This document shows, in pieces, positions 1 through 64,000 of a stretch of DNA of 64,000 nt (its first letter is position 1; each line of letters opens with the position of its first letter). The translations under genes and the position numbers were made by a program. This DNA is from Ancylobacter crimeensis (GTDB taxonomy: Bacteria > Pseudomonadota > Alphaproteobacteria > Rhizobiales > Xanthobacteraceae): NCBI RefSeq assembly GCF_023016805.1, contig NZ_JALKCH010000006.1, positions 248,001 through 312,000 of the forward strand, in the 5' to 3' direction. The notes below the pieces were generated by a model that was not told the DNA's origin, did not search any database, and worked only from the letters and a program-made list of their open reading frames with translations.

Positions 1-1021
1 CGCCAGCCACCGCGAGCGCGTAGACGAAGGCCCGGCCCAGCAGCACCGCATCGGCGCCCAGCGCGATCATGCGCACCACGTCGAGACCGGAGCGGATGCC
101 GGAATCGGCAAGGATCTTCAGCTTGCCCTTCACCGCATCGGCGATGACCGGAAGCGCGCGGGCGGTGGAGAGCACGCCGTCGAGCTGGCGGCCGCCATGG
201 TTCGACACCACGATGCCGTCCGCACCGAACGTCACCGCGTCGCGCGCGTCATCGGGATCGAGAATGCCCTTGATGACCATGGGACCGGTCCAGAACTCAC
301 GGATCCATTCGAGGTCCTTCCAATCGATGGAGGGATCGAAATTGGCACCGAGCCAGCCGATATAGTCGGCCAGCCCGGTCGGGTTGCCGCGATAGGCCGA
401 GATGTTGCCGAGATCGTGCGGCCGGCCCATCACGCCGACATCCCAGGCCCAGGCGGGATGGGTCATCGCCTGAAGGACGCGGCGCAGCGGGCCGTGCGGG
501 CCGGACATGCCGGCATGGGCGTCGCGGTAGCGCGCCCCGGGGACGGGCATGTCGACCGTGAAGACCAGCGTGTTGATTCCGGCCGCCTTGGCGCGTTCCA
601 GCGCATTGCGCATGAAGCCGCGGTCCTTCAGCACGTAGAGCTGGAACCAGAGCGGGGAAGGCGAGGCCGCCTGCACCTCCTCGATCGGGCAGACCGACAC
701 GGTGGAGAGCGTCATCGGGATGCCCTTCTTGTGGGCCGCCCGCGCCACCTGCACCTCGCCGCGCCGGGCATACATGCCGCACAGGCCGACGGGGGCGAGC
801 GCCACCGGCATCGCCATCCTGCGGCCGAAGAGCTCCGTCTCGAGGCTGAGGGAGGACATGTTGCGCAGGATGCGCTGGCGCAGCGCGATCTCCGAGAGGT
901 CGTCGACATTGCGGCGCAGCGTGCGCTCGGCATAGGCGCCGCCGTCGGCATAGTGGAACAGGAAGGGCGGAACCTTGCGGCGGGCGGCTTCGCGGTAGTC
1001 GGTTGCTGCGGAAATGATCAT
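1..1021 (-). CDS. lldD: L-lactate dehydrogenase (FMN-dependent), 3' end cut off
   Basis: Membrane-associated FMN enzyme that oxidises L-lactate to pyruvate and passes electrons to the respiratory chain. The translation starts [20 protein letters not shown] and follows E. coli LldD closely: [11 protein letters not shown] near residue 23, the [12 protein letters not shown] block, and the flavin/substrate-binding [10 protein letters not shown] motif. About 340 codons are present; the family is near 380-395, so only the C-terminal tail lies outside the window. The ATG at 1021 gives the canonical LldD N-terminus. It is separated by 176 bp from the next gene on the same strand, so it may have its own promoter. 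Whether it belongs to the catabolic island downstream is not shown. Confidence 0.93.
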
Positions 1022-1197
1022 CGGCGTTCCACTATCAACGGCGCCCCCTACGGACTCCCGTTGCCCCATTCCTCGCCCCGCCCCCCGGGAGCTGTGGCAA
1101 GCGGTATGCGGCGTCGGGACGCGGTTGTCCAGCCGCAACACGCGCCCCCGCGCTTGGGCTTTCGGGGGGAGTCATGACCGGCGTCGCTGTCTCGTTG

Positions 1198-3636
1198 CTA
1201 TGCCTGCGCACGCTCATTGGCGGGGTCGAACATAGGTTCGGCACCGATGGTCGCCGGGCAGCGCCGGCCGTAGATCTCGATAACGATCGCCGTACCCCGC
1301 GCGGCGGCCTCCTGCGGCACGATGGCGAGGCCGATGCTGCGGCCGAGCGTGTAGCTCCAGCCGCCTGAGGTCACCATGCCCGCCCGCTGGCCAGCGACGA
1401 AGACCGGCGCCGCCGCCGGGGCATCGGCTTCGCCGGCTTCGTCCAGCAGGAACGGCACCAGAACCTGCCGGGGTTGCTGCATGCCGCCCTCCAGCAGCGC
1501 CGCCTTGCCGATGAAGTCCGGCTTGCCGAGGTCCACCGCCCAGCCCAGCGAGGCCTCGTAGGGGGTGAAGCCGGTCTCGATATCCGTCTTCCAACCACGA
1601 TAGCCCTTGTCGAGCCGAAGGCTTTCGAGCGCGTAGAGGCCGAATTCCCGGAGCCCTGATGCCTCCCCCGCCTCCAGCAGCGCGCGATAGAGTGCGACCG
1701 CATCGCCATTGCGCACATGCAGCTCCCAGCCGAGCTCGCCCACATAGGAGGTGCGCACCGCCAGCACCTCGATGCCCGCGACATGGATCGTGCGCGCACC
1801 GAGCCAGGGGAAACCGTCATTGGAGAGATCGGCCTCCGTGAGCCGGGACAGCACCTCGCGCGCCTTCGGCCCGGCAAGCGCCAGCAGCGTCTCCGTGAGG
1901 CTCGCGACCCGCAGCGTCACCGAGCCGTCCGCCGGCAAGGCGTGGCGCAGCAGGTCGTCATCGTGCCACTCCGCCGCAGCGGCCGCGGTGAGGAGGAAGG
2001 CATCCTCCGCCCGCCGCACAACGAGGAATTCGCTGAGAATGCCGCCGGCCGCGTCCAGAGCATAACCGAGGCCGGCGCGACCGACCGGCGGCAGCGGGGA
2101 GGCGAGGAGGCGGTCGAGGAAGGCCGCCGCGCCGGGGCCGCCGACCTCAAGGCGCGTGAGCCCGGCAAGCTCGATCAGGCCCGCGGCCGTGCGCACCGCC
2201 TCCACTTCGCGGCCGACGAGGTCGAACCAGTTGCGGCGGCGGGCAAAGCTGAGAGAAGGGACGGGCGCGACGCCGTCGACGTCGAAATAGACCGCCCTCT
2301 CCCAGCCACCGCGCATGCCGAACACCGCGCCGCGCTCCTTCAGCAGCGGATAGGTCGGCGAGGTGCGCTGAGGTCGGCCGGCGGGCCGCTCCTCGTTCGG
2401 GAAGGCGGGGGCATACTCGTTCTGGTAGACCTCCACCGCCTTCGCCACGGTGAAGGCCTGGTCGGCATAGCCGGTGTAGCGACGGCGGTCGAGCGACCAC
2501 AGGTCCCATTCCGGGCGTCCTTCCACCACCCATTCGGCAAGGCATTTGCCGGCCCCGCCGGCCTGCGCGATGCCGAAGCTGAAGGTGTTGCAGTGGAAGA
2601 AATTGGTGAGCTCGTGCTCGGGGCCGATATAGGGATTGCCGTCCGGCGAATAGGGAATCGGGCCGTTCACCACCTTGCGGATGCCGGCGCTGGCGAGGAT
2701 CGGCACCCGCTCGATGATCGCCTCGACGACCGGCGCGACCCGGTCGAGGTCGTCGTTCCAGAGCTGGAAGGAGAAGTCGGCCGGCAATCCGTCGAGCCAC
2801 ATCGGACGGGCGTCCCATTCATAGGGGCCGAGGATGAAGCCGCCGCGCTCCTGCCGCATGTAGTAGGAAACGTCCGGGTCGCGCATCAGCGGCAGCCGCG
2901 TGGCGCGTCCCGCCAGTTCCGGCACGTCCTCGGTGACGAGATACTGGTGCTGCATGGCGACGATGGGCAGATGCCGGCCAAGGAGCGCCATCACCTCGCC
3001 GGCGCGGTAACCGGCGGCATTCACCACCACTCCGGCGATGATCTCGCCCTTGTCGGTGGTCACCTTCCAGTCCCCGGAGGCGAGCTGCTCCAGCCCGATG
3101 ACCCGGGTGAAGCGCTGCACGCGGGCGCCGAGGTCGCGGGCGCCCTTGGCGAGCGCCTGCGTCAGCTGGGCGGGGTCGATGTCGCCGTCATAGGGATCCC
3201 ACAGCGCGCCCTTGAGGTCGTCGAGCCCGATGAAGGGGTGCTTTTCCGGGATCTCGTCGGGCGCCAGGATGTCGAACGCCATGCCGTTCAACGCGGCCAT
3301 GGCGGCGATGTGCCGGAACTCGGCCATGCGCTCGTCGGTATGGGCGAGGCGCAGCGCCCCCACGACATGGTAGTTGATCGGGTAGTCGACCTCGGCACCG
3401 AGCCGGCGATAGAGGGACGCCGAATAGTCCTGCAGCTTCAACAGGGTGAGGCTGGAGGAATAGGTCGGCACATTGCCGGCGGCGTGCCAGGTCGAGCCGG
3501 AGGTCAGCTCGTTCTGCTCGATCAGCAGCGCATCGCTCCAGCCCATCAGGGCAAGATGGTAGAGGCAGCTCGCCCCGACCGCACCACCCCCGATGACCAC
3601 GACACGCACATGTTCGCTCATGACCGCTCCGCTCAT
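1198..3636 (-). CDS. FAD-dependent oxidoreductase with C-terminal GcvT domain (dimethylglycine/sarcosine dehydrogenase-like)
   Basis: About 812 residues. The N-terminal half is a DAO-type FAD domain with the dinucleotide fold VVVIGGGAVGASC and the motif GSTWHAAGN, whose His is the covalent FAD attachment residue in dimethylglycine dehydrogenases. The C-terminal half is a GcvT-like folate-binding domain (YVGELGWELHV, YRGWKTDIETGFTPYEA). Enzymes of this architecture remove N-methyl groups from glycine derivatives and hand the one-carbon unit to tetrahydrofolate; the exact substrate here is inferred only by family. Two starts are possible, ATG 3636 (GAGG upstream) and ATG 3621 (GGAG upstream). 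It lies downstream of the PLP enzyme at 3804-5066 but a terminator-like hairpin lies between them. Confidence 0.85.
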   Translation of the reverse strand: MSGAVMSEHVRVVVIGGGAVGASCLYHLALMGWSDALLIEQNELTSGSTWHAAGNVPTYSSSLTLLKLQDYSASLYRRLGAEVDYPINYHVVGALRLAHTDERMAEFRHIAAMAALNGMAFDILAPDEIPEKHPFIGLDDLKGALWDPYDGDIDPAQLTQALAKGARDLGARVQRFTRVIGLEQLASGDWKVTTDKGEIIAGVVVNAAGYRAGEVMALLGRHLPIVAMQHQYLVTEDVPELAGRATRLPLMRDPDVSYYMRQERGGFILGPYEWDARPMWLDGLPADFSFQLWNDDLDRVAPVVEAIIERVPILASAGIRKVVNGPIPYSPDGNPYIGPEHELTNFFHCNTFSFGIAQAGGAGKCLAEWVVEGRPEWDLWSLDRRRYTGYADQAFTVAKAVEVYQNEYAPAFPNEERPAGRPQRTSPTYPLLKERGAVFGMRGGWERAVYFDVDGVAPVPSLSFARRRNWFDLVGREVEAVRTAAGLIELAGLTRLEVGGPGAAAFLDRLLASPLPPVGRAGLGYALDAAGGILSEFLVVRRAEDAFLLTAAAAAEWHDDDLLRHALPADGSVTLRVASLTETLLALAGPKAREVLSRLTEADLSNDGFPWLGARTIHVAGIEVLAVRTSYVGELGWELHVRNGDAVALYRALLEAGEASGLREFGLYALESLRLDKGYRGWKTDIETGFTPYEASLGWAVDLGKPDFIGKAALLEGGMQQPRQVLVPFLLDEAGEADAPAAAPVFVAGQRAGMVTSGGWSYTLGRSIGLAIVPQEAAARGTAIVIEIYGRRCPATIGAEPMFDPANERAQA

Positions 3637-3736
3637 TTATGCCTCGTGGCACATTTTCGGGCAGATGATTTCATCAGCGCCGGCCGCCGTCACCGGCCAC
3701 GGCGTCGCCATCCCCCGAAACATGGCGGCCTGACGG

Positions 3737-3765
3737 AAAAGGCCCCGGTTCATCGAACCACGGCC
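3737..3765 (-). terminator. Intrinsic terminator after the PLP enzyme gene
   Basis: On the minus strand a stem GGCC..GGTTC-GAT-GAACC..GGCC (with a 2x2 internal mismatch) is followed directly by TTTT at 3740-3737. It lies 39 bp past the stop of the gene at 3804-5066 and would separate it from the FAD dehydrogenase gene. Confidence 0.5.
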
Positions 3766-3803
3766 CTCCTCATCTCCGTCGGCAAGGATCAGCTTCGGCC
3801 GGC

Positions 3804-5066
3804 TCAGTTTCTCTCGCCGAGCGAGCGGTCCACAGCGGCGATCACGCGGTCGATCTCCTCCGGCGTGTTGTAGTGCACCGGCCCTACGCGGATGCCGCTC
3901 CCCTTTTCGAGAATGCCCAGGCGCCTATTGGGCTCGAGACCGTAATTGTGCCCGCTCCAGACCTGGATGCCCTCGCTGTTCCAGGGCGCCACGATATCGG
4001 CGGAGGAAGCCTCCTCCACATAAAAGCTCACGGTCGAGACGCGCCGGGCGATGGCGGCGGGATCGGTGATGCCGAGGATTCGTACCCGGTTGAAAGGCTT
4101 CAGCCCCTCGATCAGCCGCAAGGTCAGCATGTCGTCGTGCCGCTTCATCACCCTGAAGCCGGCGGCGAGCCTTCCGCGCAGGTCCACCGTGGTGCCGAGC
4201 GCCGGTTCGAAGCGGGACAGGCCGGCGATGTAATCGATCGCGGCGTGGACGCCGGCGAGTTGCTCGCGATTGGTGGTGCCGGTGGTGAAGCGCCACGGCA
4301 GGTCGCCGGACGCAGCACGCACCTTGTAGGCGCGCAGCCGGTCCAGAACCTCCCGCCGGCCCCAGAAGATGCCGTAATGCGGGCCGAAGAACTTGTAGGC
4401 CGAACAGACGAGGAAATCGCAGCCGAGCGCCTGCACGTCGATCAGGCCGTGCGGGGCGTATTGCACGGCATCGACATAGACCAGCGCCCCGGCCTCGTGG
4501 GCGATCTTCGAAATGCCGGCGATGTCGTTGATGGTGCCGGTAATGTTGCTGGCATAGCAGACCGCGACGAGACGGGTCCGCGGGTTCATCAGGGCAGCGA
4601 GGTCGGCGAGGTCGAACTCGTAGGTCTCCGGCGAGAAGTCGAGCCAGCGCACCACCAGCCCTCTGTCTTCCGCCAGCATCAGCCACGGCGCGACATTGGC
4701 GTCGTGGTCCATGCGCGAGAGCACGATCTCGTCGCCCTCCTTCAGCAGCGAGCCGATGCTGCGCGACATGGCGAAGGTGAGCGTGGTCATGTTCTGCCCG
4801 AAGAACACCTCGCCGGTCTCGGCGGCATTCACCAGCGTCGCCGCCGCCCGGTGTGCGCCATCGACCATCTCGCCGGCTTCGATCGAGGTGTCGAAGGCGC
4901 CGCCGAGATTGGCATTGGTGTGCAGCATGGCGGAAGCCATGCGGTCGACCACCGAGAGCGGCACCTGGGTGCCGGCCGGATTGTCGAGGAACGCGACCGG
5001 TTTGCCGTCGCGCTCGCGCGCAAGCCCGGGAAAATGCCGCCGGACGTCGTGCACATCATAGGCCAT
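3804..5066 (-). CDS. Class V aminotransferase, cysteine desulfurase-like PLP enzyme
   Basis: A 420-residue fold-type I PLP enzyme of the NifS/SufS-like group. Visible signatures are FLDNPAGTQVP near the N-terminus, the aspartate region YVDAVQYAPH, and SAYKFFGPHYG, whose Lys should form the Schiff base. The C-terminal third carries VRVGPVHYNTPEEID. It is not one of the housekeeping suf or isc genes: no iron-sulfur assembly genes are near. Proteins of this subfamily are often annotated as cysteine desulfurase-like without proven activity, so a C-S or C-N lyase or aminotransferase role in the island is equally possible. A palindromic operator candidate lies 57 bp upstream of the start codon. Confidence 0.82.
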   Translation of the reverse strand: MAYDVHDVRRHFPGLARERDGKPVAFLDNPAGTQVPLSVVDRMASAMLHTNANLGGAFDTSIEAGEMVDGAHRAAATLVNAAETGEVFFGQNMTTLTFAMSRSIGSLLKEGDEIVLSRMDHDANVAPWLMLAEDRGLVVRWLDFSPETYEFDLADLAALMNPRTRLVAVCYASNITGTINDIAGISKIAHEAGALVYVDAVQYAPHGLIDVQALGCDFLVCSAYKFFGPHYGIFWGRREVLDRLRAYKVRAASGDLPWRFTTGTTNREQLAGVHAAIDYIAGLSRFEPALGTTVDLRGRLAAGFRVMKRHDDMLTLRLIEGLKPFNRVRILGITDPAAIARRVSTVSFYVEEASSADIVAPWNSEGIQVWSGHNYGLEPNRRLGILEKGSGIRVGPVHYNTPEEIDRVIAAVDRSLGERN

Positions 5067-5122
5067 GAGCGTGTCTCGCGCTGGAATGGGAAGGACTCGT
5101 CAATAGGCAGGAGTGAGGCACT

Positions 5123-5139
5123 AGTCAAGTTACTTGACT
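5123..5139. promoter_or_regulatory. Palindromic operator candidate, copy 1
   Basis: Perfect 15-bp palindrome GTCAAGTTACTTGAC (5124-5138), 17 bp with flanking A/T. It lies upstream of the PLP enzyme gene and just past the stop of the XRE-cupin gene. A further half-site, CTTGAC, lies at 5153-5158, 21 bp (two helical turns) from the matching half of the palindrome. The same 15-mer recurs at 11708-11722. Confidence 0.7.
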
Positions 5140-5166
5140 TAAGGGATCAGAGCTTGACTGTCGCTG

Positions 5167-5748
5167 TCAGAAGGTCGGCGGGGTATTGACCCACAGCACG
5201 CGGGCCTCTGCGGTGCCTTCGTTGCGATAGCCATGGGGCAGCGACGAATCGAAATAGAAGGAGTCACCCTCGGCGAGCCGGCGCTGATGGCCGTCGACGA
5301 TGAGGGTGAAGGCTCCCGTCAGCACATAGCCGAACTCCTGTCCGCCGTGGCTGATGACATCCGGGCTGCCGCCCCCGGCCGGAATGACGTGAATGTTGAT
5401 CTGCAGTAGTTGGTCCGGCCGGTGCGGTACCAGCCGCTCCAGCACCACCTTGTTGCCGGCCCTTATGTGCCCGGTTTCGAGTCGCGGGCGCTCATTCGCC
5501 CGCACCACGGTCACGGCTCCCTCGCCCTCCGGCGGAGCGGCGAAGAGCGTGCTCATATTGGTGTCCAGCGCCTGCACCAGCTTGTGCAGCGTTCCGATGG
5601 AGGCCTGCGAGCGCCCGTTCTCCAGCTTGGACAGGAAGCCTTCGGTGACGCCGACCCGCTGGCCGAGTTCGGCCAGGCTGAGGCCCATCAGCAGCCGGGC
5701 ATGCTTGAGCCGGGCGCCGATCCTGACATTCGCGTCGGGCGTTTCCAT
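5167..5748 (-). CDS. XRE-family regulator with C-terminal cupin domain
   Basis: A 193-residue DNA-binding regulator of the PuuR/XRE-cupin type. Residues about 10-66 form the helix-turn-helix (GARLKHARLLMGLSLAELGQ, then TEGFLSKLENGRSQASIGTL). Residues about 115-188 form a cupin barrel (INIHVIPAGG, HGGQEFGYVLTG, GDSFYFDSSLPHGYRN), the usual small-ligand sensor. It is the last gene of the importer-catabolic operon, 9 bp after the M20 hydrolase gene, so it should be co-expressed with it. The two identical palindromes flanking the island are its most likely binding sites. That assignment is inference from position and repetition. Confidence 0.9.
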   Translation of the reverse strand: METPDANVRIGARLKHARLLMGLSLAELGQRVGVTEGFLSKLENGRSQASIGTLHKLVQALDTNMSTLFAAPPEGEGAVTVVRANERPRLETGHIRAGNKVVLERLVPHRPDQLLQINIHVIPAGGGSPDVISHGGQEFGYVLTGAFTLIVDGHQRRLAEGDSFYFDSSLPHGYRNEGTAEARVLWVNTPPTF

Positions 5749-5757
5749 TGGTACCCC

Positions 5758-7017
5758 TTAATGTGCCGCGACCATTCCCATGGCATGGCGCAGCATGGCG
5801 CGTGCCAGAACCTCGCAACCATCCGCGATGTGCTCCGGCTCGGTCCATTCGTTTTCGTTGTGGCTGATGCCGCCCCGCGAGGGCACGAAGACCATGGCGC
5901 CGGGCACGATGCGGGCGAGGTTGCTCGCATCGTGCATCGCTCCGCTCGGCAGCCGACGCGTGGCGGCGCCGATCTCGCAGGCGGCACCCTCGATGACGTC
6001 CTGCATCGCCGGATCGAACGCCACCGGCGCGACATCCATGGTCCGGCGCACCGTGCCGACGACGCCCTCAGTGCCGCGCAAGGCTGCAACCGCCTCGGTG
6101 ATTTCCTGCTCCACCCGCTCCAGCAGACCGACATCCGAATGGCGCAGGTCGACGCTCATCGTGACCCGCCCCGGCACGGTGTTGACCGAGCCGGGTTCGA
6201 CCGCGACGCGGCCGAAGGTGATGCGGAAGGCGCGATCATGGGCGAGCGCCGCGCCGCGCATTCTCGTGGCGAGGCCGGCGGCGGCCATGAAGGCGTCGCG
6301 CCGGTCGGCGGCGGGCGTCGTGCCGGCGTGCCGATCCTCCCCGGCGAGGTCGATCTCCAGCCAGCGCACCCCCTGCACGCCCTCGACCACGCCGATGGGA
6401 ACGCCCGCGCGTTCCAGCACCGGTCCCTGCTCGATGTGCAGCTCATAATAGCCGGCAATGCGCCCGGAGAACCGCTCGCGTCCGGCATAGCCGATCCGGT
6501 GCAGCTCGGACTGGAACGGCACCTGTCCGACCCCGCTCACCGCCATGCCGTCATAAGCCCCGATCGCGCCTATGAAGCCCGCCGAACCGGTGAGGCCAGG
6601 CGAAAAACGTACGCCTTCCTCATTGGTCCAGTTCACGAGCGTAATGGCCTGTTCCGTCTCGATCCCGGCCGCGTTCAATCCACGCACCGCCTCGAGCCCC
6701 GCCAGCACGCCGAGCACGCCGTCGAACCGGCCGCCATGCGGCTGGGTGTCGAGGTGGCTGCCCACCAGCACATGGCCGGCATCCGGACGCCGGCCCGCAC
6801 GTGTCGCGAAGACGTTGCCGAACGGATCGACCTGCATCGTCAGGCCTTCTTCCCGGCACCACCGCACGAACAGATCGCGGGCGGCGCGATCCTCGTCGGT
6901 GAGTGCCAGCCGGCAGCAGCCTCCGTTCGGCAAGGCACCGATCCGGGCCATGTCCATGAGGCTCGACCACAGCCGCGTCCCGTCGGTCAGGCGGCCGGGC
7001 CGCACATGCGCGTTCAC
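5758..7017 (-). CDS. M20-family N-carbamoyl amino acid hydrolase / allantoate amidohydrolase-like enzyme
   Basis: A 419-residue zinc hydrolase of the hydantoinase/carbamoylase branch of M20. Metal and catalytic motifs are visible: GSHLDTQPHGGRFDG (His about 88, Asp about 99), NWTNEEGVRF, ELHIEQGPVLE, HAGTTP and PSRGGISHNENEW. The family hydrolyses N-carbamoyl amino acids, ureidoglycine or allantoate, releasing ammonia and CO2. I chose the GTG at 7017, because it forms a GTGA overlap with the stop of the aldehyde dehydrogenase gene; a longer GTG start at 7029 is possible. It lies in the island operon between ALDH and regulator. The substrate is not determined. Confidence 0.87.
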   Translation of the reverse strand: MNAHVRPGRLTDGTRLWSSLMDMARIGALPNGGCCRLALTDEDRAARDLFVRWCREEGLTMQVDPFGNVFATRAGRRPDAGHVLVGSHLDTQPHGGRFDGVLGVLAGLEAVRGLNAAGIETEQAITLVNWTNEEGVRFSPGLTGSAGFIGAIGAYDGMAVSGVGQVPFQSELHRIGYAGRERFSGRIAGYYELHIEQGPVLERAGVPIGVVEGVQGVRWLEIDLAGEDRHAGTTPAADRRDAFMAAAGLATRMRGAALAHDRAFRITFGRVAVEPGSVNTVPGRVTMSVDLRHSDVGLLERVEQEITEAVAALRGTEGVVGTVRRTMDVAPVAFDPAMQDVIEGAACEIGAATRRLPSGAMHDASNLARIVPGAMVFVPSRGGISHNENEWTEPEHIADGCEVLARAMLRHAMGMVAAH

Positions 7018-8516
7018 AGCGAGATCCACGTCGTCTTGAGGTCGGTGTATTTGTCGAAGGCGTGCAGCGAGAGATCGCGCCCGCTGCCGGACTGCTTCAC
7101 CCCGCCGAAGGGCGTGCGCACATCCACCGCGTCCACGGTGTTCACGCTCACCGAACCGACGTGAAGAGTGCGTGCGACGCGATGGGCCTGGGCGAGATCA
7201 TTGGTCCAGACCGAGGCGCCAAGGCCGTACACGGAATCATTGGCGAGGCGCACGACCTCGGCCTCGTCCGCAAAGGTGGAGATGGCGAGAACGGGCCCGA
7301 ACACCTCCTCGCGCGCCAGCCGCGAGGCAGGGTCGACGCCGGTGAACACGGTGGGGGCGATGAAACAGCCACCGGTCTCGGCGAGAACGCGCTCACCGCC
7401 GCAGGCCAGCGTCGCACCTTCACGGCCGATGGCGATATAGTCCATCACCCGCGCGGTGTGCTCCTCGCTCACCATCGCACCCATGCCCGAGGCCGCATCC
7501 AGCGGATCGCCCGGCCGGTAGGCATCGACCTTCGCCAGCACGCGGGCGATGAAGTCCTCTGCGATATCGCGATGGACAAAGAGCCGCGACGTTGCCGAGC
7601 AGACCTCGCCCTGGTTGAAGAAGATGCCCTGCACGGCGAAGGTCGCGGCACGGTCGAGGTCCTTCGCCTCGGGAAAGACGAGATTGGCGCTCTTGCCGCC
7701 GCATTCCAGCCAGATGCGCTTCATGTTCGAGGCGCCGGCATAGCTGAGGAACCGCTTGCCGATCTCGGTCGAGCCGGTGAAGGCGACACAATCGATGCCG
7801 GCATGCAGGCCGATCGCCTGCCCCGCCTCGTGTCCGAATCCGGGCAGCACGTTGAACACCCCGTCCGGCACCCCGGCTTCCGCGGCCAGCTCGGCGAGGC
7901 GCAACGCGGTGAGCGGGGACTGCTCGGCCGGCTTCAGAATGACGCTGTTGCCGGCCGCGAGGGCGGGCGCGCATTTCCACGCCGCCATCTTGAGCGGGAA
8001 GTTCCACGGCACCACCGCGCCGATGACCCCCACCGGCTCATGGTCGATGAGGGCGAACGCACCCTCGCCGGCCCGCACCACCTCACCGTTCAGCTTGTCG
8101 CAGGCCTCTCCATACCAGCGGAACACCTCGGCCGAGCCGGGAATGTCCAGCATCGCCGAATCGCGCAGAAGCTTGCCCATGTCGAGCGTCTCGAGCAGAG
8201 CGAGCTCCTCGGCATGGACGAGGATAAGGTCGGCGAGCCGCACCAGCACGCGCCGGCGCTCGGCCGGATCGCACCGCGACCAGACCCCGGACTCGAAGCT
8301 GCGCCGCGCCGCGATTACCGCGAGATCGACATCGGCCGTTGTGCAGGCGGCGATGTCCGCGATCTTCGCGCCCGTCGCCGGGTTCACATTCTCGAAGCTG
8401 CGCCCCTCGACGGCGGGACGGTAGCGCCCATCGATGAAAGCCTCGGTACGGATGGACAGGGCCGCGGCGCGGGCCTGCCAATCGGCGGGGGTTCGGGTGG
8501 CGGTGACGATGTTCAT
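7014..8516 (-). CDS. NAD(P)-dependent aldehyde dehydrogenase, PuuC-like
   Basis: A 500-residue ALDH-superfamily enzyme. Visible motifs are VPWNFPLKMAAWKCAPALAAGN, FTGSTEIGKR in the cofactor fold, the general base LECGGKSANLV, and the catalytic cysteine in FFNQGEVCSATSR. The overall sequence resembles gamma-glutamyl-gamma-aminobutyraldehyde and betaine aldehyde dehydrogenases, which oxidise amino-aldehydes. ATG 8516 is preferred to 8534 because AGGGA lies 7 bp upstream. The gene overlaps the M20 hydrolase gene by 4 bp and follows the permease gene by 44 bp, so it should be part of one transcript. It would oxidise an aldehyde made from the imported compound; which one is unknown. Confidence 0.9.
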   Translation of the reverse strand: MNIVTATRTPADWQARAAALSIRTEAFIDGRYRPAVEGRSFENVNPATGAKIADIAACTTADVDLAVIAARRSFESGVWSRCDPAERRRVLVRLADLILVHAEELALLETLDMGKLLRDSAMLDIPGSAEVFRWYGEACDKLNGEVVRAGEGAFALIDHEPVGVIGAVVPWNFPLKMAAWKCAPALAAGNSVILKPAEQSPLTALRLAELAAEAGVPDGVFNVLPGFGHEAGQAIGLHAGIDCVAFTGSTEIGKRFLSYAGASNMKRIWLECGGKSANLVFPEAKDLDRAATFAVQGIFFNQGEVCSATSRLFVHRDIAEDFIARVLAKVDAYRPGDPLDAASGMGAMVSEEHTARVMDYIAIGREGATLACGGERVLAETGGCFIAPTVFTGVDPASRLAREEVFGPVLAISTFADEAEVVRLANDSVYGLGASVWTNDLAQAHRVARTLHVGSVSVNTVDAVDVRTPFGGVKQSGSGRDLSLHAFDKYTDLKTTWISL

Positions 8517-8560
8517 GGCGTTTCCCTGTCGCAACCGCTCAGGAGCGGCGCGGCGCGCAG

Positions 8561-9256
8561 CTAGATGCCGGCGCGCCGCAGGTGGACCAGCAGCTTCTTT
8601 TCGAGGAGAGCGAAGGTGAGGCGCAGAAAGCCGACGATGGCCAGATACAGCAGGCCGGCGATCGCGAAGCCTTCATAGGTGAAATAGTAGATGGTGTTGA
8701 AGTTGCGCCCCGCCCCCAGCAGGTCGATCACTGTCACGAGGCTGGCGATGGCGGTGGCGTGCAGCAGGAAGATGGTCTCGTTCTCGAGGCTCGGCAGCGA
8801 GCGGCGCAGCGCATTGGGCAACACGACGATGCGCAGCGTCTGGAAGGGCGACATGCCGATCGCGCGCGCCGCCTCGACCTCGCCATGGGGAACCGCTTCG
8901 ATCGCGCCGCGCAGGATCTGGATGAGATAGGCGCAGCTGCCCAGCGTGAAGGCGATGAGCAGGCAGGTCCAGGCCTCGCGCAGCCAGGGCCAGAGCAGGC
9001 TGCCGCGGATGAAGGCGAACTGGGCGAGGCCGTAATAGAGCAGATACACCTGAACAATCAGGGGAGTGCCGCGGAACATATAGCTCACCGCTTCGATCAG
9101 CGGCGTCGCTACACGCACCTTGCGGGTCACGACCAGCGCCAAAGGAAGCGCCAGCGCGAAGGCGAGTACCGCCGAAAGCACCAGCAGCAGCAGGGTGTTG
9201 CCGAGACCGGTGAGGAAGAGCGGGATGTGGTCGGAAAGAACCTGAAAGGCATACAT
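8561..9256 (-). CDS. Polar amino acid ABC transporter permease (HisM/ArtM type)
   Basis: A 231-residue inner-membrane permease with about five hydrophobic helices. The EAA loop that contacts the ATPase is clear: GEVEAARAIGMSPFQTLRIVVLPNALR. The N-terminus, TGLGNTLLLLVLSAVLAF, is typical of the histidine/glutamine/opine permease family. It starts 9 bp after the partner permease gene. With that partner it forms the membrane channel of the importer encoded at 8561-11692. Confidence 0.92.
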   Translation of the reverse strand: MYAFQVLSDHIPLFLTGLGNTLLLLVLSAVLAFALALPLALVVTRKVRVATPLIEAVSYMFRGTPLIVQVYLLYYGLAQFAFIRGSLLWPWLREAWTCLLIAFTLGSCAYLIQILRGAIEAVPHGEVEAARAIGMSPFQTLRIVVLPNALRRSLPSLENETIFLLHATAIASLVTVIDLLGAGRNFNTIYYFTYEGFAIAGLLYLAIVGFLRLTFALLEKKLLVHLRRAGI

Positions 9257-9265
9257 GGCGCGCCC

Positions 9266-9958
9266 TCACACCCCGGCCGTGCGCGTGCCGCGCGCGAGCC
9301 TGCGGCCGAGGGCGCGGAAGGCAAGGTCCGCAAGCCCCGTATAAGCGAGGTACAGCACCATCACGACCAGCATGAAGGTGAAGGGTTCGCGGGTTGAACG
9401 GCCGATCGAAAGCGCGGCATAGACCGCATCCTGGAGCCCGATCACCGAAACCAGCGCGCAGGACTTCACCAGCGTCAGCCAGATGTTCCAGTAGCCCGGA
9501 AGGGCGAGCCGCATCAGTGGCGGCAGGACGACGACACGAGCCAGCGTCAAGGGCGGCATGCCGACGGCGATGCCGGCCTCGATCTCGCCCTGCGGGATGG
9601 AGAGATAGGCGCCGCGGAAGGTCTCTGTGAGATAGGCGCCGAAGATAACCCCGATCGACACGATGCCCGCGGTGAAGGGTTCGATCCGCAGCGGCTCGAG
9701 CCGGAGCGCGTCGGCGGTGGCGTTGATGGCGGTCTGACCGCCGAAATAGAGCAGCAGCATCAGCACCAGGGGCGGCATGCCGCGCACCAGCACCGTATAG
9801 GCGAGCGCCGCCAGCCGCACCGCCCGGTTGCCGGCGAGCCGCGCCCAGGCACCGCCGAGGCCGATCGCGGTCGCCAGCACCATCGCCCCGAGACTGAGCG
9901 CGACGGTCACCAGCATGCCGTGCAGCACGATCGGCAGGAAGTCGGTGAGCACTTTCAT
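9266..9958 (-). CDS. Polar amino acid ABC transporter permease (HisQ/ArtQ type)
   Basis: A 230-residue permease starting MKVLTDFLPIVLHGMLVTVA. The EAA-loop motif GEIEAGIAVGMPPLTLARVVVLPP and the VRGMPPLVLMLLLYFG segment are those of the HisQ/OccQ family. The ATG at 9958 is chosen because the usual hydrophobic N-terminus begins there, although the frame stays open further upstream. It is the second channel subunit of the importer, between the binding-protein gene and the other permease gene. Confidence 0.92.
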   Translation of the reverse strand: MKVLTDFLPIVLHGMLVTVALSLGAMVLATAIGLGGAWARLAGNRAVRLAALAYTVLVRGMPPLVLMLLLYFGGQTAINATADALRLEPLRIEPFTAGIVSIGVIFGAYLTETFRGAYLSIPQGEIEAGIAVGMPPLTLARVVVLPPLMRLALPGYWNIWLTLVKSCALVSVIGLQDAVYAALSIGRSTREPFTFMLVVMVLYLAYTGLADLAFRALGRRLARGTRTAGV

Positions 9959-10043
9959 GGGAGCGGCTTCACGGCGTCCGGAGCTTGCGGGAAGGGCGAG
10001 GCCGGCAGGCCGCTCGCGCGCGGCATGCCGGCCTTCCGCCGGA

Positions 10044-10829
10044 TCACTCGTAGATGTCGAAGGTGAAGTACTTGTCGTTGATCGCCTTGTAGGTGCCGTC
10101 GGCACGCATGTCCTTGAACGCCTTGTCCAGCGCCTCCTTCAGCGCGACGTCGTCCTTGCGCATGGCGACGCCGGCGCCCTCGCCGAGGCAGCCGGCATCG
10201 CGCACCGGCTCGCCGACCAGCGCGAAGCCCTTGCCGTCATCGCTCTTCAGGAAGGAGTTGGTGATCGCCACCATGCCGTTGAAGGCAAGGTCGATCCGCC
10301 CCGAGGTCAGGTCGAGATAAAGGGCATCGGAGTTCGGATAGACCGTGAGCTTGGCCTTCGGATAGGCCTTCTTCACATAACACTCATAGATTCCCGGCAC
10401 CGCGCCGACCGTGGCACCGCCGAGCGCCGGATCCTTGAAGTCGACCTTCACGTCCGACGTGCCGACGAAGGCGGCGGAGGGACGGTAATAGGGATCGGTG
10501 AAGAGAAGCTGCTTCTTGCGTTCCTCGGTGATGCCCATCGAGGAGAAGATGGCGTCGTAGCGGCGGGTCTGCAGGCCGGCGACGATGCCGTCCCAGTCCT
10601 GCTGGACGAACGCGCATGTGCGCTTCATCTTCTCGCAGGCGGCCATTGCGATATCGACGTCGAAGCCGACGATCTTGCCGTCCGAGGTCAGCAGGTTGAA
10701 GGGCGGATAGGCCGCCTCCGTGGCGAAGACGATGGTCTTGTCCTGGGTCTTGTCCTGCGCTGCGACCGGGCCGGCGAGGGCGCCCATCACGCAGGACAGC
10801 GCGAAGCCGAGGGCCAGATAGTTCTTCAT
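10044..10829 (-). CDS. Periplasmic substrate-binding protein of a polar amino acid ABC transporter
   Basis: A 261-residue SBP_bac_3 protein. The start MKNYLALGFALSCVMGALAG is a Sec signal peptide, with cleavage expected after the VAA of PVAAQDK. The mature part shows the family opening IVFATEAAYPPFN, followed by GFDVDIAMA and the DWDGIVAGLQTRRYD(A)I block of lysine/arginine/ornithine and opine binding proteins. The cationic-amino-acid resemblance fits a guanidino or other basic ligand, but the ligand cannot be read from sequence alone. It lies between the ATPase and permease genes of the same operon. Confidence 0.92.
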   Translation of the reverse strand: MKNYLALGFALSCVMGALAGPVAAQDKTQDKTIVFATEAAYPPFNLLTSDGKIVGFDVDIAMAACEKMKRTCAFVQQDWDGIVAGLQTRRYDAIFSSMGITEERKKQLLFTDPYYRPSAAFVGTSDVKVDFKDPALGGATVGAVPGIYECYVKKAYPKAKLTVYPNSDALYLDLTSGRIDLAFNGMVAITNSFLKSDDGKGFALVGEPVRDAGCLGEGAGVAMRKDDVALKEALDKAFKDMRADGTYKAINDKYFTFDIYE

Positions 10830-10861
10830 CGAGAGTCCCCAGTTTTCATTGAGGCCGCGTT

Positions 10862-11692
10862 TCAGACGGCGGCCCGGGTCAGGAAGGCTTTCAGGCGTTC
10901 GGAACGGGGCGCGCGGAAGAGTTCGCCGGGCGGGCCGGCCTCCTCCACCTCGCCCTTGTGGAGAAACAGGACCTTCGAGGAGACATCGCGGGCGAAGGCC
11001 ATTTCGTGGGTCACCACGATCATGGTGCGCCCCTCCTCGGCGAGACCGCGTATGACCTTCAGCACCTCGCCGACGAGTTCCGGGTCGAGCGCGGAGGTCG
11101 GCTCGTCGAACAGCACCGCCGCCGGCTCCATGGCCAGCGCGCGGGCAATGGCGGCGCGCTGCTGCTGGCCACCGGACATGAAGGCGGGATAGGCGTCGCG
11201 CTTTTCGTAGAGCCCGACGCGCTGGAGATAATGCTCCGCGCTCTCCCGGGCCTCGGCCTTCGACCTGCCCTGAACGTGGACCGGTCCGGCCATGACGTTG
11301 TCCAGCACATTCATGTGCGACCAGAGATTGAACCCCTGGAACACCATGCCGAGCATGGCGCGGATGCGGCGCACCTGCTTTCTGTCGCCGGCTACGAGTC
11401 CCTGCGGACCGGGCCGTAGGTCGAGGTCCTCGCCGCCGATGCGCAGGGATCCGCTGGTCGGCATTTCCAGGAGGTTGAGACAGCGCAGGAAGGTGCTCTT
11501 GCCCGAACCGCTGGCGCCGATGATTGAAATCACGTCGTGGTTCGCAGCCTCGAGCGAGATGCCGCGCAGCACGGAAAGCGAGCCGAAATCCTTGCAGATG
11601 CGCTGCGCCGCGATGATCGGCTGCGCGCCGGCTGCCTCGCTGTCCCTGTCCACGCCGTGCTGCCCCCCGTCCATTGGGCGGGTACATGGCAT
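10862..11692 (-). CDS. Polar amino acid ABC transporter ATP-binding protein (HisP/GlnQ type)
   Basis: A 276-residue ATPase. Walker A is GASGSGKST, the Q-loop region GMVFQGFNLWSHMNVLDN, the signature MSGGQQQRAAIARAL, Walker B AVLFDEPTSALD, and the H-loop VVTHEM. It energises the importer. It is the first gene of the island operon; the ATG at 11692 lies only 7 bp from the edge of the long palindrome at 11700-11730. A second in-frame ATG at 11674 would leave a 25-bp leader and is equally plausible, since neither has a strong ribosome-binding site. Confidence 0.92.
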   Translation of the reverse strand: MPCTRPMDGGQHGVDRDSEAAGAQPIIAAQRICKDFGSLSVLRGISLEAANHDVISIIGASGSGKSTFLRCLNLLEMPTSGSLRIGGEDLDLRPGPQGLVAGDRKQVRRIRAMLGMVFQGFNLWSHMNVLDNVMAGPVHVQGRSKAEARESAEHYLQRVGLYEKRDAYPAFMSGGQQQRAAIARALAMEPAAVLFDEPTSALDPELVGEVLKVIRGLAEEGRTMIVVTHEMAFARDVSSKVLFLHKGEVEEAGPPGELFRAPRSERLKAFLTRAAV

Positions 11693-11699
11693 CTGTCTG

Positions 11700-11730
11700 T
11701 CGCGTAAGTCAAGTTACTTGACATACGCGA
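11700..11730. promoter_or_regulatory. Palindromic operator candidate, copy 2
   Basis: The core GTCAAGTTACTTGAC at 11708-11722 is identical to the copy at 5124-5138. Here the symmetry extends outward through TCGCGTA..TACGCGA, giving 31 bp with a single mismatched pair. It sits between the divergent importer operon (ATG 11692) and the ureohydrolase gene (ATG 11864) and could control both. Confidence 0.72.
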
Positions 11731-11863
11731 TATGCCTATTCACACAAGGCATGGACTGTCGCCGCGCGCTGCGCCGCAGCTCCGAAGCCGCCGCCCTGTC
11801 GTCCTGACTTAGCCTTTGCCTTGCCTTGCCTTGTCCCGCCCGTCCCGCCCAATCGAGGCTCCA

Positions 11864-12817
11864 ATGACCGACACGCCCGACCTCGCCGCCCTCTACGGTT
11901 CCGCCGCCTCGACCTTCATGGGTCTGGAAGCCTGCAGCGACCTGAACCAACTCAAGGCGCCGGTCGCCTTCATCGGCGCGCCCTGCGCGAGCCCCTACAG
12001 CGCGGTGGGCGCCTATTGCCGCCACGCGCCCGACGCGCTACGGGCGGCAACCGTCTCGCTTGCCGCCAATCTCTGGCACTACGATTTCGACCTGGGCGGC
12101 CCCATGTTCCCGAGCCGCGAGCTGGCGGCGGTCGATTGCGGCAACCTGCCCTATGACGAGGCGGATGCCCCCGGCAACCGCGAGATCATCCGCAACGCCA
12201 TTCGTACCATTCGCGCCCGCGGTGCGGTGCCGATCACGGTCGGCGGCGACGATTCCATCCCGATCCCGGTCCTGGAGGCTCTTGGCGAGACAGGCGAGCG
12301 CTACACCATTCTCCAGCTCGACGCCCATATCGACTGGCGCGACGAATATATGGGCGAGCGACAGGGCCTCTCCTCCACCATGCGCCGCGCCTCCGAGATG
12401 AAGCACATCGAGCGCATCGTCCAGGTCGGCGCGCGCAGCATCGGCTCGGCCCGCCCGCAGGACTATCAGGACGCGCTGGACTGGGGCGTGCGCTTCGTCA
12501 CCGGATATGAACTGCACCGGCAGGGCGTGGAGGCCGCACTCGCCCTGATCCCGGAAGGCTCCAACATCATCGTCACCACCGACGCCGATGTGATGGACCC
12601 CGCGCTCGTGCCCGGAGTCATCGGCCGCTGCCCCGGCGGGCTGAACTATTACCAGATGGTCGATCTCATCAAGGGTGCCGCCGCGCGCGGGCGGATCGCG
12701 GCGATGAACTTCGTCGAGTTCATGCCGGAACGCGATGTCAGCGGCCTCGGCGCGCTCAATATCGCCCGTCTCATCATGACCGCGATGGGCGTGCTGGCCC
12801 GGCAGGCTGCCCGCTGA
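11864..12817 (+). CDS. Ureohydrolase (agmatinase/arginase family) with an altered metal ligand
   Basis: A 317-residue arginase-superfamily protein, expected to hydrolyse a guanidino compound to urea and an amine. The metal motifs LDAHIDWRD (Asp153, His155, Asp157) and TTDADVMDP (Asp240, Asp242) are intact. The first motif reads GGDDS (Asp130), where most agmatinases and arginases have GGDHS with a Mn-binding His. ATG 11864 is preferred: it has GAGG upstream and gives the expected N-terminus. It is divergent from the importer operon across the shared palindrome. Substrate could be agmatine, guanidinobutyrate, creatine-like compounds or guanidine; the sequence does not decide. Confidence 0.85.
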   Translation: MTDTPDLAALYGSAASTFMGLEACSDLNQLKAPVAFIGAPCASPYSAVGAYCRHAPDALRAATVSLAANLWHYDFDLGGPMFPSRELAAVDCGNLPYDEADAPGNREIIRNAIRTIRARGAVPITVGGDDSIPIPVLEALGETGERYTILQLDAHIDWRDEYMGERQGLSSTMRRASEMKHIERIVQVGARSIGSARPQDYQDALDWGVRFVTGYELHRQGVEAALALIPEGSNIIVTTDADVMDPALVPGVIGRCPGGLNYYQMVDLIKGAAARGRIAAMNFVEFMPERDVSGLGALNIARLIMTAMGVLARQAAR

Positions 12818-12823
12818 CGATGC

Positions 12824-12852
12824 CGGCGCGCCCGGCCGGGCCGGGCGCGCCG
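12824..12852. terminator. GC-only hairpin between convergent genes
   Basis: A 13-bp perfect stem (arms CGGCGCGCCCGGC and its complement, loop CGG) lies 6 bp after the ureohydrolase stop and 4 bp before the end of ctlX. There is no T-tract on either side, so it may be a bidirectional Rho-assisted or 3'-end stabilising hairpin. Confidence 0.45.
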
Positions 12853-12856
12853 CTCC

Positions 12857-13822
12857 TCAGCCGCGCGGCGACAGGTGGATGCCGGCGAGCATGCAGCGCA
12901 CCGACCCGCCGGCAAGTTCGATGGTCGGCACTTCCAGCGGCAATAGCTCGACGGAGCGCTCCAGCACCCCGCGCTGTTCCGCGGTGAGGCTGCGGGCGGC
13001 GCGGGCGGACAGGGCGAGAATGCGCCCCCCGCGCCCGTCGAGCTCTATTGCATTGCCGGCAAAGTCCTCGATCTGGCGATGGCTCAGCGCCACCACCGCG
13101 CGCCCGGCATCGGACAGCCGGTCGGCGACCTCGGCACGCCGGCGCGCATCGCGGATGGTGTCGAGCCCAATCAGCGCAACCTCGGTGCCGACGCACATCA
13201 GCACATTCGTGTGGTAGATCGGCCGGCCCGCCGCATCCGCCGCATCGAACACCACCGGCTCGAAATTGAAGTGCGTGCAGAAGCGCTCCAGCGCGATCTC
13301 ATTGGTCCGGTTCGACCGGGCGGCATAGGCGACGCGTTCAATATGGTCCAGCACCATGGCGCCGGTCCCTTCGAGATAGACCTCGTCCTGCTCCAGCCCC
13401 GAATAGTCGATGATGTCCTGCACGCGGTAGCGCTGCTTGAGCATCTCCACCACATCCGCGCGCCGCTCCCGCCGCCGGCTGGGCGAGAACATCGGATAGA
13501 GCGCGACATGGCCGCCCGAATGAGTGGAGAACCAGTTGTTGGGGAACACCGAATCCGGCGTCTCGGTGCCCTCGTCCTCGAACAGGTGCACGTCGACGCC
13601 CGCTTGTGCCAGCGCCTCCGCGACCGCGCTCACCTCCCGATAGGCATGGGAGGCGAGGCTTCCGCGGCTGCCGGTGACCGGGCACTGGAAGGCATTGTCC
13701 GCCGCCGTCGCCTCATTCGGCGTGAAGTGATGCGGGCGGATCATCACAACCGCACGGGGAGCCTGCACGGAGCGCTTGGCGTGGGACGGGACGGGACGGC
13801 TCAGGATGGCGGCGGCGTGCAT
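12857..13822 (-). CDS. ctlX: Citrulline utilisation hydrolase CtlX-like (amidinotransferase/deiminase superfamily)
   Basis: A 321-residue guanidino-group modifying enzyme of the arginine deiminase/DDAH fold. Signatures are VMIRPHHFTPNEATAADNAFQ near the N-terminus, TPDSVFPNNWFSTH with the substrate Asp, LEGTGAMVLDH, the catalytic His region IYHTNVLM, and the nucleophile Cys at about residue 310 in GGSVRCMLAGIHL. CtlX-type proteins act on citrulline or related ureido/guanidino amino acids to give ornithine. It is divergent from an Lrp/AsnC regulator, a usual arrangement for amino-acid catabolism. It is convergent to the ureohydrolase gene, so the neighbourhood is rich in guanidino/ureido chemistry. 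Confidence 0.85.
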   Translation of the reverse strand: MHAAAILSRPVPSHAKRSVQAPRAVVMIRPHHFTPNEATAADNAFQCPVTGSRGSLASHAYREVSAVAEALAQAGVDVHLFEDEGTETPDSVFPNNWFSTHSGGHVALYPMFSPSRRRERRADVVEMLKQRYRVQDIIDYSGLEQDEVYLEGTGAMVLDHIERVAYAARSNRTNEIALERFCTHFNFEPVVFDAADAAGRPIYHTNVLMCVGTEVALIGLDTIRDARRRAEVADRLSDAGRAVVALSHRQIEDFAGNAIELDGRGGRILALSARAARSLTAEQRGVLERSVELLPLEVPTIELAGGSVRCMLAGIHLSPRG

Positions 13823-13903
13823 GGTTAAAACCCCTCGCTGGCGATGAACGATGCGAGGGGGATGCTAGGACTACGCAGTTTGCGCCTAGAATCTCCATCC
13901 TGT

Positions 13904-13913
13904 ATAAATTTAT
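13904..13913. promoter_or_regulatory. AT-rich palindrome in the ctlX-lrp divergent region
   Basis: ATAAATTTAT is a perfect palindrome inside an AT-rich stretch of otherwise GC-rich DNA. It lies 81 bp before the ctlX start and 26 bp before the lrp start. Lrp-type regulators bind degenerate AT-rich palindromes, so this is a candidate site for the adjacent regulator; it could also be part of a -10 element. Confidence 0.4.
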
Positions 13914-13939
13914 CAATCCTTCTGAACATTTTGCTCAGT

Positions 13940-14383
13940 ATGAATGATCGATCCGATATGCACGTCTTCGACGATCTCGATCATCGCCTGATCGCCATCC
14001 TGCGCGAGGACGGGCGGGCTCCGGTGTCGAAACTGGCGACCATCCTCGGTATCACGCGGGCCACGGTGCAGAAGCGGATCGACCGGCTGCTGGAATCAGG
14101 CGCCGTGCTCGGCTTCACCCTGCGGGTGCGACAGGACTATGACGCCTCCGCGATCCGGGCGGTGATGCTGATCGAGGTGACCGGCCGCTCCACGACCGCG
14201 GTGATCCGGACGTTGCGCGGCCTGCCGGAGCTGCATGCGCTGCACACCACCAACGGTGGCTGGGACCTGATCGCCGAGATCCGTGCCGCGAGCCTCAGCG
14301 ATTTCGACCGCGTGCTTCGCCAGGTGCGCACCATAGACGGGGTGCTGAACAGCGAAACCAGTATCCTGCTGAGTTCGGTCTGA
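13940..14383 (+). CDS. Lrp/AsnC family transcriptional regulator
   Basis: A 147-residue regulator. Residues 12-60 are the AsnC-type helix-turn-helix (DDLDHRLIAILREDGRAPVSKL, then RATVQKRIDRLLESG). The rest is the RAM ligand-binding/oligomerisation domain. The start is ATG 13940; ATG 13958 would give the shorter MHVFDDLD form. It is divergently transcribed from ctlX with 117 bp between starts, so it most likely senses an amino acid (such as ornithine, arginine or citrulline) and controls ctlX. That link is inference from arrangement. Confidence 0.9.
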   Translation: MNDRSDMHVFDDLDHRLIAILREDGRAPVSKLATILGITRATVQKRIDRLLESGAVLGFTLRVRQDYDASAIRAVMLIEVTGRSTTAVIRTLRGLPELHALHTTNGGWDLIAEIRAASLSDFDRVLRQVRTIDGVLNSETSILLSSV

Positions 14384-14414
14384 GTTACCGGGGGAAGCGA
14401 GCCGGCTGCAGACG

Positions 14415-14445
14415 AAAACGGCGCCGGTCACGAGGACCGGCGCCG
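14415..14445 (-). terminator. Rho-independent terminator of glnII
   Basis: An 11-bp perfect stem (arms CGGCGCCGGTC / GACCGGCGCCG, loop of 5) at 14419-14445 is followed on the minus strand by TTTT at 14418-14415. It lies 30 bp after the glnII stop and between convergent genes. Confidence 0.75.
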
Positions 14446-14474
14446 CTGGATCTCAAGCCGTTCGGTAAGGTCGA

Positions 14475-15509
14475 TCAGGCCGCAGCGGAGGCCGCGGTCG
14501 AGACTTCCGAGATGGTCTTCAGAACCTGGGAAGCGATCTGGTAGGGGTCGCCCTGGGAATTCGGGCGGCGGTCCTCGAGATAGCCCTTGTAGTCGTTCTT
14601 GATGAAGGAGTGGGGCACGCGGATCGAAGCACCGCGGTCGGCCACGCCGTAGGAGAACTTGTTCCACGGCGCCGTCTCATGCTTGCCGGTGAGGCGCATG
14701 TGGTTGTCCGGGCCGTAGACGGCGATGTGGTCGTCGAGGTTCTTGTCGAACTGCGCCATCAGCGCCTCGAAATAGGCCTTGCCGCCCACTTCGCGCATAT
14801 ACTTCGTGGAGAAGTTGCAGTGCATGCCCGAGCCGTTCCAGTCGGTGTCGCCGAGCGGCTTGCAGTGCCACTCGATGTCGATGCCGTACTTTTCGGTCAG
14901 GCGCTGCAGCAGATAGCGGGCCATCCACACTTCGTCGGCCGCCTTCTTGGAGCCCTTGCCGAAGATCTGGAATTCCCACTGGCCCTTCGCGACTTCCGCG
15001 TTGATGCCTTCATGGTTGATGCCGGCCTCGAGGCAGAGCTCGAGATGCTCTTCCACGATCTGGCGGGCGACGTCGCCGACATTCTTGAAGCCGACGCCGG
15101 TGTAGTACGGGCCCTGCGGCGCGGGATAGCCGTGCTCCGGGAAGCCGAGCGGACGGCCGTCCTTGTAGAAGAAGTACTCCTGCTCGAAGCCGAACCAGGC
15201 GCCTTCATCGTCGAGGATCGTGGCGCGGGCGTTGGAAGCATGCGGGGTGACGCCATCCGGCATCATCACTTCGCACATCACCAGAACGCCGTTCTTGCGG
15301 GCCGGATCGGGGTAGCACGCGACGGGCTTCAGCACGCAGTCGGAGCTGCGGCCTTCCGCCTGCATGGTCGACGAGCCGTCGAAACCCCAGAGCGGAAGCT
15401 CCTCGAGCGCCGGGAAATGGTCGAATTCCTTGATCTGCGTCTTGCCGCGCAGATTCGGGACGGGGGTGTAGCCGTCCAGCCAGATGTACTCGAGTTTGTA
15501 CTTCGTCAT
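14475..15509 (-). CDS. glnII: Glutamine synthetase type II
   Basis: A 344-residue eukaryote-like glutamine synthetase (GSII), which makes glutamine from glutamate and ammonia. It begins MTKYKLEYIWLDGYTPVPNL and has the characteristic WGFDGSST, FGFEQEYFF, NHEGINAEVAKGQWEFQ and GKHETAPWNKFSYGVADRGAS motifs. The length fits GSII and excludes GSI (about 470). GSII beside GSI is typical of Rhizobiales. ATG 15509 gives the canonical N-terminus. A sigma-54 promoter lies about 85-100 bp upstream and a GstI-like gene is divergent, so nitrogen-limitation control through NtrC is expected. Confidence 0.96.
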   Translation of the reverse strand: MTKYKLEYIWLDGYTPVPNLRGKTQIKEFDHFPALEELPLWGFDGSSTMQAEGRSSDCVLKPVACYPDPARKNGVLVMCEVMMPDGVTPHASNARATILDDEGAWFGFEQEYFFYKDGRPLGFPEHGYPAPQGPYYTGVGFKNVGDVARQIVEEHLELCLEAGINHEGINAEVAKGQWEFQIFGKGSKKAADEVWMARYLLQRLTEKYGIDIEWHCKPLGDTDWNGSGMHCNFSTKYMREVGGKAYFEALMAQFDKNLDDHIAVYGPDNHMRLTGKHETAPWNKFSYGVADRGASIRVPHSFIKNDYKGYLEDRRPNSQGDPYQIASQVLKTISEVSTAASAAA

Positions 15510-15593
15510 TGCGGGTCTCTCATAAGCTCGGAGCGCGAGGCTTGCCGATGCCGCGCAAGGGGCATCGCCACCGCCAGAGGCTGGCAAGACATA

Positions 15594-15610
15594 AGCAGGA
15601 AGCGTGCCAG
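15594..15610 (-). promoter_or_regulatory. Sigma-54 promoter of glnII
   Basis: Minus-strand CTGGCACGCTTCCTGCT matches the sigma-54 consensus YTGGCACG-N4-TTGCW: the -24 element is perfect, the -12 element has one mismatch, and the GG-to-GC spacing is exactly 10 bp. Transcription would start near 15583, giving a leader of about 75 nt. glnII of rhizobia is known to be NtrC/sigma-54 dependent. Confidence 0.75.
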
Positions 15611-16060
15611 ATGGGACGACCCCGCGCCCGCGCCGTGATTCGCACGACGCCCGGCCATGGAACAGGCGGCGCCGATCCCCGTTGACCAAGGGTCTCGCGG
15701 GACGGTGAGCGGCGAGAGGTAAAACGCAGGGCTGCCATGTCGCAAACGGAGAGGCGGCAGCGGGCGACCGACCCACGGTACGGCGAAGCAGGGTTTGCCC
15801 ACTTGGAAGGCAGGCCGCCTATCCGATCGGCACAGAAGCGCGGCAGACGTCCAATTTGTGGGCGCACAAATATTCGGCGGATGCTCGTATCGACAGGTCG
15901 GGGGCGGAGATTTGCCGGGAGCCGTGGCAATATGGATTGTGCTGAAATTTACGGCAAATACTGCTTTTAGATTAGGCAATCTGCTGCACAACGGGGCATT
16001 GAATGCTATATAGGGTTCAAGAGCTGACGCCACGCTGCGCAGCACGTAAGGAGTAAGACG
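15611..16060. other. Long divergent regulatory region of glnII and the GstI-like gene
   Basis: No gene is supported here. It should contain the NtrC sites for glnII and the promoter of the DUF2735 gene. I see a near-16-bp palindrome at 15854-15871 and an AT-rich TATATAG at 16007-16013 that could be a -10 element for the plus-strand gene. I did not find a convincing NtrC dyad by eye. Confidence 0.5.
15854..15871. repeat. 18-bp palindrome in the glnII upstream region
   Basis: ATTTGTG-GGCG-CACAAAT has two perfect 7-bp arms around a 4-bp centre. It is about 270 bp upstream of the predicted glnII start of transcription and 190 bp upstream of the DUF2735 gene, a plausible activator or repressor site. 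The protein is unknown. Confidence 0.45.
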
Positions 16061-16270
16061 ATGCCGACACCGACCATCGCCCCCGAAGGGGCGCAGATCT
16101 TCCAGTTCCCGAAGGGCGGCCGCGCCGGCCTGACGGGCGCCCGCGCAAAGGCCCCGCAGCCCTTCGAGATCCCCTCGCTGCAGATCGCCGCCGCCCTCGA
16201 TGGCAGCTGGTACCATGCCGAGGCGATCCAGGATGCCGAGCACGCCGCCGAACACGAGCGCAAGAACTGA
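16061..16270 (+). CDS. GstI-like small protein (DUF2735)
   Basis: A 69-residue protein with the DUF2735 pattern: AQIFQFPKGGRAGL at residues 11-24 and DGSWYHAEAIQDAEH near residues 47-61. In Rhizobium leguminosarum a small gene in the same place, divergent from glnII, encodes GstI, a translational inhibitor of GSII. Position, size and the QFP-GGR and WYH motifs make this the likely equivalent, though I recall rather than computed the similarity. The start has AGGAG 8 bp upstream and the gene is followed by a terminator. Confidence 0.78.
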   Translation: MPTPTIAPEGAQIFQFPKGGRAGLTGARAKAPQPFEIPSLQIAAALDGSWYHAEAIQDAEHAAEHERKN

Positions 16271-16299
16271 CGACATGCGCGTATCCTGTCTCCCATGAG

Positions 16300-16330
16300 G
16301 GGCCGCTCCCGTGAGGTGCGGCCCTTTTTT
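16300..16330 (+). terminator. Rho-independent terminator of the GstI-like gene
   Basis: Stem GGGCCGC / GCGGCCC (16300-16306, 16318-16324) followed by TTTTTT at 16325-16330. It lies between the convergent DUF2735 and glutaminase genes. Confidence 0.85.
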
Positions 16331-16337
16331 GTGGGGA

Positions 16338-17267
16338 TCAGGCGCCGAAGATCGACCAGCCCAGCCGCCGGGTCAGCGCTTCCAGCGCGATGCGGCCGAG
16401 ATGGGAATTGCCGGCGGCATCCAGCCCCGGCGCCCACACCGCGATCGACGCCTTGCCCGGCGCGATGGCGAGGATGCCTCCCCCCACCCCGCTCTTGCCC
16501 GGCAAGCCGACGCGATAGGCGAACTCGCCCGAGCCGTCATAATGGCCGCAGGTCAGCATCACCGCATTGATGCGCCGCGCTCGTTCCGGAGGCACCACCG
16601 AAAGCCCCGTCACCGGATGCTTGCCGCGCTGCGCGAGGAAGCGGCCCGCCATGGCGAGCTGGCGGCAGTTCATCGCGATCGCGCAATGGTGGAAATAAAC
16701 GCCCAGCGTGAAATCCACCGGGTTCTCCAGCACCCCATAGGCCTTCATGTAATTGGCGAGCGCCGCATTGCGGAAGCCGGTGCGCTGCTCGGAGGCCGCC
16801 ACCGCCTCGTCGATGTGCACGTTCTGGTCGTCGGCGAGAAAGCGCATGAAGCGCACGATCTCGCCCAGCGCCTCGCGCGGCTGGTGGCCGGAGAGGATGG
16901 TGTCGGTCACCGCGATGGCACCGGCATTGATGAAGGGATTGCGGGGAATGCCCTTCTCATATTCGAGCTGGACGATGGAGTTGAAGGCGCTGCCGGAGGG
17001 CTCGCGCCCCACCTTCTTCCACAATCGGTCGCCCGCCTTGCCGAGCGCGAGCGTCAGGGTGAACACCTTCGACACGCTCTGGATCGAGAACGGCACGTCG
17101 CAATCGCCGGCCGCCGCGACATTCCCCTCGGTGTCGATGACGGCGAGCCCGAACTGCCGGACATCGACACGGGCCAGTTCGGGAATATAGGTCGCGACCT
17201 CGCCACGGTCCGGCCGGGCGCGCATCTCCTCCGCGATCTCCTCGACGACGCGCTGGATGTCCGTCAT
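16338..17267 (-). CDS. glsA: Glutaminase A
   Basis: A 309-residue serine-dependent beta-lactamase-fold glutaminase, converting glutamine to glutamate and ammonia. The catalytic Ser-x-x-Lys is in [12 protein letters not shown] (Ser64, Lys67). Other blocks are [11 protein letters not shown], the [18 protein letters not shown] segment, and [23 protein letters not shown] 17267 ([15 protein letters not shown]) is the expected start. It sits beside the nitrogen genes but is transcribed separately, 77 bp after the HAD phosphatase gene; it may still be read through from the gnd-zwf operon. Confidence 0.95.
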
Positions 17268-17344
17268 GCGGTACGTGCCTCCTTCGGCGGGCCTCCCCCG
17301 CCGATACCGCAAGCCGGCGCCGGCGTCACCTGTCGGCCAGTCCC

Positions 17345-18205
17345 TCAGGCACCCGGCGCGCGCGGCAGCACGAAGCGCGCGATGGCCTGCGCCACGCCGT
17401 CCTCGGCATTGGTCGCGGTCACCGCATCCGCCTTCGCCTTCACCGCATCGGTGGCGTTGCCCATGGCGATGGCGAGCCCGGCCTTGGCGAACATGGGCAG
17501 GTCGTTCGCCATGTCGCCGATCACCGCAACTTCGTCGAGCGCCACGCCGAAATGGCGGGCGAACACCTCCACCGCATGGCCCTTGTCGGTGCCCGGATGG
17601 GTGATGTCGAGGTAGTAATGCTGCGAGCGATGCGCCGAGGCGGTGTCGCCGAGCATCGCCTGAAGATCGGCTTCGCACTGCGCCAGCATGTCGTAATCGC
17701 TCGACGTGCCGACGATCTTGCCCGCCCGTCCGATGCTGTCGCCGAAATCGCTCACCGCGATCGCGTCGAAGGCGACGGTCCGGGTCTCGCGGGCGACATA
17801 GGGGTTGGCCGGGTTGGTGACGTACCACTCATTGTCGGCGAACACCCAGATGTCGGCGCCGCGCGCGCTCATCACCTCGATCGCGGTGCGGGCGGCCGCG
17901 AGCGGCACCACATGCTGCTCGATGACGGAAAGGTCCGGCCGCACGATGCAGGAGCCGTTGAATCCGCCGAGGATCTCCAGCCTCAGGGGCTCGATCAGCA
18001 GCGTCATGCCCCGCGGCGGCCGGCTCGACACCGCGGCGAAGTGGCAGCCCGCCGCGCGCAGCTTCGCCACCGCCTCCACTGTCGCGGGGCTCACCGCCTT
18101 TTCGCGGTTCACCAGCGTTCCGTCGACATCCGACACCATCAGCCGGATCGGCGAGGTGGGGCTCGCAGTGCTGGACGTCGTAGCGTGGGAGGTTGCATCA
18201 CTCAT
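17345..18205 (-). CDS. Cof-type HAD-IIB sugar phosphatase
   Basis: A 286-residue haloacid-dehalogenase family phosphatase. Motif I is [11 protein letters not shown], motif II the AVSSRPP segment, motif III the Lys in GTDKGHAVE, and motif [14 protein letters not shown]. The cap type places it with Cof/YidA-like enzymes that dephosphorylate sugar phosphates and similar small molecules. ATG 18205 makes an ATGA overlap with the zwf stop, so it is translationally coupled to zwf. Its position after gnd and zwf suggests housecleaning or phosphosugar control in the pentose phosphate pathway; this is inference. Confidence 0.9.
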
Positions 18206-19767
18206 GGCATCAGCCCCTGTTCGAGCGGCAGCCACTGGAAGCCGTCCTGCGCCAGCAGAACCTCCGCCATCACCGGGCCGCTGGTGCCGGCGACATAGCC
18301 ATGGATGTCGAGCAGGCCTTCCGAGGTCGCCTGCAGGATCGGCTCCACCGCGCTCCAGCCGGCCTCGATGTTGTCGGCGCGCTGGAACAGGGTCGGGTCG
18401 CCGCTGAGACAGTCATAGATGAGCGTCTCGTAGCCGGTGGAAGGCGCCGCCTTGAAGTAGTCGGCATAGCGGAAATCCATATCCACCTCGGAGAGCCGCA
18501 CCCGCCGCCCCGGCACCTTGGCGGCGAAGCGCAGCGAAATGCCTTCGTCCGGCTGCACATTGATGACCAGCACGTTGGGCGAGAGTTCGCAATCCGGCTT
18601 GTCGCGGAACAGCACGCCCGGCGCCCGCTTGAAATGGATCGCGATCTCGGTGCGCCGCACCGCCAGCGACTTGCCGGTGCGGATGTAGAAGGGCACGCCG
18701 TTCCAGCGCCAGTTGTCGACGAAGCACTTCATCGCGACATAGGTTTCGGTGCGGCTTGAGGGGTCGACATCCGGCTCGCGGCGATAGTCCGCGACATGCT
18801 GGCCGAGCACGGTGCCCGCGCGGTACTGGCCACGCACCACGTAGTTCGGCGCGTCGGACTTGCGGATGCGCCGCACCGCCTCGATCACCTTGGCCTTCTC
18901 GGTGCGCACCGCGTCGGCGTCGAAGGAGTTCGGCGGCTCCATTGCGGTCATGGCGAGAAGCTGGAAGATGTGGTTCGGCACCATGTCGCGCAGCGCGCCC
19001 GTGGCGTCGTAGAAGCGGGCGCGCTTTTCCACGCCCACCGTCTCGGCCGCGGTGATCTGCACATGCTCGACATGGTCGCGGTTCCAGATCGGCTCGAAGA
19101 TGCCGTTGCCGAACCGGAAGGCCATGACATTCTGGACCGTTTCCTTGCCGAGGAAATGGTCGATCCGGTAGATCTGGCTCTCTCCGCCCACCGAGAGCAG
19201 CGTGCGGTTGAGAGCGCGCGCCGAGGCGAGATCGGTGCCGAAGGGCTTTTCGATGACGATGCGGCGGAAGGCCTTGTCGCCCTCCTGCATCAGCCCGGCA
19301 GCGCCGAGCTGCTCGGCGATGATGGAGAAGAAGCGCGGCGCCACGGCGAAATAGAACACCGCATTGCCGTCGCCGGCTTCCTTCATCCGCTTTTCCAGCC
19401 GCTCGCGGATGCGGTCATAGGTTTCCGGATTTTCGAAATCGCCGGACAGATAGTCGATGCGCTGGACCAGCCAGTTCCAGATCGGCTCCTTGATCTCGTG
19501 GCCGGCCGCCGCGAGCTGGTGCACCGATTCGGTGAGGTGGTTGCGGAAATCCTCGGTCGAGCCTTCGATGTGGTCGACACCGATCACATCGAAATGCCCG
19601 TCCAGCACGCCCTCATGGGCGAGATTGTAGAGCGAAGGCATCAACAGGCGCTTGGTCAGGTCGCCATAGCCGCCGAAGATGAAGAGCGCGGAGGGCGGTG
19701 CGGGCGCGGCATCCGCCGGGAGCACCGCCTGGCCGTAGCCGGCGGGCAGGACTGCCTGGTCGTTCAT
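18202..19767 (-). CDS. zwf: Glucose-6-phosphate 1-dehydrogenase
   Basis: A 521-residue enzyme oxidising glucose 6-phosphate to 6-phosphogluconolactone with NADP. The active-site signature RIDHFLGKETVQN is intact, as are IVIEKPFG and NHIFQLL. The dinucleotide fingerprint near residue 31 reads FGGYGDLTKRLL, where most family members have GASGDL; this is unusual but the Gly positions are kept. It has a roughly 25-residue Ala/Pro-rich N-terminal extension. It lies 6 bp after gnd and overlaps the HAD gene by 4 bp, a tight three-gene operon. No pgl is present in it. Confidence 0.95.
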   Translation of the reverse strand: MNDQAVLPAGYGQAVLPADAAPAPPSALFIFGGYGDLTKRLLMPSLYNLAHEGVLDGHFDVIGVDHIEGSTEDFRNHLTESVHQLAAAGHEIKEPIWNWLVQRIDYLSGDFENPETYDRIRERLEKRMKEAGDGNAVFYFAVAPRFFSIIAEQLGAAGLMQEGDKAFRRIVIEKPFGTDLASARALNRTLLSVGGESQIYRIDHFLGKETVQNVMAFRFGNGIFEPIWNRDHVEHVQITAAETVGVEKRARFYDATGALRDMVPNHIFQLLAMTAMEPPNSFDADAVRTEKAKVIEAVRRIRKSDAPNYVVRGQYRAGTVLGQHVADYRREPDVDPSSRTETYVAMKCFVDNWRWNGVPFYIRTGKSLAVRRTEIAIHFKRAPGVLFRDKPDCELSPNVLVINVQPDEGISLRFAAKVPGRRVRLSEVDMDFRYADYFKAAPSTGYETLIYDCLSGDPTLFQRADNIEAGWSAVEPILQATSEGLLDIHGYVAGTSGPVMAEVLLAQDGFQWLPLEQGLMP

Positions 19768-19773
19768 GTGCGC

Positions 19774-20769
19774 TCAACCTTCCTTGACCGGGGTGACCGG
19801 CTGCTCGACATGGCCGCCGAACTGGAAGCGCATGGCGGACAGCAGCTTCTCGCCGAAGGTGTGGTCCTGCCGCGAGCGGAACCGGGTGTAGAGCGCGGCG
19901 GAGAGCACCTCGGCGGACACCGCCTCCTCGATCGCCGCCATCACGGTCCAGCGCCCCTCGCCCGAATCCGCCACCGCCCCGGAGAAATCGGACAGCGTCT
20001 CGTTCTTGGCGAGCGCGATGGCGCACAGGTCGAGCAGCCAGGACGACACCACGCTGCCGCGCCGCCACACCTCGGCGATGTCGGCCATGTCGAGGCTGTA
20101 GCGCTCGTTTTCCGGCAGCTCGGTCGAATCCTTGCGCTTCAGGATCTCGAAGCCCTCGGCATAGGCCTGCATCATGCCGTATTCGATGCCGTTGTGGATC
20201 ATCTTCACGAAATGGCCGGAACCGGCCGGGCCGGTGTGCAGGTAGCCCTGCTCGACACGGTGGTCGCGGCTTTCGCGGCCGGGGGTCGCGGGGATCTCGC
20301 CGCGGCCGGGCGCCAGTGCCGCGAAGATCGGATCGAGCCGGTCCACGGAGGCCTTCTCGCCGCCGATCATCATGCAATAGCCGCGCTCCAGTCCCCACAC
20401 CCCGCCCGAGGTTCCGACATCGACATAGACGATGCCCTTCTCGCGCAGGCTGGCGGCGCGGCGGATGTCGTCCTTGTAGAAGCTGTTGCCGCCGTCGATG
20501 ATGACATCGCCGGGCTCCATCACGGCGGCCAGCGCGTTCACGGTCTGCTCGGTCGGCGCGCCGGCGGGCAGCATCACCCACACCGCGCGCGGCGCATCGA
20601 GCTTGCCGACCAGATCCTCCAGCCCTGCAGCCCCGGTCGAGCCGTCGGCGGCAAGGTCGGAGACCGCGGCCTCGTTGCGGTCCCACACCACGCAGGAATG
20701 GCCGGCGCGGGTGAGCCGCCGCGCAATGTTACCGCCCATACGCCCGAGACCGACAATTCCGAGTTGCAT
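19774..20769 (-). CDS. gnd: 6-phosphogluconate dehydrogenase, decarboxylating (short GndA/YqeC type)
   Basis: A 331-residue enzyme converting 6-phosphogluconate to ribulose 5-phosphate. Signatures: [16 protein letters not shown] (nucleotide fold), [54 protein letters not shown]. The length shows the short form (about 300-335), not the 470-residue form. ATG 20769 (MQLGIVG) is preferred over 20781 since GGAGGA lies 4 bp before it. It is the first gene of the operon with zwf and the HAD phosphatase. Confidence 0.95.
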
Positions 20770-21081
20770 CCATTCCTCCATCGCCGCCGGGGTAGCGGCC
20801 GACCGGCCGGCACGGCCGGCTGAAAACCGACGCGCAGCAATGACATGGCTGTGCGGCAGGCGCGCGACACTACGCCACGCGCGCGGGGCCGACGCAAGTT
20901 CCCGCGGGGTTCGCCGCAGCGCTGTGCAGAAAACCGGCCGGACTCCGCGGCTTTGCGGGCTGCATCAATGTCACACGCGCTCAAATGCGACGAAAACACC
21001 CATACGGGCGGGAACCGGAACGCTTCATCCTGCGTCATGTGGCTGCGTCGCCCCTCCGGCCCGGCATCCTGAGGTACCTCC
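20770..21081. other. Intergenic region between gnd and a small membrane protein gene
   Basis: About 310 bp without a supportable gene. It should contain the gnd operon promoter (minus) and carries a possible EcfG-type promoter for the small plus-strand gene at 21011-21036. I see no repeat or RNA gene. Confidence 0.4.
21011..21036 (+). promoter_or_regulatory. Possible general-stress (EcfG) promoter
   Basis: GGAAC (21011-21015), 17-bp spacer, CGTC (21033-21036). The alphaproteobacterial EcfG consensus is GGAAC-N16/17-CGTT, so the -35 is perfect and the -10 has one mismatch. It lies 45 bp before the start of the small membrane protein gene. Confidence 0.4.
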
Positions 21082-21273
21082 ATGCACCGCATGCGCACCC
21101 GCCTGATCTCCGTAACCGGCGTTCTGCTGGCAGGCCTTCTTGCGATCCATGCCTACGGCCCTGCGCTGGGTGACGAGGCCTGCGCCGGGATCCTGCTCGG
21201 TACGCTGGCGCTCGCGGTCGCGGTCTTCCGCCGGCTCGATCCGGACTGGCTGCCGAGCCGCCGCGACCACTGA
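21082..21273 (+). CDS. Small predicted membrane protein of unknown function
   Basis: 63 residues, with two hydrophobic segments: LISVTGVLLAGLLAIHAYG (about 8-26) and ACAGILLGTLALAVAVF (about 33-49), then a basic tail ending RRDH. I do not recognise the family. The ATG is preceded by GAGG at a plausible distance, and a candidate stress promoter lies upstream. It converges on the antiporter gene with 26 bp between. Confidence 0.55.
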   Translation: MHRMRTRLISVTGVLLAGLLAIHAYGPALGDEACAGILLGTLALAVAVFRRLDPDWLPSRRDH

Positions 21274-21299
21274 TGAGCTCGCGGGCGATTCGCCCGGAA

Positions 21300-23129
21300 T
21301 CAGCCGGAGAACTCGGTCTCGTGGCGCAGCACGTCCTCGGCCTCCGGGTTGAGGGGCTGGGCGCTGCGGCCGGGCACGACCAGCGGCTCGGGCTCGGCGC
21401 GGTCGATGCCGTAGTCCACGCCTTCCGCCTCCTGCCGCAGCAGCCGCTCGTAATCGCGCTCGCGCACGGTCTCGATGACACCCTTCGACGTCTCGGCATC
21501 GATGCCCGCCGCCCGCAAGGTCGATTCGCCGAAGGCAAGGGCCGATTCCAGCGTCTCGCGCATCTCGTAATCGACCGCCATCGCCCGCAGCTCCAGCGAA
21601 TGGGTGCGGTCATAGGAGCGGACATAGAGCCTGGCGTCGGGCATGTTGGTCCGCAGGATGTCGACGATCCGGTTGGTGACCTCGCGCTTGTCGACGCAGA
21701 CGGCGATGACCCGCACCTTCTCCGCGCCCGCGGCGCGCAGCACGTCGAGCCGGGTTCCGTCGCCATAGAAGATGCGGAAGCCGAAGCGGCCGGCCCCCTG
21801 GATCATCTCCACATCATTGTCGATGATCGTGACCTCCAACCCCTGCGCCAGCAGGCATTGGGAGACGATCTGGCCGAACCGGCCGAAGCCGACCACCAGC
21901 ACCGAGCCATGCGCGTCGGAGAAATCATCGGCGTCCGGCACGACGGGCGCGGGCTCCAGCCGGCGGGCGATGCGCTCGCCGATGAGCGAGACCGGCGGCC
22001 CGAGCAGCATCGACATCGCCGCGCAGGCGGACAGCATGTCGGACTGCCGCGAACTGATGAGACCGAAACTGAGGGCAACCGGGAACAGCACGAAGGAGAA
22101 CTCGCCCGCCGAGGTCAGCACCGTGGCCGAGCGCACCGCATCCGCCCGCGTCCCCTCGGAAAAGCGGAACACCGCCCACACCGACACCGCCTTGACGAGG
22201 GTGATGAGCACCGTTCCGGCGATCAGCAGACCGGCATTGCTGATGACGACATCGGCATTGATCGACATGCCGACGCCCATGAAGAACAGCGCCAGCAGCA
22301 GTCCGCGAAACGCGTCGAGATTGGCTTCGAGCTCGTGGCGGAAGGCGGATTCGGACAGCACCACGCCCGCGAGGAACGCGCCGAGCGCCATCGACATGCC
22401 GACGGAAGCCATCAGCGCCCCGGCGCCCAGCACCACCAGCAGGGCGGCCGCCGTCATCGCCTCGCGCGCGCCGGTGCGGGCCAGCATGCGGAACAGGGGA
22501 TTCAGCGCATAGCGTCCCGCCAGCACCACCGCCGCGACCGCCAGCACCACCAGCCCGACATCGGCCAGCGCCTCTCCCCAGCTCTCCTGCTCGTGCACGC
22601 CGGGCGCGATGAGGGGCATCATCGCCAGCAGCGGCACCACCGCCATGTCCTGGAACAGCAGCACCCCGAAGGCGCGCTGGCCATAGGGCTGATTCAGCCC
22701 GTTCTTCTCCTCCAGCAATTGCAGCGCGATGGATGTGGCGGAAAGCGCCAGCGCGAGACCGGCGACGAAGCCGCTGCGCCAGTCGAAGCCATAGCCGAGA
22801 TAATGCACCAGCGTCGCGATGGCGGTGCCGCTGATGATGAGCTGCGCCGTGCCGAGCCCGAAGATTGCCTTGCGCAAGGCAAGCAGGCGCGAGGGTTGCA
22901 GTTCCAGCCCGATGATGAAGAGCAGCAGCACCACGCCGATCTCGGCGACGGTGAGGATGCGCTCCGGTTCGCTGAACACCTTGAACCCCGAGGGCCCGAT
23001 GGCGACGCCGGCGATGAGATAGCCGACGATGGGGGACAGTCCGAGCCGCTTGGTGAGCGGAACCGCGATGACCGCCATGCCGAGGAAGACCAAAGCGCCG
23101 AACAGCAGGCTGTGGGCGTCTTGATGCAT
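21300..23129 (-). CDS. Kef-type K+/H+ antiporter (CPA2) with TrkA-N domain
   Basis: A 609-residue inner-membrane protein. The first about 390 residues contain the CPA2 exchanger core of about 12 helices (GYLIAGVAIGPSGF, LLFIIGLELQPSRL, ALSATSIALQLLEE, LFQDMAVVPLLAM). Residues about 405-520 form a RCK/TrkA-N nucleotide-binding domain (VLVVGFGRFGQIVSQCLLAQG, IDNDVEMI, YGDGTRLDVLRAAGA). Family members export K+ when cytoplasmic glutathione is conjugated by electrophiles, acidifying the cell. Its usual ancillary protein KefF/KefG is not seen here. gshB at 37.2 kb is not linked. Confidence 0.9.
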   Translation of the reverse strand: MHQDAHSLLFGALVFLGMAVIAVPLTKRLGLSPIVGYLIAGVAIGPSGFKVFSEPERILTVAEIGVVLLLFIIGLELQPSRLLALRKAIFGLGTAQLIISGTAIATLVHYLGYGFDWRSGFVAGLALALSATSIALQLLEEKNGLNQPYGQRAFGVLLFQDMAVVPLLAMMPLIAPGVHEQESWGEALADVGLVVLAVAAVVLAGRYALNPLFRMLARTGAREAMTAAALLVVLGAGALMASVGMSMALGAFLAGVVLSESAFRHELEANLDAFRGLLLALFFMGVGMSINADVVISNAGLLIAGTVLITLVKAVSVWAVFRFSEGTRADAVRSATVLTSAGEFSFVLFPVALSFGLISSRQSDMLSACAAMSMLLGPPVSLIGERIARRLEPAPVVPDADDFSDAHGSVLVVGFGRFGQIVSQCLLAQGLEVTIIDNDVEMIQGAGRFGFRIFYGDGTRLDVLRAAGAEKVRVIAVCVDKREVTNRIVDILRTNMPDARLYVRSYDRTHSLELRAMAVDYEMRETLESALAFGESTLRAAGIDAETSKGVIETVRERDYERLLRQEAEGVDYGIDRAEPEPLVVPGRSAQPLNPEAEDVLRHETEFSG

Positions 23130-23334
23130 GGGCGGCTCCCTCGCTTGTCGTCCGCGGGCCTTCGGACCTTCCGTCTGTGACCGGACGGCATGGCGGAAGG
23201 ATGGTCGCGGGGCACCGTCCGTAACGGCAATCGTCCATAGTGTCGGGCGGGCGGGCGAACGCCGTCAACCCGTCGCTCGCGGCCGGGCAGGAGCCAAACG
23301 GGCGAGCCGCATGGCTGCGTGCTATCGTTCCGCC

Positions 23335-24150
23335 ATGTTCCGCACCTGGATCGAGCGCTGGCGCCTCGTCCCCGATGGCGAGCCGCTCGCCACGCCCCTC
23401 GCCCGGCTACTGCCGGTGCGCCGCGACGGCGCGCCCGCCATGCTCAGGATCGCCGACGGGGAGGAGAGGCGCCGCGGCGCGGCGCTGATGGCGTGGTGGG
23501 CGGGGGACGGCGCGGCGCGCGTCCTCGCCCGCGACGGGACGGCGCTGCTGCTGGAACGGGCGACCGGAGGCGGCGCGCTCGCCGACATGGCGCGCGAGGG
23601 GCAGGACGACGACGCCTGCCGGATTCTCTGCGCCACCGCCGCGCGGCTGCATCGTCCACGCGCCCTGCCGCCTCCCGAGCTTGTGCCGCTCGGGGTGTGG
23701 TTCCGGGCACTGGAGTCGGCCGCGGCGCGCCATGGCGGCCTGCTCGTGCGGAGCGCGCAGGCGGCGCGCGGGCTGTTGGCCGAGCCGTGCCGGCTGCGTG
23801 TGCTCCATGGCGACCTGCACCACGGCAATGTGCTGGATTTCGTGGCGCGCGGCTGGCTCGCGATCGACCCCAAAGGGTTGCTGGGCGAACCCGGCTTCGA
23901 CCTCGCCAATCTTTTCATCAATCCCGATCTCGCCGATCCGGCGCGGCCGGTGGCGAGCGTGCCCGGCCGCCTCGCGCGCCGCGTGGCGGTGGTCGCGGCG
24001 GCGGCCGATCTGGAGCCTCGACGGCTGCTGCTGTGGATTCTGGCGTGGGCCGGACTATCGGCGGCGTGGTTCATGGAAGATGGCGACGACACCCGCGCCG
24101 CCATCGCCCTCGCCCTTGCCCGGCTTGCCGCCGGGGAACTGGACCGGTGA
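23335..24150 (+). CDS. APH(6)-like aminoglycoside/hydroxyurea phosphotransferase family protein
   Basis: A 271-residue kinase-fold protein. The catalytic loop LHGDLHHGNVLDF and the metal-binding IDPKGLLGEPGFDLANLF follow the streptomycin 6-phosphotransferase (APH(6)/StrB) pattern, and the opening MFRTWIERWRLVPDGEPL does too. ATG 23335 is chosen from this opening; it has no clear ribosome-binding site, and ATG 23311 (with GGCGAG upstream) is an alternative. No resistance genes or mobile sequences are near, so it is probably a chromosomal housekeeping kinase of unknown substrate rather than an acquired resistance gene. Confidence 0.82.
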   Translation: MFRTWIERWRLVPDGEPLATPLARLLPVRRDGAPAMLRIADGEERRRGAALMAWWAGDGAARVLARDGTALLLERATGGGALADMAREGQDDDACRILCATAARLHRPRALPPPELVPLGVWFRALESAAARHGGLLVRSAQAARGLLAEPCRLRVLHGDLHHGNVLDFVARGWLAIDPKGLLGEPGFDLANLFINPDLADPARPVASVPGRLARRVAVVAAAADLEPRRLLLWILAWAGLSAAWFMEDGDDTRAAIALALARLAAGELDR

Positions 24151-24179
24151 CGGCCTGCCGGTCTTTCGTTCACGAGGCA

Positions 24180-24219
24180 AGGGCATTTCCGGTGAAGACC
24201 GGTTCACCGGAAATGCCCT
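24180..24219. terminator. Long perfect hairpin between convergent genes
   Basis: A 17-bp perfect inverted repeat with a 6-nt loop (arms beginning AGGGCATTTCCGGTGAA, loop GACCGG). It lies 29 bp after the APH-like gene and before the end of fdsD. There is no T-tract, so it may act as a bidirectional 3'-end structure or be part of an intergenic repeat family. Confidence 0.55.
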
Positions 24220-24233
24220 CGGTCTCCGTTTCC

Positions 24234-24281
24234 ACGCATTTTCTTCACGCGAACCGGTATCCACGTCGCTCGAAAATACTC
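24234..24281. repeat. Rhizobiales-type intergenic repeat unit
   Basis: The stretch containing TTCTTCACGCGAACCGGTAT, CCAC and CGCTCGAAAAT resembles a short intergenic repeat I recall from many Rhizobiales genomes (cgcgaaccggtatccacttcgctcgaaaa). Only one copy is seen in this window. It directly follows the long hairpin at 24180-24219. Confidence 0.5.
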
Positions 24282-24348
24282 CAGGCCCGGCACGCGCAAA
24301 AGCCGCCGTCACGGAGAAGACGGCAGCTTTTCGTCAACGATGCGAGGC

Positions 24349-24624
24349 TCAGTGATGGGCCGGGGCGACGGCGTGGGGAATCGCGGTGCGGCTCACCGGC
24401 TTGAGGGTGCGGAAGGCTTCCAGCACATGCGGCTTCAGGCCTTGGCCGTCGGTCTTCGCGATGTGGTCCTCCATGCGGGCGCGCATGCGCGGATCCCAGA
24501 ACTTCTCGATATGCCCGGCAATGCCCGGCACCACCGTCTCCTTGCGCTGGGCGTCGAAGAAGGTGCCGATCTGGTTCGCCATATAGACGAGGCGGCGCAT
24601 CGTTTCTTCCGGGTCATGCGACAT
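24349..24624 (-). CDS. fdsD: Formate dehydrogenase delta subunit
   Basis: A 91-residue FdsD protein: MSHDPEETMRRLVYMANQIGTFF, then VPGIAGHIEKFWDPRMRARM, the conserved FdsD core. In soluble NAD-dependent formate dehydrogenases it is needed for assembly or stability of the FdsABG complex. Its start overlaps the end of fdhD by 11 bp, so it is the last gene of the operon and probably coupled. The C-terminal stretch after residue 75 is Ala/His/Pro rich. Confidence 0.92.
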   Translation of the reverse strand: MSHDPEETMRRLVYMANQIGTFFDAQRKETVVPGIAGHIEKFWDPRMRARMEDHIAKTDGQGLKPHVLEAFRTLKPVSRTAIPHAVAPAHH

Positions 24625-25510
24625 GGGCGGTCTGGTCCGTGCTCTGCGTGTCGTGCGTAGGGGTGGTGTCTTGCTTAAGGCGGTCTTGGGTCTGCGAATC
24701 GTCCGTCAGCACCCGGTGCGGGTGGGTGAAGACCTCGAATCCGTCGTCGCGGGCGACCGCGACCAGGGTGATGCCGGCGGCTTCCGCGGTGCGGACCGCC
24801 AGCGCCGTGGGGGCGGACACTGCGACCAGCACGACGGCGCCGAGCATCGCGGTCTTCTGCACCATCTCGATCGACACCCGGCTGGTGAGCAGGACGATGC
24901 CCCCCTCCGCCGCACGGCCCTCGCGGACCAGATGGCCGACCAGCTTGTCGAGCGCATTATGGCGCCCGACATCCTCGCGCACCGCGATCAGCCCGGCCTC
25001 CGGCTCCCAGAAGGCGGCGGCGTGGACCGCGCGCGTTTCCCGGTTCAATGCCTGCGCCGGTCGCAAGGCGGCGATGGCGCGGGCGATCTGCGTGCCGGTG
25101 AAAGCGCGGCCCGCCCCGACCTGCCGGGCAGGGCGCACCGCGATCTCCAGGCTCTCCACCCCGCACAGGCCGCAGCCGGTCGGACCGGCGAGGCGCCGGC
25201 GCCGGTCGGCGGCATCGGCGGCGCGCTCGCCCGAAAGCCAGAGCCGCACCTCGACGCCGGGAAGGCCTTCCTTCTCGAAGGACAGGGTCTCGATCTGCTC
25301 GATCTCGGACAGATCGCGGATCACCCCTTCGGTGAGGCTGAAGCCGACGCCGAAATCCTCGAGGTCGGCCGGGGTTGCCATCATCACGGCATAGGTCGAG
25401 CCGTTATGGACGATGGCGACCGGCACTTCCTCGGGGATGGTCCGCTCGCCGGCCACGACGCCATCGCCGGTGACGGCAAGACGCGGGGCACGGCGAACGA
25501 CCGGGATCAT
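24614..25510 (-). CDS. fdhD: Formate dehydrogenase accessory sulfurtransferase FdhD
   Basis: A 298-residue maturation protein (FdsC homologue) that delivers sulfur from a cysteine desulfurase to the bis-MGD cofactor. The conserved Cys loop is GCGLCGVESL (about residues 112-121), and REDVGRHNALDKLVGHL is the second family signature. After about residue 268 there is a 30-residue polar Asp/Gln/Thr-rich tail that the core family does not need; it overlaps the fdsD start. It lies 16 bp after fdsA in the fds operon. Confidence 0.95.
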   Translation of the reverse strand: MIPVVRRAPRLAVTGDGVVAGERTIPEEVPVAIVHNGSTYAVMMATPADLEDFGVGFSLTEGVIRDLSEIEQIETLSFEKEGLPGVEVRLWLSGERAADAADRRRRLAGPTGCGLCGVESLEIAVRPARQVGAGRAFTGTQIARAIAALRPAQALNRETRAVHAAAFWEPEAGLIAVREDVGRHNALDKLVGHLVREGRAAEGGIVLLTSRVSIEMVQKTAMLGAVVLVAVSAPTALAVRTAEAAGITLVAVARDDGFEVFTHPHRVLTDDSQTQDRLKQDTTPTHDTQSTDQTAHVA

Positions 25511-25526
25511 CGCGATACGCTCCGCC

Positions 25527-28382
25527 TCACTCCGCCGCCGTCGCGATGCGACGGCTCTGGCGCGAGAAGGCGTCGTATTCTTCCTGCCACTCGGACGGGC
25601 CGTTGGAACGCGAGATCTGCACCGCCGTCACCTTGAACTCGGGGCAATTGGTCGCCCAGTCGGAGAAGTCCGTGGTGACGACGTTAGCCTGCGTGTCCGG
25701 GTGATGGAAGGTGGTGTAGACGACGCCCGGCGCGACGCGGTCGGTGATCAGCGCGCGCAGCGTGGTGGCGCCGGCGCGGCTGTCGATCCGCACCCAGTCG
25801 CCGTCACGCACGCCGCGCAGCTCGGCATCGTTCGGATGAAGCTCGAGGCGATCCTCCGGGTGCCAGGCGACGTTGGCGGTGCGGCGGGTCTGCGCGCCGA
25901 CATTGTAGTGCGACAGGATGCGCCCGGTGGTGAGCAGCAGCGGGAAGCGGGCCCCGGTGCGCTCGTCGGTCGGCACATATTCGGTGATGACGAACTTGCC
26001 CTTGCCGCGCGCGAAGCCGTTGATGTGCATGATCGGCACACCTTCGGGATTGGCTTCGTTGCACGGCCACTGCACCGAGCCCATCTCGTCGAGCCGGGCG
26101 AAGGACACGCCGGAGAAGCTCGGCGTCAGCGCCGCGATCTCGTCCATCACCTGCGAGGGGTGGGTGTAGGTCCAGCCCATGTCCATCGCATTGGCGAGGA
26201 GCTGGGTGACTTCCCAGTCGGCATAGCCGTTCTTCGGCGCCATCACCTTGCGCACGAGCTGGATGCGGCGCTCGGCATTGGTGAAGGTGCCGTCCTTCTC
26301 CAGGAAGGTGCAGCCCGGCAGGAAGACATGGGCGAAGCGCGCCGTCTCGTTCAGGAACAGGTCCTGCACGATCACGAGGTCCATCGCCGCGAGGCCCGCC
26401 GAGACGTGGCGGGTGTCGGGGTCGGACTGCAGGATGTCTTCGCCCTGGATGTAGATGGCCTTGAAGGTGCCGTCGACCGCGGCGTCCAGCATGTTCGGGA
26501 TACGCAGGCCGGGCTCGGGATCGAGCGGACGGCCCCACATCGCCTCGAAGGTGGCGCGGGTGGCGTCGTCGGAGATGTGGCGGTAGCCGGGCAGCTCATG
26601 GGGGAACGAGCCCATGTCGCACGAACCCTGCACGTTGTTCTGGCCGCGCAGCGGGTTCACGCCGACACCGCGGCGGCCGATATTGCCGGTCGCCATGGCG
26701 AGGTTGGCGATCGCCATGACGGTGGTTGAGCCCTGCGAATGCTCGGTGACGCCGAGGCCGTAATAGATCGCCGCATTGCCGCCGGTGGCATAGAGCCGGG
26801 CCGCGCCGCGGATGAGATGGGCCGGCACGCCGGACAGCTTCTCGACCTCTTCCGGCGAATTCCGCTGGTCGGCTGCGAACTCGGCCCAGTCCTGGAATTC
26901 CTCCCAGTCGCAGAACTGGCGGACATAGTCCTCGTTCACCAGGCCTTCGGTGACAATGACATGGGCCATCGAGGTGACGACGGCGACATTGGTGCCCGGC
27001 TGCAGCGGGAGATGGAAATCGGCCTTGATGTGCGGCGAGCGCACGAGGTCGATGCGGCGCGGATCGAGCACGATCAGCTTCGCGCCCTCGCGCAGCCGCT
27101 TCTTCATGCGCGAGCCGAACACCGGGTGGCCGTCGGTCGGGTTGGCGCCGATGACGAGGATGACGTCGGAATCCTCGACCGAATCGAAGTCCTGCGTGCC
27201 CGCCGAGGTGCCGAAGGCCTGGTTGAGACCGTAGCCGGTCGGCGAGTGGCAGACGCGGGCGCAGGTGTCGACATTGTTGGTGCCGAAGCCGGCGCGGATC
27301 AGCTTCTGGACGAGATAGGCTTCCTCATTGGTGCAGCGCGAGGAGGTGATGCCGCCGATGGCGCGGCGGCCATAGGTGTCGCGGATATGGGTCAGCTTCT
27401 GCGCGGTGAAGCTCAGCGCCTCGTCCCACGAGACCTCGCGCCACGGGTCGGAGACCTTGTCGCGGATCATCGGCTTCAGGATGCGGTCCTGGTGCATGGC
27501 ATAGCCCCAGGCGAAGCGGCCCTTCACGCAGCTATGGCCGCGATTGGCCTTGCCGTCCTTCCACGGCACCATGCGCACCACTTCCTGGCCGCGCATCTCC
27601 GCCTTGAAGGCGCAGCCGACGCCGCAATAGGCGCAGGTGGTGACGACGGAATGCTCCGGCTGGCCGATCTGGATCAGCGCCTTCTCGGCCAGCGTCGCGG
27701 TCGGGCAGGCCTGCACGCAGGCGCCGCAGGACACGCATTCCGAGGTGAGGAAGGCTTCCGACTGGCCGGGCGAGACGCGGGACGAGAAGCCGCGGCCGGC
27801 GATGGTCAGCGCGAAGGTGCCCTGCACTTCCTCGCAGGCCCGCACGCACCGGTTGCAGACGATGCACTTGGCCGGGTCATAGGTGAAATAGGGGTTCGAC
27901 TCGTCCTTCGGCATGGTGAGCTCGGAGGCCGGGGCGAAATGGTTCGCGCCCTCCATGCCGTAGCGCACCTCGCGCAGGCCGACCGCGCCGGCCATGTCCT
28001 GAAGTTCGCAGTCGCCATTGGCGGCGCAGGTCAGGCAGTCCAGCGGGTGGTCGGAGATGTAGAGTTCCATCACCCCCTTGCGGAGCTGCTTGAGCCGCTC
28101 GGTCTGGGTGTGCACCTTCATGCCCGGGCCGACCGGGGTGGTGCAGGAGGCCGGCGTGCCGGCGCGGCCCTCGATCTCGATAAGGCAGAGCCGGCAGGAG
28201 CCGAAGGCGTCCAGCATGTCGGTGGCGCAGAGCTTGGGGATCTGCGTCCCCATCTCCATCGCCGCGCGCATGATCGAGGTGCCCTCGGCGACGCTGATCT
28301 CAACGCCGTCGATGGTGAGGGTCACCATCTTGTCGGTTTTCGGGGCGGGCGTACCGTAATCGATCTCATGAACGAGAGACAT
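25527..28382 (-). CDS. fdsA: NAD-dependent formate dehydrogenase alpha subunit (Mo-bis-MGD)
   Basis: A 951-residue catalytic subunit oxidising formate to CO2. N-terminal [2Fe-2S] ligands Cys52, Cys63, Cys66, Cys80; His112/Cys116/Cys119/Cys125 cluster; two ferredoxin [4Fe-4S] sets (Cys173/176/179/183 and Cys216/219/222/226); the MGD-proximal cluster Cys250/253/257/285. The active-site Mo ligand is Cys378 in CARVCHSPT, the position of selenocysteine in E. coli FdhF; no in-frame TGA is used. The C-terminal molybdopterin dinucleotide domain starts near residue 830. It is the third gene of the fds operon, 12 bp after fdsB. Confidence 0.97.
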   Translation of the reverse strand: MSLVHEIDYGTPAPKTDKMVTLTIDGVEISVAEGTSIMRAAMEMGTQIPKLCATDMLDAFGSCRLCLIEIEGRAGTPASCTTPVGPGMKVHTQTERLKQLRKGVMELYISDHPLDCLTCAANGDCELQDMAGAVGLREVRYGMEGANHFAPASELTMPKDESNPYFTYDPAKCIVCNRCVRACEEVQGTFALTIAGRGFSSRVSPGQSEAFLTSECVSCGACVQACPTATLAEKALIQIGQPEHSVVTTCAYCGVGCAFKAEMRGQEVVRMVPWKDGKANRGHSCVKGRFAWGYAMHQDRILKPMIRDKVSDPWREVSWDEALSFTAQKLTHIRDTYGRRAIGGITSSRCTNEEAYLVQKLIRAGFGTNNVDTCARVCHSPTGYGLNQAFGTSAGTQDFDSVEDSDVILVIGANPTDGHPVFGSRMKKRLREGAKLIVLDPRRIDLVRSPHIKADFHLPLQPGTNVAVVTSMAHVIVTEGLVNEDYVRQFCDWEEFQDWAEFAADQRNSPEEVEKLSGVPAHLIRGAARLYATGGNAAIYYGLGVTEHSQGSTTVMAIANLAMATGNIGRRGVGVNPLRGQNNVQGSCDMGSFPHELPGYRHISDDATRATFEAMWGRPLDPEPGLRIPNMLDAAVDGTFKAIYIQGEDILQSDPDTRHVSAGLAAMDLVIVQDLFLNETARFAHVFLPGCTFLEKDGTFTNAERRIQLVRKVMAPKNGYADWEVTQLLANAMDMGWTYTHPSQVMDEIAALTPSFSGVSFARLDEMGSVQWPCNEANPEGVPIMHINGFARGKGKFVITEYVPTDERTGARFPLLLTTGRILSHYNVGAQTRRTANVAWHPEDRLELHPNDAELRGVRDGDWVRIDSRAGATTLRALITDRVAPGVVYTTFHHPDTQANVVTTDFSDWATNCPEFKVTAVQISRSNGPSEWQEEYDAFSRQSRRIATAAE

Positions 28383-28394
28383 GATGCGTCCTCC

Positions 28395-29954
28395 TCACTC
28401 GGCGGCTTCGAGGGTGCGCGGGGCGGCACCGAAATCTTCGGGGAAGTGCTTGAGCGCGCTCATCACCGGATAGGGCGTGAAACCGCCCAGGGCGCAGAGC
28501 GAACCAAGCTTCATGGTGTGGCAGAGGTCGGTGAGCACCGCGAGATTGGCCTCGCGCCGCTCGCCCCTCATGATGCGGTCCATCAGTTCCACGCCGCGGG
28601 TCGAGCCGATGCGGCAGGGCGTGCACTTCCCGCAGCTTTCGACGGAGCAGAACTCCATGGCGAAGCGGGCCATCTTGGCGAGGTCCGCGGTGTCGTCGAA
28701 CACCACGATGCCGCCATGGCCGATCAGCGCGTCGCGCTTGGCGAATTCCTCGTAGTCGAAGGGCAGGTCGAAGTCCCAGGTCGGCACATAGGCGCCGAGG
28801 GGGCCGCCCACCTGCGCCGCCTTGACCGGGCGGCCGGAGGCGGTGCCGCCGCCGATGTCGTTGATCAGCTCGCCGAGCGGGATGCCGAAGGCGGTCTCGA
28901 ACAGGCCGCCATAGCGCACATTGCCGGCGATCTGGACCGGCATGGTGCCGCGCGAGCGTCCCATGCCGAAATCGGCATATTTCTGCGCACCGTCGGCGAG
29001 GATGTGCGGGACCGCGACGAGCGAGAGCACGTTGTTGATGACGGTCGGCTTCTGGAACAGGCCCTTGTGCGCCGGCAGCGGCGGCTTGGCGCGCACCGTG
29101 CCGCGCCCGCCTTCCAGGCTGTCGAGCAGCGCGGTTTCCTCGCCGCAGACATAGGCGCCGGCGCCCATCCGCACTTCCATGTCGAAGGAGTGCTGGCTGC
29201 CGGCGATGTTCACGCCCAGCATGCCGTGCTGCCGGGCGACCTCGATCGCCTTGGCCATCGCGGCGATGGCGTGGGGATATTCCGAGCGGGTGTAGACGAA
29301 CCCCTTGGTGGCGCCCACCGCGAGGCCGGCGATGGTCATGCCCTCGATGAGCTGGAAGGGGTCGCCCTCCATGATCATGCGGTCCGCGAAGGTCCCGCTG
29401 TCACCCTCGTCGGCATTGCAGACGATGTATTTGCGGTCGTCCTTGGCATCGGCGACGGTCTTCCACTTGATCGCGGTCGGAAAGCCTGCGCCGCCGCGGC
29501 CGCGAAGGCCGGACTTCTTCACTTCCTCGATGATCTCGGCCGGGCCGAGCTGGAGCGCGCGCTCCAGCCCCTTATAGCCGCCGAGGCGGCAGTAATCGGT
29601 GTAGGAGGCCGGGTCGATGATGCCGCAGCGCGCGAAGGTGAGGCGCGTCTGCTTCGCCATGAACGGATGCTCTTCGGGCTTGCCGATGCGCAGCTCATGC
29701 GCGCCGCCCTGGAACAGGCCCGCAGCCACGAGGCCATAGACGTCGTCCTCGGTCACCGGACCATAGCCGATGCGCCCGTCGGCGGTCTCGACCTCGACGA
29801 GCGGCTCCAGCCAGAGCATGCCGCGCGAGCCGGTGCGCACGATCTCGATGGCGGTGCCGGTCTTGCGGGCGGCGGCCTCGATGGCGGCAACCACCTCGTC
29901 GGCGCCGCAGGCGATGGCGCAGGCGTCCTTGGGAATGAACAGGCGAACGGTCAC
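28395..29954 (-). CDS. fdsB: NAD-dependent formate dehydrogenase beta subunit (NuoF-like)
   Basis: A 519-residue diaphorase subunit passing electrons to NAD+. It has an N-terminal thioredoxin-like [2Fe-2S]-type region and the NuoF core: SGLRGRGGAGFPTAIKW (NADH/FMN binding), CNADEGDSGTFADR, GAYVCGEETALLDSLEG, and the [4Fe-4S] motif ESCGKCTPCRIGSTRG. Start is GTG 29954, which makes a GTGA overlap with the fdsG stop and gives MTVRLFIPKDACAIA. The tight overlap implies translational coupling and a fixed subunit ratio. Confidence 0.96.
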   Translation of the reverse strand: MTVRLFIPKDACAIACGADEVVAAIEAAARKTGTAIEIVRTGSRGMLWLEPLVEVETADGRIGYGPVTEDDVYGLVAAGLFQGGAHELRIGKPEEHPFMAKQTRLTFARCGIIDPASYTDYCRLGGYKGLERALQLGPAEIIEEVKKSGLRGRGGAGFPTAIKWKTVADAKDDRKYIVCNADEGDSGTFADRMIMEGDPFQLIEGMTIAGLAVGATKGFVYTRSEYPHAIAAMAKAIEVARQHGMLGVNIAGSQHSFDMEVRMGAGAYVCGEETALLDSLEGGRGTVRAKPPLPAHKGLFQKPTVINNVLSLVAVPHILADGAQKYADFGMGRSRGTMPVQIAGNVRYGGLFETAFGIPLGELINDIGGGTASGRPVKAAQVGGPLGAYVPTWDFDLPFDYEEFAKRDALIGHGGIVVFDDTADLAKMARFAMEFCSVESCGKCTPCRIGSTRGVELMDRIMRGERREANLAVLTDLCHTMKLGSLCALGGFTPYPVMSALKHFPEDFGAAPRTLEAAE

Positions 29955-30424
29955 GACTGCGCCTCCGTGATCAGGGCCTCGAGGCGGCGCTCGGTGAGGC
30001 GGGCGACGATGCGCCCGTCGAGCATGGCGGAGGGAGCGGTGGCGCACAGGCCGAGGCAGTAGATGGGCTCCACCGTCACGCGGCCGTCGGCCGTGGTTTC
30101 GCCGAGCTTGCAGCCGAGGCGATCCTCGGCATGGGCGGCGAGCGCGTCGCCGCCGGCGGCCTGGCAGGCCTCGGCGCGGCAGAGCTTCAGCACATGACGC
30201 CCGGCGGGCTCGTGGCGGAAATCGTGGTAGAAGGTGATCACGCCGTGGATCTCGGCGCGCGACTGATTGAGGGTTTCGGCCAGCATCGGGACCACCTCCT
30301 CCGGCACATGGCCGAAGGTTTCCTGGATCCCGTGAAGCATCGGCATGAGGGGGCCTTCGAGATGCGCGAACTCGTTGATCACCTCGCGGGCACGCGCCTC
30401 ACTCCAGGGCTCGTAATGCGGCAT
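29951..30424 (-). CDS. fdsG: NAD-dependent formate dehydrogenase gamma subunit (NuoE-like)
   Basis: A 157-residue [2Fe-2S] subunit related to NuoE. The four cluster ligands are in LCRAEACQAAGG and IYCLGLCATAPS. HGIQETFGHVPEEVVPMLAE is the NuoE-like N-terminal helix region. It is the first gene of the fds operon (fdsG-fdsB-fdsA-fdhD-fdsD). The 250 bp upstream hold AT-rich DNA and a LysR-type palindrome. Confidence 0.96.
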   Translation of the reverse strand: MPHYEPWSEARAREVINEFAHLEGPLMPMLHGIQETFGHVPEEVVPMLAETLNQSRAEIHGVITFYHDFRHEPAGRHVLKLCRAEACQAAGGDALAAHAEDRLGCKLGETTADGRVTVEPIYCLGLCATAPSAMLDGRIVARLTERRLEALITEAQS

Positions 30425-30509
30425 CTCTCTCCCGGCCTTCTTTTAAAATTTTCCAAGGACACCATGAAGCTTCCTTGAAACTGAATCAATTCGGGACTTC
30501 CGTGCTGCA

Positions 30510-30524
30510 ATAGAAAAATTCTAT
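30510..30524. promoter_or_regulatory. LysR-type palindrome upstream of the fds operon
   Basis: ATAGAA-AAA-TTCTAT is a perfect 15-bp dyad matching the T-N11-A pattern of LysR-type sites. It is 86 bp upstream of fdsG, where a LysR-type activator (FdsR in Cupriavidus-like systems) would bind. The nearest LysR gene is at 32220-33113, but that one more likely serves its divergent MFS gene. Confidence 0.5.
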
Positions 30525-30675
30525 CGTGAACACGGCGGACGCTGCGTCCGTCGCGCCTCCGGTCGAAGGAACCAATCCCCGGGCCGCCGATCCGTTCCAC
30601 TCCTGTTCTTGACGAAGCGGCAGCGGCCCTTAAGCTGGCGGTATTGGAAGCAGGCACTTTCCCAGGCAGGCAGGC

Positions 30676-32205
30676 ATGGTTCAGCGCGTGGCGACGGTCG
30701 CGTTCGAAGGGGTGGAGGCGCGCCCGGTCGACGTGCAGATCCAGGTCGCGCCGGGCCTGCCGGCGTTCAACCTGGTCGGCCTCGCCGACAAGGCGGTGAA
30801 CGAGGCGAAGGAGCGGGTGCGCGCCGCTCTCATTGCCTCCGGTCTTGCCCTGCCGGCGCGGCGCATCACCGTGAACCTTGCGCCGGCCGATCTTCCCAAG
30901 GAAGGCAGTCATTACGACCTGCCCATAGCGCTCGGGCTGATGGCGGCGATCGGCGCCATTCCGGCCGACGCGCTGGACGGCTACACCGTGCTCGGCGAGC
31001 TGGCGCTGGACGGGCGGCTGGCCCCGGTGGCCGGCGTGCTGCCGGCCGCGATCGGCGCGGACGGGCGCGGCCACGGCCTCATCTGCCCCGCCGCCTGCGG
31101 GCCGGAGGCCGCGTGGGCGAGCCCGGACCTGCCGATCCTCGCCGCGTCGACGCTGATCGAACTGGTGAACCATTTCGCCGGCCGGCAGGTGCTGGAGCGT
31201 CCGCATCCCGAATTGACGAAGGGCGAAGCGCTGCTGCCCGATCTCGCAGATGTGAAGGGACAGGAAAGCGCGCGGCGCGCCTTGGAGATCGCCGCGGCCG
31301 GTCGGCACAACCTGCTGTTCATCGGCCCGCCCGGCGCCGGCAAGTCGATGCTGGCGCAGCGCCTGCCCTCGATCCTGCCGCCGCTCGGCCCGGCGGAGTT
31401 GCTCGACGTGTCGATGATCGCCTCCGTCGCCGGCACGCTGGAAGGCGGTGCGCTCACCGCCCGCCGGCCGTTCCGCGCGCCCCACCATTCGGCCAGCATG
31501 GCGGCGATGGTGGGCGGGGGCATGCGGGCGCGGCCCGGCGAGGTGTCGCTGGCCCATAACGGCGTGCTGTTCCTCGACGAGCTGCCGGAGTTCCAGCCGG
31601 CGGTGCTCGATTCGCTGCGCCAGCCGCTGGAGAGCGGGCAGGCGGTCATCGCCCGCGCCAACCACCGCGTGGCCTATCCCGCCCGATTCCAGCTCGTCGC
31701 GGCGATGAACCCCTGCCGCTGCGGCCATGCCGGCCAGCCCGGCCACACCTGCCGGCGCGGACCGCGCTGCGCCATCGATTACCAGGCCCGGCTGTCCGGC
31801 CCGCTGCTGGACCGCATCGACCTGCATCTGGAGGTGCCGGCGGTCTCCGCCGTCGATCTCGTGCGTCCGGCCCCGACCGAGAGCAGCGCCGCCGTCGCCG
31901 CCCGGGTGGCGCAAGCCCGTGCCTTGCAGGCCGCGCGGTTCCGCGCGCTCGGGCGGCCCGACCTGTCCACCAATGCCGAGGCGAACGGTCCGCTGCTCGA
32001 CGCCATCGCCAGCCCCGACGACGCCGGCACCGCGCTGCTGGCCGACGCCGCCCGGCTGATGCGGCTGTCCGCGCGCGGCTATCACCGCGTGCTCAAGGTC
32101 GCCCGCACCCTCGCCGACCTCGCCGGTGCCGAGACCGTAGGCCGCGCGCATCTCGCCGAGGCGCTGGCCTATCGGGCGAGCGCGGACCGCCAGGCGGCGG
32201 CGTAG
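30676..32205 (+). CDS. comM: YifB/ComM family Mg-chelatase-like AAA+ ATPase
   Basis: A 509-residue protein with the ComM layout: N-terminal Lon-protease-like domain (AFEGVEARPVDVQIQVAPGL, GLADKAVNEAKERVRAAL, NLAPADLPKEGSHYDLPIAL), AAA+ core with Walker A IGPPGAGKSMLAQRLP and Walker B NGVLFLDELPEF, then a zinc-like CRCGH..C..C segment (NPCRCGHAGQPGHTC). ComM is a hexameric branch-migration helicase acting in natural transformation and recombination. MVQRVATVAFEG is the standard start. It converges on the LysR gene with 14 bp between. Confidence 0.95.
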   Translation: MVQRVATVAFEGVEARPVDVQIQVAPGLPAFNLVGLADKAVNEAKERVRAALIASGLALPARRITVNLAPADLPKEGSHYDLPIALGLMAAIGAIPADALDGYTVLGELALDGRLAPVAGVLPAAIGADGRGHGLICPAACGPEAAWASPDLPILAASTLIELVNHFAGRQVLERPHPELTKGEALLPDLADVKGQESARRALEIAAAGRHNLLFIGPPGAGKSMLAQRLPSILPPLGPAELLDVSMIASVAGTLEGGALTARRPFRAPHHSASMAAMVGGGMRARPGEVSLAHNGVLFLDELPEFQPAVLDSLRQPLESGQAVIARANHRVAYPARFQLVAAMNPCRCGHAGQPGHTCRRGPRCAIDYQARLSGPLLDRIDLHLEVPAVSAVDLVRPAPTESSAAVAARVAQARALQAARFRALGRPDLSTNAEANGPLLDAIASPDDAGTALLADAARLMRLSARGYHRVLKVARTLADLAGAETVGRAHLAEALAYRASADRQAAA

Positions 32206-32219
32206 CGATCCGCCGCCCC

Positions 32220-33113
32220 TTACGCCCGGAACAGCCTGAAGATCGTCGCCCGCAGCCATTGATGCAGCGGATCGGCGTCCATCCGCGGGTGCCAGGTCAG
32301 CGCGACGGCGATCGAGGGCGTGGCGACCGGCAGGTCGAACAGCGCGATCCGGTCATCCGGCGCCGGCCCGCAGAAAGAGCGCGGCACCAGCCCGACCAGA
32401 TCCGAAGCCGCGACCACAGCGAGCACCGCCTGATAGGTCGGCACCACCAGCCGCACCATGCGAGTGAGGCCCAACAGCGCGAGCGCCTCGTCGACCGGAC
32501 CGGTGAAGCGGGCGTGCCGGGACGCGACGACATGCTCGCAGGCGGCATAGTCGCCGACCGCGACCGGATCCGGGCCCAGCAGCGCGTGGCCCCGCCGCAC
32601 CGCCCCCACGAACCGGTCCCGGAACAGGATGCGCCCGCGCAGCTCGGCGGCCTCCCCGCCCACCACGCCGATATCGAGATCGACATCGGCATCCCGCAGC
32701 GCCTGGATGTTCTTGTCGGGCTTCGGCACGAAGCGCAGCCGCAGGCCCGGTGCCGTCGCGGAGATCGCCGCGCTGAGCCGGGCGGCGTGGAGCAGCACGA
32801 AGGCGTCATTGGCGCGGATCGCGACGTCGCGCTGCACCCGGCCGAGGTCCAGAGCCGGCGGCGGCGACAGCACCTCGCTCACTGCTGCCGCCAGCCGGTG
32901 CACCTCGTCGGCGATGGCCTCGGCGTGGGGGGTGGCGACCATGTCGCGGCCGGCGGGCACCAGCAGCGGGTCGCCGATCGTCGATCGCAGCCGCGACAAT
33001 GTTCGGCTCATGGCCGAGGTGCTGAGGCCGACGCGACGCGCGGCGCCGGTCACGCTGCGCTCCCGCAGCAGCGCGTCGAGCGCCCGCAAAAGATTGAGGT
33101 CTACATCGATCAT
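32220..33113 (-). CDS. LysR-family transcriptional regulator
   Basis: A 297-residue regulator. The N-terminal helix-turn-helix is DLNLLRALDALLRERSVTGAARRVGLSTSAMSRTLSRLRSTIGD (written here in part as positions about 4-47); the remainder is the periplasmic-binding-like effector domain. The NodD/Leu-Arg-Ala-Leu opening places it near the NodD-like LysR subgroup. It is divergent from the MFS transporter gene with 97 bp between starts, and a dyad lies in that gap, so it probably controls the transporter. Confidence 0.92.
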   Translation of the reverse strand: MIDVDLNLLRALDALLRERSVTGAARRVGLSTSAMSRTLSRLRSTIGDPLLVPAGRDMVATPHAEAIADEVHRLAAAVSEVLSPPPALDLGRVQRDVAIRANDAFVLLHAARLSAAISATAPGLRLRFVPKPDKNIQALRDADVDLDIGVVGGEAAELRGRILFRDRFVGAVRRGHALLGPDPVAVGDYAACEHVVASRHARFTGPVDEALALLGLTRMVRLVVPTYQAVLAVVAASDLVGLVPRSFCGPAPDDRIALFDLPVATPSIAVALTWHPRMDADPLHQWLRATIFRLFRA

Positions 33114-33131
33114 CGCGCACCGAGGCTAGAT

Positions 33132-33159
33132 ACCCATGCCGTTATACGCAAGCATGGGT
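33132..33159. promoter_or_regulatory. Dyad between the LysR and MFS genes
   Basis: ACCCATGC and GCATGGGT are perfect 8-bp inverted arms separated by 12 bp, so equivalent bases are about two helical turns apart. It sits 19 bp from the LysR start and 51 bp from the MFS start, where a LysR-type operator is expected. Confidence 0.5.
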
Positions 33160-33210
33160 TTTCATCTGTGCGTCTGGTGCAACCATCCATGCGGGGGTAT
33201 CCGTCCGGTC

Positions 33211-34626
33211 ATGGAACAGCGCACGCCGACACCGACGACCGATGCCCCCCATGCAGCCCCGTTCGAAGACGGGCTGCCCTCGCCGCGGCGCCATCTCGCC
33301 GTCGCCGTGCTGCTCATGGCGCTGATCCTCGTGGTGCTGGACGGCGCGATCGCCAATGTCGCGCTGCCCTCCATTGCGGCCTCGCTCAATGCCGACGCCA
33401 GCCACACCGTGTGGGTCGTCTCGAGCTATCAGCTTGCCGTGCTGGTCGCGCTGCTGCCCTGCGGCGCGCTGGGCGAGATCTTCGGGGCGCGGCGGGTCTA
33501 TCTCGCCGGCGTCGTGCTCTTCGTGCTGGCCTCGGCGGGCTGCACCTTCGCCGGCAGCCTGCCGGTGCTGGTCGCCGCCCGCTTCGTCCAGGGGCTGGGC
33601 GGCGGCGCGATCATGGCGCTGGCGGCGATGAACCTGCGCCTCGCGGTGCCGCAGCGCATGCTGGGCACCATCATCGGCTTCAACGCCGTCACCGTCGCGG
33701 CGTCGTCCGCGGCTGGCCCGGCCGTCGCCGGGGCGATCCTGTCGGTCGCGCACTGGTCCTGGCTGTTCGCCGTCAACATTCCGCTCGGCCTCGTCATCCT
33801 TGCCGGCGGGCGGGCCCTGCATGCGCGACCGGGCAGCCGGAAGCGCATCGACGCGCTGACCCTGCTCCTCAACACCGCGATGTTCGTGCTGCTGTTCTGG
33901 GGAGCCGACCGGATCGCGGAGGCCCCGCTGCAGAGCGCGGCCCTGATCGCCGCCGCGCTCGCCTGCCTCGGCGCCATCCTGGCCCGCGAGCGCGGCAACC
34001 CAGCCCCCATCGTGCCGACCGACCTCCTCGCCTCGCCGGCCTTCCGCATCGCCGTCATCGCCTCGGTGATGTGCTTCGCCGGCCAGATGCTCAGCTATGT
34101 CGCTCTGCCCTTCTATCTTCAGCATACGCTCGGCATGAGCCCGGGGCTGGCCGGCCTCTACATGATGCCGTGGCCGATCGCGACGGTGATCATGGCGCCG
34201 ATTTCCGGCCGCCTGTCCGACCGGATGGGCACAGCCTGGCTGTGCACCTGCGGCGGCACGCTGTTCGCAGCCGGGCTGCTCGCCGTGGCGCTGCTGCCGG
34301 CCGATCCCTGGCACCTGGTCTTCCTTCTGGGAACCGTGGCGGCGGGTGCCGGCTTCGGCACCTTCCAGACCCCCAACAACCACATCCTGCTGCTGTCGGC
34401 GCCGAAGCACCGCAGCGGCGCGGCCGGCGCGATGCAGGGAACCGCCCGCCTGACCGGACAGACGCTGGGCGCCATTTCCATGTCCGTCATCTTCCAGACC
34501 GTGGCGTTGGGCCCGGCACCGAAGATTGCCCTGTTCATCGCCGGCCTGTGCGCAGTCGCGGCGGCGCTGGCGAGCTTCACCCGGCTGCGCTTCGACAGGA
34601 CAGCGGTGCCGGACAGCGGGGAATGA
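33211..34626 (+). CDS. MFS drug/metabolite exporter, DHA2 (EmrB/QacA) type
   Basis: A 471-residue transporter with about 12-14 hydrophobic helices. Signature regions: LDGAIANVALPSIAASL (motif D1 of DHA family), GEIFGARRVYLAGVVLF (motif A), ARFVQGLGGGAIMALAAMN (motif B), and SAAGPAVAGAILSVAHWSWLFAVNIPLG (motif C, positions about 165-195). DHA2 members export drugs or toxic metabolites using the proton gradient. ATG 33211 (MEQRTPTPTT) is the best start; the frame is open further up to 33136. It is divergent from the LysR gene that probably regulates it. Confidence 0.92.
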   Translation: MEQRTPTPTTDAPHAAPFEDGLPSPRRHLAVAVLLMALILVVLDGAIANVALPSIAASLNADASHTVWVVSSYQLAVLVALLPCGALGEIFGARRVYLAGVVLFVLASAGCTFAGSLPVLVAARFVQGLGGGAIMALAAMNLRLAVPQRMLGTIIGFNAVTVAASSAAGPAVAGAILSVAHWSWLFAVNIPLGLVILAGGRALHARPGSRKRIDALTLLLNTAMFVLLFWGADRIAEAPLQSAALIAAALACLGAILARERGNPAPIVPTDLLASPAFRIAVIASVMCFAGQMLSYVALPFYLQHTLGMSPGLAGLYMMPWPIATVIMAPISGRLSDRMGTAWLCTCGGTLFAAGLLAVALLPADPWHLVFLLGTVAAGAGFGTFQTPNNHILLLSAPKHRSGAAGAMQGTARLTGQTLGAISMSVIFQTVALGPAPKIALFIAGLCAVAAALASFTRLRFDRTAVPDSGE

Positions 34627-35143
34627 CGGCAAGGCGGCCACTCTGCTCCTCATGAGGACGGATTGAAAATGCCGGCTCTTCCCGCTCTCGGCAGTGTGGG
34701 AGCGCCCAGCACGCCGAATCAGCGCGCGGGAAGCCGTGTCGGGAGCCGGGAATCATCCTCACGGTGTCGGATGTCGTCCCGTCCATCGTGTCGCCGTCGC
34801 GTGGGGTCGCTCTTCCGCGCCCGGCTCCCGGCCTGCCGCGCGAGAGCGAGGACCCGCGGCTCCAGATCGCGGCAGGCGGCCGGGAACCTTGCAGGCCGGC
34901 CAACCGGCTGAGCCCTTGCGCGCCGGTGGGGTGGATAGGGCGGTCGAACCCGTCGTTCGGACGGCGCCGGAGCCGAGGTCCCGCCTACCGCCCGCGACGA
35001 CGCGCCGGTATCGTCCGCGCTGCGGCGCCACGCGCTGTCACATGCGCGTCGGAGAGCTGTGTTCCTGTCCTTGCGTCGGGAACCGCTGGCCCTGATGATC
35101 GGGTGGGTTCGTCGAACCGTTCCGCTTTTCGGGATTCCTTGCG
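34627..35143. other. Intergenic region with no recognised feature
   Basis: About 517 bp. All frames give only short, compositionally odd peptides. I see no RNA gene or strong terminator. It precedes the OlsB-like gene, so the promoter of that gene should lie here; I could not identify it. Confidence 0.4.
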
Positions 35144-36268
35144 ATGACGCATCCTCGTGCCGGCGACACCATCGGGCCCCTGGCGGACGTTCTCCCGGCG
35201 CAGGGCGCATCCGCCCACACACATGCTCCCACCATCGTTGCCCCTAACCTCCTTGCCGCCCACGCTTTTGCCGCTCAGGAGCATGCCGCGCGCAGGATGG
35301 AAGAGCGTGCCCCGCAGGCACCGCGCGCGGTGCCGTTCCGGCAGATGTTCACGCCCGCCCACCTCAAGCCGCTGATTGGCCAGACCCTGGTGACCCTGAA
35401 GCCGACCCGGCTCGCCCCGGCGCTGCGCTCCTATTCGGGGCTGCGCTACCGGGAGAGCCGGCGCGCCGCCGGGCCGGCGAGCCTCGGGCAGATCGGCCCG
35501 CTGGAAGTGCGCCTCGCCTGCTCCGCCGCCGAGGTGCGCCGGGCCCAGCGCCTGCGCTACGAGGTGTTCTTCGAGGAAATGTCGGCCGTTCCGGCCCCCG
35601 CCGCCCGCCTTGCCCGCCGCGACTTCGACCGCTTCGATGCGGTGTGCGACCATTTGCTGGTGCTGGACCATGAAACCGCCGGCGAGCCGAAGGTGGTCGG
35701 CACCTATCGGCTGCTGCGGCAGGACATCGCCGACCGCCACGCCGGCTTCTACACCGCCGGCGAATTCGCCATCCGCGCGCTCATCGCCCGCCATCCGGGC
35801 CGGCGCTTTCTGGAACTCGGCCGCTCCTGCGTGCTGAAGCCCTACCGCACCAAGCGCACGGTGGAGCTGCTGTGGCACGGCATATGGGCCTATGTGCTGC
35901 GGCACGGGGTCGACGTGCTGTTCGGCTGCGCCAGCCTCGAGGGCACCCGCCTCGCCCCGCTCGCCCAGCCGCTCGCCTTCCTGCACCATTTCGCGCGCGG
36001 CGAAGAGGAATGGAACGCCGCGGCGCTGCCCGCCCGCGCGGTACCGATGGACCTGCTGCCGCGCGAGATGATCGACCAGCGCGCCGCGCTCAATGCCTTG
36101 CCGCCCCTCATCAAGGGTTATCTGCGGCTCGGCGCGCAGATCGGCGAGCACGCGGTGATCGATCACGCCTTCGGCACGACCGACGTGTTCATCTGCCTGC
36201 CGATCGAGCGTATCAACCCGCGTTATCTCGGCCATTTCGGCATCAATGCGGAGCGCCACGCGGCCTGA
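35144..36268 (+). CDS. olsB: L-ornithine N-alpha-acyltransferase-like protein (OlsB family)
   Basis: A 374-residue GNAT-fold protein. The OlsB signature is clear: RRAQRLRYEVFFEEMSA, FDAVCDHLLVLD, VGTYRLLRQ, FLELGRSCVLKPYRTKRTVELLWHGI, LFGCASLEGT. OlsB transfers a 3-hydroxyacyl group from ACP to ornithine, the first step of ornithine-lipid synthesis, important in rhizobia under phosphate limitation. Usual length is 270-300, so the first 75-90 residues (Ala/His-rich, little conserved) are an extension or a start placed too far upstream. olsA is not adjacent. I see no Pho box by eye. Confidence 0.87.
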   Translation: MTHPRAGDTIGPLADVLPAQGASAHTHAPTIVAPNLLAAHAFAAQEHAARRMEERAPQAPRAVPFRQMFTPAHLKPLIGQTLVTLKPTRLAPALRSYSGLRYRESRRAAGPASLGQIGPLEVRLACSAAEVRRAQRLRYEVFFEEMSAVPAPAARLARRDFDRFDAVCDHLLVLDHETAGEPKVVGTYRLLRQDIADRHAGFYTAGEFAIRALIARHPGRRFLELGRSCVLKPYRTKRTVELLWHGIWAYVLRHGVDVLFGCASLEGTRLAPLAQPLAFLHHFARGEEEWNAAALPARAVPMDLLPREMIDQRAALNALPPLIKGYLRLGAQIGEHAVIDHAFGTTDVFICLPIERINPRYLGHFGINAERHAA

Positions 36269-36301
36269 GGCGGCCCTCGCGCCGGCACGCTTTGCCGGCC
36301 C

Positions 36302-36330
36302 CTTGCGCCCTGTCGAGACCCCTCCCATAT
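36302..36330 (+). promoter_or_regulatory. Heat-shock (RpoH-like) promoter of hsp20
   Basis: CTTG (36302-36305), 18 bp, CCCATAT (36324-36330). This matches the alphaproteobacterial sigma-32 pattern CTTG-N17/18-CYTAT-like -10. The same CTTG-N18-CCxATAT layout occurs before grpE at 44953-44981. Confidence 0.55.
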
Positions 36331-36369
36331 CCCGTGCGTCCGGGGTGCCTTGTCAGGGCCCCGGCGAAG

Positions 36370-36393
36370 CAAAGTCGCTTCACGAGGACTTTG
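36370..36393 (+). promoter_or_regulatory. Leader hairpin covering the hsp20 ribosome-binding site
   Basis: CAAAGTC pairs with GACTTTG around a 10-nt loop whose end carries the GAGG of the Shine-Dalgarno, just 5 nt before the hsp20 ATG at 36399. A second small stem GAAGC/GCTTC (36367-36370.. and 36377-36381) is mutually exclusive with it. This could be a simple RNA thermometer; small heat-shock genes of rhizobia commonly have ROSE-type ones. Confidence 0.4.
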
Positions 36394-36398
36394 GGACC

Positions 36399-36821
36399 AT
36401 GTCGCGTATTCCCTCTTTGTCGAGCCCCTTCCTGCTCGGCTTCGACGAGGTCGAGCGGACCCTGGATCGCGTCGTCAAGGGGTCGGATGGCTATCCGCCC
36501 TACAATGTCGAGCGCCTCGCCCCGGGCGGCGAGCCGGAACGGCTGCGGATCACGCTGGCGGTGGCCGGCTTCACCCGCGAGCAGCTCGACGTGACGGTGC
36601 AGGAGAAGGAACTCGTGATCCGCGGCCGTCAGGCCGAGGATCCCGACCGTATCTTCCTGCATCGCGGCATCGCCGCACGGCAGTTCCAGCGCACGTTCGT
36701 TCTGGCCGACGGCATGAAGGTGCTGGGTGCCGACCTGCGCAACGGCCTTCTGTCCGTTGATCTGGCGCGGCCGGAACCGGAACGGGTCGTCAAACGTATC
36801 GAGATAGCGACCGACGATTGA
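36399..36821 (+). CDS. Small heat-shock protein Hsp20 (IbpA-like)
   Basis: A 140-residue alpha-crystallin-domain chaperone that holds unfolding proteins. The N-terminus MSRIPSLSSPFLLGFDEVER and the core ITLAVAGFTREQLDVTVQEKELVIRGRQ are those of alphaproteobacterial class A/HspA-like proteins. A final GLLSVDLARPEPE replaces the usual GVLxIxLxRxxPE motif. ATG 36399 is set by the conserved N-terminus. It is followed by the DUF1150 gene, an arrangement conserved in Rhizobiales, and preceded by a heat-shock-type promoter. Confidence 0.94.
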   Translation: MSRIPSLSSPFLLGFDEVERTLDRVVKGSDGYPPYNVERLAPGGEPERLRITLAVAGFTREQLDVTVQEKELVIRGRQAEDPDRIFLHRGIAARQFQRTFVLADGMKVLGADLRNGLLSVDLARPEPERVVKRIEIATDD

Positions 36822-36887
36822 AACATCCCGGCCGGGCCTCTCCGGGAGGAGGGGAACGGGCCGCGCGGGATAGAGAGGGAGCCGATT

Positions 36888-37175
36888 ATGACCAGCCAGT
36901 TCGCATTCCACGGCACGCCCGCCTCCAACGAGGTCGCCGGCGCGCTGTCCCGGGAGGATTTCGCCAGCCTCGGCGGCGGGCAGGTCGCCTATGTGCGTTC
37001 CATCCGCTCGGAGGACGTGCCGGGGATGTTCCCCCAGGCGCCGGAGATCGCACCCGGCATCGAGCTCTTTACCCTGCATGCCGCCGACGGCACCCCGATC
37101 GTGCTGACCGACAGCCGCGAGGCGGCGATCGCCAGCGCGCTGCAGAACGAGCTGGAGACGGTCGGCCTGCACTGA
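36888..37175 (+). CDS. DUF1150 family protein
   Basis: A 95-residue protein with the DUF1150 layout: LGGGQVAYVRSIRSEDV in the middle and DGTPIVLTDSREAAIASALQNEL near the end. Genes of this family are almost always directly downstream of hsp20 in alphaproteobacteria, so a role in the heat-shock response is likely but not established. It lies 66 bp after hsp20 and ends at a strong hairpin. Confidence 0.9.
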   Translation: MTSQFAFHGTPASNEVAGALSREDFASLGGGQVAYVRSIRSEDVPGMFPQAPEIAPGIELFTLHAADGTPIVLTDSREAAIASALQNELETVGLH

Positions 37176-37213
37176 CCGTCCACCACACTGCACTGATCGG
37201 ACCACTGGTTTTC

Positions 37214-37246
37214 GAAGGCATCGGCCTTCCCGCGGCCGGTGCCTTC
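37214..37246. terminator. Bidirectional terminator hairpin
   Basis: Arms GAAGGCATCGGCC and GGCCGGTGCCTTC pair over 13 bp with one G-U wobble around a 7-nt loop. It lies between the convergent DUF1150 and gshB genes; the T-run on the plus side is short (ATTT). Confidence 0.6.
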
Positions 37247-37252
37247 TGCATT

Positions 37253-38200
37253 TCAGCGCGCGGCGCGCTTCGCCTCGATCACGTCCCAGATCATCGCCGC
37301 GATGTCCGGCCCGCCGAGCCGGCGAATGGCGCGGATGCCGGTGGGGGAGGTGACGTTGATCTCGGTGAGATTGCCGCCGATCACGTCTATCCCCGTGAAA
37401 ATCAATCCCTTTTCCCGCAGCGCCGGACCCAGCCGCTCGCAGATCTCGCGTTCGCGCGGCGAGAGGTCCGTTTCACGTGCAACACCCCCACGCACCATGT
37501 TGGAGCGCAGATCGCCCGCGCTCGGCACCCGGTTGACCGCGCCCGCAAAGACACCGTCCACCAGGATGATGCGCTTGTCGCCGTCACTGACTTCGGGAAG
37601 GAATTTCTGCACCACCCAAGCCTCACGGAAAGTGGTGGCGAACAGGTCGTAGAGCGAGCCGAAATTGAGATCGTCGCCGGTGAGACGGAACACTGCCGCC
37701 CCGCCATTTCCATAGAGCGGCTTCACCACGATGTCGCCCTGCTCCGCCCGGAACGCCTTGATTTCCTCGAGGTCGCGGGTGATCAGCGTCGGCGGCATCA
37801 GGTCCGGGAATTCGGTGACGAAGATCTTCTCCGGCGCATTGCGCACATGGCCGGGATCGTTCACCACCAGCGTCTTCGGGTGCACCCGCTCCAGCAGATG
37901 GGTCGCGGTGACATAGTTCATGTCGAAGGGCGGATCCTGCCGCATCAGCACGACATCGAAGCTGTCCAGCCGCACGCGCTGCTTCTCGCCCATGGTGACA
38001 TGGTCCCCGGCGACATCCCGCACGCTGATCGGCTGGACGGTTGCATAGACTTCGCCGTCGCGCATCGCGAGGCGATCGGTGGGGTAGTAGGAGAGAGCAT
38101 GGCCGCGGGCCTGCGCTTCCAGCAGCAGGGCGAAAGTCGAATCGCCGGCGATGTTGATCCGGTCGATCGGGTCCATCTGGACAGCGACGTTCAGCGTCAT
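37253..38200 (-). CDS. gshB: Glutathione synthetase
   Basis: A 315-residue ATP-grasp ligase joining gamma-glutamylcysteine and glycine. [21 protein letters not shown] gives the canonical start at 38200. Other signatures are [28 protein letters not shown](I)[17 protein letters not shown], the nucleotide/Mg residues [16 protein letters not shown], and [20 protein letters not shown]. The length is typical. It lies downstream of yraN and rsmI on the same strand (94 bp gap), the order rsmI-yraN-gshB being common in alphaproteobacteria. Confidence 0.97.
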
Positions 38201-38294
38201 GGGAGAAGCCTGGAAAATGCGCCCGGCCGGGCTGGGTGAGGTCGCTTCCTGTTTAGTCGCTTGCGACCCATTCCGCCATCGCCGCGCAACCGCG

Positions 38295-38649
38295 TCACTC
38301 CGCCTCGAACGCGCCCTCGATGTGAACCGGTGGCCGATCCGGCGCGACCAGCACGACATCGAGCCGCATGTCGAGGCCGGCGAGGTCCGGATGGGCGGCG
38401 GCGAAGATCTCGGCCGCACCGACGATGCGCCGGCGCTGGCGCGGCAGGATGGAATAGGCGGCGCCGGCAAGGCTCGAACGTGCCTTCACCTCGACGAAGA
38501 CCAGCAAGTCGCCTCGCCGTACGATGAGGTCGATCTCGCCGAGCGGGGTACGGACCCGCCGCGCGATCTCGGTGAAGCCCTGTTCCGCCAGCAACGCAGC
38601 GGCACGGCTCTCCGCCTCCACGCCGCGGTTGAAGGCGGCGCGTCGTCTC

Positions 38650-38660
<11 letters not shown>
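38295..38660 (-). CDS. yraN: YraN family (UPF0102) predicted endonuclease-fold protein
   Basis: A 121-residue restriction-endonuclease-like protein with the family motifs [36 protein letters not shown] (residues about 28-63: the catalytic-type EID..VEVK). The function is unknown. I place the start at GTG 38660 (V-S-V-E-R-R-R), giving normal family length and an 11-bp overlap with the end of rsmI; a second GTG at 38681 exists because of a tandem 21-bp duplication. Confidence 0.88.
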
Positions 38661-39585
<925 letters not shown>

Positions 39586-39602
39586 CGTTCTAAAGCCCTT
39601 TC

Positions 39603-39626
39603 CGATCGGGTGGAATCATCCGATCG
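39603..39626. repeat. Intergenic dyad, Rhizobiales repeat-like
   Basis: CGATCGG and CCGATCG are inverted arms around GTGGAATCAT, followed about 30 bp later by GAGCGTTTTC. This layout resembles small intergenic repeats I recall from Rhizobiales genomes. It lies in the divergent region between rsmI and the lipoprotein gene; function unknown. Confidence 0.4.
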
Positions 39627-39772
39627 ACAGGAAGGCGCGCCAGATGCAAGCCATGGAGCGTTTTCCGCCCGCGTGAGCCTATCAACTTCGGCAGAACACG
39701 CTTGAGCGGCCTGCGCGATCTGCGTCGTGTCGCGCGGCCACAGTCCGGGCGGATTCCGGCCTGCAAGCCGCA

Positions 39773-41065
39773 TTGCGCGCGGGGAACACTGGCAGAACGC
39801 CCCGGCGCTCCCTAAAAAGAAGAGAGCATCCGTATCCATGGGAGGCCATTCTGAATCCGTCCGCCTTCCTCGCCCGCGCCGCGCAGGTGCTGCAGCCGAT
39901 CATCGCCGGTACCTCTTTCATGCTTCTCGCCGCCTGCGGCAGCACGATCGACAATCCGCCGCCCCAGGCCGGATTCTCGCCGGCTCCCGCCGCGGCGCCG
40001 GTCGCGCCCCAGCCCCAGCCGTCGAATGGCGGGGTCCGGGTTGCGCTGCTGCTTCCGCTCAGCGCGAGCGGCAACGCCGCGGCGGCGGCGCAGTCGCTGC
40101 GCAACGCCGCGCAGCTCGCCCTCGACGAGGTGAAGGGCGGCGGCCTCGATCTGGTGGTGAAGGACGACGGCGGCAACGCGCAGGGGGCGCAAGCGGCAGC
40201 ACAGCAGGCGATCGACGAGGGTGCGCGCGCCATCATCGGCCCGCTCTTCGCGCCTTCGGTCGCCTCCGCCGGCCAGGTCGCGCGGTCGCGAGGCGTGCCG
40301 GTCATCGGATTCTCGACCGACACCAATGTCGCGACGCAGGGCGTCTACCTGCTCAGCTTCCTGCCGCAGAGCGACGTGCAGCGGGTGGTCCGCTTTGCCG
40401 CCAGCCGCGGCAGGCGGTCCTTCGCTGCGCTCATTCCCGCCAATGCCTATGGCAGCGTGGTGGAGGCCGCGTTCCGCGAAGTCGTTCCCACAGCCGGCGG
40501 CCGAGTCGTCGGGCTGGAGAAATACACGTCCGGCAATGCCGCCTCCTATGCCGATGCCGCCCGGCGCCTCGCGCCCAGCGCGGCGCAGGCCGACGCCATC
40601 TTCATTCCCGATGCGGGTGATGCGGTGCCGCAGGTTCTGGCGGCCCTGCAAAGCGCAGGCGTCAGCCTTGCCGGGAAGCAGCTCATGGGCACCGGGCTCT
40701 GGGACAATGCGAGGCTCGCCGCCAATCCGGCGGTTGCCGGCGGCATCTTCGCCGCCCCCGATCCGGCCGGCTACCGCGCCTTCGCCGAGCGCTACCGCGC
40801 CCGCTTCGGCAGCGCACCGGTCCGCACCGCCTCGCTGGCCCATGACGCGGTCTCGCTGCTCGCCGTCATCGTCGGCAGCCAGGGTCCGATGGGGATCAAC
40901 GATACCGCGATCCAGAGCCCGTCGGGCTATACCGGGGTGGACGGCATCTTCCGCTTCATGAGCGACGGCACCAATCAGCGCGGCCTCGCCGTGCTTCAAT
41001 TCGCCAACGGCACCAGCAAGATCGTCGATCCTGCGCCGACGAGCTTCGCAGGCGGAGGGTTCTGA
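39773..41065 (+). CDS. Lipoprotein, penicillin-binding protein activator (LpoA-like, periplasmic-binding fold)
   Basis: Up to 430 residues. A lipoprotein signal is clear: PIIAGTSFMLLAACGS, with lipidation expected at the Cys of LAAC. After a Pro/Ala-rich linker comes a type I periplasmic-binding fold (VRVALLLPLSASGNAAAAAQSL, IIGPLFAPSVASAGQVARSRG, PVIGFSTDTNVA), the alphaproteobacterial PBP-activator/LpoA-like family thought to stimulate peptidoglycan synthases. ATG 39773 is the first ATG in frame, but its leader peptide is basic and unlike a signal peptide. GGGAGG at 39840-39845 lies 5 bp before an in-frame CTG (39851), which would start exactly at the signal peptide. Confidence 0.82.
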   Translation: MRAGNTGRTPRRSLKRREHPYPWEAILNPSAFLARAAQVLQPIIAGTSFMLLAACGSTIDNPPPQAGFSPAPAAAPVAPQPQPSNGGVRVALLLPLSASGNAAAAAQSLRNAAQLALDEVKGGGLDLVVKDDGGNAQGAQAAAQQAIDEGARAIIGPLFAPSVASAGQVARSRGVPVIGFSTDTNVATQGVYLLSFLPQSDVQRVVRFAASRGRRSFAALIPANAYGSVVEAAFREVVPTAGGRVVGLEKYTSGNAASYADAARRLAPSAAQADAIFIPDAGDAVPQVLAALQSAGVSLAGKQLMGTGLWDNARLAANPAVAGGIFAAPDPAGYRAFAERYRARFGSAPVRTASLAHDAVSLLAVIVGSQGPMGINDTAIQSPSGYTGVDGIFRFMSDGTNQRGLAVLQFANGTSKIVDPAPTSFAGGGF

Positions 41066-41071
41066 CGCACA

Positions 41072-42280
41072 TCAGGCGGCAAGGTCCGCGACGATGGCGT
41101 CGAGGACCGGGAAGCCGAGCGGGGTCACGCGCAGCCGCTGGTCGGAAAGCTCCTCGACCAGCCCCTCGCTCACCAGAGCCGCGATGCGTGCAGCCGCGAT
41201 CTCGCGGCCGGAGAGCCGGGCGAAACGCTCGAGCGAGATCCCCTCGCCGAGCCTGAGGCCCATCAGCAGAAGTTCGTCGCCCTGCTCGGCGCGGCTTAGC
41301 GTCTCGTCGAGCACAATGCCGTGCCCGGCACGCTCCACGGTCTCCAGCCACCCCTCGGGCGCGCGCTGGATGACGGTCGCGCGGCGGCCCTCGGGCGTGT
41401 CGAGCCGGCCATGGGCGCCGGGGCCGACGCCGGCATATTCGCCATAACGCCAGTACAGCAGGTTGTGCCGGCTCTCGGCACCCGGCCGGGCGTGATTGGA
41501 GATCTCATAAGCCGGCAGGCCCACGGCGCGGGTGGTTTCCTGCGTCACATCCCACAGGGCGCGGGCGACATCCTCATCCGGCGTCACCAGCTTCCCGGCC
41601 CGGTGCAATGCGGCGAACGGCGTGCCGTCCTCGATGGTGAGCTGGTACAGCGAGAGGTGCTCGCACCCTTCCTCCACCGCGCGCCGCAGTTCCGCCGCCC
41701 AGGCTTCGGGCGTCTGCCGCGGGCGGGCATAGATGAGGTCGAACGACACCCGCTCGAAGGCGGCGCGCGCCACCGCCACAGCGGCCAGCGCTTCGGCGGC
41801 GCTGTGCATCCGCCCGAGCGCCTTGAGCGAGGCGTCGTCGAGCGCCTGCACGCCGAGCGAGACGCGGTTCACGCCCGCCGCGCGATAGCCGCGAAACCGG
41901 CCGGCCTCGACGCTGGTGGGGTTGGCCTCCAGAGTCACCTCCGCCCGCGCATCGAGCGGCCAGGCCTCGTCGATCGCCGACAGGATGGCGCCCACCGTGG
42001 ACGGCTCCATCAGCGAGGGCGTGCCACCGCCGAAGAACACGCTGGCGGTGCGCCGCTGCCCGGTCAGCCCGCGCAGATGCGCGATCTCGGCACGAAATGC
42101 GGCGACGAAGCGCGCCTGGTCCGGCGGCGCATGGCGGACATGGGAGTTGAAGTCGCAATAGGGGCATTTGGCGAGGCAGAACGGCCAATGCACGTAGACC
42201 CCGAAGCCGGGATCGAGCGGCGGCACGACCTCGCGGGCACGCAGGCTCTCCCGCCGCAGGGCGTCAGCCAAAATCGGCAC
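41072..42280 (-). CDS. hemW: Heme chaperone HemW (radical SAM)
   Basis: A 402-residue radical-SAM protein of the HemN-like family. The [4Fe-4S] motif is [14 protein letters not shown] (C-x3-C-x2-C). [25 protein letters not shown] and [14 protein letters not shown] follow, and the C-terminal HemN_C domain is present. It lacks the extra N-terminal features of true coproporphyrinogen dehydrogenase; family members insert heme into respiratory proteins. GTG 42280 is the likely start, overlapping the rdgB end by 17 bp. Operon order is rph-rdgB-hemW, conserved in rhizobia. Confidence 0.93.
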
Positions 42281-42911
42281 CCAGACATGCCTCCGCGAGC
42301 GCCATGAAGGCGCGCGCGCGATGGGAAAGGCCCCGGCCGATCGGGGGCAGCCCGTGCTTCTCGGCACCACTCATCTCGCCGAAGGTGCGGGTGTGTCCGT
42401 CCGGCTGGAACATCGGGTCATAGCCGAAGCCGGCCGGCCCGCGCGGCGGCCAGACCAGCGTGCCCTCGACCACGCCTTCGAAATCCTCCACACGCCCGTC
42501 CGGCCAGGCGATGCACAGCGCTGAGACGAAATAGCCGCGCCGCTGGGCCGGGTCTTCGGCTTCGGCCTCGCGCAGCCCTTCCTCGACCCTGGCCATCGCC
42601 ATGGCGAAGTCCTTGTCGGGACCGGCCCAGCGCGCGGTATAGAGACCTGGCGCGCCGCCCAGAGCCTCGACGCAGAGCCCTGAATCATCGGCAAAGGCCG
42701 GCAGCCCGGAGGCATTCGCCGCCGCGACCGCCTTGATCCGTGCGTTCTCGCCGAAAGTGAGGCCGGTTTCCTCCGGCTCGGGCAGATTCAGGTCGCCGGC
42801 GGAGACGGTCTCGATGCCATAAGGCGCCATCAACCCGCGCATCTCCTCCAGCTTTCCGGGATTGTGCGTGGCAATGACAATCTTGCCGGTCAGGCGCCTA
42901 TGCTCGTTCAT
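42264..42911 (-). CDS. rdgB: Non-canonical purine NTP pyrophosphatase (Ham1/RdgB)
   Basis: A 215-residue ITP/XTP/dITP diphosphatase that cleans the nucleotide pool. It opens with [19 protein letters not shown] and has the family blocks [40 protein letters not shown] and [12 protein letters not shown], then FGEMSGAEK. It begins 1 bp after the stop of rph and its end overlaps hemW, so all three are co-translated. Confidence 0.97.
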
Positions 42912-42912
42912 T

Positions 42913-43626
42913 TCAGGCTACTGCCAGCTTCTGCAGGTCGACGAGGCGGCCGACACCCTTGCGGGCGAGGGCGAGCATTGCATCGAACTCGGCTTCGGTG
43001 AAGGGTGTCTTCTCCGCCGTGCCCTGGATCTCGATGAAGCCGCCGGAGCCGGTCATCACGAAGTTGATGTCGGTATGGGCCTCCGAATCCTCGGCATAGT
43101 CGAGGTCGAGCCGGGGCTCGCCGTCGATGATGCCGCAAGACACCGCGGCAACGTTGTCGCGCAGCGGGATGGTCGAGAGCATGCCCCGGCTCTTCATCCA
43201 GGTCAGGCAGTCATGGAGCGCGACCCAAGCCCCGGTGATGGAGGCGGTGCGGGTGCCGCCATCGGCCTGGATGACGTCGCAATCCACCGTGATCTGCCGC
43301 TCGCCAAGGCGTTCCAGATCAACGATGGCGCGCAGCGAGCGTCCGATCAGGCGCTGGATTTCCTGGGTACGGCCGGACGGCTTGCCGGCGGTGGCCTCGC
43401 GGCGGGTGCGCTCGTGGGTGGCGCGCGGCAGCATGCCGTATTCGGCTGTCACCCAGCCACGGCCCTGGCCCTTCAGCCATGGCGGCAGGCGCTCCTCCAG
43501 CGTGGCGGCGACCAGCACCTGGGTCTCGCCGAACTTCACGAGGCACGAGCCCTCGGCATGGCGCAGCACGCCGCGCTCGAAGCTGACGGCGCGCATCTCG
43601 TCGGGGGCACGGCGGGACGGACGCAT
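42913..43626 (-). CDS. rph: Ribonuclease PH
   Basis: A 237-residue phosphorolytic 3'-5' exoribonuclease that trims tRNA 3' ends. [19 protein letters not shown] is the standard start; further blocks are [40 protein letters not shown] (positions about 38-77), [15 protein letters not shown], and [22 protein letters not shown] 43626 has GAGGAGA 6 bp upstream. It is divergent from hrcA across 189 bp and leads rph-rdgB-hemW. Confidence 0.97.
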
Positions 43627-43815
43627 GGCAATTCTCCTCATTGACCGGCGGCCCTTGTACGTGGCTGGAGCCATGCGCTCAAGGCTTGTGGCGGCACGCG
43701 GCATGATGCGCTGCGATGCGCCGGGCCTTCCATCAGGTCGGCTCCCTTGAACGGACGGGCGGAAAGCCGAATAGTGTGAGGAATCGCAGACCTGTCGGAG
43801 CGGCACGCCCCTATC

Positions 43816-44916
43816 ATGGCCCTTGACCCCCTCATCGCGTCGCGCGCGCCGGAACTCGCCCGGCTCGATGAACGCTCGCGCGAGATTTTCCGGCAGATCG
43901 TCGAAACCTATCTCGCCACCGGCGAGCCAGCGGGATCGCGTAACATCTCGCGGCTGATCCCGATGACGCTGTCGCCAGCTTCGGTGCGCAACGTGATGGC
44001 GGACCTCGAGGCGGCCGGGCTGATCTTCGCGCCGCACACCAGCGCGGGCCGACTACCGACCGAACGCGGCCTGCGCTTCTTCGTCGATGCGCTGCTGGAG
44101 ATCGGCGACGTCTCGGAAGATGAGCGCCGTTCGATCGAGGCGCAGGTGCGCGCCGCCGCACGCGGCAAGACGGTCGAGGGCGTGCTGTCGGAAGCCTCGA
44201 CGCTGCTCTCGGGCCTGTCCCGCGGGGCCGGGGTGGTGACTACCACCAAGAGCGATGCGCGCCTCAAGCACATCGAATTCGTCGCGCTCGACCCGAGCCG
44301 GGCATTGCTGATCCTGGTATCGGAGGACGGTGAGGTCGAGAACCGCCTCGTGCCGCTGCCGCCGGGCCTTCCGGCCTCGGCGCTGGTGGAGGCGACCAAT
44401 TTCCTGAACGCCCGAACCCGTGGGCGTACCCTTGCCGAGTTGCGCGGCGAGGTGGAGCGAGCGCTCGCGGCGCGCCGGGCCGAGCTGGACGAGGTCACCG
44501 CGCGCGTGGTCGAGACCGGGCTCGCCAGCTGGTCGGGCGGCGACAAGGCCGAGCGGCGGCTGATCGTCCGCGGACAGGCCAAGCTCCTGCACGACCTGAG
44601 AGCCATCGAGGATCTCGACCGCATCCGCCTGCTGTTCGACGACCTCGAATCCAAGCAGGAAGTGGTCGACCTGCTGGGTCGGGCCGAGGAGGCTCAAGGG
44701 TTGCGGATCTTCATCGGCTCGGAGAACAACCTGTTTTCGATGTCCGGTTCCTCCACCATCGTCGCGCCCTATCGCGACGGCGCGGGGCGCATCGTCGGCG
44801 TGCTTGGCGTCATCGGGCCGACCCGCCTGAATTATGCGCGGATCGTGCCGATGGTGGATTTCACCGCGCGGGTGGTGAGCCGGGTGCTCGGCGGACCAGG
44901 CGCCGACGCAGCATGA
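43816..44916 (+). CDS. hrcA: Heat-inducible transcription repressor HrcA
   Basis: A 366-residue repressor. [22 protein letters not shown] is the winged-helix DNA-binding part, then [40 protein letters not shown] (about residues 54-93), and the C-terminal GAF-like domain ending in [22 protein letters not shown]. HrcA binds CIRCE elements; I found none in this gap or before grpE, so its targets are probably elsewhere (such as groESL). It has no clear ribosome-binding site; ATG 43816 is the family-typical position. Confidence 0.95.
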
Positions 44917-44952
44917 AGCGTGCCCCCATCTGCTCCAAAACCGCCATCGCGG

Positions 44953-44981
44953 CTTGATTTTTCGCCCGTACGACCCGATAT
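44953..44981 (+). promoter_or_regulatory. Heat-shock (RpoH-like) promoter of grpE
   Basis: CTTG (44953-44956), 18 bp, CCGATAT (44975-44981), the same element and spacing as at hsp20 (36302-36330). It begins 37 bp after the hrcA stop and 100 bp before the grpE start, so grpE can be heat-induced independently of hrcA. Confidence 0.55.
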
Positions 44982-45052
44982 GGCGACCGACCGCACGGCT
45001 GAACGCACGCTATCGTGAAGCCGTCCCGGATCTCGACTTTCACGAGGTATCC

Positions 45053-45661
45053 ATGACCGAAGAAACCCGCAACCCGGCGGAAGAGCCCGAAACCGCGGCA
45101 ACGCCGGACGAGGCAAGCCCGGCAACCGATGCGGCCGGGGAGATTCGTGAGGAAAAGGAGCGTCTCGAAGCTGAGGTCGCGAGCCTGAAGGACAAGTTCC
45201 TGCGCGCCTATGCCGAGGCCGACAATGTGCGCCGCCGCGCGGAACGCGAGATTGCCGACGCCAAGGTCTACGGCATCACCAGCTTTGCCCGCGACGTCCT
45301 GACCTTCTCCGACGATTTCGAGCGCGCTTTGGGCGCGATCGACGCCGAGGCGAAGGCGAAGGCCGAGGGGGCGCTGAAGACGCTGTTGGACGGCATCGAG
45401 ATCACCAGCCGCTCGCTCGCACAGACGCTGGCCAAGCACGGCGTCACGCGGATCGAGGCGGAAGGCGCCAGGTTCGACCCGAATCTGCATCAGGCCATGT
45501 TCGAGGTGCCGAACCCGGCGGTTCCGTCCGGCACCGTAGTCCAGGTGATCCAGCCGGGCTACACGATCGGCGGGCGCGTGCTGCGGCCGGCGCTGGTAGG
45601 CGTTGCCAAGGGCGGCCCGAAAGCTCCCGCCTCGGAAGAGGCCGCGAACAGCCCCAATTGA
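45053..45661 (+). CDS. grpE: Nucleotide exchange factor GrpE
   Basis: A 202-residue DnaK co-chaperone that releases ADP. An acidic N-terminus leads into a long helix (EEKERLEAEVASLKDKFLRAYAEADNVRRRAEREI, about residues 33-67), then the four-helix bundle and beta-wing (EGARFDPNLHQAMFEVPNP, GTVVQVIQPGYTIGGRVLRPALVGVAKG). ATG 45053 is the start that gives the usual acidic leader. Together with hrcA it forms the classic hrcA-grpE pair, with a second candidate promoter between. Confidence 0.96.
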   Translation: MTEETRNPAEEPETAATPDEASPATDAAGEIREEKERLEAEVASLKDKFLRAYAEADNVRRRAEREIADAKVYGITSFARDVLTFSDDFERALGAIDAEAKAKAEGALKTLLDGIEITSRSLAQTLAKHGVTRIEAEGARFDPNLHQAMFEVPNPAVPSGTVVQVIQPGYTIGGRVLRPALVGVAKGGPKAPASEEAANSPN

Positions 45662-45667
45662 CAATGG

Positions 45668-45695
45668 CCGGCGGCTGCCCGCAGGGTGCCGCCGG
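45668..45695. terminator. Hairpin between grpE and a convergent gene
   Basis: Arms CCGGCGGC / GCCGCCGG with an inner CCC-GCA-GGG stem form a stable hairpin 7 bp after the grpE stop. No T-tract is present; it could serve as a 3' end for both convergent genes. Confidence 0.5.
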
Positions 45696-45709
45696 AGCTA
45701 CCCGGCGCC

Positions 45710-46663
45710 TCAGCGCAGCTGCACGCCGTCGCGCGCCTGCCGCAGCTCGGCGAAGCTGGCGTCGAAGCCGTCCGCCGGGGCGACACCGACCATGCGGATG
45801 AAGCTGGTGCGGCCGAAGCTGATCCACTGCGCCACCTTCATCGGTGCCTCGTTGCGGATGTTCACCGCGCTCGCCACCATTTCGACCCCCGGCGATCCGT
45901 TGATCCGCAGCGGGCCGCCGCGATCGACATGAAGGTCCTTCACGCCCGGCACGCCCGCGATGGAGCGTTTCGACAGGCTCTCGCGATCCTCCTCCCGAAT
46001 ATCGCCCTGCGCAATCGAGACGATGAAATAGGGCTGGCTGCTGGCGCCGACATCGTCGCTCGGCCCCTTGGTGGCCAGCACCGTCTTGGCTCCGAAGACC
46101 TTCACCACCCGATAGCCGTCCGGCAGCGACAAGGTGAACGGCAGGCGGGACAGACGCTCCAGATCGGACGGCGGATCGCGAAACACCACGCTGCGCAGGG
46201 CGGTCTCGACCACGCTGTCGGGATAGATGTCGGCGGCGAGCTGCGGGAACTGCGCGGTGACAAGCGCCGCGCCCTTCTCCCCGCGCACCAGCATCAGCCA
46301 TTTGCGCAGCGTAACCGGCCCGACATTCTGCGAGCCCTTGAGAAGCCACCCCTTCGCGCCGTTCGGCAGATCGACGTCGACGTGCTGGGCGATGGTGATG
46401 CCCTGCTTGGCCAGCATCTCGTCGGAGAAATTCTCCTTCACCTCGTCAAAGGCTGGCAGGGGAATGTCGGCGACGAGGATAGCTGATTTCGCCGCCCGGT
46501 TCTCAACGCCGGTCGGCCCGTCGGTGACCTCCACCATGCCCGCAGGCGGCACCAGCCCGGTATTGCCGTCGCCCGGAAAAACGGGGCCATCGGCGCGGGA
46601 TATCCCGGTCTGGGCCAGAAAGGCAAAGGCAGCAACGAAAAGACCGATCCAGTAGTGGCGCAT
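45710..46663 (-). CDS. Predicted periplasmic protein of unknown function
   Basis: 317 residues, beginning MRHYWIGLFVAAFAFLAQTG, a Sec signal peptide with likely cleavage after ISRA. I do not recognise a family. It has alternating beta-like stretches, such as DGYRVVKVFGAKTVLATKGPSD and PYFIVSIAQGDIREED, and no Cys or obvious catalytic motif. It is convergent with grpE and lies 43 bp downstream of alkB on the same strand. Similar exported proteins are seen in related genomes by my recollection, but no function is known to me. Confidence 0.75.
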   Translation of the reverse strand: MRHYWIGLFVAAFAFLAQTGISRADGPVFPGDGNTGLVPPAGMVEVTDGPTGVENRAAKSAILVADIPLPAFDEVKENFSDEMLAKQGITIAQHVDVDLPNGAKGWLLKGSQNVGPVTLRKWLMLVRGEKGAALVTAQFPQLAADIYPDSVVETALRSVVFRDPPSDLERLSRLPFTLSLPDGYRVVKVFGAKTVLATKGPSDDVGASSQPYFIVSIAQGDIREEDRESLSKRSIAGVPGVKDLHVDRGGPLRINGSPGVEMVASAVNIRNEAPMKVAQWISFGRTSFIRMVGVAPADGFDASFAELRQARDGVQLR

Positions 46664-46706
46664 GACGTATCCCTGCTACGGCCGGCCACCTGTGCGGGGA
46701 CCGGCT

Positions 46707-47333
46707 TCAGGCGGGACGCACCCGCCGCAGCGTGAGATTGATGCGTCCGCCCTGTTTCAACAAGGAGCTATCCGCCACGATTCGGTCGATACCGTGGAAG
46801 GCGAGACGGCTTGGCCCCGACAGCATGAGCACGTCGCCCGATGCGAGACGGATCGACCGGGTCGCTGCGGTGCGCGCCGTGCCGCCGATGCGGAACACTC
46901 CGGTATCGCCGAGCGAAACGGAGACCACCGGCGCGCCGAACTCCTCCTCGTCGCGGTCCTGATGAAGCCCCATCCGTGCGGCGGGGTCATACCAGTTGAT
47001 GAGGCAGGCTTCCGGCGGGGGTGCGTCCGGGGCGAGTTGTGCCCACAGCGCTGTCAGGGTCGCGGGCATCGCCGGCCACGGCCGGCCGGATTCCGGGTGG
47101 AAAGGCTGATAACGATAGCCGGTCTCGTCCGACACCCACCCCAGCGAACCGCAATTCGACATCCGCACCGAAAACGGCTTGCCGGTACGCGGCATGCGGG
47201 GAACGAAGAGCGGCGCTTCCGTCAGGATCTGGCGCAGGGCCACCACCAGCGCTTCCTGGGCCGGCCGGTCGAACCAGCCTGGCCACCACAGGCAGCCCGG
47301 CACGACCTCGACCGGGGAAGGCGCTTCCATCAC
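46707..47333 (-). CDS. alkB: Alpha-ketoglutarate-dependent DNA repair dioxygenase AlkB
   Basis: A 208-residue Fe(II)/2-oxoglutarate dioxygenase that oxidatively removes methyl groups from 1-methyladenine and 3-methylcytosine in DNA. The Fe ligands are in LHQDRDEEEF (H-x-D) with the distal His in SRLAFHGIDRI, and the 2-oxoglutarate Arg in RINLTLRRVRP. MSNCGSLGWVSDETGYRYQ is the nucleotide-recognition segment. The start is either of two adjacent Met codons. It begins 1 bp after the coaA stop, so it is likely co-transcribed with it. Confidence 0.95.
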   Translation of the reverse strand: MMEAPSPVEVVPGCLWWPGWFDRPAQEALVVALRQILTEAPLFVPRMPRTGKPFSVRMSNCGSLGWVSDETGYRYQPFHPESGRPWPAMPATLTALWAQLAPDAPPPEACLINWYDPAARMGLHQDRDEEEFGAPVVSVSLGDTGVFRIGGTARTAATRSIRLASGDVLMLSGPSRLAFHGIDRIVADSSLLKQGGRINLTLRRVRPA

Positions 47334-47334
47334 C

Positions 47335-48294
47335 TCAGAGCCGCCGCAGTGCGACCGCCTCGACCTGATGGTCGCCGCCCTTGCTCAGGATGAGGTCGGC
47401 GCGCTGACGGGTCGGGAGGATGTTGTCGCGCAGATTGACGAGGTTGATGGTGCGCCAGATGCCGCGCGCGGTGGCGTCGGCCTCCCGCGCGGAGATACCG
47501 GCATAGCGGTGGAAGTAGGCGGCGGGATCGCGGAACGCCGTCTCGCGCAACCGCATGAAGCGCTCGACGTACCAGCGCTCGAGAAGAGCCTCGTCGGCAT
47601 CGATATAGATCTTGAAGTCGAAGAAGTCGGAGACGAAGGGAATCCCCTTGCCATCCTTCGGAGGGCGGCTGGTCTGCAGCACGTTCAGCCCCTCGACGAT
47701 CAGAATGTCGGGCTGATCGACCTCGACCGTCTCGTTGGGCGTCACGTCATAGTTGAAATGGCTGTAGACCGGCGCACGTGCCGGCCGCTTGCCGGCCTTC
47801 ACGTCGGTGAGGAAGTGCAGCAACGCCGGAAGGTCGTAGCTCTCCGGGAAGCCCTTGCGTTGCATCAGCTCTTCGCGTTGCAGCACCGCATTGGGCAGCA
47901 GAAAGCCATCGGTGGTGACAAGCGAGACCTTCGGCGTATTTGGCCAGCGCGCGAGCAGGGCCTGAAGCACGCGCGAGGTGGTGGACTTGCCGACCGCCAC
48001 CGAGCCGGCCACGCCGATGATATAGGGCTTCTTGCCGCCCTCCTCGGGGCCAAGGAATTTCTGCATCGCGCGGAAGAGCTTCTGCGTCGCGCCCACATAC
48101 ATGGAGAGCAGGCGCGAGAGCGGCAGGTAGATCTCCTCGATGTCGTCCTGCGACAGCCGGTCGTTGAGACCCTGCAGCCGGCTGATTTCCTCGGCCGTCA
48201 GCGGCTGGGGGGTGTCGGCGCGCAGCGAAGCCCACTCGGCGCGCGAAAAATGGCGGAAGGGCGAAAGCACTCCCGTGTCGACCCTGGCTTCCAT
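47335..48294 (-). CDS. coaA: Pantothenate kinase (type I)
   Basis: A 319-residue enzyme phosphorylating pantothenate, the first step of coenzyme A synthesis. P-loop [15 protein letters not shown], then [31 protein letters not shown], and [15 protein letters not shown] 48294 is preferred because GAGGA lies 9 bp upstream; ATG 48300 lies too close to it. It follows hisE by 95 bp; linkage of coaA to the his cluster is typical of rhizobia. Confidence 0.97.
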
Positions 48295-48389
48295 CGGCAT
48301 GTTCCTCGCGGGGTCGCCCGGGCATTGCATCGCCGGGCGTTGGTCCACCGTATACCACAAGCCGGGCACGGGATGCGCGGCGAAAATGG

Positions 48390-48734
48390 CTAGCGGGCCG
48401 TGCGGCCGGCCTTTTCCTCCAGGCCCGACTGTGCCGTGCGCCGGGCAAGCTCCGCATAGACGTCATCGAGGGCAATGCCGCGGGCATGGAGCAGGACGGC
48501 GAAATGGTAGAGCAGATCGGCAGCCTCGGAAACCACCGCTTTCGAATCATCCTGCACGGCTGCGAGAGCGGTCTCGACCGCTTCCTCGCCGAGCTTCTGG
48601 GCGCATTTGACGACGCCTTTCTCCAGCAGCGTGCGGGTGTAGGAAGGTTTTTCGCCGGGTTTGCCGCCGGCGGCACGCTCGGCCACCGTGGCTGCGAGAT
48701 CCTCCAGCGTCACGCGATCGGTCGGGTGGGTCAT
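48390..48734 (-). CDS. hisE: Phosphoribosyl-ATP pyrophosphatase
   Basis: A 114-residue MazG-like enzyme hydrolysing PR-ATP to PR-AMP in step 2 of histidine synthesis. Motifs: [29 protein letters not shown], then [19 protein letters not shown] with the metal-binding acidic residues. Its ATG overlaps the hisF stop by ATGA. The separate hisE (not fused to hisI) is usual in alphaproteobacteria. Confidence 0.97.
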
Positions 48735-49519
48735 GGTTCCTCACCTCCCGTGGCCCGCACCGGCAGGCCGGCCTCGGCAAGGCGCTGCTTGGCGGCGCCG
48801 ATGGTGAAGGTGCCGAAATGGAAGATCGAGGCCGCCAGCACCGCCGACGCTCCGCCATCGCGGATGCCCTCGACCAGATGGTCGAGCGTGCCGACACCGC
48901 CGGAGGCGATCACCGGTACATGCACGGCATCGGAGATCGCACGTGTCAGCGCGAGGTCGAAGCCCCTGCCCGTGCCGTCGCGGTCCATCGACGTCAGCAG
49001 GATCTCGCCGGCACCGAGCTCCACCACCTCACGGGCGTAATCGACGGCGTCGATGCCGGTGCGGTTGCGGCCGCCATGGGTGAAGATCTCCCAGCGCGGC
49101 GCCTCGCCCTCGGCCGACACCTGCTTGGCGTCGATGGCGACGACGATGCACTGCTCGCCGAACTTCTCCGCCGCCTCGCGCACGAAGGCGCGGCGCGACA
49201 CCGCGGCGGTGTTGATCGAGACCTTGTCGGCCCCGGCATTGAGCAAAGCGCGGATATCCTCGACCTTCCGCACGCCGCCGCCCACGGTGAGCGGCATGAA
49301 GCACTGCTCCGCGGTACGGCTCACCACGTCGATCAGCGTGCCGCGGGCCTCGTGGCTGGCCGTGATGTCGAGGAAGCAGAGCTCGTCCGCCCCGGCGGCG
49401 TCATAGGCGCGGGCGGCCTCCACCGGATCGCCGGCGTCGCGCAGGTCGACGAACTGGACGCCCTTCACGACGCGGCCGTCCTTCACGTCGAGGCAGGGAA
49501 TGACACGAACCTTGAGCAT
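48731..49519 (-). CDS. hisF: Imidazole glycerol phosphate synthase, cyclase subunit
   Basis: A 262-residue (beta/alpha)8 barrel enzyme. [20 protein letters not shown] carries the catalytic Asp near residue 11; [31 protein letters not shown] and the second catalytic Asp in [15 protein letters not shown] follow. It receives ammonia from HisH. ATG 49519 fits the conserved start. It lies 26 bp after hisA and overlaps hisE. Confidence 0.98.
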
Positions 49520-49545
49520 GGATGCGGCATCCTCGCTGTTCCGGC

Positions 49546-50280
49546 TCACAGCGGCAGCCCCGCCAGCACGGCGAGCGCCTCGCGCGGGTCGATGCGCCCG
49601 TCATAGAGCGCGCGGCCGGAGATGGCGCCCTCAAGCTTGCGCGCCCGCGGCTCGGTCAGCGCCCGCACATCGTCGAGCGAGGCAAGTCCGCCGGAGGCAA
49701 TGACCGGGATGCTGATCGCTTCGGCCAGCGCGATGGTGGCGTCGAGATTGAGGCCCTTCAGCAGGCCATCGCGGGCGATGTCGGTGTAGATGATCGCGGC
49801 AACGCCGGCATCCTCGAAACGCCGGGCGAGGTCGAGCGCGGAGAGGTCGGAGGTCTCCGCCCAGCCCTCCACCGCGACACGTCCGTCCTTGGCATCGAGC
49901 CCGACCGCGACACGTCCCGGATGGCGCTTCGCCGCCTCCCGGACGAAATCCGGATCGCGCACCGCGGCGGTGCCGAGGATGACGCGGGTGACACCCTTCG
50001 ACAGCCAGTTTTCGACGGTCGCGAGATCGCGGATGCCGCCGCCGAGCTGCACCGGCATCCCGACGGCCTCCAGGATCCGCTCGACCGCTTCGGCATTTAC
50101 CGGACGCCCCTCAAAGGCGCCGTTGAGGTCGACAATGTGCAGGTAGCGGAAGCCCTGCGCTTCGAACAGCGCCGCCTGCTGGGCGGCGTCATGGTTGAAG
50201 ACGGTCGCGCGGTTCATGTCGCCCTGCTGCAGGCGCACGCACAGGCCGTCCTTGAGGTCGATGGCAGGAAAGAGGATCAC
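49546..50280 (-). CDS. hisA: ProFAR isomerase
   Basis: A 244-residue (beta/alpha)8 barrel isomerase of histidine synthesis. [50 protein letters not shown], and the catalytic Asp in [16 protein letters not shown] are present. Start is GTG 50280, making a GTGA overlap with the hisH stop. It is the fourth gene of hisB-DUF2628-hisH-hisA-hisF-hisE. Confidence 0.98.
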
Positions 50281-50960
50281 GGCGCCCACGTCAGGAAGTT
50301 GGCGAGAAGAGCGAGGCCGAGGCGCTGGCTCTTCTCGGGGTGGAACTGGGTGCCGGCGACGGTGCCGCGCGACACGATGGCGGTGACGGGCTGGCCATAG
50401 TCGCTCACCGCGACCACATCCGCTTCGTCCCTCGCCGCGAGGTGATAGGAGTGCACGAAATAGGCGTCGAGCCCCTCGGCTCCGGTGGGAATGCCGGCGA
50501 GCAGCGGGTGCGGCCGGCGCACGGTGAGCGAGTTCCAGCCCATATGCGGGATCTTGAGGCTCGCATCGGCAGGCTCCAGCTTCACGACGTCGCCGCCGAT
50601 CCAGCCGAGACCTTCGGTCACGCCATGTTCGAGACCGCGCTCGGCCATGAGCTGGAGGCCGACGCAGATGCCAAGGAAAGGCCGGCCGTTCTTCTGCACC
50701 GCCTCGGTCAGTGCCTCCACCATGCCCGGCACGGCGTCGAGGCCGCGGCGGCAGTCCGCATAGGCACCGACACCGGGCAGCACGATACGGTCGGCGCGGC
50801 GCACTTCCTCGGGATCGGCGGTCACGACGACCCGCGTGCCGGTGCGGGCCTCGCTCGCCGCACGCTCCAGCGCCTTGCCCGCGGAATGCAGGTTGCCGGA
50901 GCCATAATCGATGAGGGCGACGGTGTTGCTGCCTGCGGCAGATGTGCTTGGCGCGGTCAT
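50277..50960 (-). CDS. hisH: Imidazole glycerol phosphate synthase, glutamine amidotransferase subunit
   Basis: A 227-residue class I amidotransferase supplying ammonia to HisF. The nucleophile Cys is in [15 protein letters not shown] and the catalytic His/Glu in [28 protein letters not shown] and [11 protein letters not shown] are family blocks. An N-terminal leader of about 13 residues precedes the core. Both ends overlap neighbours by 4 bp, coupling DUF2628, hisH and hisA. Confidence 0.97.
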
Positions 50961-51484
50961 GGGCGACCAGCCTCCGGAAAAAGCCCGAGAACGGGCGGCG
51001 CGACATCACGTCCTGCGAAGGATCTGGGGTTGGCAGCCGCCGGCGGCAGCGTCGGACGGGAGCCGACGGTATCGGTCGACTGCCCGGCGCCCGACGCCAG
51101 CCATGCCTCGAAGAAGCGGCGTTCGGCAGCGGGCAGGTCCGGAGCGACGACCGTTCCTATCTCCTGATAGCCGGCGCGCCGCAAGGTCCAGCGCCGCAGA
51201 TCGGCCAGCAGATGCCCAACGAGGAGATGCGGTAGCAGGTCCAGAAAGGCGACCGGCCAACCCGAGGCGATATGGGGAACCAGCACGAACCACGCGCCGG
51301 CGAGCACGACATAGCCGGCGAAGGCGATCCAGAGCCGATGCCACAAAAGCACCAGTGGCCCCAGCACGAGCCCGGCCCGGCTGAAGCGTTCACGTACGAA
51401 GACGACGCCATCCGGCCATTCGCTCCGGTCCGGCTGCTCTCCGGCCGGAGCGGGTTGGAAGACGGTCCAGCTCGTCATTGCCAT
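50957..51484 (-). CDS. DUF2628 domain membrane protein in the his operon
   Basis: A 175-residue protein. [18 protein letters not shown] is followed by [26 protein letters not shown] (about residues 27-52), characteristic of DUF2628, then two or three membrane helices ([36 protein letters not shown]) and a Pro/Ala-rich tail. The function is unknown. Its insertion between hisB and hisH is conserved in Rhizobiales. It overlaps hisH by ATGA, so it is translated with the histidine enzymes. Confidence 0.88.
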
Positions 51485-51505
51485 GCTGCCCTCCCTGCCG
51501 GCTCG

Positions 51506-52099
51506 TCAGCCACCGAGGCTGCCTTTGGTGGATGGTATCTCGCCGGCTGCCGCCGGGTCGACCGCCACGGCAGCGCGCAGGGCGCGCGCCAGCCCCTTGA
51601 AGCAGCTCTCGGCGATGTGGTGGGCGTTGGCCCCGTAGAGCGTCTCGACATGCAGCGTCAGACCGGCATTGATCGCGAAGGCCTGGAAGAACTCGCGCAC
51701 CAGCTCAGTGTCGAACTCCCCGATCTTCGGTACCGCGAACTCGACCCGGAAAACGAGGAACGGCCGGCCGGAAATGTCGAGCGCGACGCGCGTCAGCGTC
51801 TCGTCCATCGGCAGATGCAGGCTGGCATAGCGGGTGATGCCACGCATCTCGCCCAGCGCCTGCCGCACCGCCTGGCCGAGCGCGATGCCCACATCCTCGA
51901 CGGTGTGATGGAAATCGATGTGCAGGTCGCCCTTCGCCTCGACCGTGAGATCGATGCGCGCATGCCGCGCGAACAGGTCGAGCATGTGGTCGAAGAAGCC
52001 GACCCCGGTCGCGATCACCCCCTTGCCGGTGCCGTCGAGGTCGACCGACAGGTTGATCTGGGTTTCCTTGGTGGCGCGGGTAATGGCGGCCTTGCGCAT
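51506..52099 (-). CDS. hisB: Imidazoleglycerol-phosphate dehydratase
   Basis: A 197-residue Mn enzyme of histidine synthesis. [19 protein letters not shown] opens it; the metal-binding His repeats are [31 protein letters not shown] and [21 protein letters not shown]. It is the monofunctional IGPD form, without the HisN phosphatase domain. It is first in the his operon here and divergent from hslV by 125 bp. Confidence 0.98.
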
Positions 52100-52224
52100 G
52101 GTCGATGCTCCCGGAAGAGCCGGCGTCTTATCAGTTGAAGCCCTCTCGCGCCATATCTCGTGACGGCCGCCGATTGCGTTGATGGCGCGAGGGATTAAGT
52201 AAGGGCTCTCGACCGGAGCCTTTC

Positions 52225-52785
52225 ATGAGCCACGCTCAGACCCACGACCCCAGCACCATCTACGGCACCACCATCGTTTCCGTGCGCAGCGGCAACCGCG
52301 TCGCGATCGGCGGCGACGGGCAGGTGACCCTCGGCACCACGGTGATGAAAGCCAATGCGCGCAAGGTGCGCCGGCTCGGCCGGGGCGACGTGATCGGCGG
52401 CTTCGCCGGCGCCACCGCCGACGCCTTCACCCTTTTCGAGCGGCTGGAGGCGAAGCTCGAACAATATCCCGGCCAACTGCAGCGCGCCGCGGTCGAACTC
52501 GCCAAGGACTGGCGCACCGACCGCTATCTACGCCGGCTGGAAGCCATGATGATCGTGGCGGATGCGAATATCACGCTGGTGCTGACCGGCACCGGCGACG
52601 TCCTGGAGCCCGAGGCCGGCATCGCCGCCATCGGCTCGGGCGGCAGCTTCGCTTTGGCGGCGGCGCGGGCGCTGGCGGATAGCGGGAAAGATCCCGAGGC
52701 GATCGTGCGCAAGAGCCTCGCCATCGCTGCCGACATCTGCATCTACACCAACGGCAATCTCACCGTGGAGACGATCGGGGAATGA
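52225..52785 (+). CDS. hslV: ATP-dependent protease peptidase subunit HslV (ClpQ)
   Basis: A 186-residue threonine protease. The catalytic Thr is expected at residue 15, exposed after removal of a 14-residue propeptide, giving [39 protein letters not shown] and [17 protein letters not shown] follow, and the C-terminus ends in the [11 protein letters not shown] used for HslU docking. It overlaps the following membrane protein gene by ATGA rather than leading directly to hslU. Confidence 0.97.
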
Positions 52786-53828
52786 TCGCCGAGCGCACCC
52801 TGCGTGCTGCCCTCGATCGCGGTATCCTCACCGTGCCGCAGGCGGAAGCGCTACGGGTACTGGAGGCCGAACTGGACGCCGCGGCGCCGGCCGTGCCGAT
52901 TTCCCACGACGACGAGCGGCTGCGCTTCATCACCGGCTTCGGCGATATCTTCGTCACCATCGGGCTCGGCCTGTTCCTGACGGCGCTGTCCTATTTCGCC
53001 GACCGCACGCTCTCCCTCCCGGCCGGCTGGGCAGCCATCGCGGCGGCGAGCTGGCTGCTGGCGGAATACTTCACCCGCCGGCGGCGCATGGCCCTGCCCA
53101 GCATCGTGCTCCTCATCGTCTTCGCCGGATCGGTGATGGCCGCCGCCAGCCTGCTTCTGACCGGAAGCACCGGCGGCTGGCTGTTCGGATTCGCAAACGC
53201 GCCCCATGGACTCGAACTCGCCGGTGCGGGTGTGGCGACGCTCGCCGCGGTCACGCTGCACTATGCCCGCTTCCACGTGCCGATCACCATCGCGGCGGGC
53301 GCGGCGGCGCTGGTCGCCATCATCGTGGGGCTGGCGGGAGCGCTGATTCCGGCGCTGGCGGAAGGCCCTTCGCCGCTACTGCTGATCCTGTGCGGCCTCG
53401 GGGTGTTCGCCCTCGCCATGGCCTTCGACATGAGCGATCCGCACCGGGAGACACGGCGCACCGACATAGCCTTCTGGCTCCACCTTCTCGCCGCGCCGCT
53501 GATCGTGCATCCGCTGTTCAACGGCCTTACCGGCGACGCTTCATCCGGCGGCGTGCCGGTCTGGCCGGTGCTCATCGCCTTCCTGCTGCTCGGCGCCGTC
53601 GCGGTCCTGATCGACCGCCGGGCGCTGCTGGTCTCGGGACTGGTCTATGCCGGCTATGCGTTCGGTGCACTGGTCCGCTCGAGCGGTCTCACCGGTCTCG
53701 AAACACCGCTGACCTTGCTGGTGCTCGGCGGCTTCGTCCTTCTGCTCAGCGCCGCCTGGCATCCGCTCCGCCGCGCCGTTCTTTCCGTCCTGCCCCCGGG
53801 GCTCGCCGGTCGCCTGCCGCGACCCTGA
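52782..53828 (+). CDS. Multi-pass membrane protein of unknown function between hslV and hslU
   Basis: 348 residues. A cytoplasmic N-terminal segment of about 48 residues ([19 protein letters not shown]) is followed by about ten hydrophobic helices, such as [37 protein letters not shown] and [20 protein letters not shown]. The layout resembles DUF2157-like membrane proteins, but I cannot assign it firmly. Its start overlaps hslV by 4 bp, so translation is coupled, and hslU follows 36 bp later. Co-translation with the HslVU protease hints at a membrane-stress role; that is only inference. Confidence 0.8.
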
Positions 53829-53864
53829 ACCCCGTATCCTGCTATCCGTGAGCCACGACCGGAC

Positions 53865-55172
53865 ATGACCAACTTCTCCCCCCGTGAAATCGTCTCGGAG
53901 CTCGACCGCTACATCGTCGGTCAGCATAATGCCAAGCGCGCCGTGGCCATCGCCTTGCGCAACCGCTGGCGACGCCAGCAGCTCGAGGGTCAACTGCGCG
54001 AGGAGGTTCTGCCGAAGAACATCCTGATGATCGGGCCCACCGGCGTCGGCAAGACCGAGATCTCGCGCCGCCTCGCCCGCCTCGCCAATGCGCCGTTCCT
54101 GAAGGTGGAGGCGACCAAGTTCACCGAGGTCGGCTATGTCGGCCGCGACGTCGAGCAGATCGTGCGTGATCTCGTCGAAATCGGCATCGGTCTGGTGCGC
54201 GAGACGCGGCGCAAGGACGTGGAGGCCAAGGCCCATCTGGCTGCCGAGGAGCGCGTGCTGACCGCTCTGGTCGGCGCCACCGCCTCCTCCGGCACGCGCG
54301 AGGCGTTCCGCCGGAAGCTGCGCGACGGCGTGCTCGACGACAAGGACATCGAGATCGAGGTGACCACCCCGGCGCAGGGCATGCCGATGTTCGAGATTCC
54401 CGGTATGCCGGGGGCGCAGATGGGTGCCATCTCCATCGGCGACATGCTTGGCAAGGCCTTTGGCGGCCGTACCAAGGCCCGGCGCGTGACCGTGAAAGAG
54501 GCCCATCCGCTTCTGCTGGCGGAGGAGGCCGACAAGCTGATCGACCAGGACGCCATCGTTCAGGAGGCCATTCGGGCGGTGGAGGAAAACGGCATCGTCT
54601 TCCTCGACGAGATCGACAAGATCGCCGGCAGCGAGCGGCGGGGCGGGGCGGATGTCTCCCGCGAGGGCGTGCAGCGCGACCTGCTGCCCCTGATCGAGGG
54701 CACGACGGTCTCCACCAAGCACGGGCCGGTGAAGACCGACCACATCCTCTTCATTGCGTCGGGTGCGTTCCACGTCTCGAAGCCCTCCGACCTGCTGCCG
54801 GAACTTCAAGGCCGCCTGCCGATCCGGGTCGAGCTCGAGGCGCTGACCCGCGAGGATTTCAAGCGCATCCTCACCGAGACCGAGGCGAGCCTCGTCAAGC
54901 AGTCGGTGGCGCTGATGGCGACGGAGGGTGTCACCCTCACCGTGACCGACGACGCCATCGAGGCGCTGGCCGACATCGCCGTGGAGGTGAATGCGACGGT
55001 CGAGAACATCGGCGCCCGCCGGCTTCAGACCGTGATCGAGCGCGTACTGGACGACCTGTCCTTCACCGCGCCCGATCGGGGTGGGGAGACCATCGTCATC
55101 GACGGCGCCTATGTCCGCGACCGGGTCGCCGATCTCGCACGCAATGCCGATCTCAGCCGCTTCATCCTGTAG
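53865..55172 (+). CDS. hslU: ATP-dependent protease ATPase subunit HslU (ClpY)
   Basis: A 435-residue AAA+ unfoldase partner of HslV. It has [35 protein letters not shown] at the start (about residues 4-38), Walker [17 protein letters not shown], the pore motif [19 protein letters not shown], Walker [13 protein letters not shown], sensor residues in [12 protein letters not shown] and [16 protein letters not shown]. The C-terminus LSRFIL inserts into HslV. It follows an interposed membrane protein gene. Confidence 0.98.
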
Positions 55173-55184
55173 GCGGACGGCCGG

Positions 55185-55556
55185 TCAATGCCCGCCGGGC
55201 CGGCTGAGGATCTTCAGGCGGCCCAGCAGTTCGGCAATTGCCTCCTGCGGCAGGGTGGCGATTTCCTGCGCCAGCAGATTGGCGAGCTCCGTCGCCTCCG
55301 GCGTCAGGCCGGCCGTGTCGACCACCACGCGGGGATCGGACAGCTCGGCGAGGGTGCGCAGGGATTCCGCCTCGTCCCAGATGACGTTGAAATAGGCCAT
55401 GATGCGCTGAAGCATCATGAAGCTCGGCTGCCCTCGCTTGCCGTGCTCCAACGCCGAGAGATAGGCCGCCGAAACACCGAGTTCGGCCGCCATCTCCTTC
55501 AGCGTGACGCCGCGCTCCGCGCGCAGCTCCCGCATCCGCCGGCCGAAAGGGGTCAT
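55185..55556 (-). CDS. XRE-family helix-turn-helix protein
   Basis: A 123-residue regulator. FGRRMRELRAERGVTLKEMAAELGVSAAYLSALEHGKRG (about residues 4-42) is a typical Cro/CI helix-turn-helix; the C-terminal half has no named domain but is conserved in alphaproteobacterial homologues in the same mltA-smr-xre order. It begins 10 bp after the smr stop. Its targets are unknown. Confidence 0.9.
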   Translation of the reverse strand: MTPFGRRMRELRAERGVTLKEMAAELGVSAAYLSALEHGKRGQPSFMMLQRIMAYFNVIWDEAESLRTLAELSDPRVVVDTAGLTPEATELANLLAQEIATLPQEAIAELLGRLKILSRPGGH

Positions 55557-55566
55557 GCCCGGTTCC

Positions 55567-56166
55567 TCACGGCTGGTAGCCGCGCGCCCGACGGATGCGC
55601 ACATAGAGCGCACCTTCCCCGCCATGGCCGCGCGCCGCTGTCTCGAAGCCGATCACGACCGAGCGCAGGGCCGGCTCGGCGAGCCATTGCGGCACCACCC
55701 GGCGCAGCACGCCGCGTCCGCCGTCGAAGGAGAAGCCGGCCTCGCCCGACCCCTTGCCGGTGATGACGAGGACGACGCCATAGCCGGCGTGCTGGGCACC
55801 AATGAGGAAGCTATGCAGGCGGTGATGAGCGGCGGCCTGGGTCAGGCCGTGAAGGTCGATACGCGCCTCGACCTCATGAACACCACGGGACAGGCGGCGG
55901 CGCAGCTTCGGCTCCATCGGCGCCAGCGGTGGCGCGGAGGGAGCGGGCGCCGGCTCGGGCCGGACAGCAGGTGCGGCTTTTCCGGCCGTGCTGGCCGGCA
56001 TTTCTGCAGGAGGCGAAGCCGTTTCGACCGGCTTCGGCGCATCGGGCGCCGCCGGAGGGGGCGGGGCGTGGAGCCGTTCGATGTCGCGCGTCACATATTT
56101 CCACAGGGCGCGCTCATCGGGATTGAGCGTTCGGCTGCGGCGCCGACCGTTCTGCCAACCGCTCAT
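55567..56166 (-). CDS. Smr-domain protein (MutS2-related endonuclease fold)
   Basis: A 199-residue protein. RTLNPDERALWKYVTRDIERL is the conserved alphaproteobacterial N-terminus, a low-complexity Ala/Pro linker spans about residues 35-85, and the Smr domain is IDLHGLTQAAAHHRLHSFL then VLVITGKGSGEAG and GGEGALYVRIRRAR. Smr domains bind and sometimes nick nucleic acids. It overlaps mltA by ATGA, so the two genes are coupled. Confidence 0.93.
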   Translation of the reverse strand: MSGWQNGRRRSRTLNPDERALWKYVTRDIERLHAPPPPAAPDAPKPVETASPPAEMPASTAGKAAPAVRPEPAPAPSAPPLAPMEPKLRRRLSRGVHEVEARIDLHGLTQAAAHHRLHSFLIGAQHAGYGVVLVITGKGSGEAGFSFDGGRGVLRRVVPQWLAEPALRSVVIGFETAARGHGGEGALYVRIRRARGYQP

Positions 56167-57455
56167 CGCAGGGCACCCGACAGGCCGGACGCTGCCGTAT
56201 CGATGCCGTGGGGTCGCCGCGGCGGGCGGGGCGGGGCGGGCGCGCGTTGCGGATCGAGGAGCCGCGGCAGCAGCATCACGAAATGACCGCGCTGCTGGAT
56301 GCGTCCGGCAATGGCGCCGGCCTCCTTACCGGTACCGAGGAAGATGTCGGCTCGCGCCGGCCCCACGATGGCGGAACCGGTATCCTGTGCGATCATCAGG
56401 CGGCGGAACGGAGTGACCGGATCGACGCTCTCCATCGGCAGTTCGGCATCGATGAAGAACGGCGTGCCGTAGACATGCAGCGCCCGGTCGACCGCGATCG
56501 AGCGGCCGGCCGTGAGCGGCAGCTTCTGCGCACCCACGGCACCGTCCCCGGCGCCGAGCTCGCTGGCGACGCGAAAGAAGACATAGGACCTGTTCTGCCG
56601 CATCAGCTCGCGACCTTCCATCGGATGGTCCGTGATATAGGCCCGGATCGTATCCATGGAGACCTTGTCGCGAGCGAGAATGCCGCGTTCCACCAGAATT
56701 CGCCCGATCGGCGTGTAGTTCTGGCCGTTGTGGCCGTCATAGTTGAGGCGAAGCACCTCGCCGTCCGGCAGCCGGACCCGAATCGAGCCCTGGATTGCGG
56801 CGAAGAAGGCATCGACCGGGTCCTTGATCCACACCAGTTCCAGTCCGCGATCCTTCAGCGCCCCATCCTCGATCGCACCGCGATCGTAATAGGGGACCAG
56901 CTGTTCATCCGGCGTGCGCCGGAAGGCCTGACCGCGATTGGCCGGCGTGCCGGCCACGGGCGCGCTCTGGATGAGGTCGGGCGGCCGGCGATAGAGCGGG
57001 GTGGCGAAGACATCCGAGGGTGTGGTCGAGCCTTCGACCTCGGGTTCGTAATAGCCGGTGAGGAAGCCGGTCGGCTGGTCGATGGGGGCGATCCGCACCG
57101 GGCGGAAAGCCCGCTCGAAGAAACGCCGGGCCGCGCGCTCGGACAGCTTCGCCGGCAGTCGCAGCGCCGAGCGGCAGATCGGCTTGAGGGCGGTAAAGAC
57201 CGGGCGGGGCGGATCGACGAGGTCCGAGCCGGCGAGGATTGGCCCGCAGCTCTTGCGGAAGGTCGCCAAGGCGGCGCGGTGGTCGTCTACGCTCCAGCCG
57301 GGGATGAACCCGTAAGCGATCGGTTCGATCGCCGCCTGAGGCATGCGGAAAACCTCGCGTGCCGCGCCGGTCCCGGCACCGAGGGTGACGAGAAGCGCGG
57401 CAAGGGCGGCCTGGAGGATCAGGCGAAAGGGAGAAAAGCGGGTCGGGGTGTACAC
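56163..57455 (-). CDS. mltA: Lytic murein transglycosylase A
   Basis: A 430-residue peptidoglycan-cleaving enzyme. It begins with a hydrophobic signal (LILQAALAALLVTLGAGTGAA, about residues 12-32) with no lipobox Cys. The MltA domain shows GFLTGYYEPEVEGS and the 3D domain with catalytic Asp is IAQDTGSAIVGPARADIFLGTG. VRLPDGEVLRLNYDGHNGQNYTPIGRILVERG (about residues 228-259) is the conserved core. It follows timA by 12 bp and precedes smr, a conserved rhizobial order. Confidence 0.96.
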   Translation of the reverse strand: MYTPTRFSPFRLILQAALAALLVTLGAGTGAAREVFRMPQAAIEPIAYGFIPGWSVDDHRAALATFRKSCGPILAGSDLVDPPRPVFTALKPICRSALRLPAKLSERAARRFFERAFRPVRIAPIDQPTGFLTGYYEPEVEGSTTPSDVFATPLYRRPPDLIQSAPVAGTPANRGQAFRRTPDEQLVPYYDRGAIEDGALKDRGLELVWIKDPVDAFFAAIQGSIRVRLPDGEVLRLNYDGHNGQNYTPIGRILVERGILARDKVSMDTIRAYITDHPMEGRELMRQNRSYVFFRVASELGAGDGAVGAQKLPLTAGRSIAVDRALHVYGTPFFIDAELPMESVDPVTPFRRLMIAQDTGSAIVGPARADIFLGTGKEAGAIAGRIQQRGHFVMLLPRLLDPQRAPAPPRPPRRPHGIDTAASGLSGALR

Positions 57456-57467
57456 CCCGTCACCGTG

Positions 57468-58265
57468 TCACGAAGCGGCTTCCGTCGCCACCAGCTTCCA
57501 GTTCGGATCGCGGGCGCCAAGGTCGCGGGAGAAGGTCCACACATCGGTCACGTCGCCCACCTTCTCGGGATCGCCTTCGACCACCTCGCCCGACGCATTG
57601 CGGGTAACGGAGATGAGCTGGGAGACGAAGCGCACGGCGACCTGGGCGGTGCGGCCCTTCACCTGCGCGTCGATGAGATCGGATTTGGCAATGGCGACGA
57701 GATGCGTCTCCATCGTTTCGCCACGCGCTTCGCGCTCGGCCATGGCGCCTGCAAAGCCGTCATAGACGTCCTTGGCGAGCAGATCCTTCAGGATCCGCCG
57801 GTCGCCGGCGGCAAAGGCATTGACGATCATCTCGTAAGCCGCACGGGCGCCTTCGACGAAGTGACGCCCGTCGAATGTCCGGTCCTGTGCGGCAATGGCG
57901 TCAAGACCATTTGCGACCGCCGAACCGATGTCGGCGATCCCCGACCAGCGCGGAGCGGGGGGGGCGGGCTCGGCAGGGTCCGGCTCGGGATCGCGCGGCC
58001 TGGCGGCATCGCCAGCTCCGGGAAAGCTGACCACCTTGCCCGGCTGCTCGCCCGGCGCCGGCGCCTTGGTGGCGTCGCGGCGCGAATAGGGATCGTAAGG
58101 CGGCCGCTCGCGCCCGGTGCGCTGGCCGAGGACGCTGCGCAGCCGGATGAAGATGAACACGGCCAGAGCCAGGAAGATGATCGTATAGATATCGAACACG
58201 TCGCCAATGCCGCGTTGCGCCGCCAGTGAGCCCAATGCCCGCCCGCGGTCGAAGTTCCATTGCAC
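57468..58265 (-). CDS. timA: Tim44-like domain membrane protein (TimA)
   Basis: Up to 265 residues. A single membrane helix, [19 protein letters not shown], is followed by the [18 protein letters not shown] motif typical of alphaproteobacterial TimA, a Pro-rich linker, and a C-terminal Tim44 domain (about residues 120-262). Mitochondrial Tim44 is its homologue; in bacteria it is thought to act at the inner membrane. The start at 58265 leaves about 22 extra residues; GTG 58199 would start at the usual VFDIYTII. It is divergent from secB, another secretion-related gene. Confidence 0.9.
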
Positions 58266-58595
58266 CCGTCACCCGCCGCGCCGCTTGGCGGGCCTCGGGC
58301 TTCCTGCCTATTTACGCGCTTGCGGAGATTTCGCCACCCCGCAAACTGCCCTTGGGTCAGTCACATGCCGGACAACCGGCCCGCACCTGCTCCGGCAGCG
58401 ACACTAGAACAGATGCGGGCAGGGTGCCAACGCGCCGAAATGCGGGCCACAGCGTGGGCGTGCCCGGGGTCTTCCTTCGCCGCCTTGTTCCCAGCACGAA
58501 GCCGTGATAGCGACGCGGCTCCGGGCTCGGCGAGACGAGCCGGCAGCCGCCCACCCGCCAGGATGAACCGGCGGGGCGACCACGGAGACATCCCC

Positions 58596-59060
58596 ATGAC
58601 CGATGCCGACAACGCCGTGACCATGCCGACGCTGCATGTCGTCGCGCAGTACACCAAGGATCTCTCCTTCGAGAACCCCGGCGCGCCGGCCACGCTCTCG
58701 CCGAACGGGCAGCCGCAGATCGGCATCCAGATCAATGTCAACGCCCGTCCGGCTCGCGATGGCGAGTTCGAGGTCGAGCTGAAGATCGAGGCCAAGGCCG
58801 AGACGAACGGCAAGGTGCTGTTCAATGTCGAGCTGGTCTATGGCGGCCTGTTCCGCGTGCAGAACGTTGCCGAGGAGACGCTGCACCCCTTCGTCATGAT
58901 CGAATGCCCGCGCATGCTGTTCCCGTTCGCGCGGCAGATCCTGGCCGACACGGTGCGCAATGGCGGCTTCCCGCCCCTGATGATCGACCCGGTCGACTTC
59001 GTGTCGCTCTATCGCCAGCGCATGGCCCAGACCCCGCCCTCGCCGGTGATGGCGTCCTGA
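58596..59060 (+). CDS. secB: Protein-export chaperone SecB
   Basis: A 154-residue tetrameric chaperone keeping preproteins unfolded for Sec[21 protein letters not shown], the IQINVNARP segment, [42 protein letters not shown] (positions about 105-146) and YRQRMAQ match the family. ATG 58596 gives the usual short leader. The order timA <- -> secB with dnaQ convergent is conserved in rhizobia. Confidence 0.97.
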
Positions 59061-59099
59061 GGATCCGACCTGCCGGGCCGCGCCCGACCTGAGTGCGGC

Positions 59100-59819
59100 T
59101 CAGGCGTCTTCGGCCGCCGGCGCAGGGTCGAGATAATCCTTCCAGATGGCGGCGTCGCCGAGTGTCTTCACGAAGGCCGCGTGCGCCGCCATTTCTTCAT
59201 CCGACACCCGCACCTTGAGCGGCACCGGCCGCAGGAGCGGCTCAGCGGACTGGGTGCGTTCCTCGCGCCGCACCACCGTCTCCGCGCTCATCAGGATGAG
59301 CGCCGCCTGGCGACCGCCGGCCAGCTCGCTATAGACCTCCGCCAGAAGCTCCGAATCCAGCAACGCCCCGTGCTTGGTGCGTCGTGAGGCGTCGATGCCA
59401 TAGCGCGAACACAGGTCGTCGAGCCGGTTCGACGCATTGGGATGACGCCGACGGGCGAGGGCGAGGGTGTCGATGACGCGGTCGAAGGTCAGGGGCGACT
59501 GGCCGATCCGGGCGAGCTCGGCATTGATGAAGCCGATGTCGAACGCCGCATTATGGATGACCAGCGGCGAATCCGCGATGAAATCGAGAAACTCCTGCGC
59601 CACCTTGGCGAAGACCGGCTTATCGCGCAGGAACTCGCTGGACAGCCCGTGCACGTTGAACGCCTCGATCGGCATGTCGCGCTCGGGATTGATATAGACG
59701 TGGAAATTGGCTCCGGTCGCGATCTTGTTCAGCATCTCGACACAGCCGATCTCGACCAGCCGATCGCCACGCAGGGGATCGAGGCCCGTCGTTTCGGTAT
59801 CGAGAACGATCTCGCGCAT
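59100..59819 (-). CDS. dnaQ: DNA polymerase III epsilon subunit
   Basis: A 239-residue 3'-5' proofreading exonuclease. Exo I is VLDTETTGLDPLRGDRLVEIG with the D-x-E pair, Exo II VIHNAAFDIGFINAEL, and Exo III is HGALLDSELLAEVY. The C-terminal 50 residues should hold the Pol III alpha-binding segment. It is the last gene of the ppsR-maf-aroE-coaE-dnaQ operon, 638 bp wide from coaE; it starts 3 bp after the coaE stop. Confidence 0.97.
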   Translation of the reverse strand: MREIVLDTETTGLDPLRGDRLVEIGCVEMLNKIATGANFHVYINPERDMPIEAFNVHGLSSEFLRDKPVFAKVAQEFLDFIADSPLVIHNAAFDIGFINAELARIGQSPLTFDRVIDTLALARRRHPNASNRLDDLCSRYGIDASRRTKHGALLDSELLAEVYSELAGGRQAALILMSAETVVRREERTQSAEPLLRPVPLKVRVSDEEMAAHAAFVKTLGDAAIWKDYLDPAPAAEDA

Positions 59820-59822
59820 GCC

Positions 59823-60458
59823 TCACCTGTCTTCCTTCGCCCGGCCGGGCAACGAGCCGAGGATGTCCTCGACGATCTTGGCCACCTGCCGGCGCGCCAC
59901 CTCGACGCCTGACCCGGTATCTATGACGAAATCGGCGCGTGCCCGCTTCTCGGCATCGGGTATTTGGCGCAGCACGATGGCCGCGAATTTCTCCGCCGTC
60001 ATCCCCGGCCGCTCGAGAACCCGCTCGCGCTGGATTTCCGAGGGCGCCGAGACCACCGCGACCGCATCGACCCGGTCCTGCGCGCCGGTCTCGTACAGCA
60101 GCGGGATGTCGAGCACCGCCAGTGCCGCACCTCTATCCGCCGCCTCATCGAGGAAGCGGGATTCGCGCGCCCGGACAAGCGGATGCACGATGGCCTCCAG
60201 TCGCTTCATCGCGGCCTCGTCGCCCAATACCCGCGCGCCGAGCCGGCTGCGATCAATCATCCCGTCGACCGCGACGCCGGGAAACGCCGCCTCGACGGGT
60301 GCAACGCCTTCCTCGCAATACAGCGCGTGGACGGCCGCATCGGCATCGTGAACCGGTATGCCCAGCTCCCCGAACAGCCCGGCGGTCGTCGATTTTCCCA
60401 TCCCGATCGAACCGGTGAGCCCCAGCCGGAAAAGACGGGGCGGGCGGGCGACGGCCAT
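59823..60458 (-). CDS. coaE: Dephospho-CoA kinase
   Basis: A 211-residue enzyme for the last step of coenzyme A synthesis. The P-loop is [18 protein letters not shown], then [12 protein letters not shown] and [21 protein letters not shown] with the conserved RxxxR segment after it ([10 protein letters not shown]). The ATG at 60458 forms TGATG with the aroE stop; a TTG at 60461 is less likely. It is between aroE and dnaQ. Confidence 0.96.
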
Positions 60459-61318
60459 CAATGCAACTGACCCTTGGCCGCGAGGTCGGCAATGACGTAT
60501 GCGCGCAGCTCCGGCGTCACCTCGGGCCGCACCCCGAACCAGCGCTCGAAGCCCGGTACCGCCTGGTGCAGCAACATGCCGAGCCCGTCTACCGTGGCGA
60601 GGCCCCGCGCCTGCGCCGCGCGCAACAGGGGCGTTTCCAACGGCACATAGACTGCATCCGTGACCACCGTGTCAGGCGACAGCGCAGAGAGATCGAGATC
60701 GAGCGGCGGCTGGCCATTCATGCCGAGCGAGGTGGTGTTCACCAGAAGGCGGCAGCCCGCCAGCGTGCCGCCGATGTCCCGCCACGCGACGGGCAGGACC
60801 CGTGGGCCGAACTGGGCGCGCAGGATCTCCGCGCGCTCCAGCGTGCGATTGACCACCACCACCCGGTCTATGCCGCGATCGAGCAGACCACGGATAATGG
60901 CCCGCGATGCTCCACCCGCACCCAGTACCACGGCCTCGGTGAGCACCTGATCCCATCCCGGCGCACCGGCGTCGAGGTTGGCGAGGAAACCGTACATGTC
61001 GGTATTCGCGCCATGGAGCCGCCCGTCCTCCAGCCACAGTGTATTCACCGCGCCCAGTTCCTCGGCTACCGGATCGCGTTCCGCACAGGCCCGAAAGGCG
61101 GCTTCCTTGTGGGGAATGGTGACATTGCCGCCGACATAGCCGGCCGCGGCCAGCCCGAATAGAAAGCCGTCGATATCCTCGCTCGGAACATCCGCGCGCT
61201 CATAGGTCCCTCGGAGGCCGTGCAACCGCAACCAGTAGCCATGGACCAGCGGCGAACGCGAATGGGCGACGGGATGGCCGATGACGCAAGCACGAGCGAC
61301 GCGGCTACTGGGGGACAC
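60458..61318 (-). CDS. aroE: Shikimate dehydrogenase
   Basis: A 286-residue NADP-dependent enzyme of aromatic amino acid synthesis. [19 protein letters not shown] is the shikimate-binding block, [15 protein letters not shown] carries the catalytic Lys, [12 protein letters not shown] the catalytic Asp, and [20 protein letters not shown] the NADP fold; NRTLERAE follows. It lies 15 bp after maf and touches coaE. Confidence 0.97.
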
Positions 61319-61333
61319 GGCGCTCTCCTCCGG

Positions 61334-61951
61334 TCAGATGAGGGCGCCTTCGTGGCGCAGAAAGGCCAGCAATGGCAACAGCGGAAGCCCGAGAATGGTG
61401 GAATGGGCACCCTCCACCTTCTCGAACAGGTGAATGCCGAGCCCCTCCAACTGATAGCCGCCGACGCTGGTGAGGATCGCGTCGCCGACGGCGTCGAGAT
61501 AGGTGTCGATCACCTCGGGCGTGAGAACCCGCATGGTGAGATGGGCGCTGTCGGCAAGCGAAAAGACGATCTCGCCGTCACGCGCCAATGCAATCGCCGA
61601 ATGAAGTTCATGGGTCGCGCCCGACAGCCGCTGGAGCTGCGCCCGTCCGGCGGCGCGGCTTTCCGGTTTGTGGAAGGCTTCCTCGCCGAAGGCGAGCGTC
61701 TGGTCGGCGCCGAGTACCAGCCGGCCGGGATGATCGGCCGCGGCGGACAGCGCCTTTTCGCGCGCCAGCAGCACCGCCACCTGCTTGGGCCCGGAGCCCT
61801 GCGCGCGGGCGACCTCCTCGACCGCACGCTCGTCGATGGCGGCGACCACCACCTCGAAGGGGATGCGGGCCGCATCGAGCAGGGCCCGGCGGGCGGCGCT
61901 CTTCGATGCCAGCATCAGCGGCGCGGGCGCCCGCCACAACGAGCTGCTCAC
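61334..61951 (-). CDS. Maf-like nucleotide pyrophosphatase
   Basis: A 205-residue Maf/Ham1-like protein that hydrolyses modified nucleoside triphosphates and restrains septation when overproduced. ILASKS-like opening: [22 protein letters not shown], then [18 protein letters not shown] and [34 protein letters not shown] (about residues 156-189). The first motif has KSAARR where the commonest form is GSPRR, which occurs in the second Maf paralogue of rhizobia. It overlaps ppsR by ATGA. Confidence 0.93.
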
Positions 61952-62808
61952 GAGGAGAACTCCTCTGAAATCCGGCGCCGATGCTCCTGCAGCAGCCCGA
62001 TGATGGCCGCCGCGGTTTCCTCGATGGAGCGGCGCGTGACGTCGATCACCGGCCAGCCGGCACGGGCGCAGAGCTGGCGCGAATGGGCAACTTCCTGTGC
62101 CACGGCGTCTTCGTCGATATAGGATTCGTCGCCCTGGAGCGCGTTGAGGCCGAGCAGCCGGTTGCGGCGGATCTCCACCACCCGCTGCGCGCTCGCGACC
62201 AGCCCGACGACCAGCGGATGCTTGAGTTCGTAGAGCCCCGGGGGGACCGGAACATTCGGCACCAGCGGGATGTTGGCCGTCTTGATGCCCCGATTGGCGA
62301 GATAGATGCTGGTCGGCGTCTTCGAGGAACGCGAGATGCCGAGCAGCACCACGTCCGCACCTTCCAGCCCCTCGGTGTGCTGGCCGTCATCATGAGTGAC
62401 CGTGAAATTCATCGCGTCGATGCGGCGGAAATACTCGCCGTCGAGCTGATGCTGGCCGCCCACCCGCGGGGTCGGCTCGCCGCCAAGATAGGCCTGGAAC
62501 AGCCGCACCACCGGCGCGAGAACCGAAAGCACCGGGATGCTGTTGCGGGTGCAATAGGTTTTCAGCCGGTCGCGCAATTCGCGGTCGGTCAGGGTGTAGA
62601 GCACGATGCCGGGCTGGGCCTCGATATCGACCAGCACGCGGTCGAGCTGCTTCTGGTTCCGCACCAGCGGATAGATATGCTCGATAGGACGGGCGGAGCT
62701 GTATTGCGCCGCCGCGGCACGGCCGACGCTGATCAGCGTCTCGCCCGTGGAGTCGGAGACGAGATGGAGATGGAAATAGCTCTCCGATGCCAGGTTCGTC
62801 TCGCTCAC
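61948..62808 (-). CDS. Pyruvate, phosphate dikinase regulatory protein (bifunctional kinase/phosphorylase)
   Basis: A 286-residue PPSR-family protein (DUF299) that phosphorylates and dephosphorylates pyruvate phosphate dikinase. [21 protein letters not shown] is the N-terminal signature; the nucleotide loop is [21 protein letters not shown], and [15 protein letters not shown] follows. It is the first gene of the operon running away from the putative origin; in rhizobia and Caulobacter relatives the same gene borders the hemE intergenic region. Confidence 0.94.
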
Positions 62809-62811
62809 TTG

Positions 62812-62820
62812 CTATCCACA
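62812..62820 (+). promoter_or_regulatory. DnaA box candidate
   Basis: CTATCCACA differs from the consensus TTATCCACA at the first base only; a second, inverted weaker box (TGTGGGTGA, 62825-62833) follows 4 bp later. Confidence 0.6.
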
Positions 62821-62992
62821 GCCCTGTGGGTGACCTGTCGAAAAAGCCACGTGGTGGGACGTCTGACAAGGTCTGTCTGGGGACAGCGGGGTTTCATGTC
62901 CACAATAGAACGCGATGTGGACGATCCTATGAAGGTGGGCTGGGGAATCGAGGATAACTCGCCACAGCCTCGCAACACCGCGGCCACACTCG

Positions 62993-63008
62993 TTAATTTT
63001 TGGTTAAC
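62993..63008 (+). promoter_or_regulatory. CtrA-binding site
   Basis: TTAA-TTTTTGG-TTAAC matches the CtrA full site TTAA-N7-TTAA(C) exactly. CtrA represses initiation by binding such sites in the Caulobacter origin and also overlaps the hemE promoter there. Confidence 0.7.
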
Positions 63009-63118
63009 GAGGCGCGCCCGACAAGGCCTGGCGTGGGGATTGGTTGTCGATAGGCCGTAACCCGGCTAATCCGCACCCACAAACTACAAAGACTCCATAG
63101 GAAAGAGATTTATAAAGT

Positions 63119-64000
63119 ATGAACGGGGTAGTGGAGGAATGCCTGCCGGACAGCCCGCTGCTCCAGGCACTCAACGGTCGGGTACCCGCGCGGGTTCCGA
63201 TCTGGATGATGCGTCAGGCGGGGCGCTATCTGCCCGAGTACCGGGCGTTGCGGGAGAAGGCCGGCGACTTCCTCTCGCTCTGCTACAACCCCGATTTCGC
63301 CACCGAGGTCACGCTCCAGCCGATCCGCCGTTTCGGCTTCGACGCGGCGATCCTGTTTTCCGACATTCTCGTGGTTCCTCATGCTCTTGGCTGCGATCTT
63401 CGGTTCGAGCAGGGCGAAGGGCCACGCCTCTCGACCGTCACCTCGCTGGCGGATCTCGACGGCCTTCGCTCCCAGCTCGACCCCGACAAGGTGGGGCGCG
63501 TCTATGAGGCGGTCGCGAAGATCCGGGCGTCTCTGCCACGCGAAACCGCGCTTCTCGGCTTCTGCGGCGCTCCCTGGACGGTTGCGACCTATATGGTGGC
63601 CGGGCGGGGCGGCGACGAACAGGTGCCGGCCCGACGGGCGGCCTATCGCGACCCGGTCTTCTTCGCCGCTCTGATCGACCGGCTGGTCGAGGCCTCCGCC
63701 ACCTATCTGATCGCCCAGTTCCGTGCCGGCGCCGATGCGGTGCAGATCTTCGACAGCTGGTCCGGCGTGCTCGATCCGGAGGAATTCCGGCGATGGGTGG
63801 TCAGTCCGATCAGGAGGATTGTGAGTGCAGTCAGGGCGGAGATTCCGGGCGCACCCATCATTGCCTTCCCGAAAGGCGCCACCCTCTCCGGGCTCACCGA
63901 ACTCGCCTTCGCGACCGGCGTGAACGGCATCGGGCTGGACTGGACCGCGGACCGCCGGAACGTGCGTGCCGCGCTCGGTGCCCGCTTCGCGCTCCAGGGC
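63119..64000 (+). CDS. hemE: Uroporphyrinogen decarboxylase, 3' end cut off
   Basis: 294 codons reach the window edge. The enzyme converts uroporphyrinogen III to coproporphyrinogen III in heme synthesis. Signatures are VPIWMMRQAGRYLPEYRALR (substrate-binding Arg/Asp), AAILFSDILVVPHALG, GFCGAPWTVATYMVAG, and QIFDSWSGVLDPEEF. Family length is about 340-350, so about 50 residues lie outside. ATG 63119 has GGAAAGAG upstream. It points away from the putative origin, as in Caulobacter and rhizobia. Confidence 0.97.
   Translation, partial: MNGVVEECLPDSPLLQALNGRVPARVPIWMMRQAGRYLPEYRALREKAGDFLSLCYNPDFATEVTLQPIRRFGFDAAILFSDILVVPHALGCDLRFEQGEGPRLSTVTSLADLDGLRSQLDPDKVGRVYEAVAKIRASLPRETALLGFCGAPWTVATYMVAGRGGDEQVPARRAAYRDPVFFAALIDRLVEASATYLIAQFRAGADAVQIFDSWSGVLDPEEFRRWVVSPIRRIVSAVRAEIPGAPIIAFPKGATLSGLTELAFATGVNGIGLDWTADRRNVRAALGARFALQG

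Follow-up and report, generated by a model that had tools for sequence, protein, structure and literature searches.

Two copies of a 15-bp palindrome frame a catabolic gene cluster in Ancylobacter crimeensis, raising the question of which protein recognizes them and which genes it would control through them. The initial annotation of the 64,000-nucleotide stretch of DNA analyzed here (hereafter, the window) had put forward the XRE-cupin protein encoded within the cluster. Our comparison of the sites with those of related loci indicates that both palindromes are very probably operators of this protein, encoded at 5167-5748, and that they would mediate a ligand-released repression of the units of the cluster.

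Gene context and uniqueness of the palindromes

The minus-strand genes of the cluster follow each other, in order of transcription, as a HisP-like ABC importer ATPase (10862-11692, with its start at about 11692), a probable importer substrate-binding protein (10044-10829, named by reading the sequence and with an inferred start), a HisQ-like permease (9266-9958, its start inferred from the HisQ match inside the ORF at 9266-10105), a HisM/ArtM-like permease (8561-9256), a PuuC-like aldehyde dehydrogenase (ALDH) scoring under the PuuC cut-off (7014-8534), an M20 hydantoinase/carbamoylase family amidase of the allantoate amidohydrolase subfamily (5758-7029; 472.7 bits, cut-off 452), the XRE-cupin regulator (5167-5748) and a PLP enzyme of the class V aminotransferase/cysteine desulfurase-like type (3804-5066; TIGR01976, 468.6 bits, cut-off 352.35). 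Family scans identified the HisP-like and HisM/ArtM-like components of the importer, and domain scans of the regulator returned HTH_3 (43.9 bits, cut-off 23) and Cupin_2 (72.9 bits, cut-off 27.2), the N-terminal XRE-type HTH and C-terminal cupin domain by which local XRE-cupin regulators are recognized. As initially annotated, the XRE-cupin gene closes the importer operon, lying ahead of the PLP gene (start at 5066) on the same strand and separated from it by a gap of 100 bp. A ureohydrolase of the arginase family (11864-12817, plus strand), for which the ATG at 11864 was preferred to an upstream TTG, diverges from the importer.

Both palindromes are exact copies of GTCAAGTTACTTGAC and, by inspection, follow the pattern CAAG-N3-CTTG, neither being assigned to a strand. 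The first (putative operator 1, 5124-5138) occupies the gap between the XRE-cupin and PLP genes, 28 bp from the end of the former, and the second (putative operator 2, 11708-11722) sits between the divergent importer and ureohydrolase genes, at the head of the operon that contains the XRE-cupin gene. This layout, with a palindromic site near the regulator gene and metabolic genes as neighbors, is that of local XRE-cupin regulators. The near-perfect dyad reported around the second copy spans 31 bp (11700-11730, also without strand) and holds 14 of 15 complementary pairs, a quality reached by none of 50 single-base shuffles of the window and by only one other 31-bp dyad within it, which is GC-rich and centered at 12838. 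That dyad (12823-12853) lies where the ureohydrolase and CtlX genes converge and is perhaps a terminator.

With both strands counted and up to three mismatches allowed, the window contains four matches to GTCAAGTTACTTGAC, against a mean of 0.15 and a largest value of 2 for the same search in 100 dinucleotide-preserving shuffles, and a search of the full 64-kb window for operator-like dyads at threshold returns only the two known sites. Counting across all 26 contigs of the genome (4,296,055 bases), as the initial annotation had advised, yields GTCAAGTNACTTGAC at exactly two places, operators 1 and 2. Allowing up to two mismatches produces five places versus nine for the reversed control, so the three looser places are at chance level. 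The regulon may be small, with two exact sites in 4.3 Mb, variant sites being indistinguishable from chance by sequence alone.

These counts bear on the idea that the palindromes are chance repeats or a structural element, such as a terminator or the end of a mobile element, devoid of regulatory role. The copies do frame the cluster, as the ends of a mobile unit might, and its regulator reaches at least 88% identity in 3 of 30 genus genomes. Nonetheless, the chance expectation for the repeat is far below two, no terminator-like structure was found at operator 1 or operator 2, and similar sites recur, singly or as pairs 20 bp apart, beside regulator homologs with other gene neighbors, which makes this explanation very improbable. 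No sigma-70-like promoter was recognized at either site, a result that weighs against the operator reading.

Variant sites in related loci

The closest named relatives of the regulator come from Ancylobacter. It is an accessory element of the genus, since 3 of the 30 genomes, among them the one under study, encode it with at least 88% identity and a fourth encodes a 46% identical homolog. In both A. moscoviensis and A. oerskovii, a dyad of the form GTCAAG-N3-CTTTCC (score 29) precedes the PLP gene, and a looser dyad with two mismatches to GTCAAGTNACTTGAC (scores 23 and 24) precedes the importer. In one of these species the looser site scored no better than positions elsewhere in the same 20 kb, and both were accepted by position and alignment instead of score. 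The alignment of the second site across the three Ancylobacter species leaves GTCAA and TTGAC invariant.

The unit divergent from the importer is not constant. An AllD-like dehydrogenase gene, which is related to ureidoglycolate dehydrogenase but scores under the family cut-offs, separates site 2 from the ureohydrolase gene in the two Ancylobacter relatives (L120:15222-16316 and L121:2374-3453), and no match to it was found in the window. The initial suggestion that two sites would cover at least three transcription units agrees with the gene context of the window, whereas the identity of the divergent target does not hold constant across species, the AllD-like gene intervening in two of them. 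Together with a purine/allantoin-type permease gene present in one relative, the AllD-like genes, the amidase and the ureohydrolase give a loose indication that the substrate is a ureido or amidino compound. Mimosine was considered as a substrate and dropped, no ring-cleaving enzyme being present among the scanned genes of the cluster.

Outside the genus, loci from Chelativorans, Mesorhizobium, Aestuariivirga and Paraburkholderia, with regulators 55 to 65% identical to that of the window, display dyads of the same plan, the most symmetric of them being TTAAGGAAAGATACTTTCCTTAA, ahead of a Paraburkholderia PLP gene. Three plasmid loci, two from Rhizobium etli Mim1 and one from Rhizobium CB3060, encode regulators with 68 to 69% identity. 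In these loci, two dyads occupy the stretch that separates a transporter operon from the divergent ALDH-amidase-XRE-PLP operon, and a third, weaker dyad lies at a distance of exactly 20 bp from one of the two.

To quantify this recurrence we scored operator-like dyads in the first 20 kb of the window and in 13 relative loci, a set of 14 that includes near-copies (two Paraburkholderia, three Rhizobium), using a threshold of 26 that was chosen with the scores already known. The search returned 19 matches distributed over 11 of the 14 loci, and none of 300 column-permuted motifs applied to the same loci reached that figure (mean 0.29, maximum 5). The four plasmid loci that were added once the scoring scheme was in place contributed 6 dyads, versus a permuted mean of 0.14 and a maximum of 3, the consensus having been drawn partly from the other ten loci. 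No dyad attained the threshold in the three remaining loci (L111, L112 and L147), one of which, L112, carries a dyad scoring 25 directly before its amidase gene. The expectation that relatives keeping the cluster would keep the 15-mer is borne out for the plan of the site, found in 11 of 14 loci including the window, but not for its exact sequence, which is replaced by variants in the two Ancylobacter relatives.

In a survey of the order, the exact 15-mer occurs in 5 of 367 genomes, the one under study included, and the two Ancylobacter relatives have variants instead. In the other four genomes, no match (E <=1) to the XRE-cupin protein of the window was obtained in the surrounding 3 kb, about 1.5 kb on each side, and the exact 15-mer was accordingly rejected as a diagnostic of this regulator. 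The perfect 15-mer is this strain's own version of a looser operator. Palindromes of the form GTCAAG-N3-CTTGAC, paired 37-42 bp apart and without a recognized XRE-cupin neighbor, were observed at L133/L135 (genome G080), L132 (G202) and L134 (G015).

These occurrences are relevant to the proposal that another regulator, either of MarR type or the Lrp-like protein encoded at 13844-14383 (type named by reading), owns the palindromes and that the XRE-cupin gene is a bystander. In G080, two exact 15-mers lie 38 bp apart beside a MarR-like gene, its family named by reading, and in light of this neighbor another type of regulator may use the same palindrome there; three more genomes harbor exact 15-mers without a recognized XRE-cupin gene, and three of the four plasmid loci, like the window by reading, have Lrp-type genes close to the cluster. 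Against this, the G080 MarR protein has no relative (E <=1e-5) in the genome under study or in the two Ancylobacter relatives, and only weak matches, 31 to 34% identical, in Chelativorans and Mesorhizobium. For the genome under study, the absence of a relative at that cut-off led us to reject the MarR version. The presence of the motif tracks XRE-cupin homologs instead, including loci with no carbamoylase gene in the 3.5 kb fetched, and ownership of the sites by a different regulator is, on balance, improbable.

The core motif across the wider regulator family

The association of the motif with XRE-cupin genes extends beyond the close relatives. We assembled 45 XRE-cupin homolog loci (157,696 bases), comprising the best 30 of 68 homolog places plus 3 further ones and the best 10 of 19 plus 2 further ones, a collection that takes in the window's own locus and near-copies. 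The core 13-mer TCAAGNNNCTTGA occurs 31 times in 21 of these loci and not once as its reversed control, and it is absent from the other 24, entire clades included. The pattern CAAG-N3-CTTG is found 33 times, versus 6 for its reversed control and 2 for another arrangement, and changing the spacer between CAAG and CTTG to 2, 4 or 5 positions leaves 0, 2 and 2 instances, respectively. Loci from alpha- and betaproteobacteria have the core in common, and it also stands beside XRE-cupin homologs that have no carbamoylase gene in the 3.5 kb fetched. Mapped onto a tree of 51 regulators, on which near-copies favor clustering of the motif, the motif label needs 6 changes, compared to 16.8 in shuffles, with 0 of 500 shuffles as low. 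The pairing of the XRE-cupin protein with the sites, presented initially as conjecture, is on comparative grounds well supported by the core at 21 of 45 homolog loci and by the 19 dyads in 11 of 14 loci.

Placed relative to the XRE gene only, 32 core sites fall within 1.5 kb of it, with 20 downstream, 12 upstream and none inside the gene. With 20 of 32 near sites downstream, the layout seen in the window, where a site lies just past the regulator gene, is a common one.

At the scale of whole genomes the core carries little signal. In the genome under study it is near background (8 versus 5), and 29 of the 30 genus genomes contain at least one copy. Searched with one mismatch in eight genomes, a degenerate pattern falls below its reversed control in six and exceeds it in two (32 versus 25 and 11 versus 7). 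Like the two-mismatch search for the 15-mer, this search says nothing regarding further targets.

The core sites also obey a tandem register. Examining both sides of the 31 core sites, and thus counting true pairs from both members, we found 16 positions at an offset of 20 that agree with the core in at least 7 of 10 letters, and 0 to 2 such matches at each of the other offsets from 13 to 45. This register suggests two dimers side by side. In the window, the half-site CTTGAC (5153-5158), part of a degenerate second dyad (5144-5158, plus strand), keeps a spacing of exactly 20 bp to the right arm of operator 1. At this offset, 5 of 10 letters match the core, all in the right arm, and the CTTG of the half-site is invariant across the three Ancylobacter copies; operator 2 has no partner in the 20-bp register. 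The initial suggestion of co-operative binding, drawn from a lone half-site, gains a basis in this spacing, and such binding may occur at operator 1.

A proposed local switch and its known counterparts

Considered together, the sites and their context suggest a model in which a dimer of the XRE-cupin protein would bind the consensus (T/G)TCAAGTNACTTGA(A/C), with a second dimer possibly binding weakly at the degenerate dyad of operator 1, about two helical turns away. Free of ligand, the protein would probably repress the importer-ALDH-carbamoylase-XRE operon, and hence also itself, as well as the PLP gene and the unit transcribed divergently from the importer. Binding of a small pathway metabolite by the cupin domain would then release the repressor.

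This arrangement has counterparts in Pseudomonas. PMC7901475 describes P. aeruginosa XRE-cupin proteins that inhibit neighboring metabolic genes, palindromic motifs that support binding as dimers, and a model of release upon sensing of a pathway metabolite. PsdR, PauR, ErfA and others, as portrayed there, share with the system of the window the domain architecture and a palindromic site, and sites flank the PsdR gene, as seen here. These repressors have few targets, mostly including one that adjoins the regulator gene, and the regulator of the window may be alike in this. The P. aeruginosa repressors differ from the present system in pathway genes, lineage and operator; the PsdR operator given in PMC10965056, TTAAGN5CTTAA, departs from CAAG-N3-CTTG, and the sites of the window are not of PsdR type. 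In Pseudomonas putida, DbuR, again an HTH and cupin protein, represses an adjoining amino-acid catabolic operon through a 20-bp palindrome whose sequence, like the pathway, is unlike that of the window, and its effector is not identified in PMC12724383. By analogy with these proteins, the operator and regulator described here most likely exemplify a local metabolic switch of a known kind.

Where the sites lie does not by itself distinguish repression from activation, and the XRE-cupin protein might instead bind both sites to activate transcription, or regulate in both directions depending on ligand. NceR, an XRE family member of Neisseria gonorrhoeae, is an activator of ompA according to the title of a reference in PMC12724383. 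The characterized P. aeruginosa XRE-cupin proteins, by contrast, are exclusive inhibitors according to PMC7901475, and we regard activation or dual regulation as unlikely next to ligand-released repression.

Neither this regulon nor its operator was found described in the papers searched, by titles and abstract starts, and neither CAAG nor CTTG appears in the main text of the large XRE motif survey of PMC12565409. The designation of the regulon as undescribed holds to that extent, the kind of switch itself having been described in PMC7901475. The best NCBIfam match of the regulator is PuuR of E. coli (NF007408), with which the system also shares a PuuC-like ALDH in the cluster; at 77.9 bits versus a cut-off of 211 the score is far too low, and identity as a PuuR equivalog was ruled out. 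The genome under study encodes four further, weaker matches to the regulator (E <=1e-4, the best of them 30% identical), which could conceivably bind the sites as well.

For XRE-cupin proteins outside Pseudomonas, the locus offers an operator, a regulator and a set of targets that can be tested. If the assignment of the sites to the XRE-cupin protein is true, it would help to predict the targets of many unstudied XRE-cupin regulators and to find the ligand of the cluster. A more speculative reading, to which we give only a small chance in its entirety, is that this XRE-cupin clade governs a transferable module, made up of carbamoylase, ALDH, PLP enzyme and importer, for an unrecognized ureido or amidino amino acid, and that within the clade the operator half-site drifts between GTCAAG and GGAAAG. 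The compound could be a plant non-protein amino acid, since related modules are found on conjugative plasmids of Leucaena and Mimosa rhizobia. Half-site drift, if true, would make the clade a natural series in which changes of DNA preference among XRE-cupin proteins could be followed.

The ALDH-amidase-XRE-PLP module is present in two copies in Rhizobium etli Mim1, on two plasmids typed as conjugative, and in a third copy in Rhizobium CB3060, from Leucaena (the L145, L146 and L144 group). Among 69 plasmid records, 19 from Klebsiella contain an XRE-cupin homolog, the two listed being 44.6% identical to the protein of the window.
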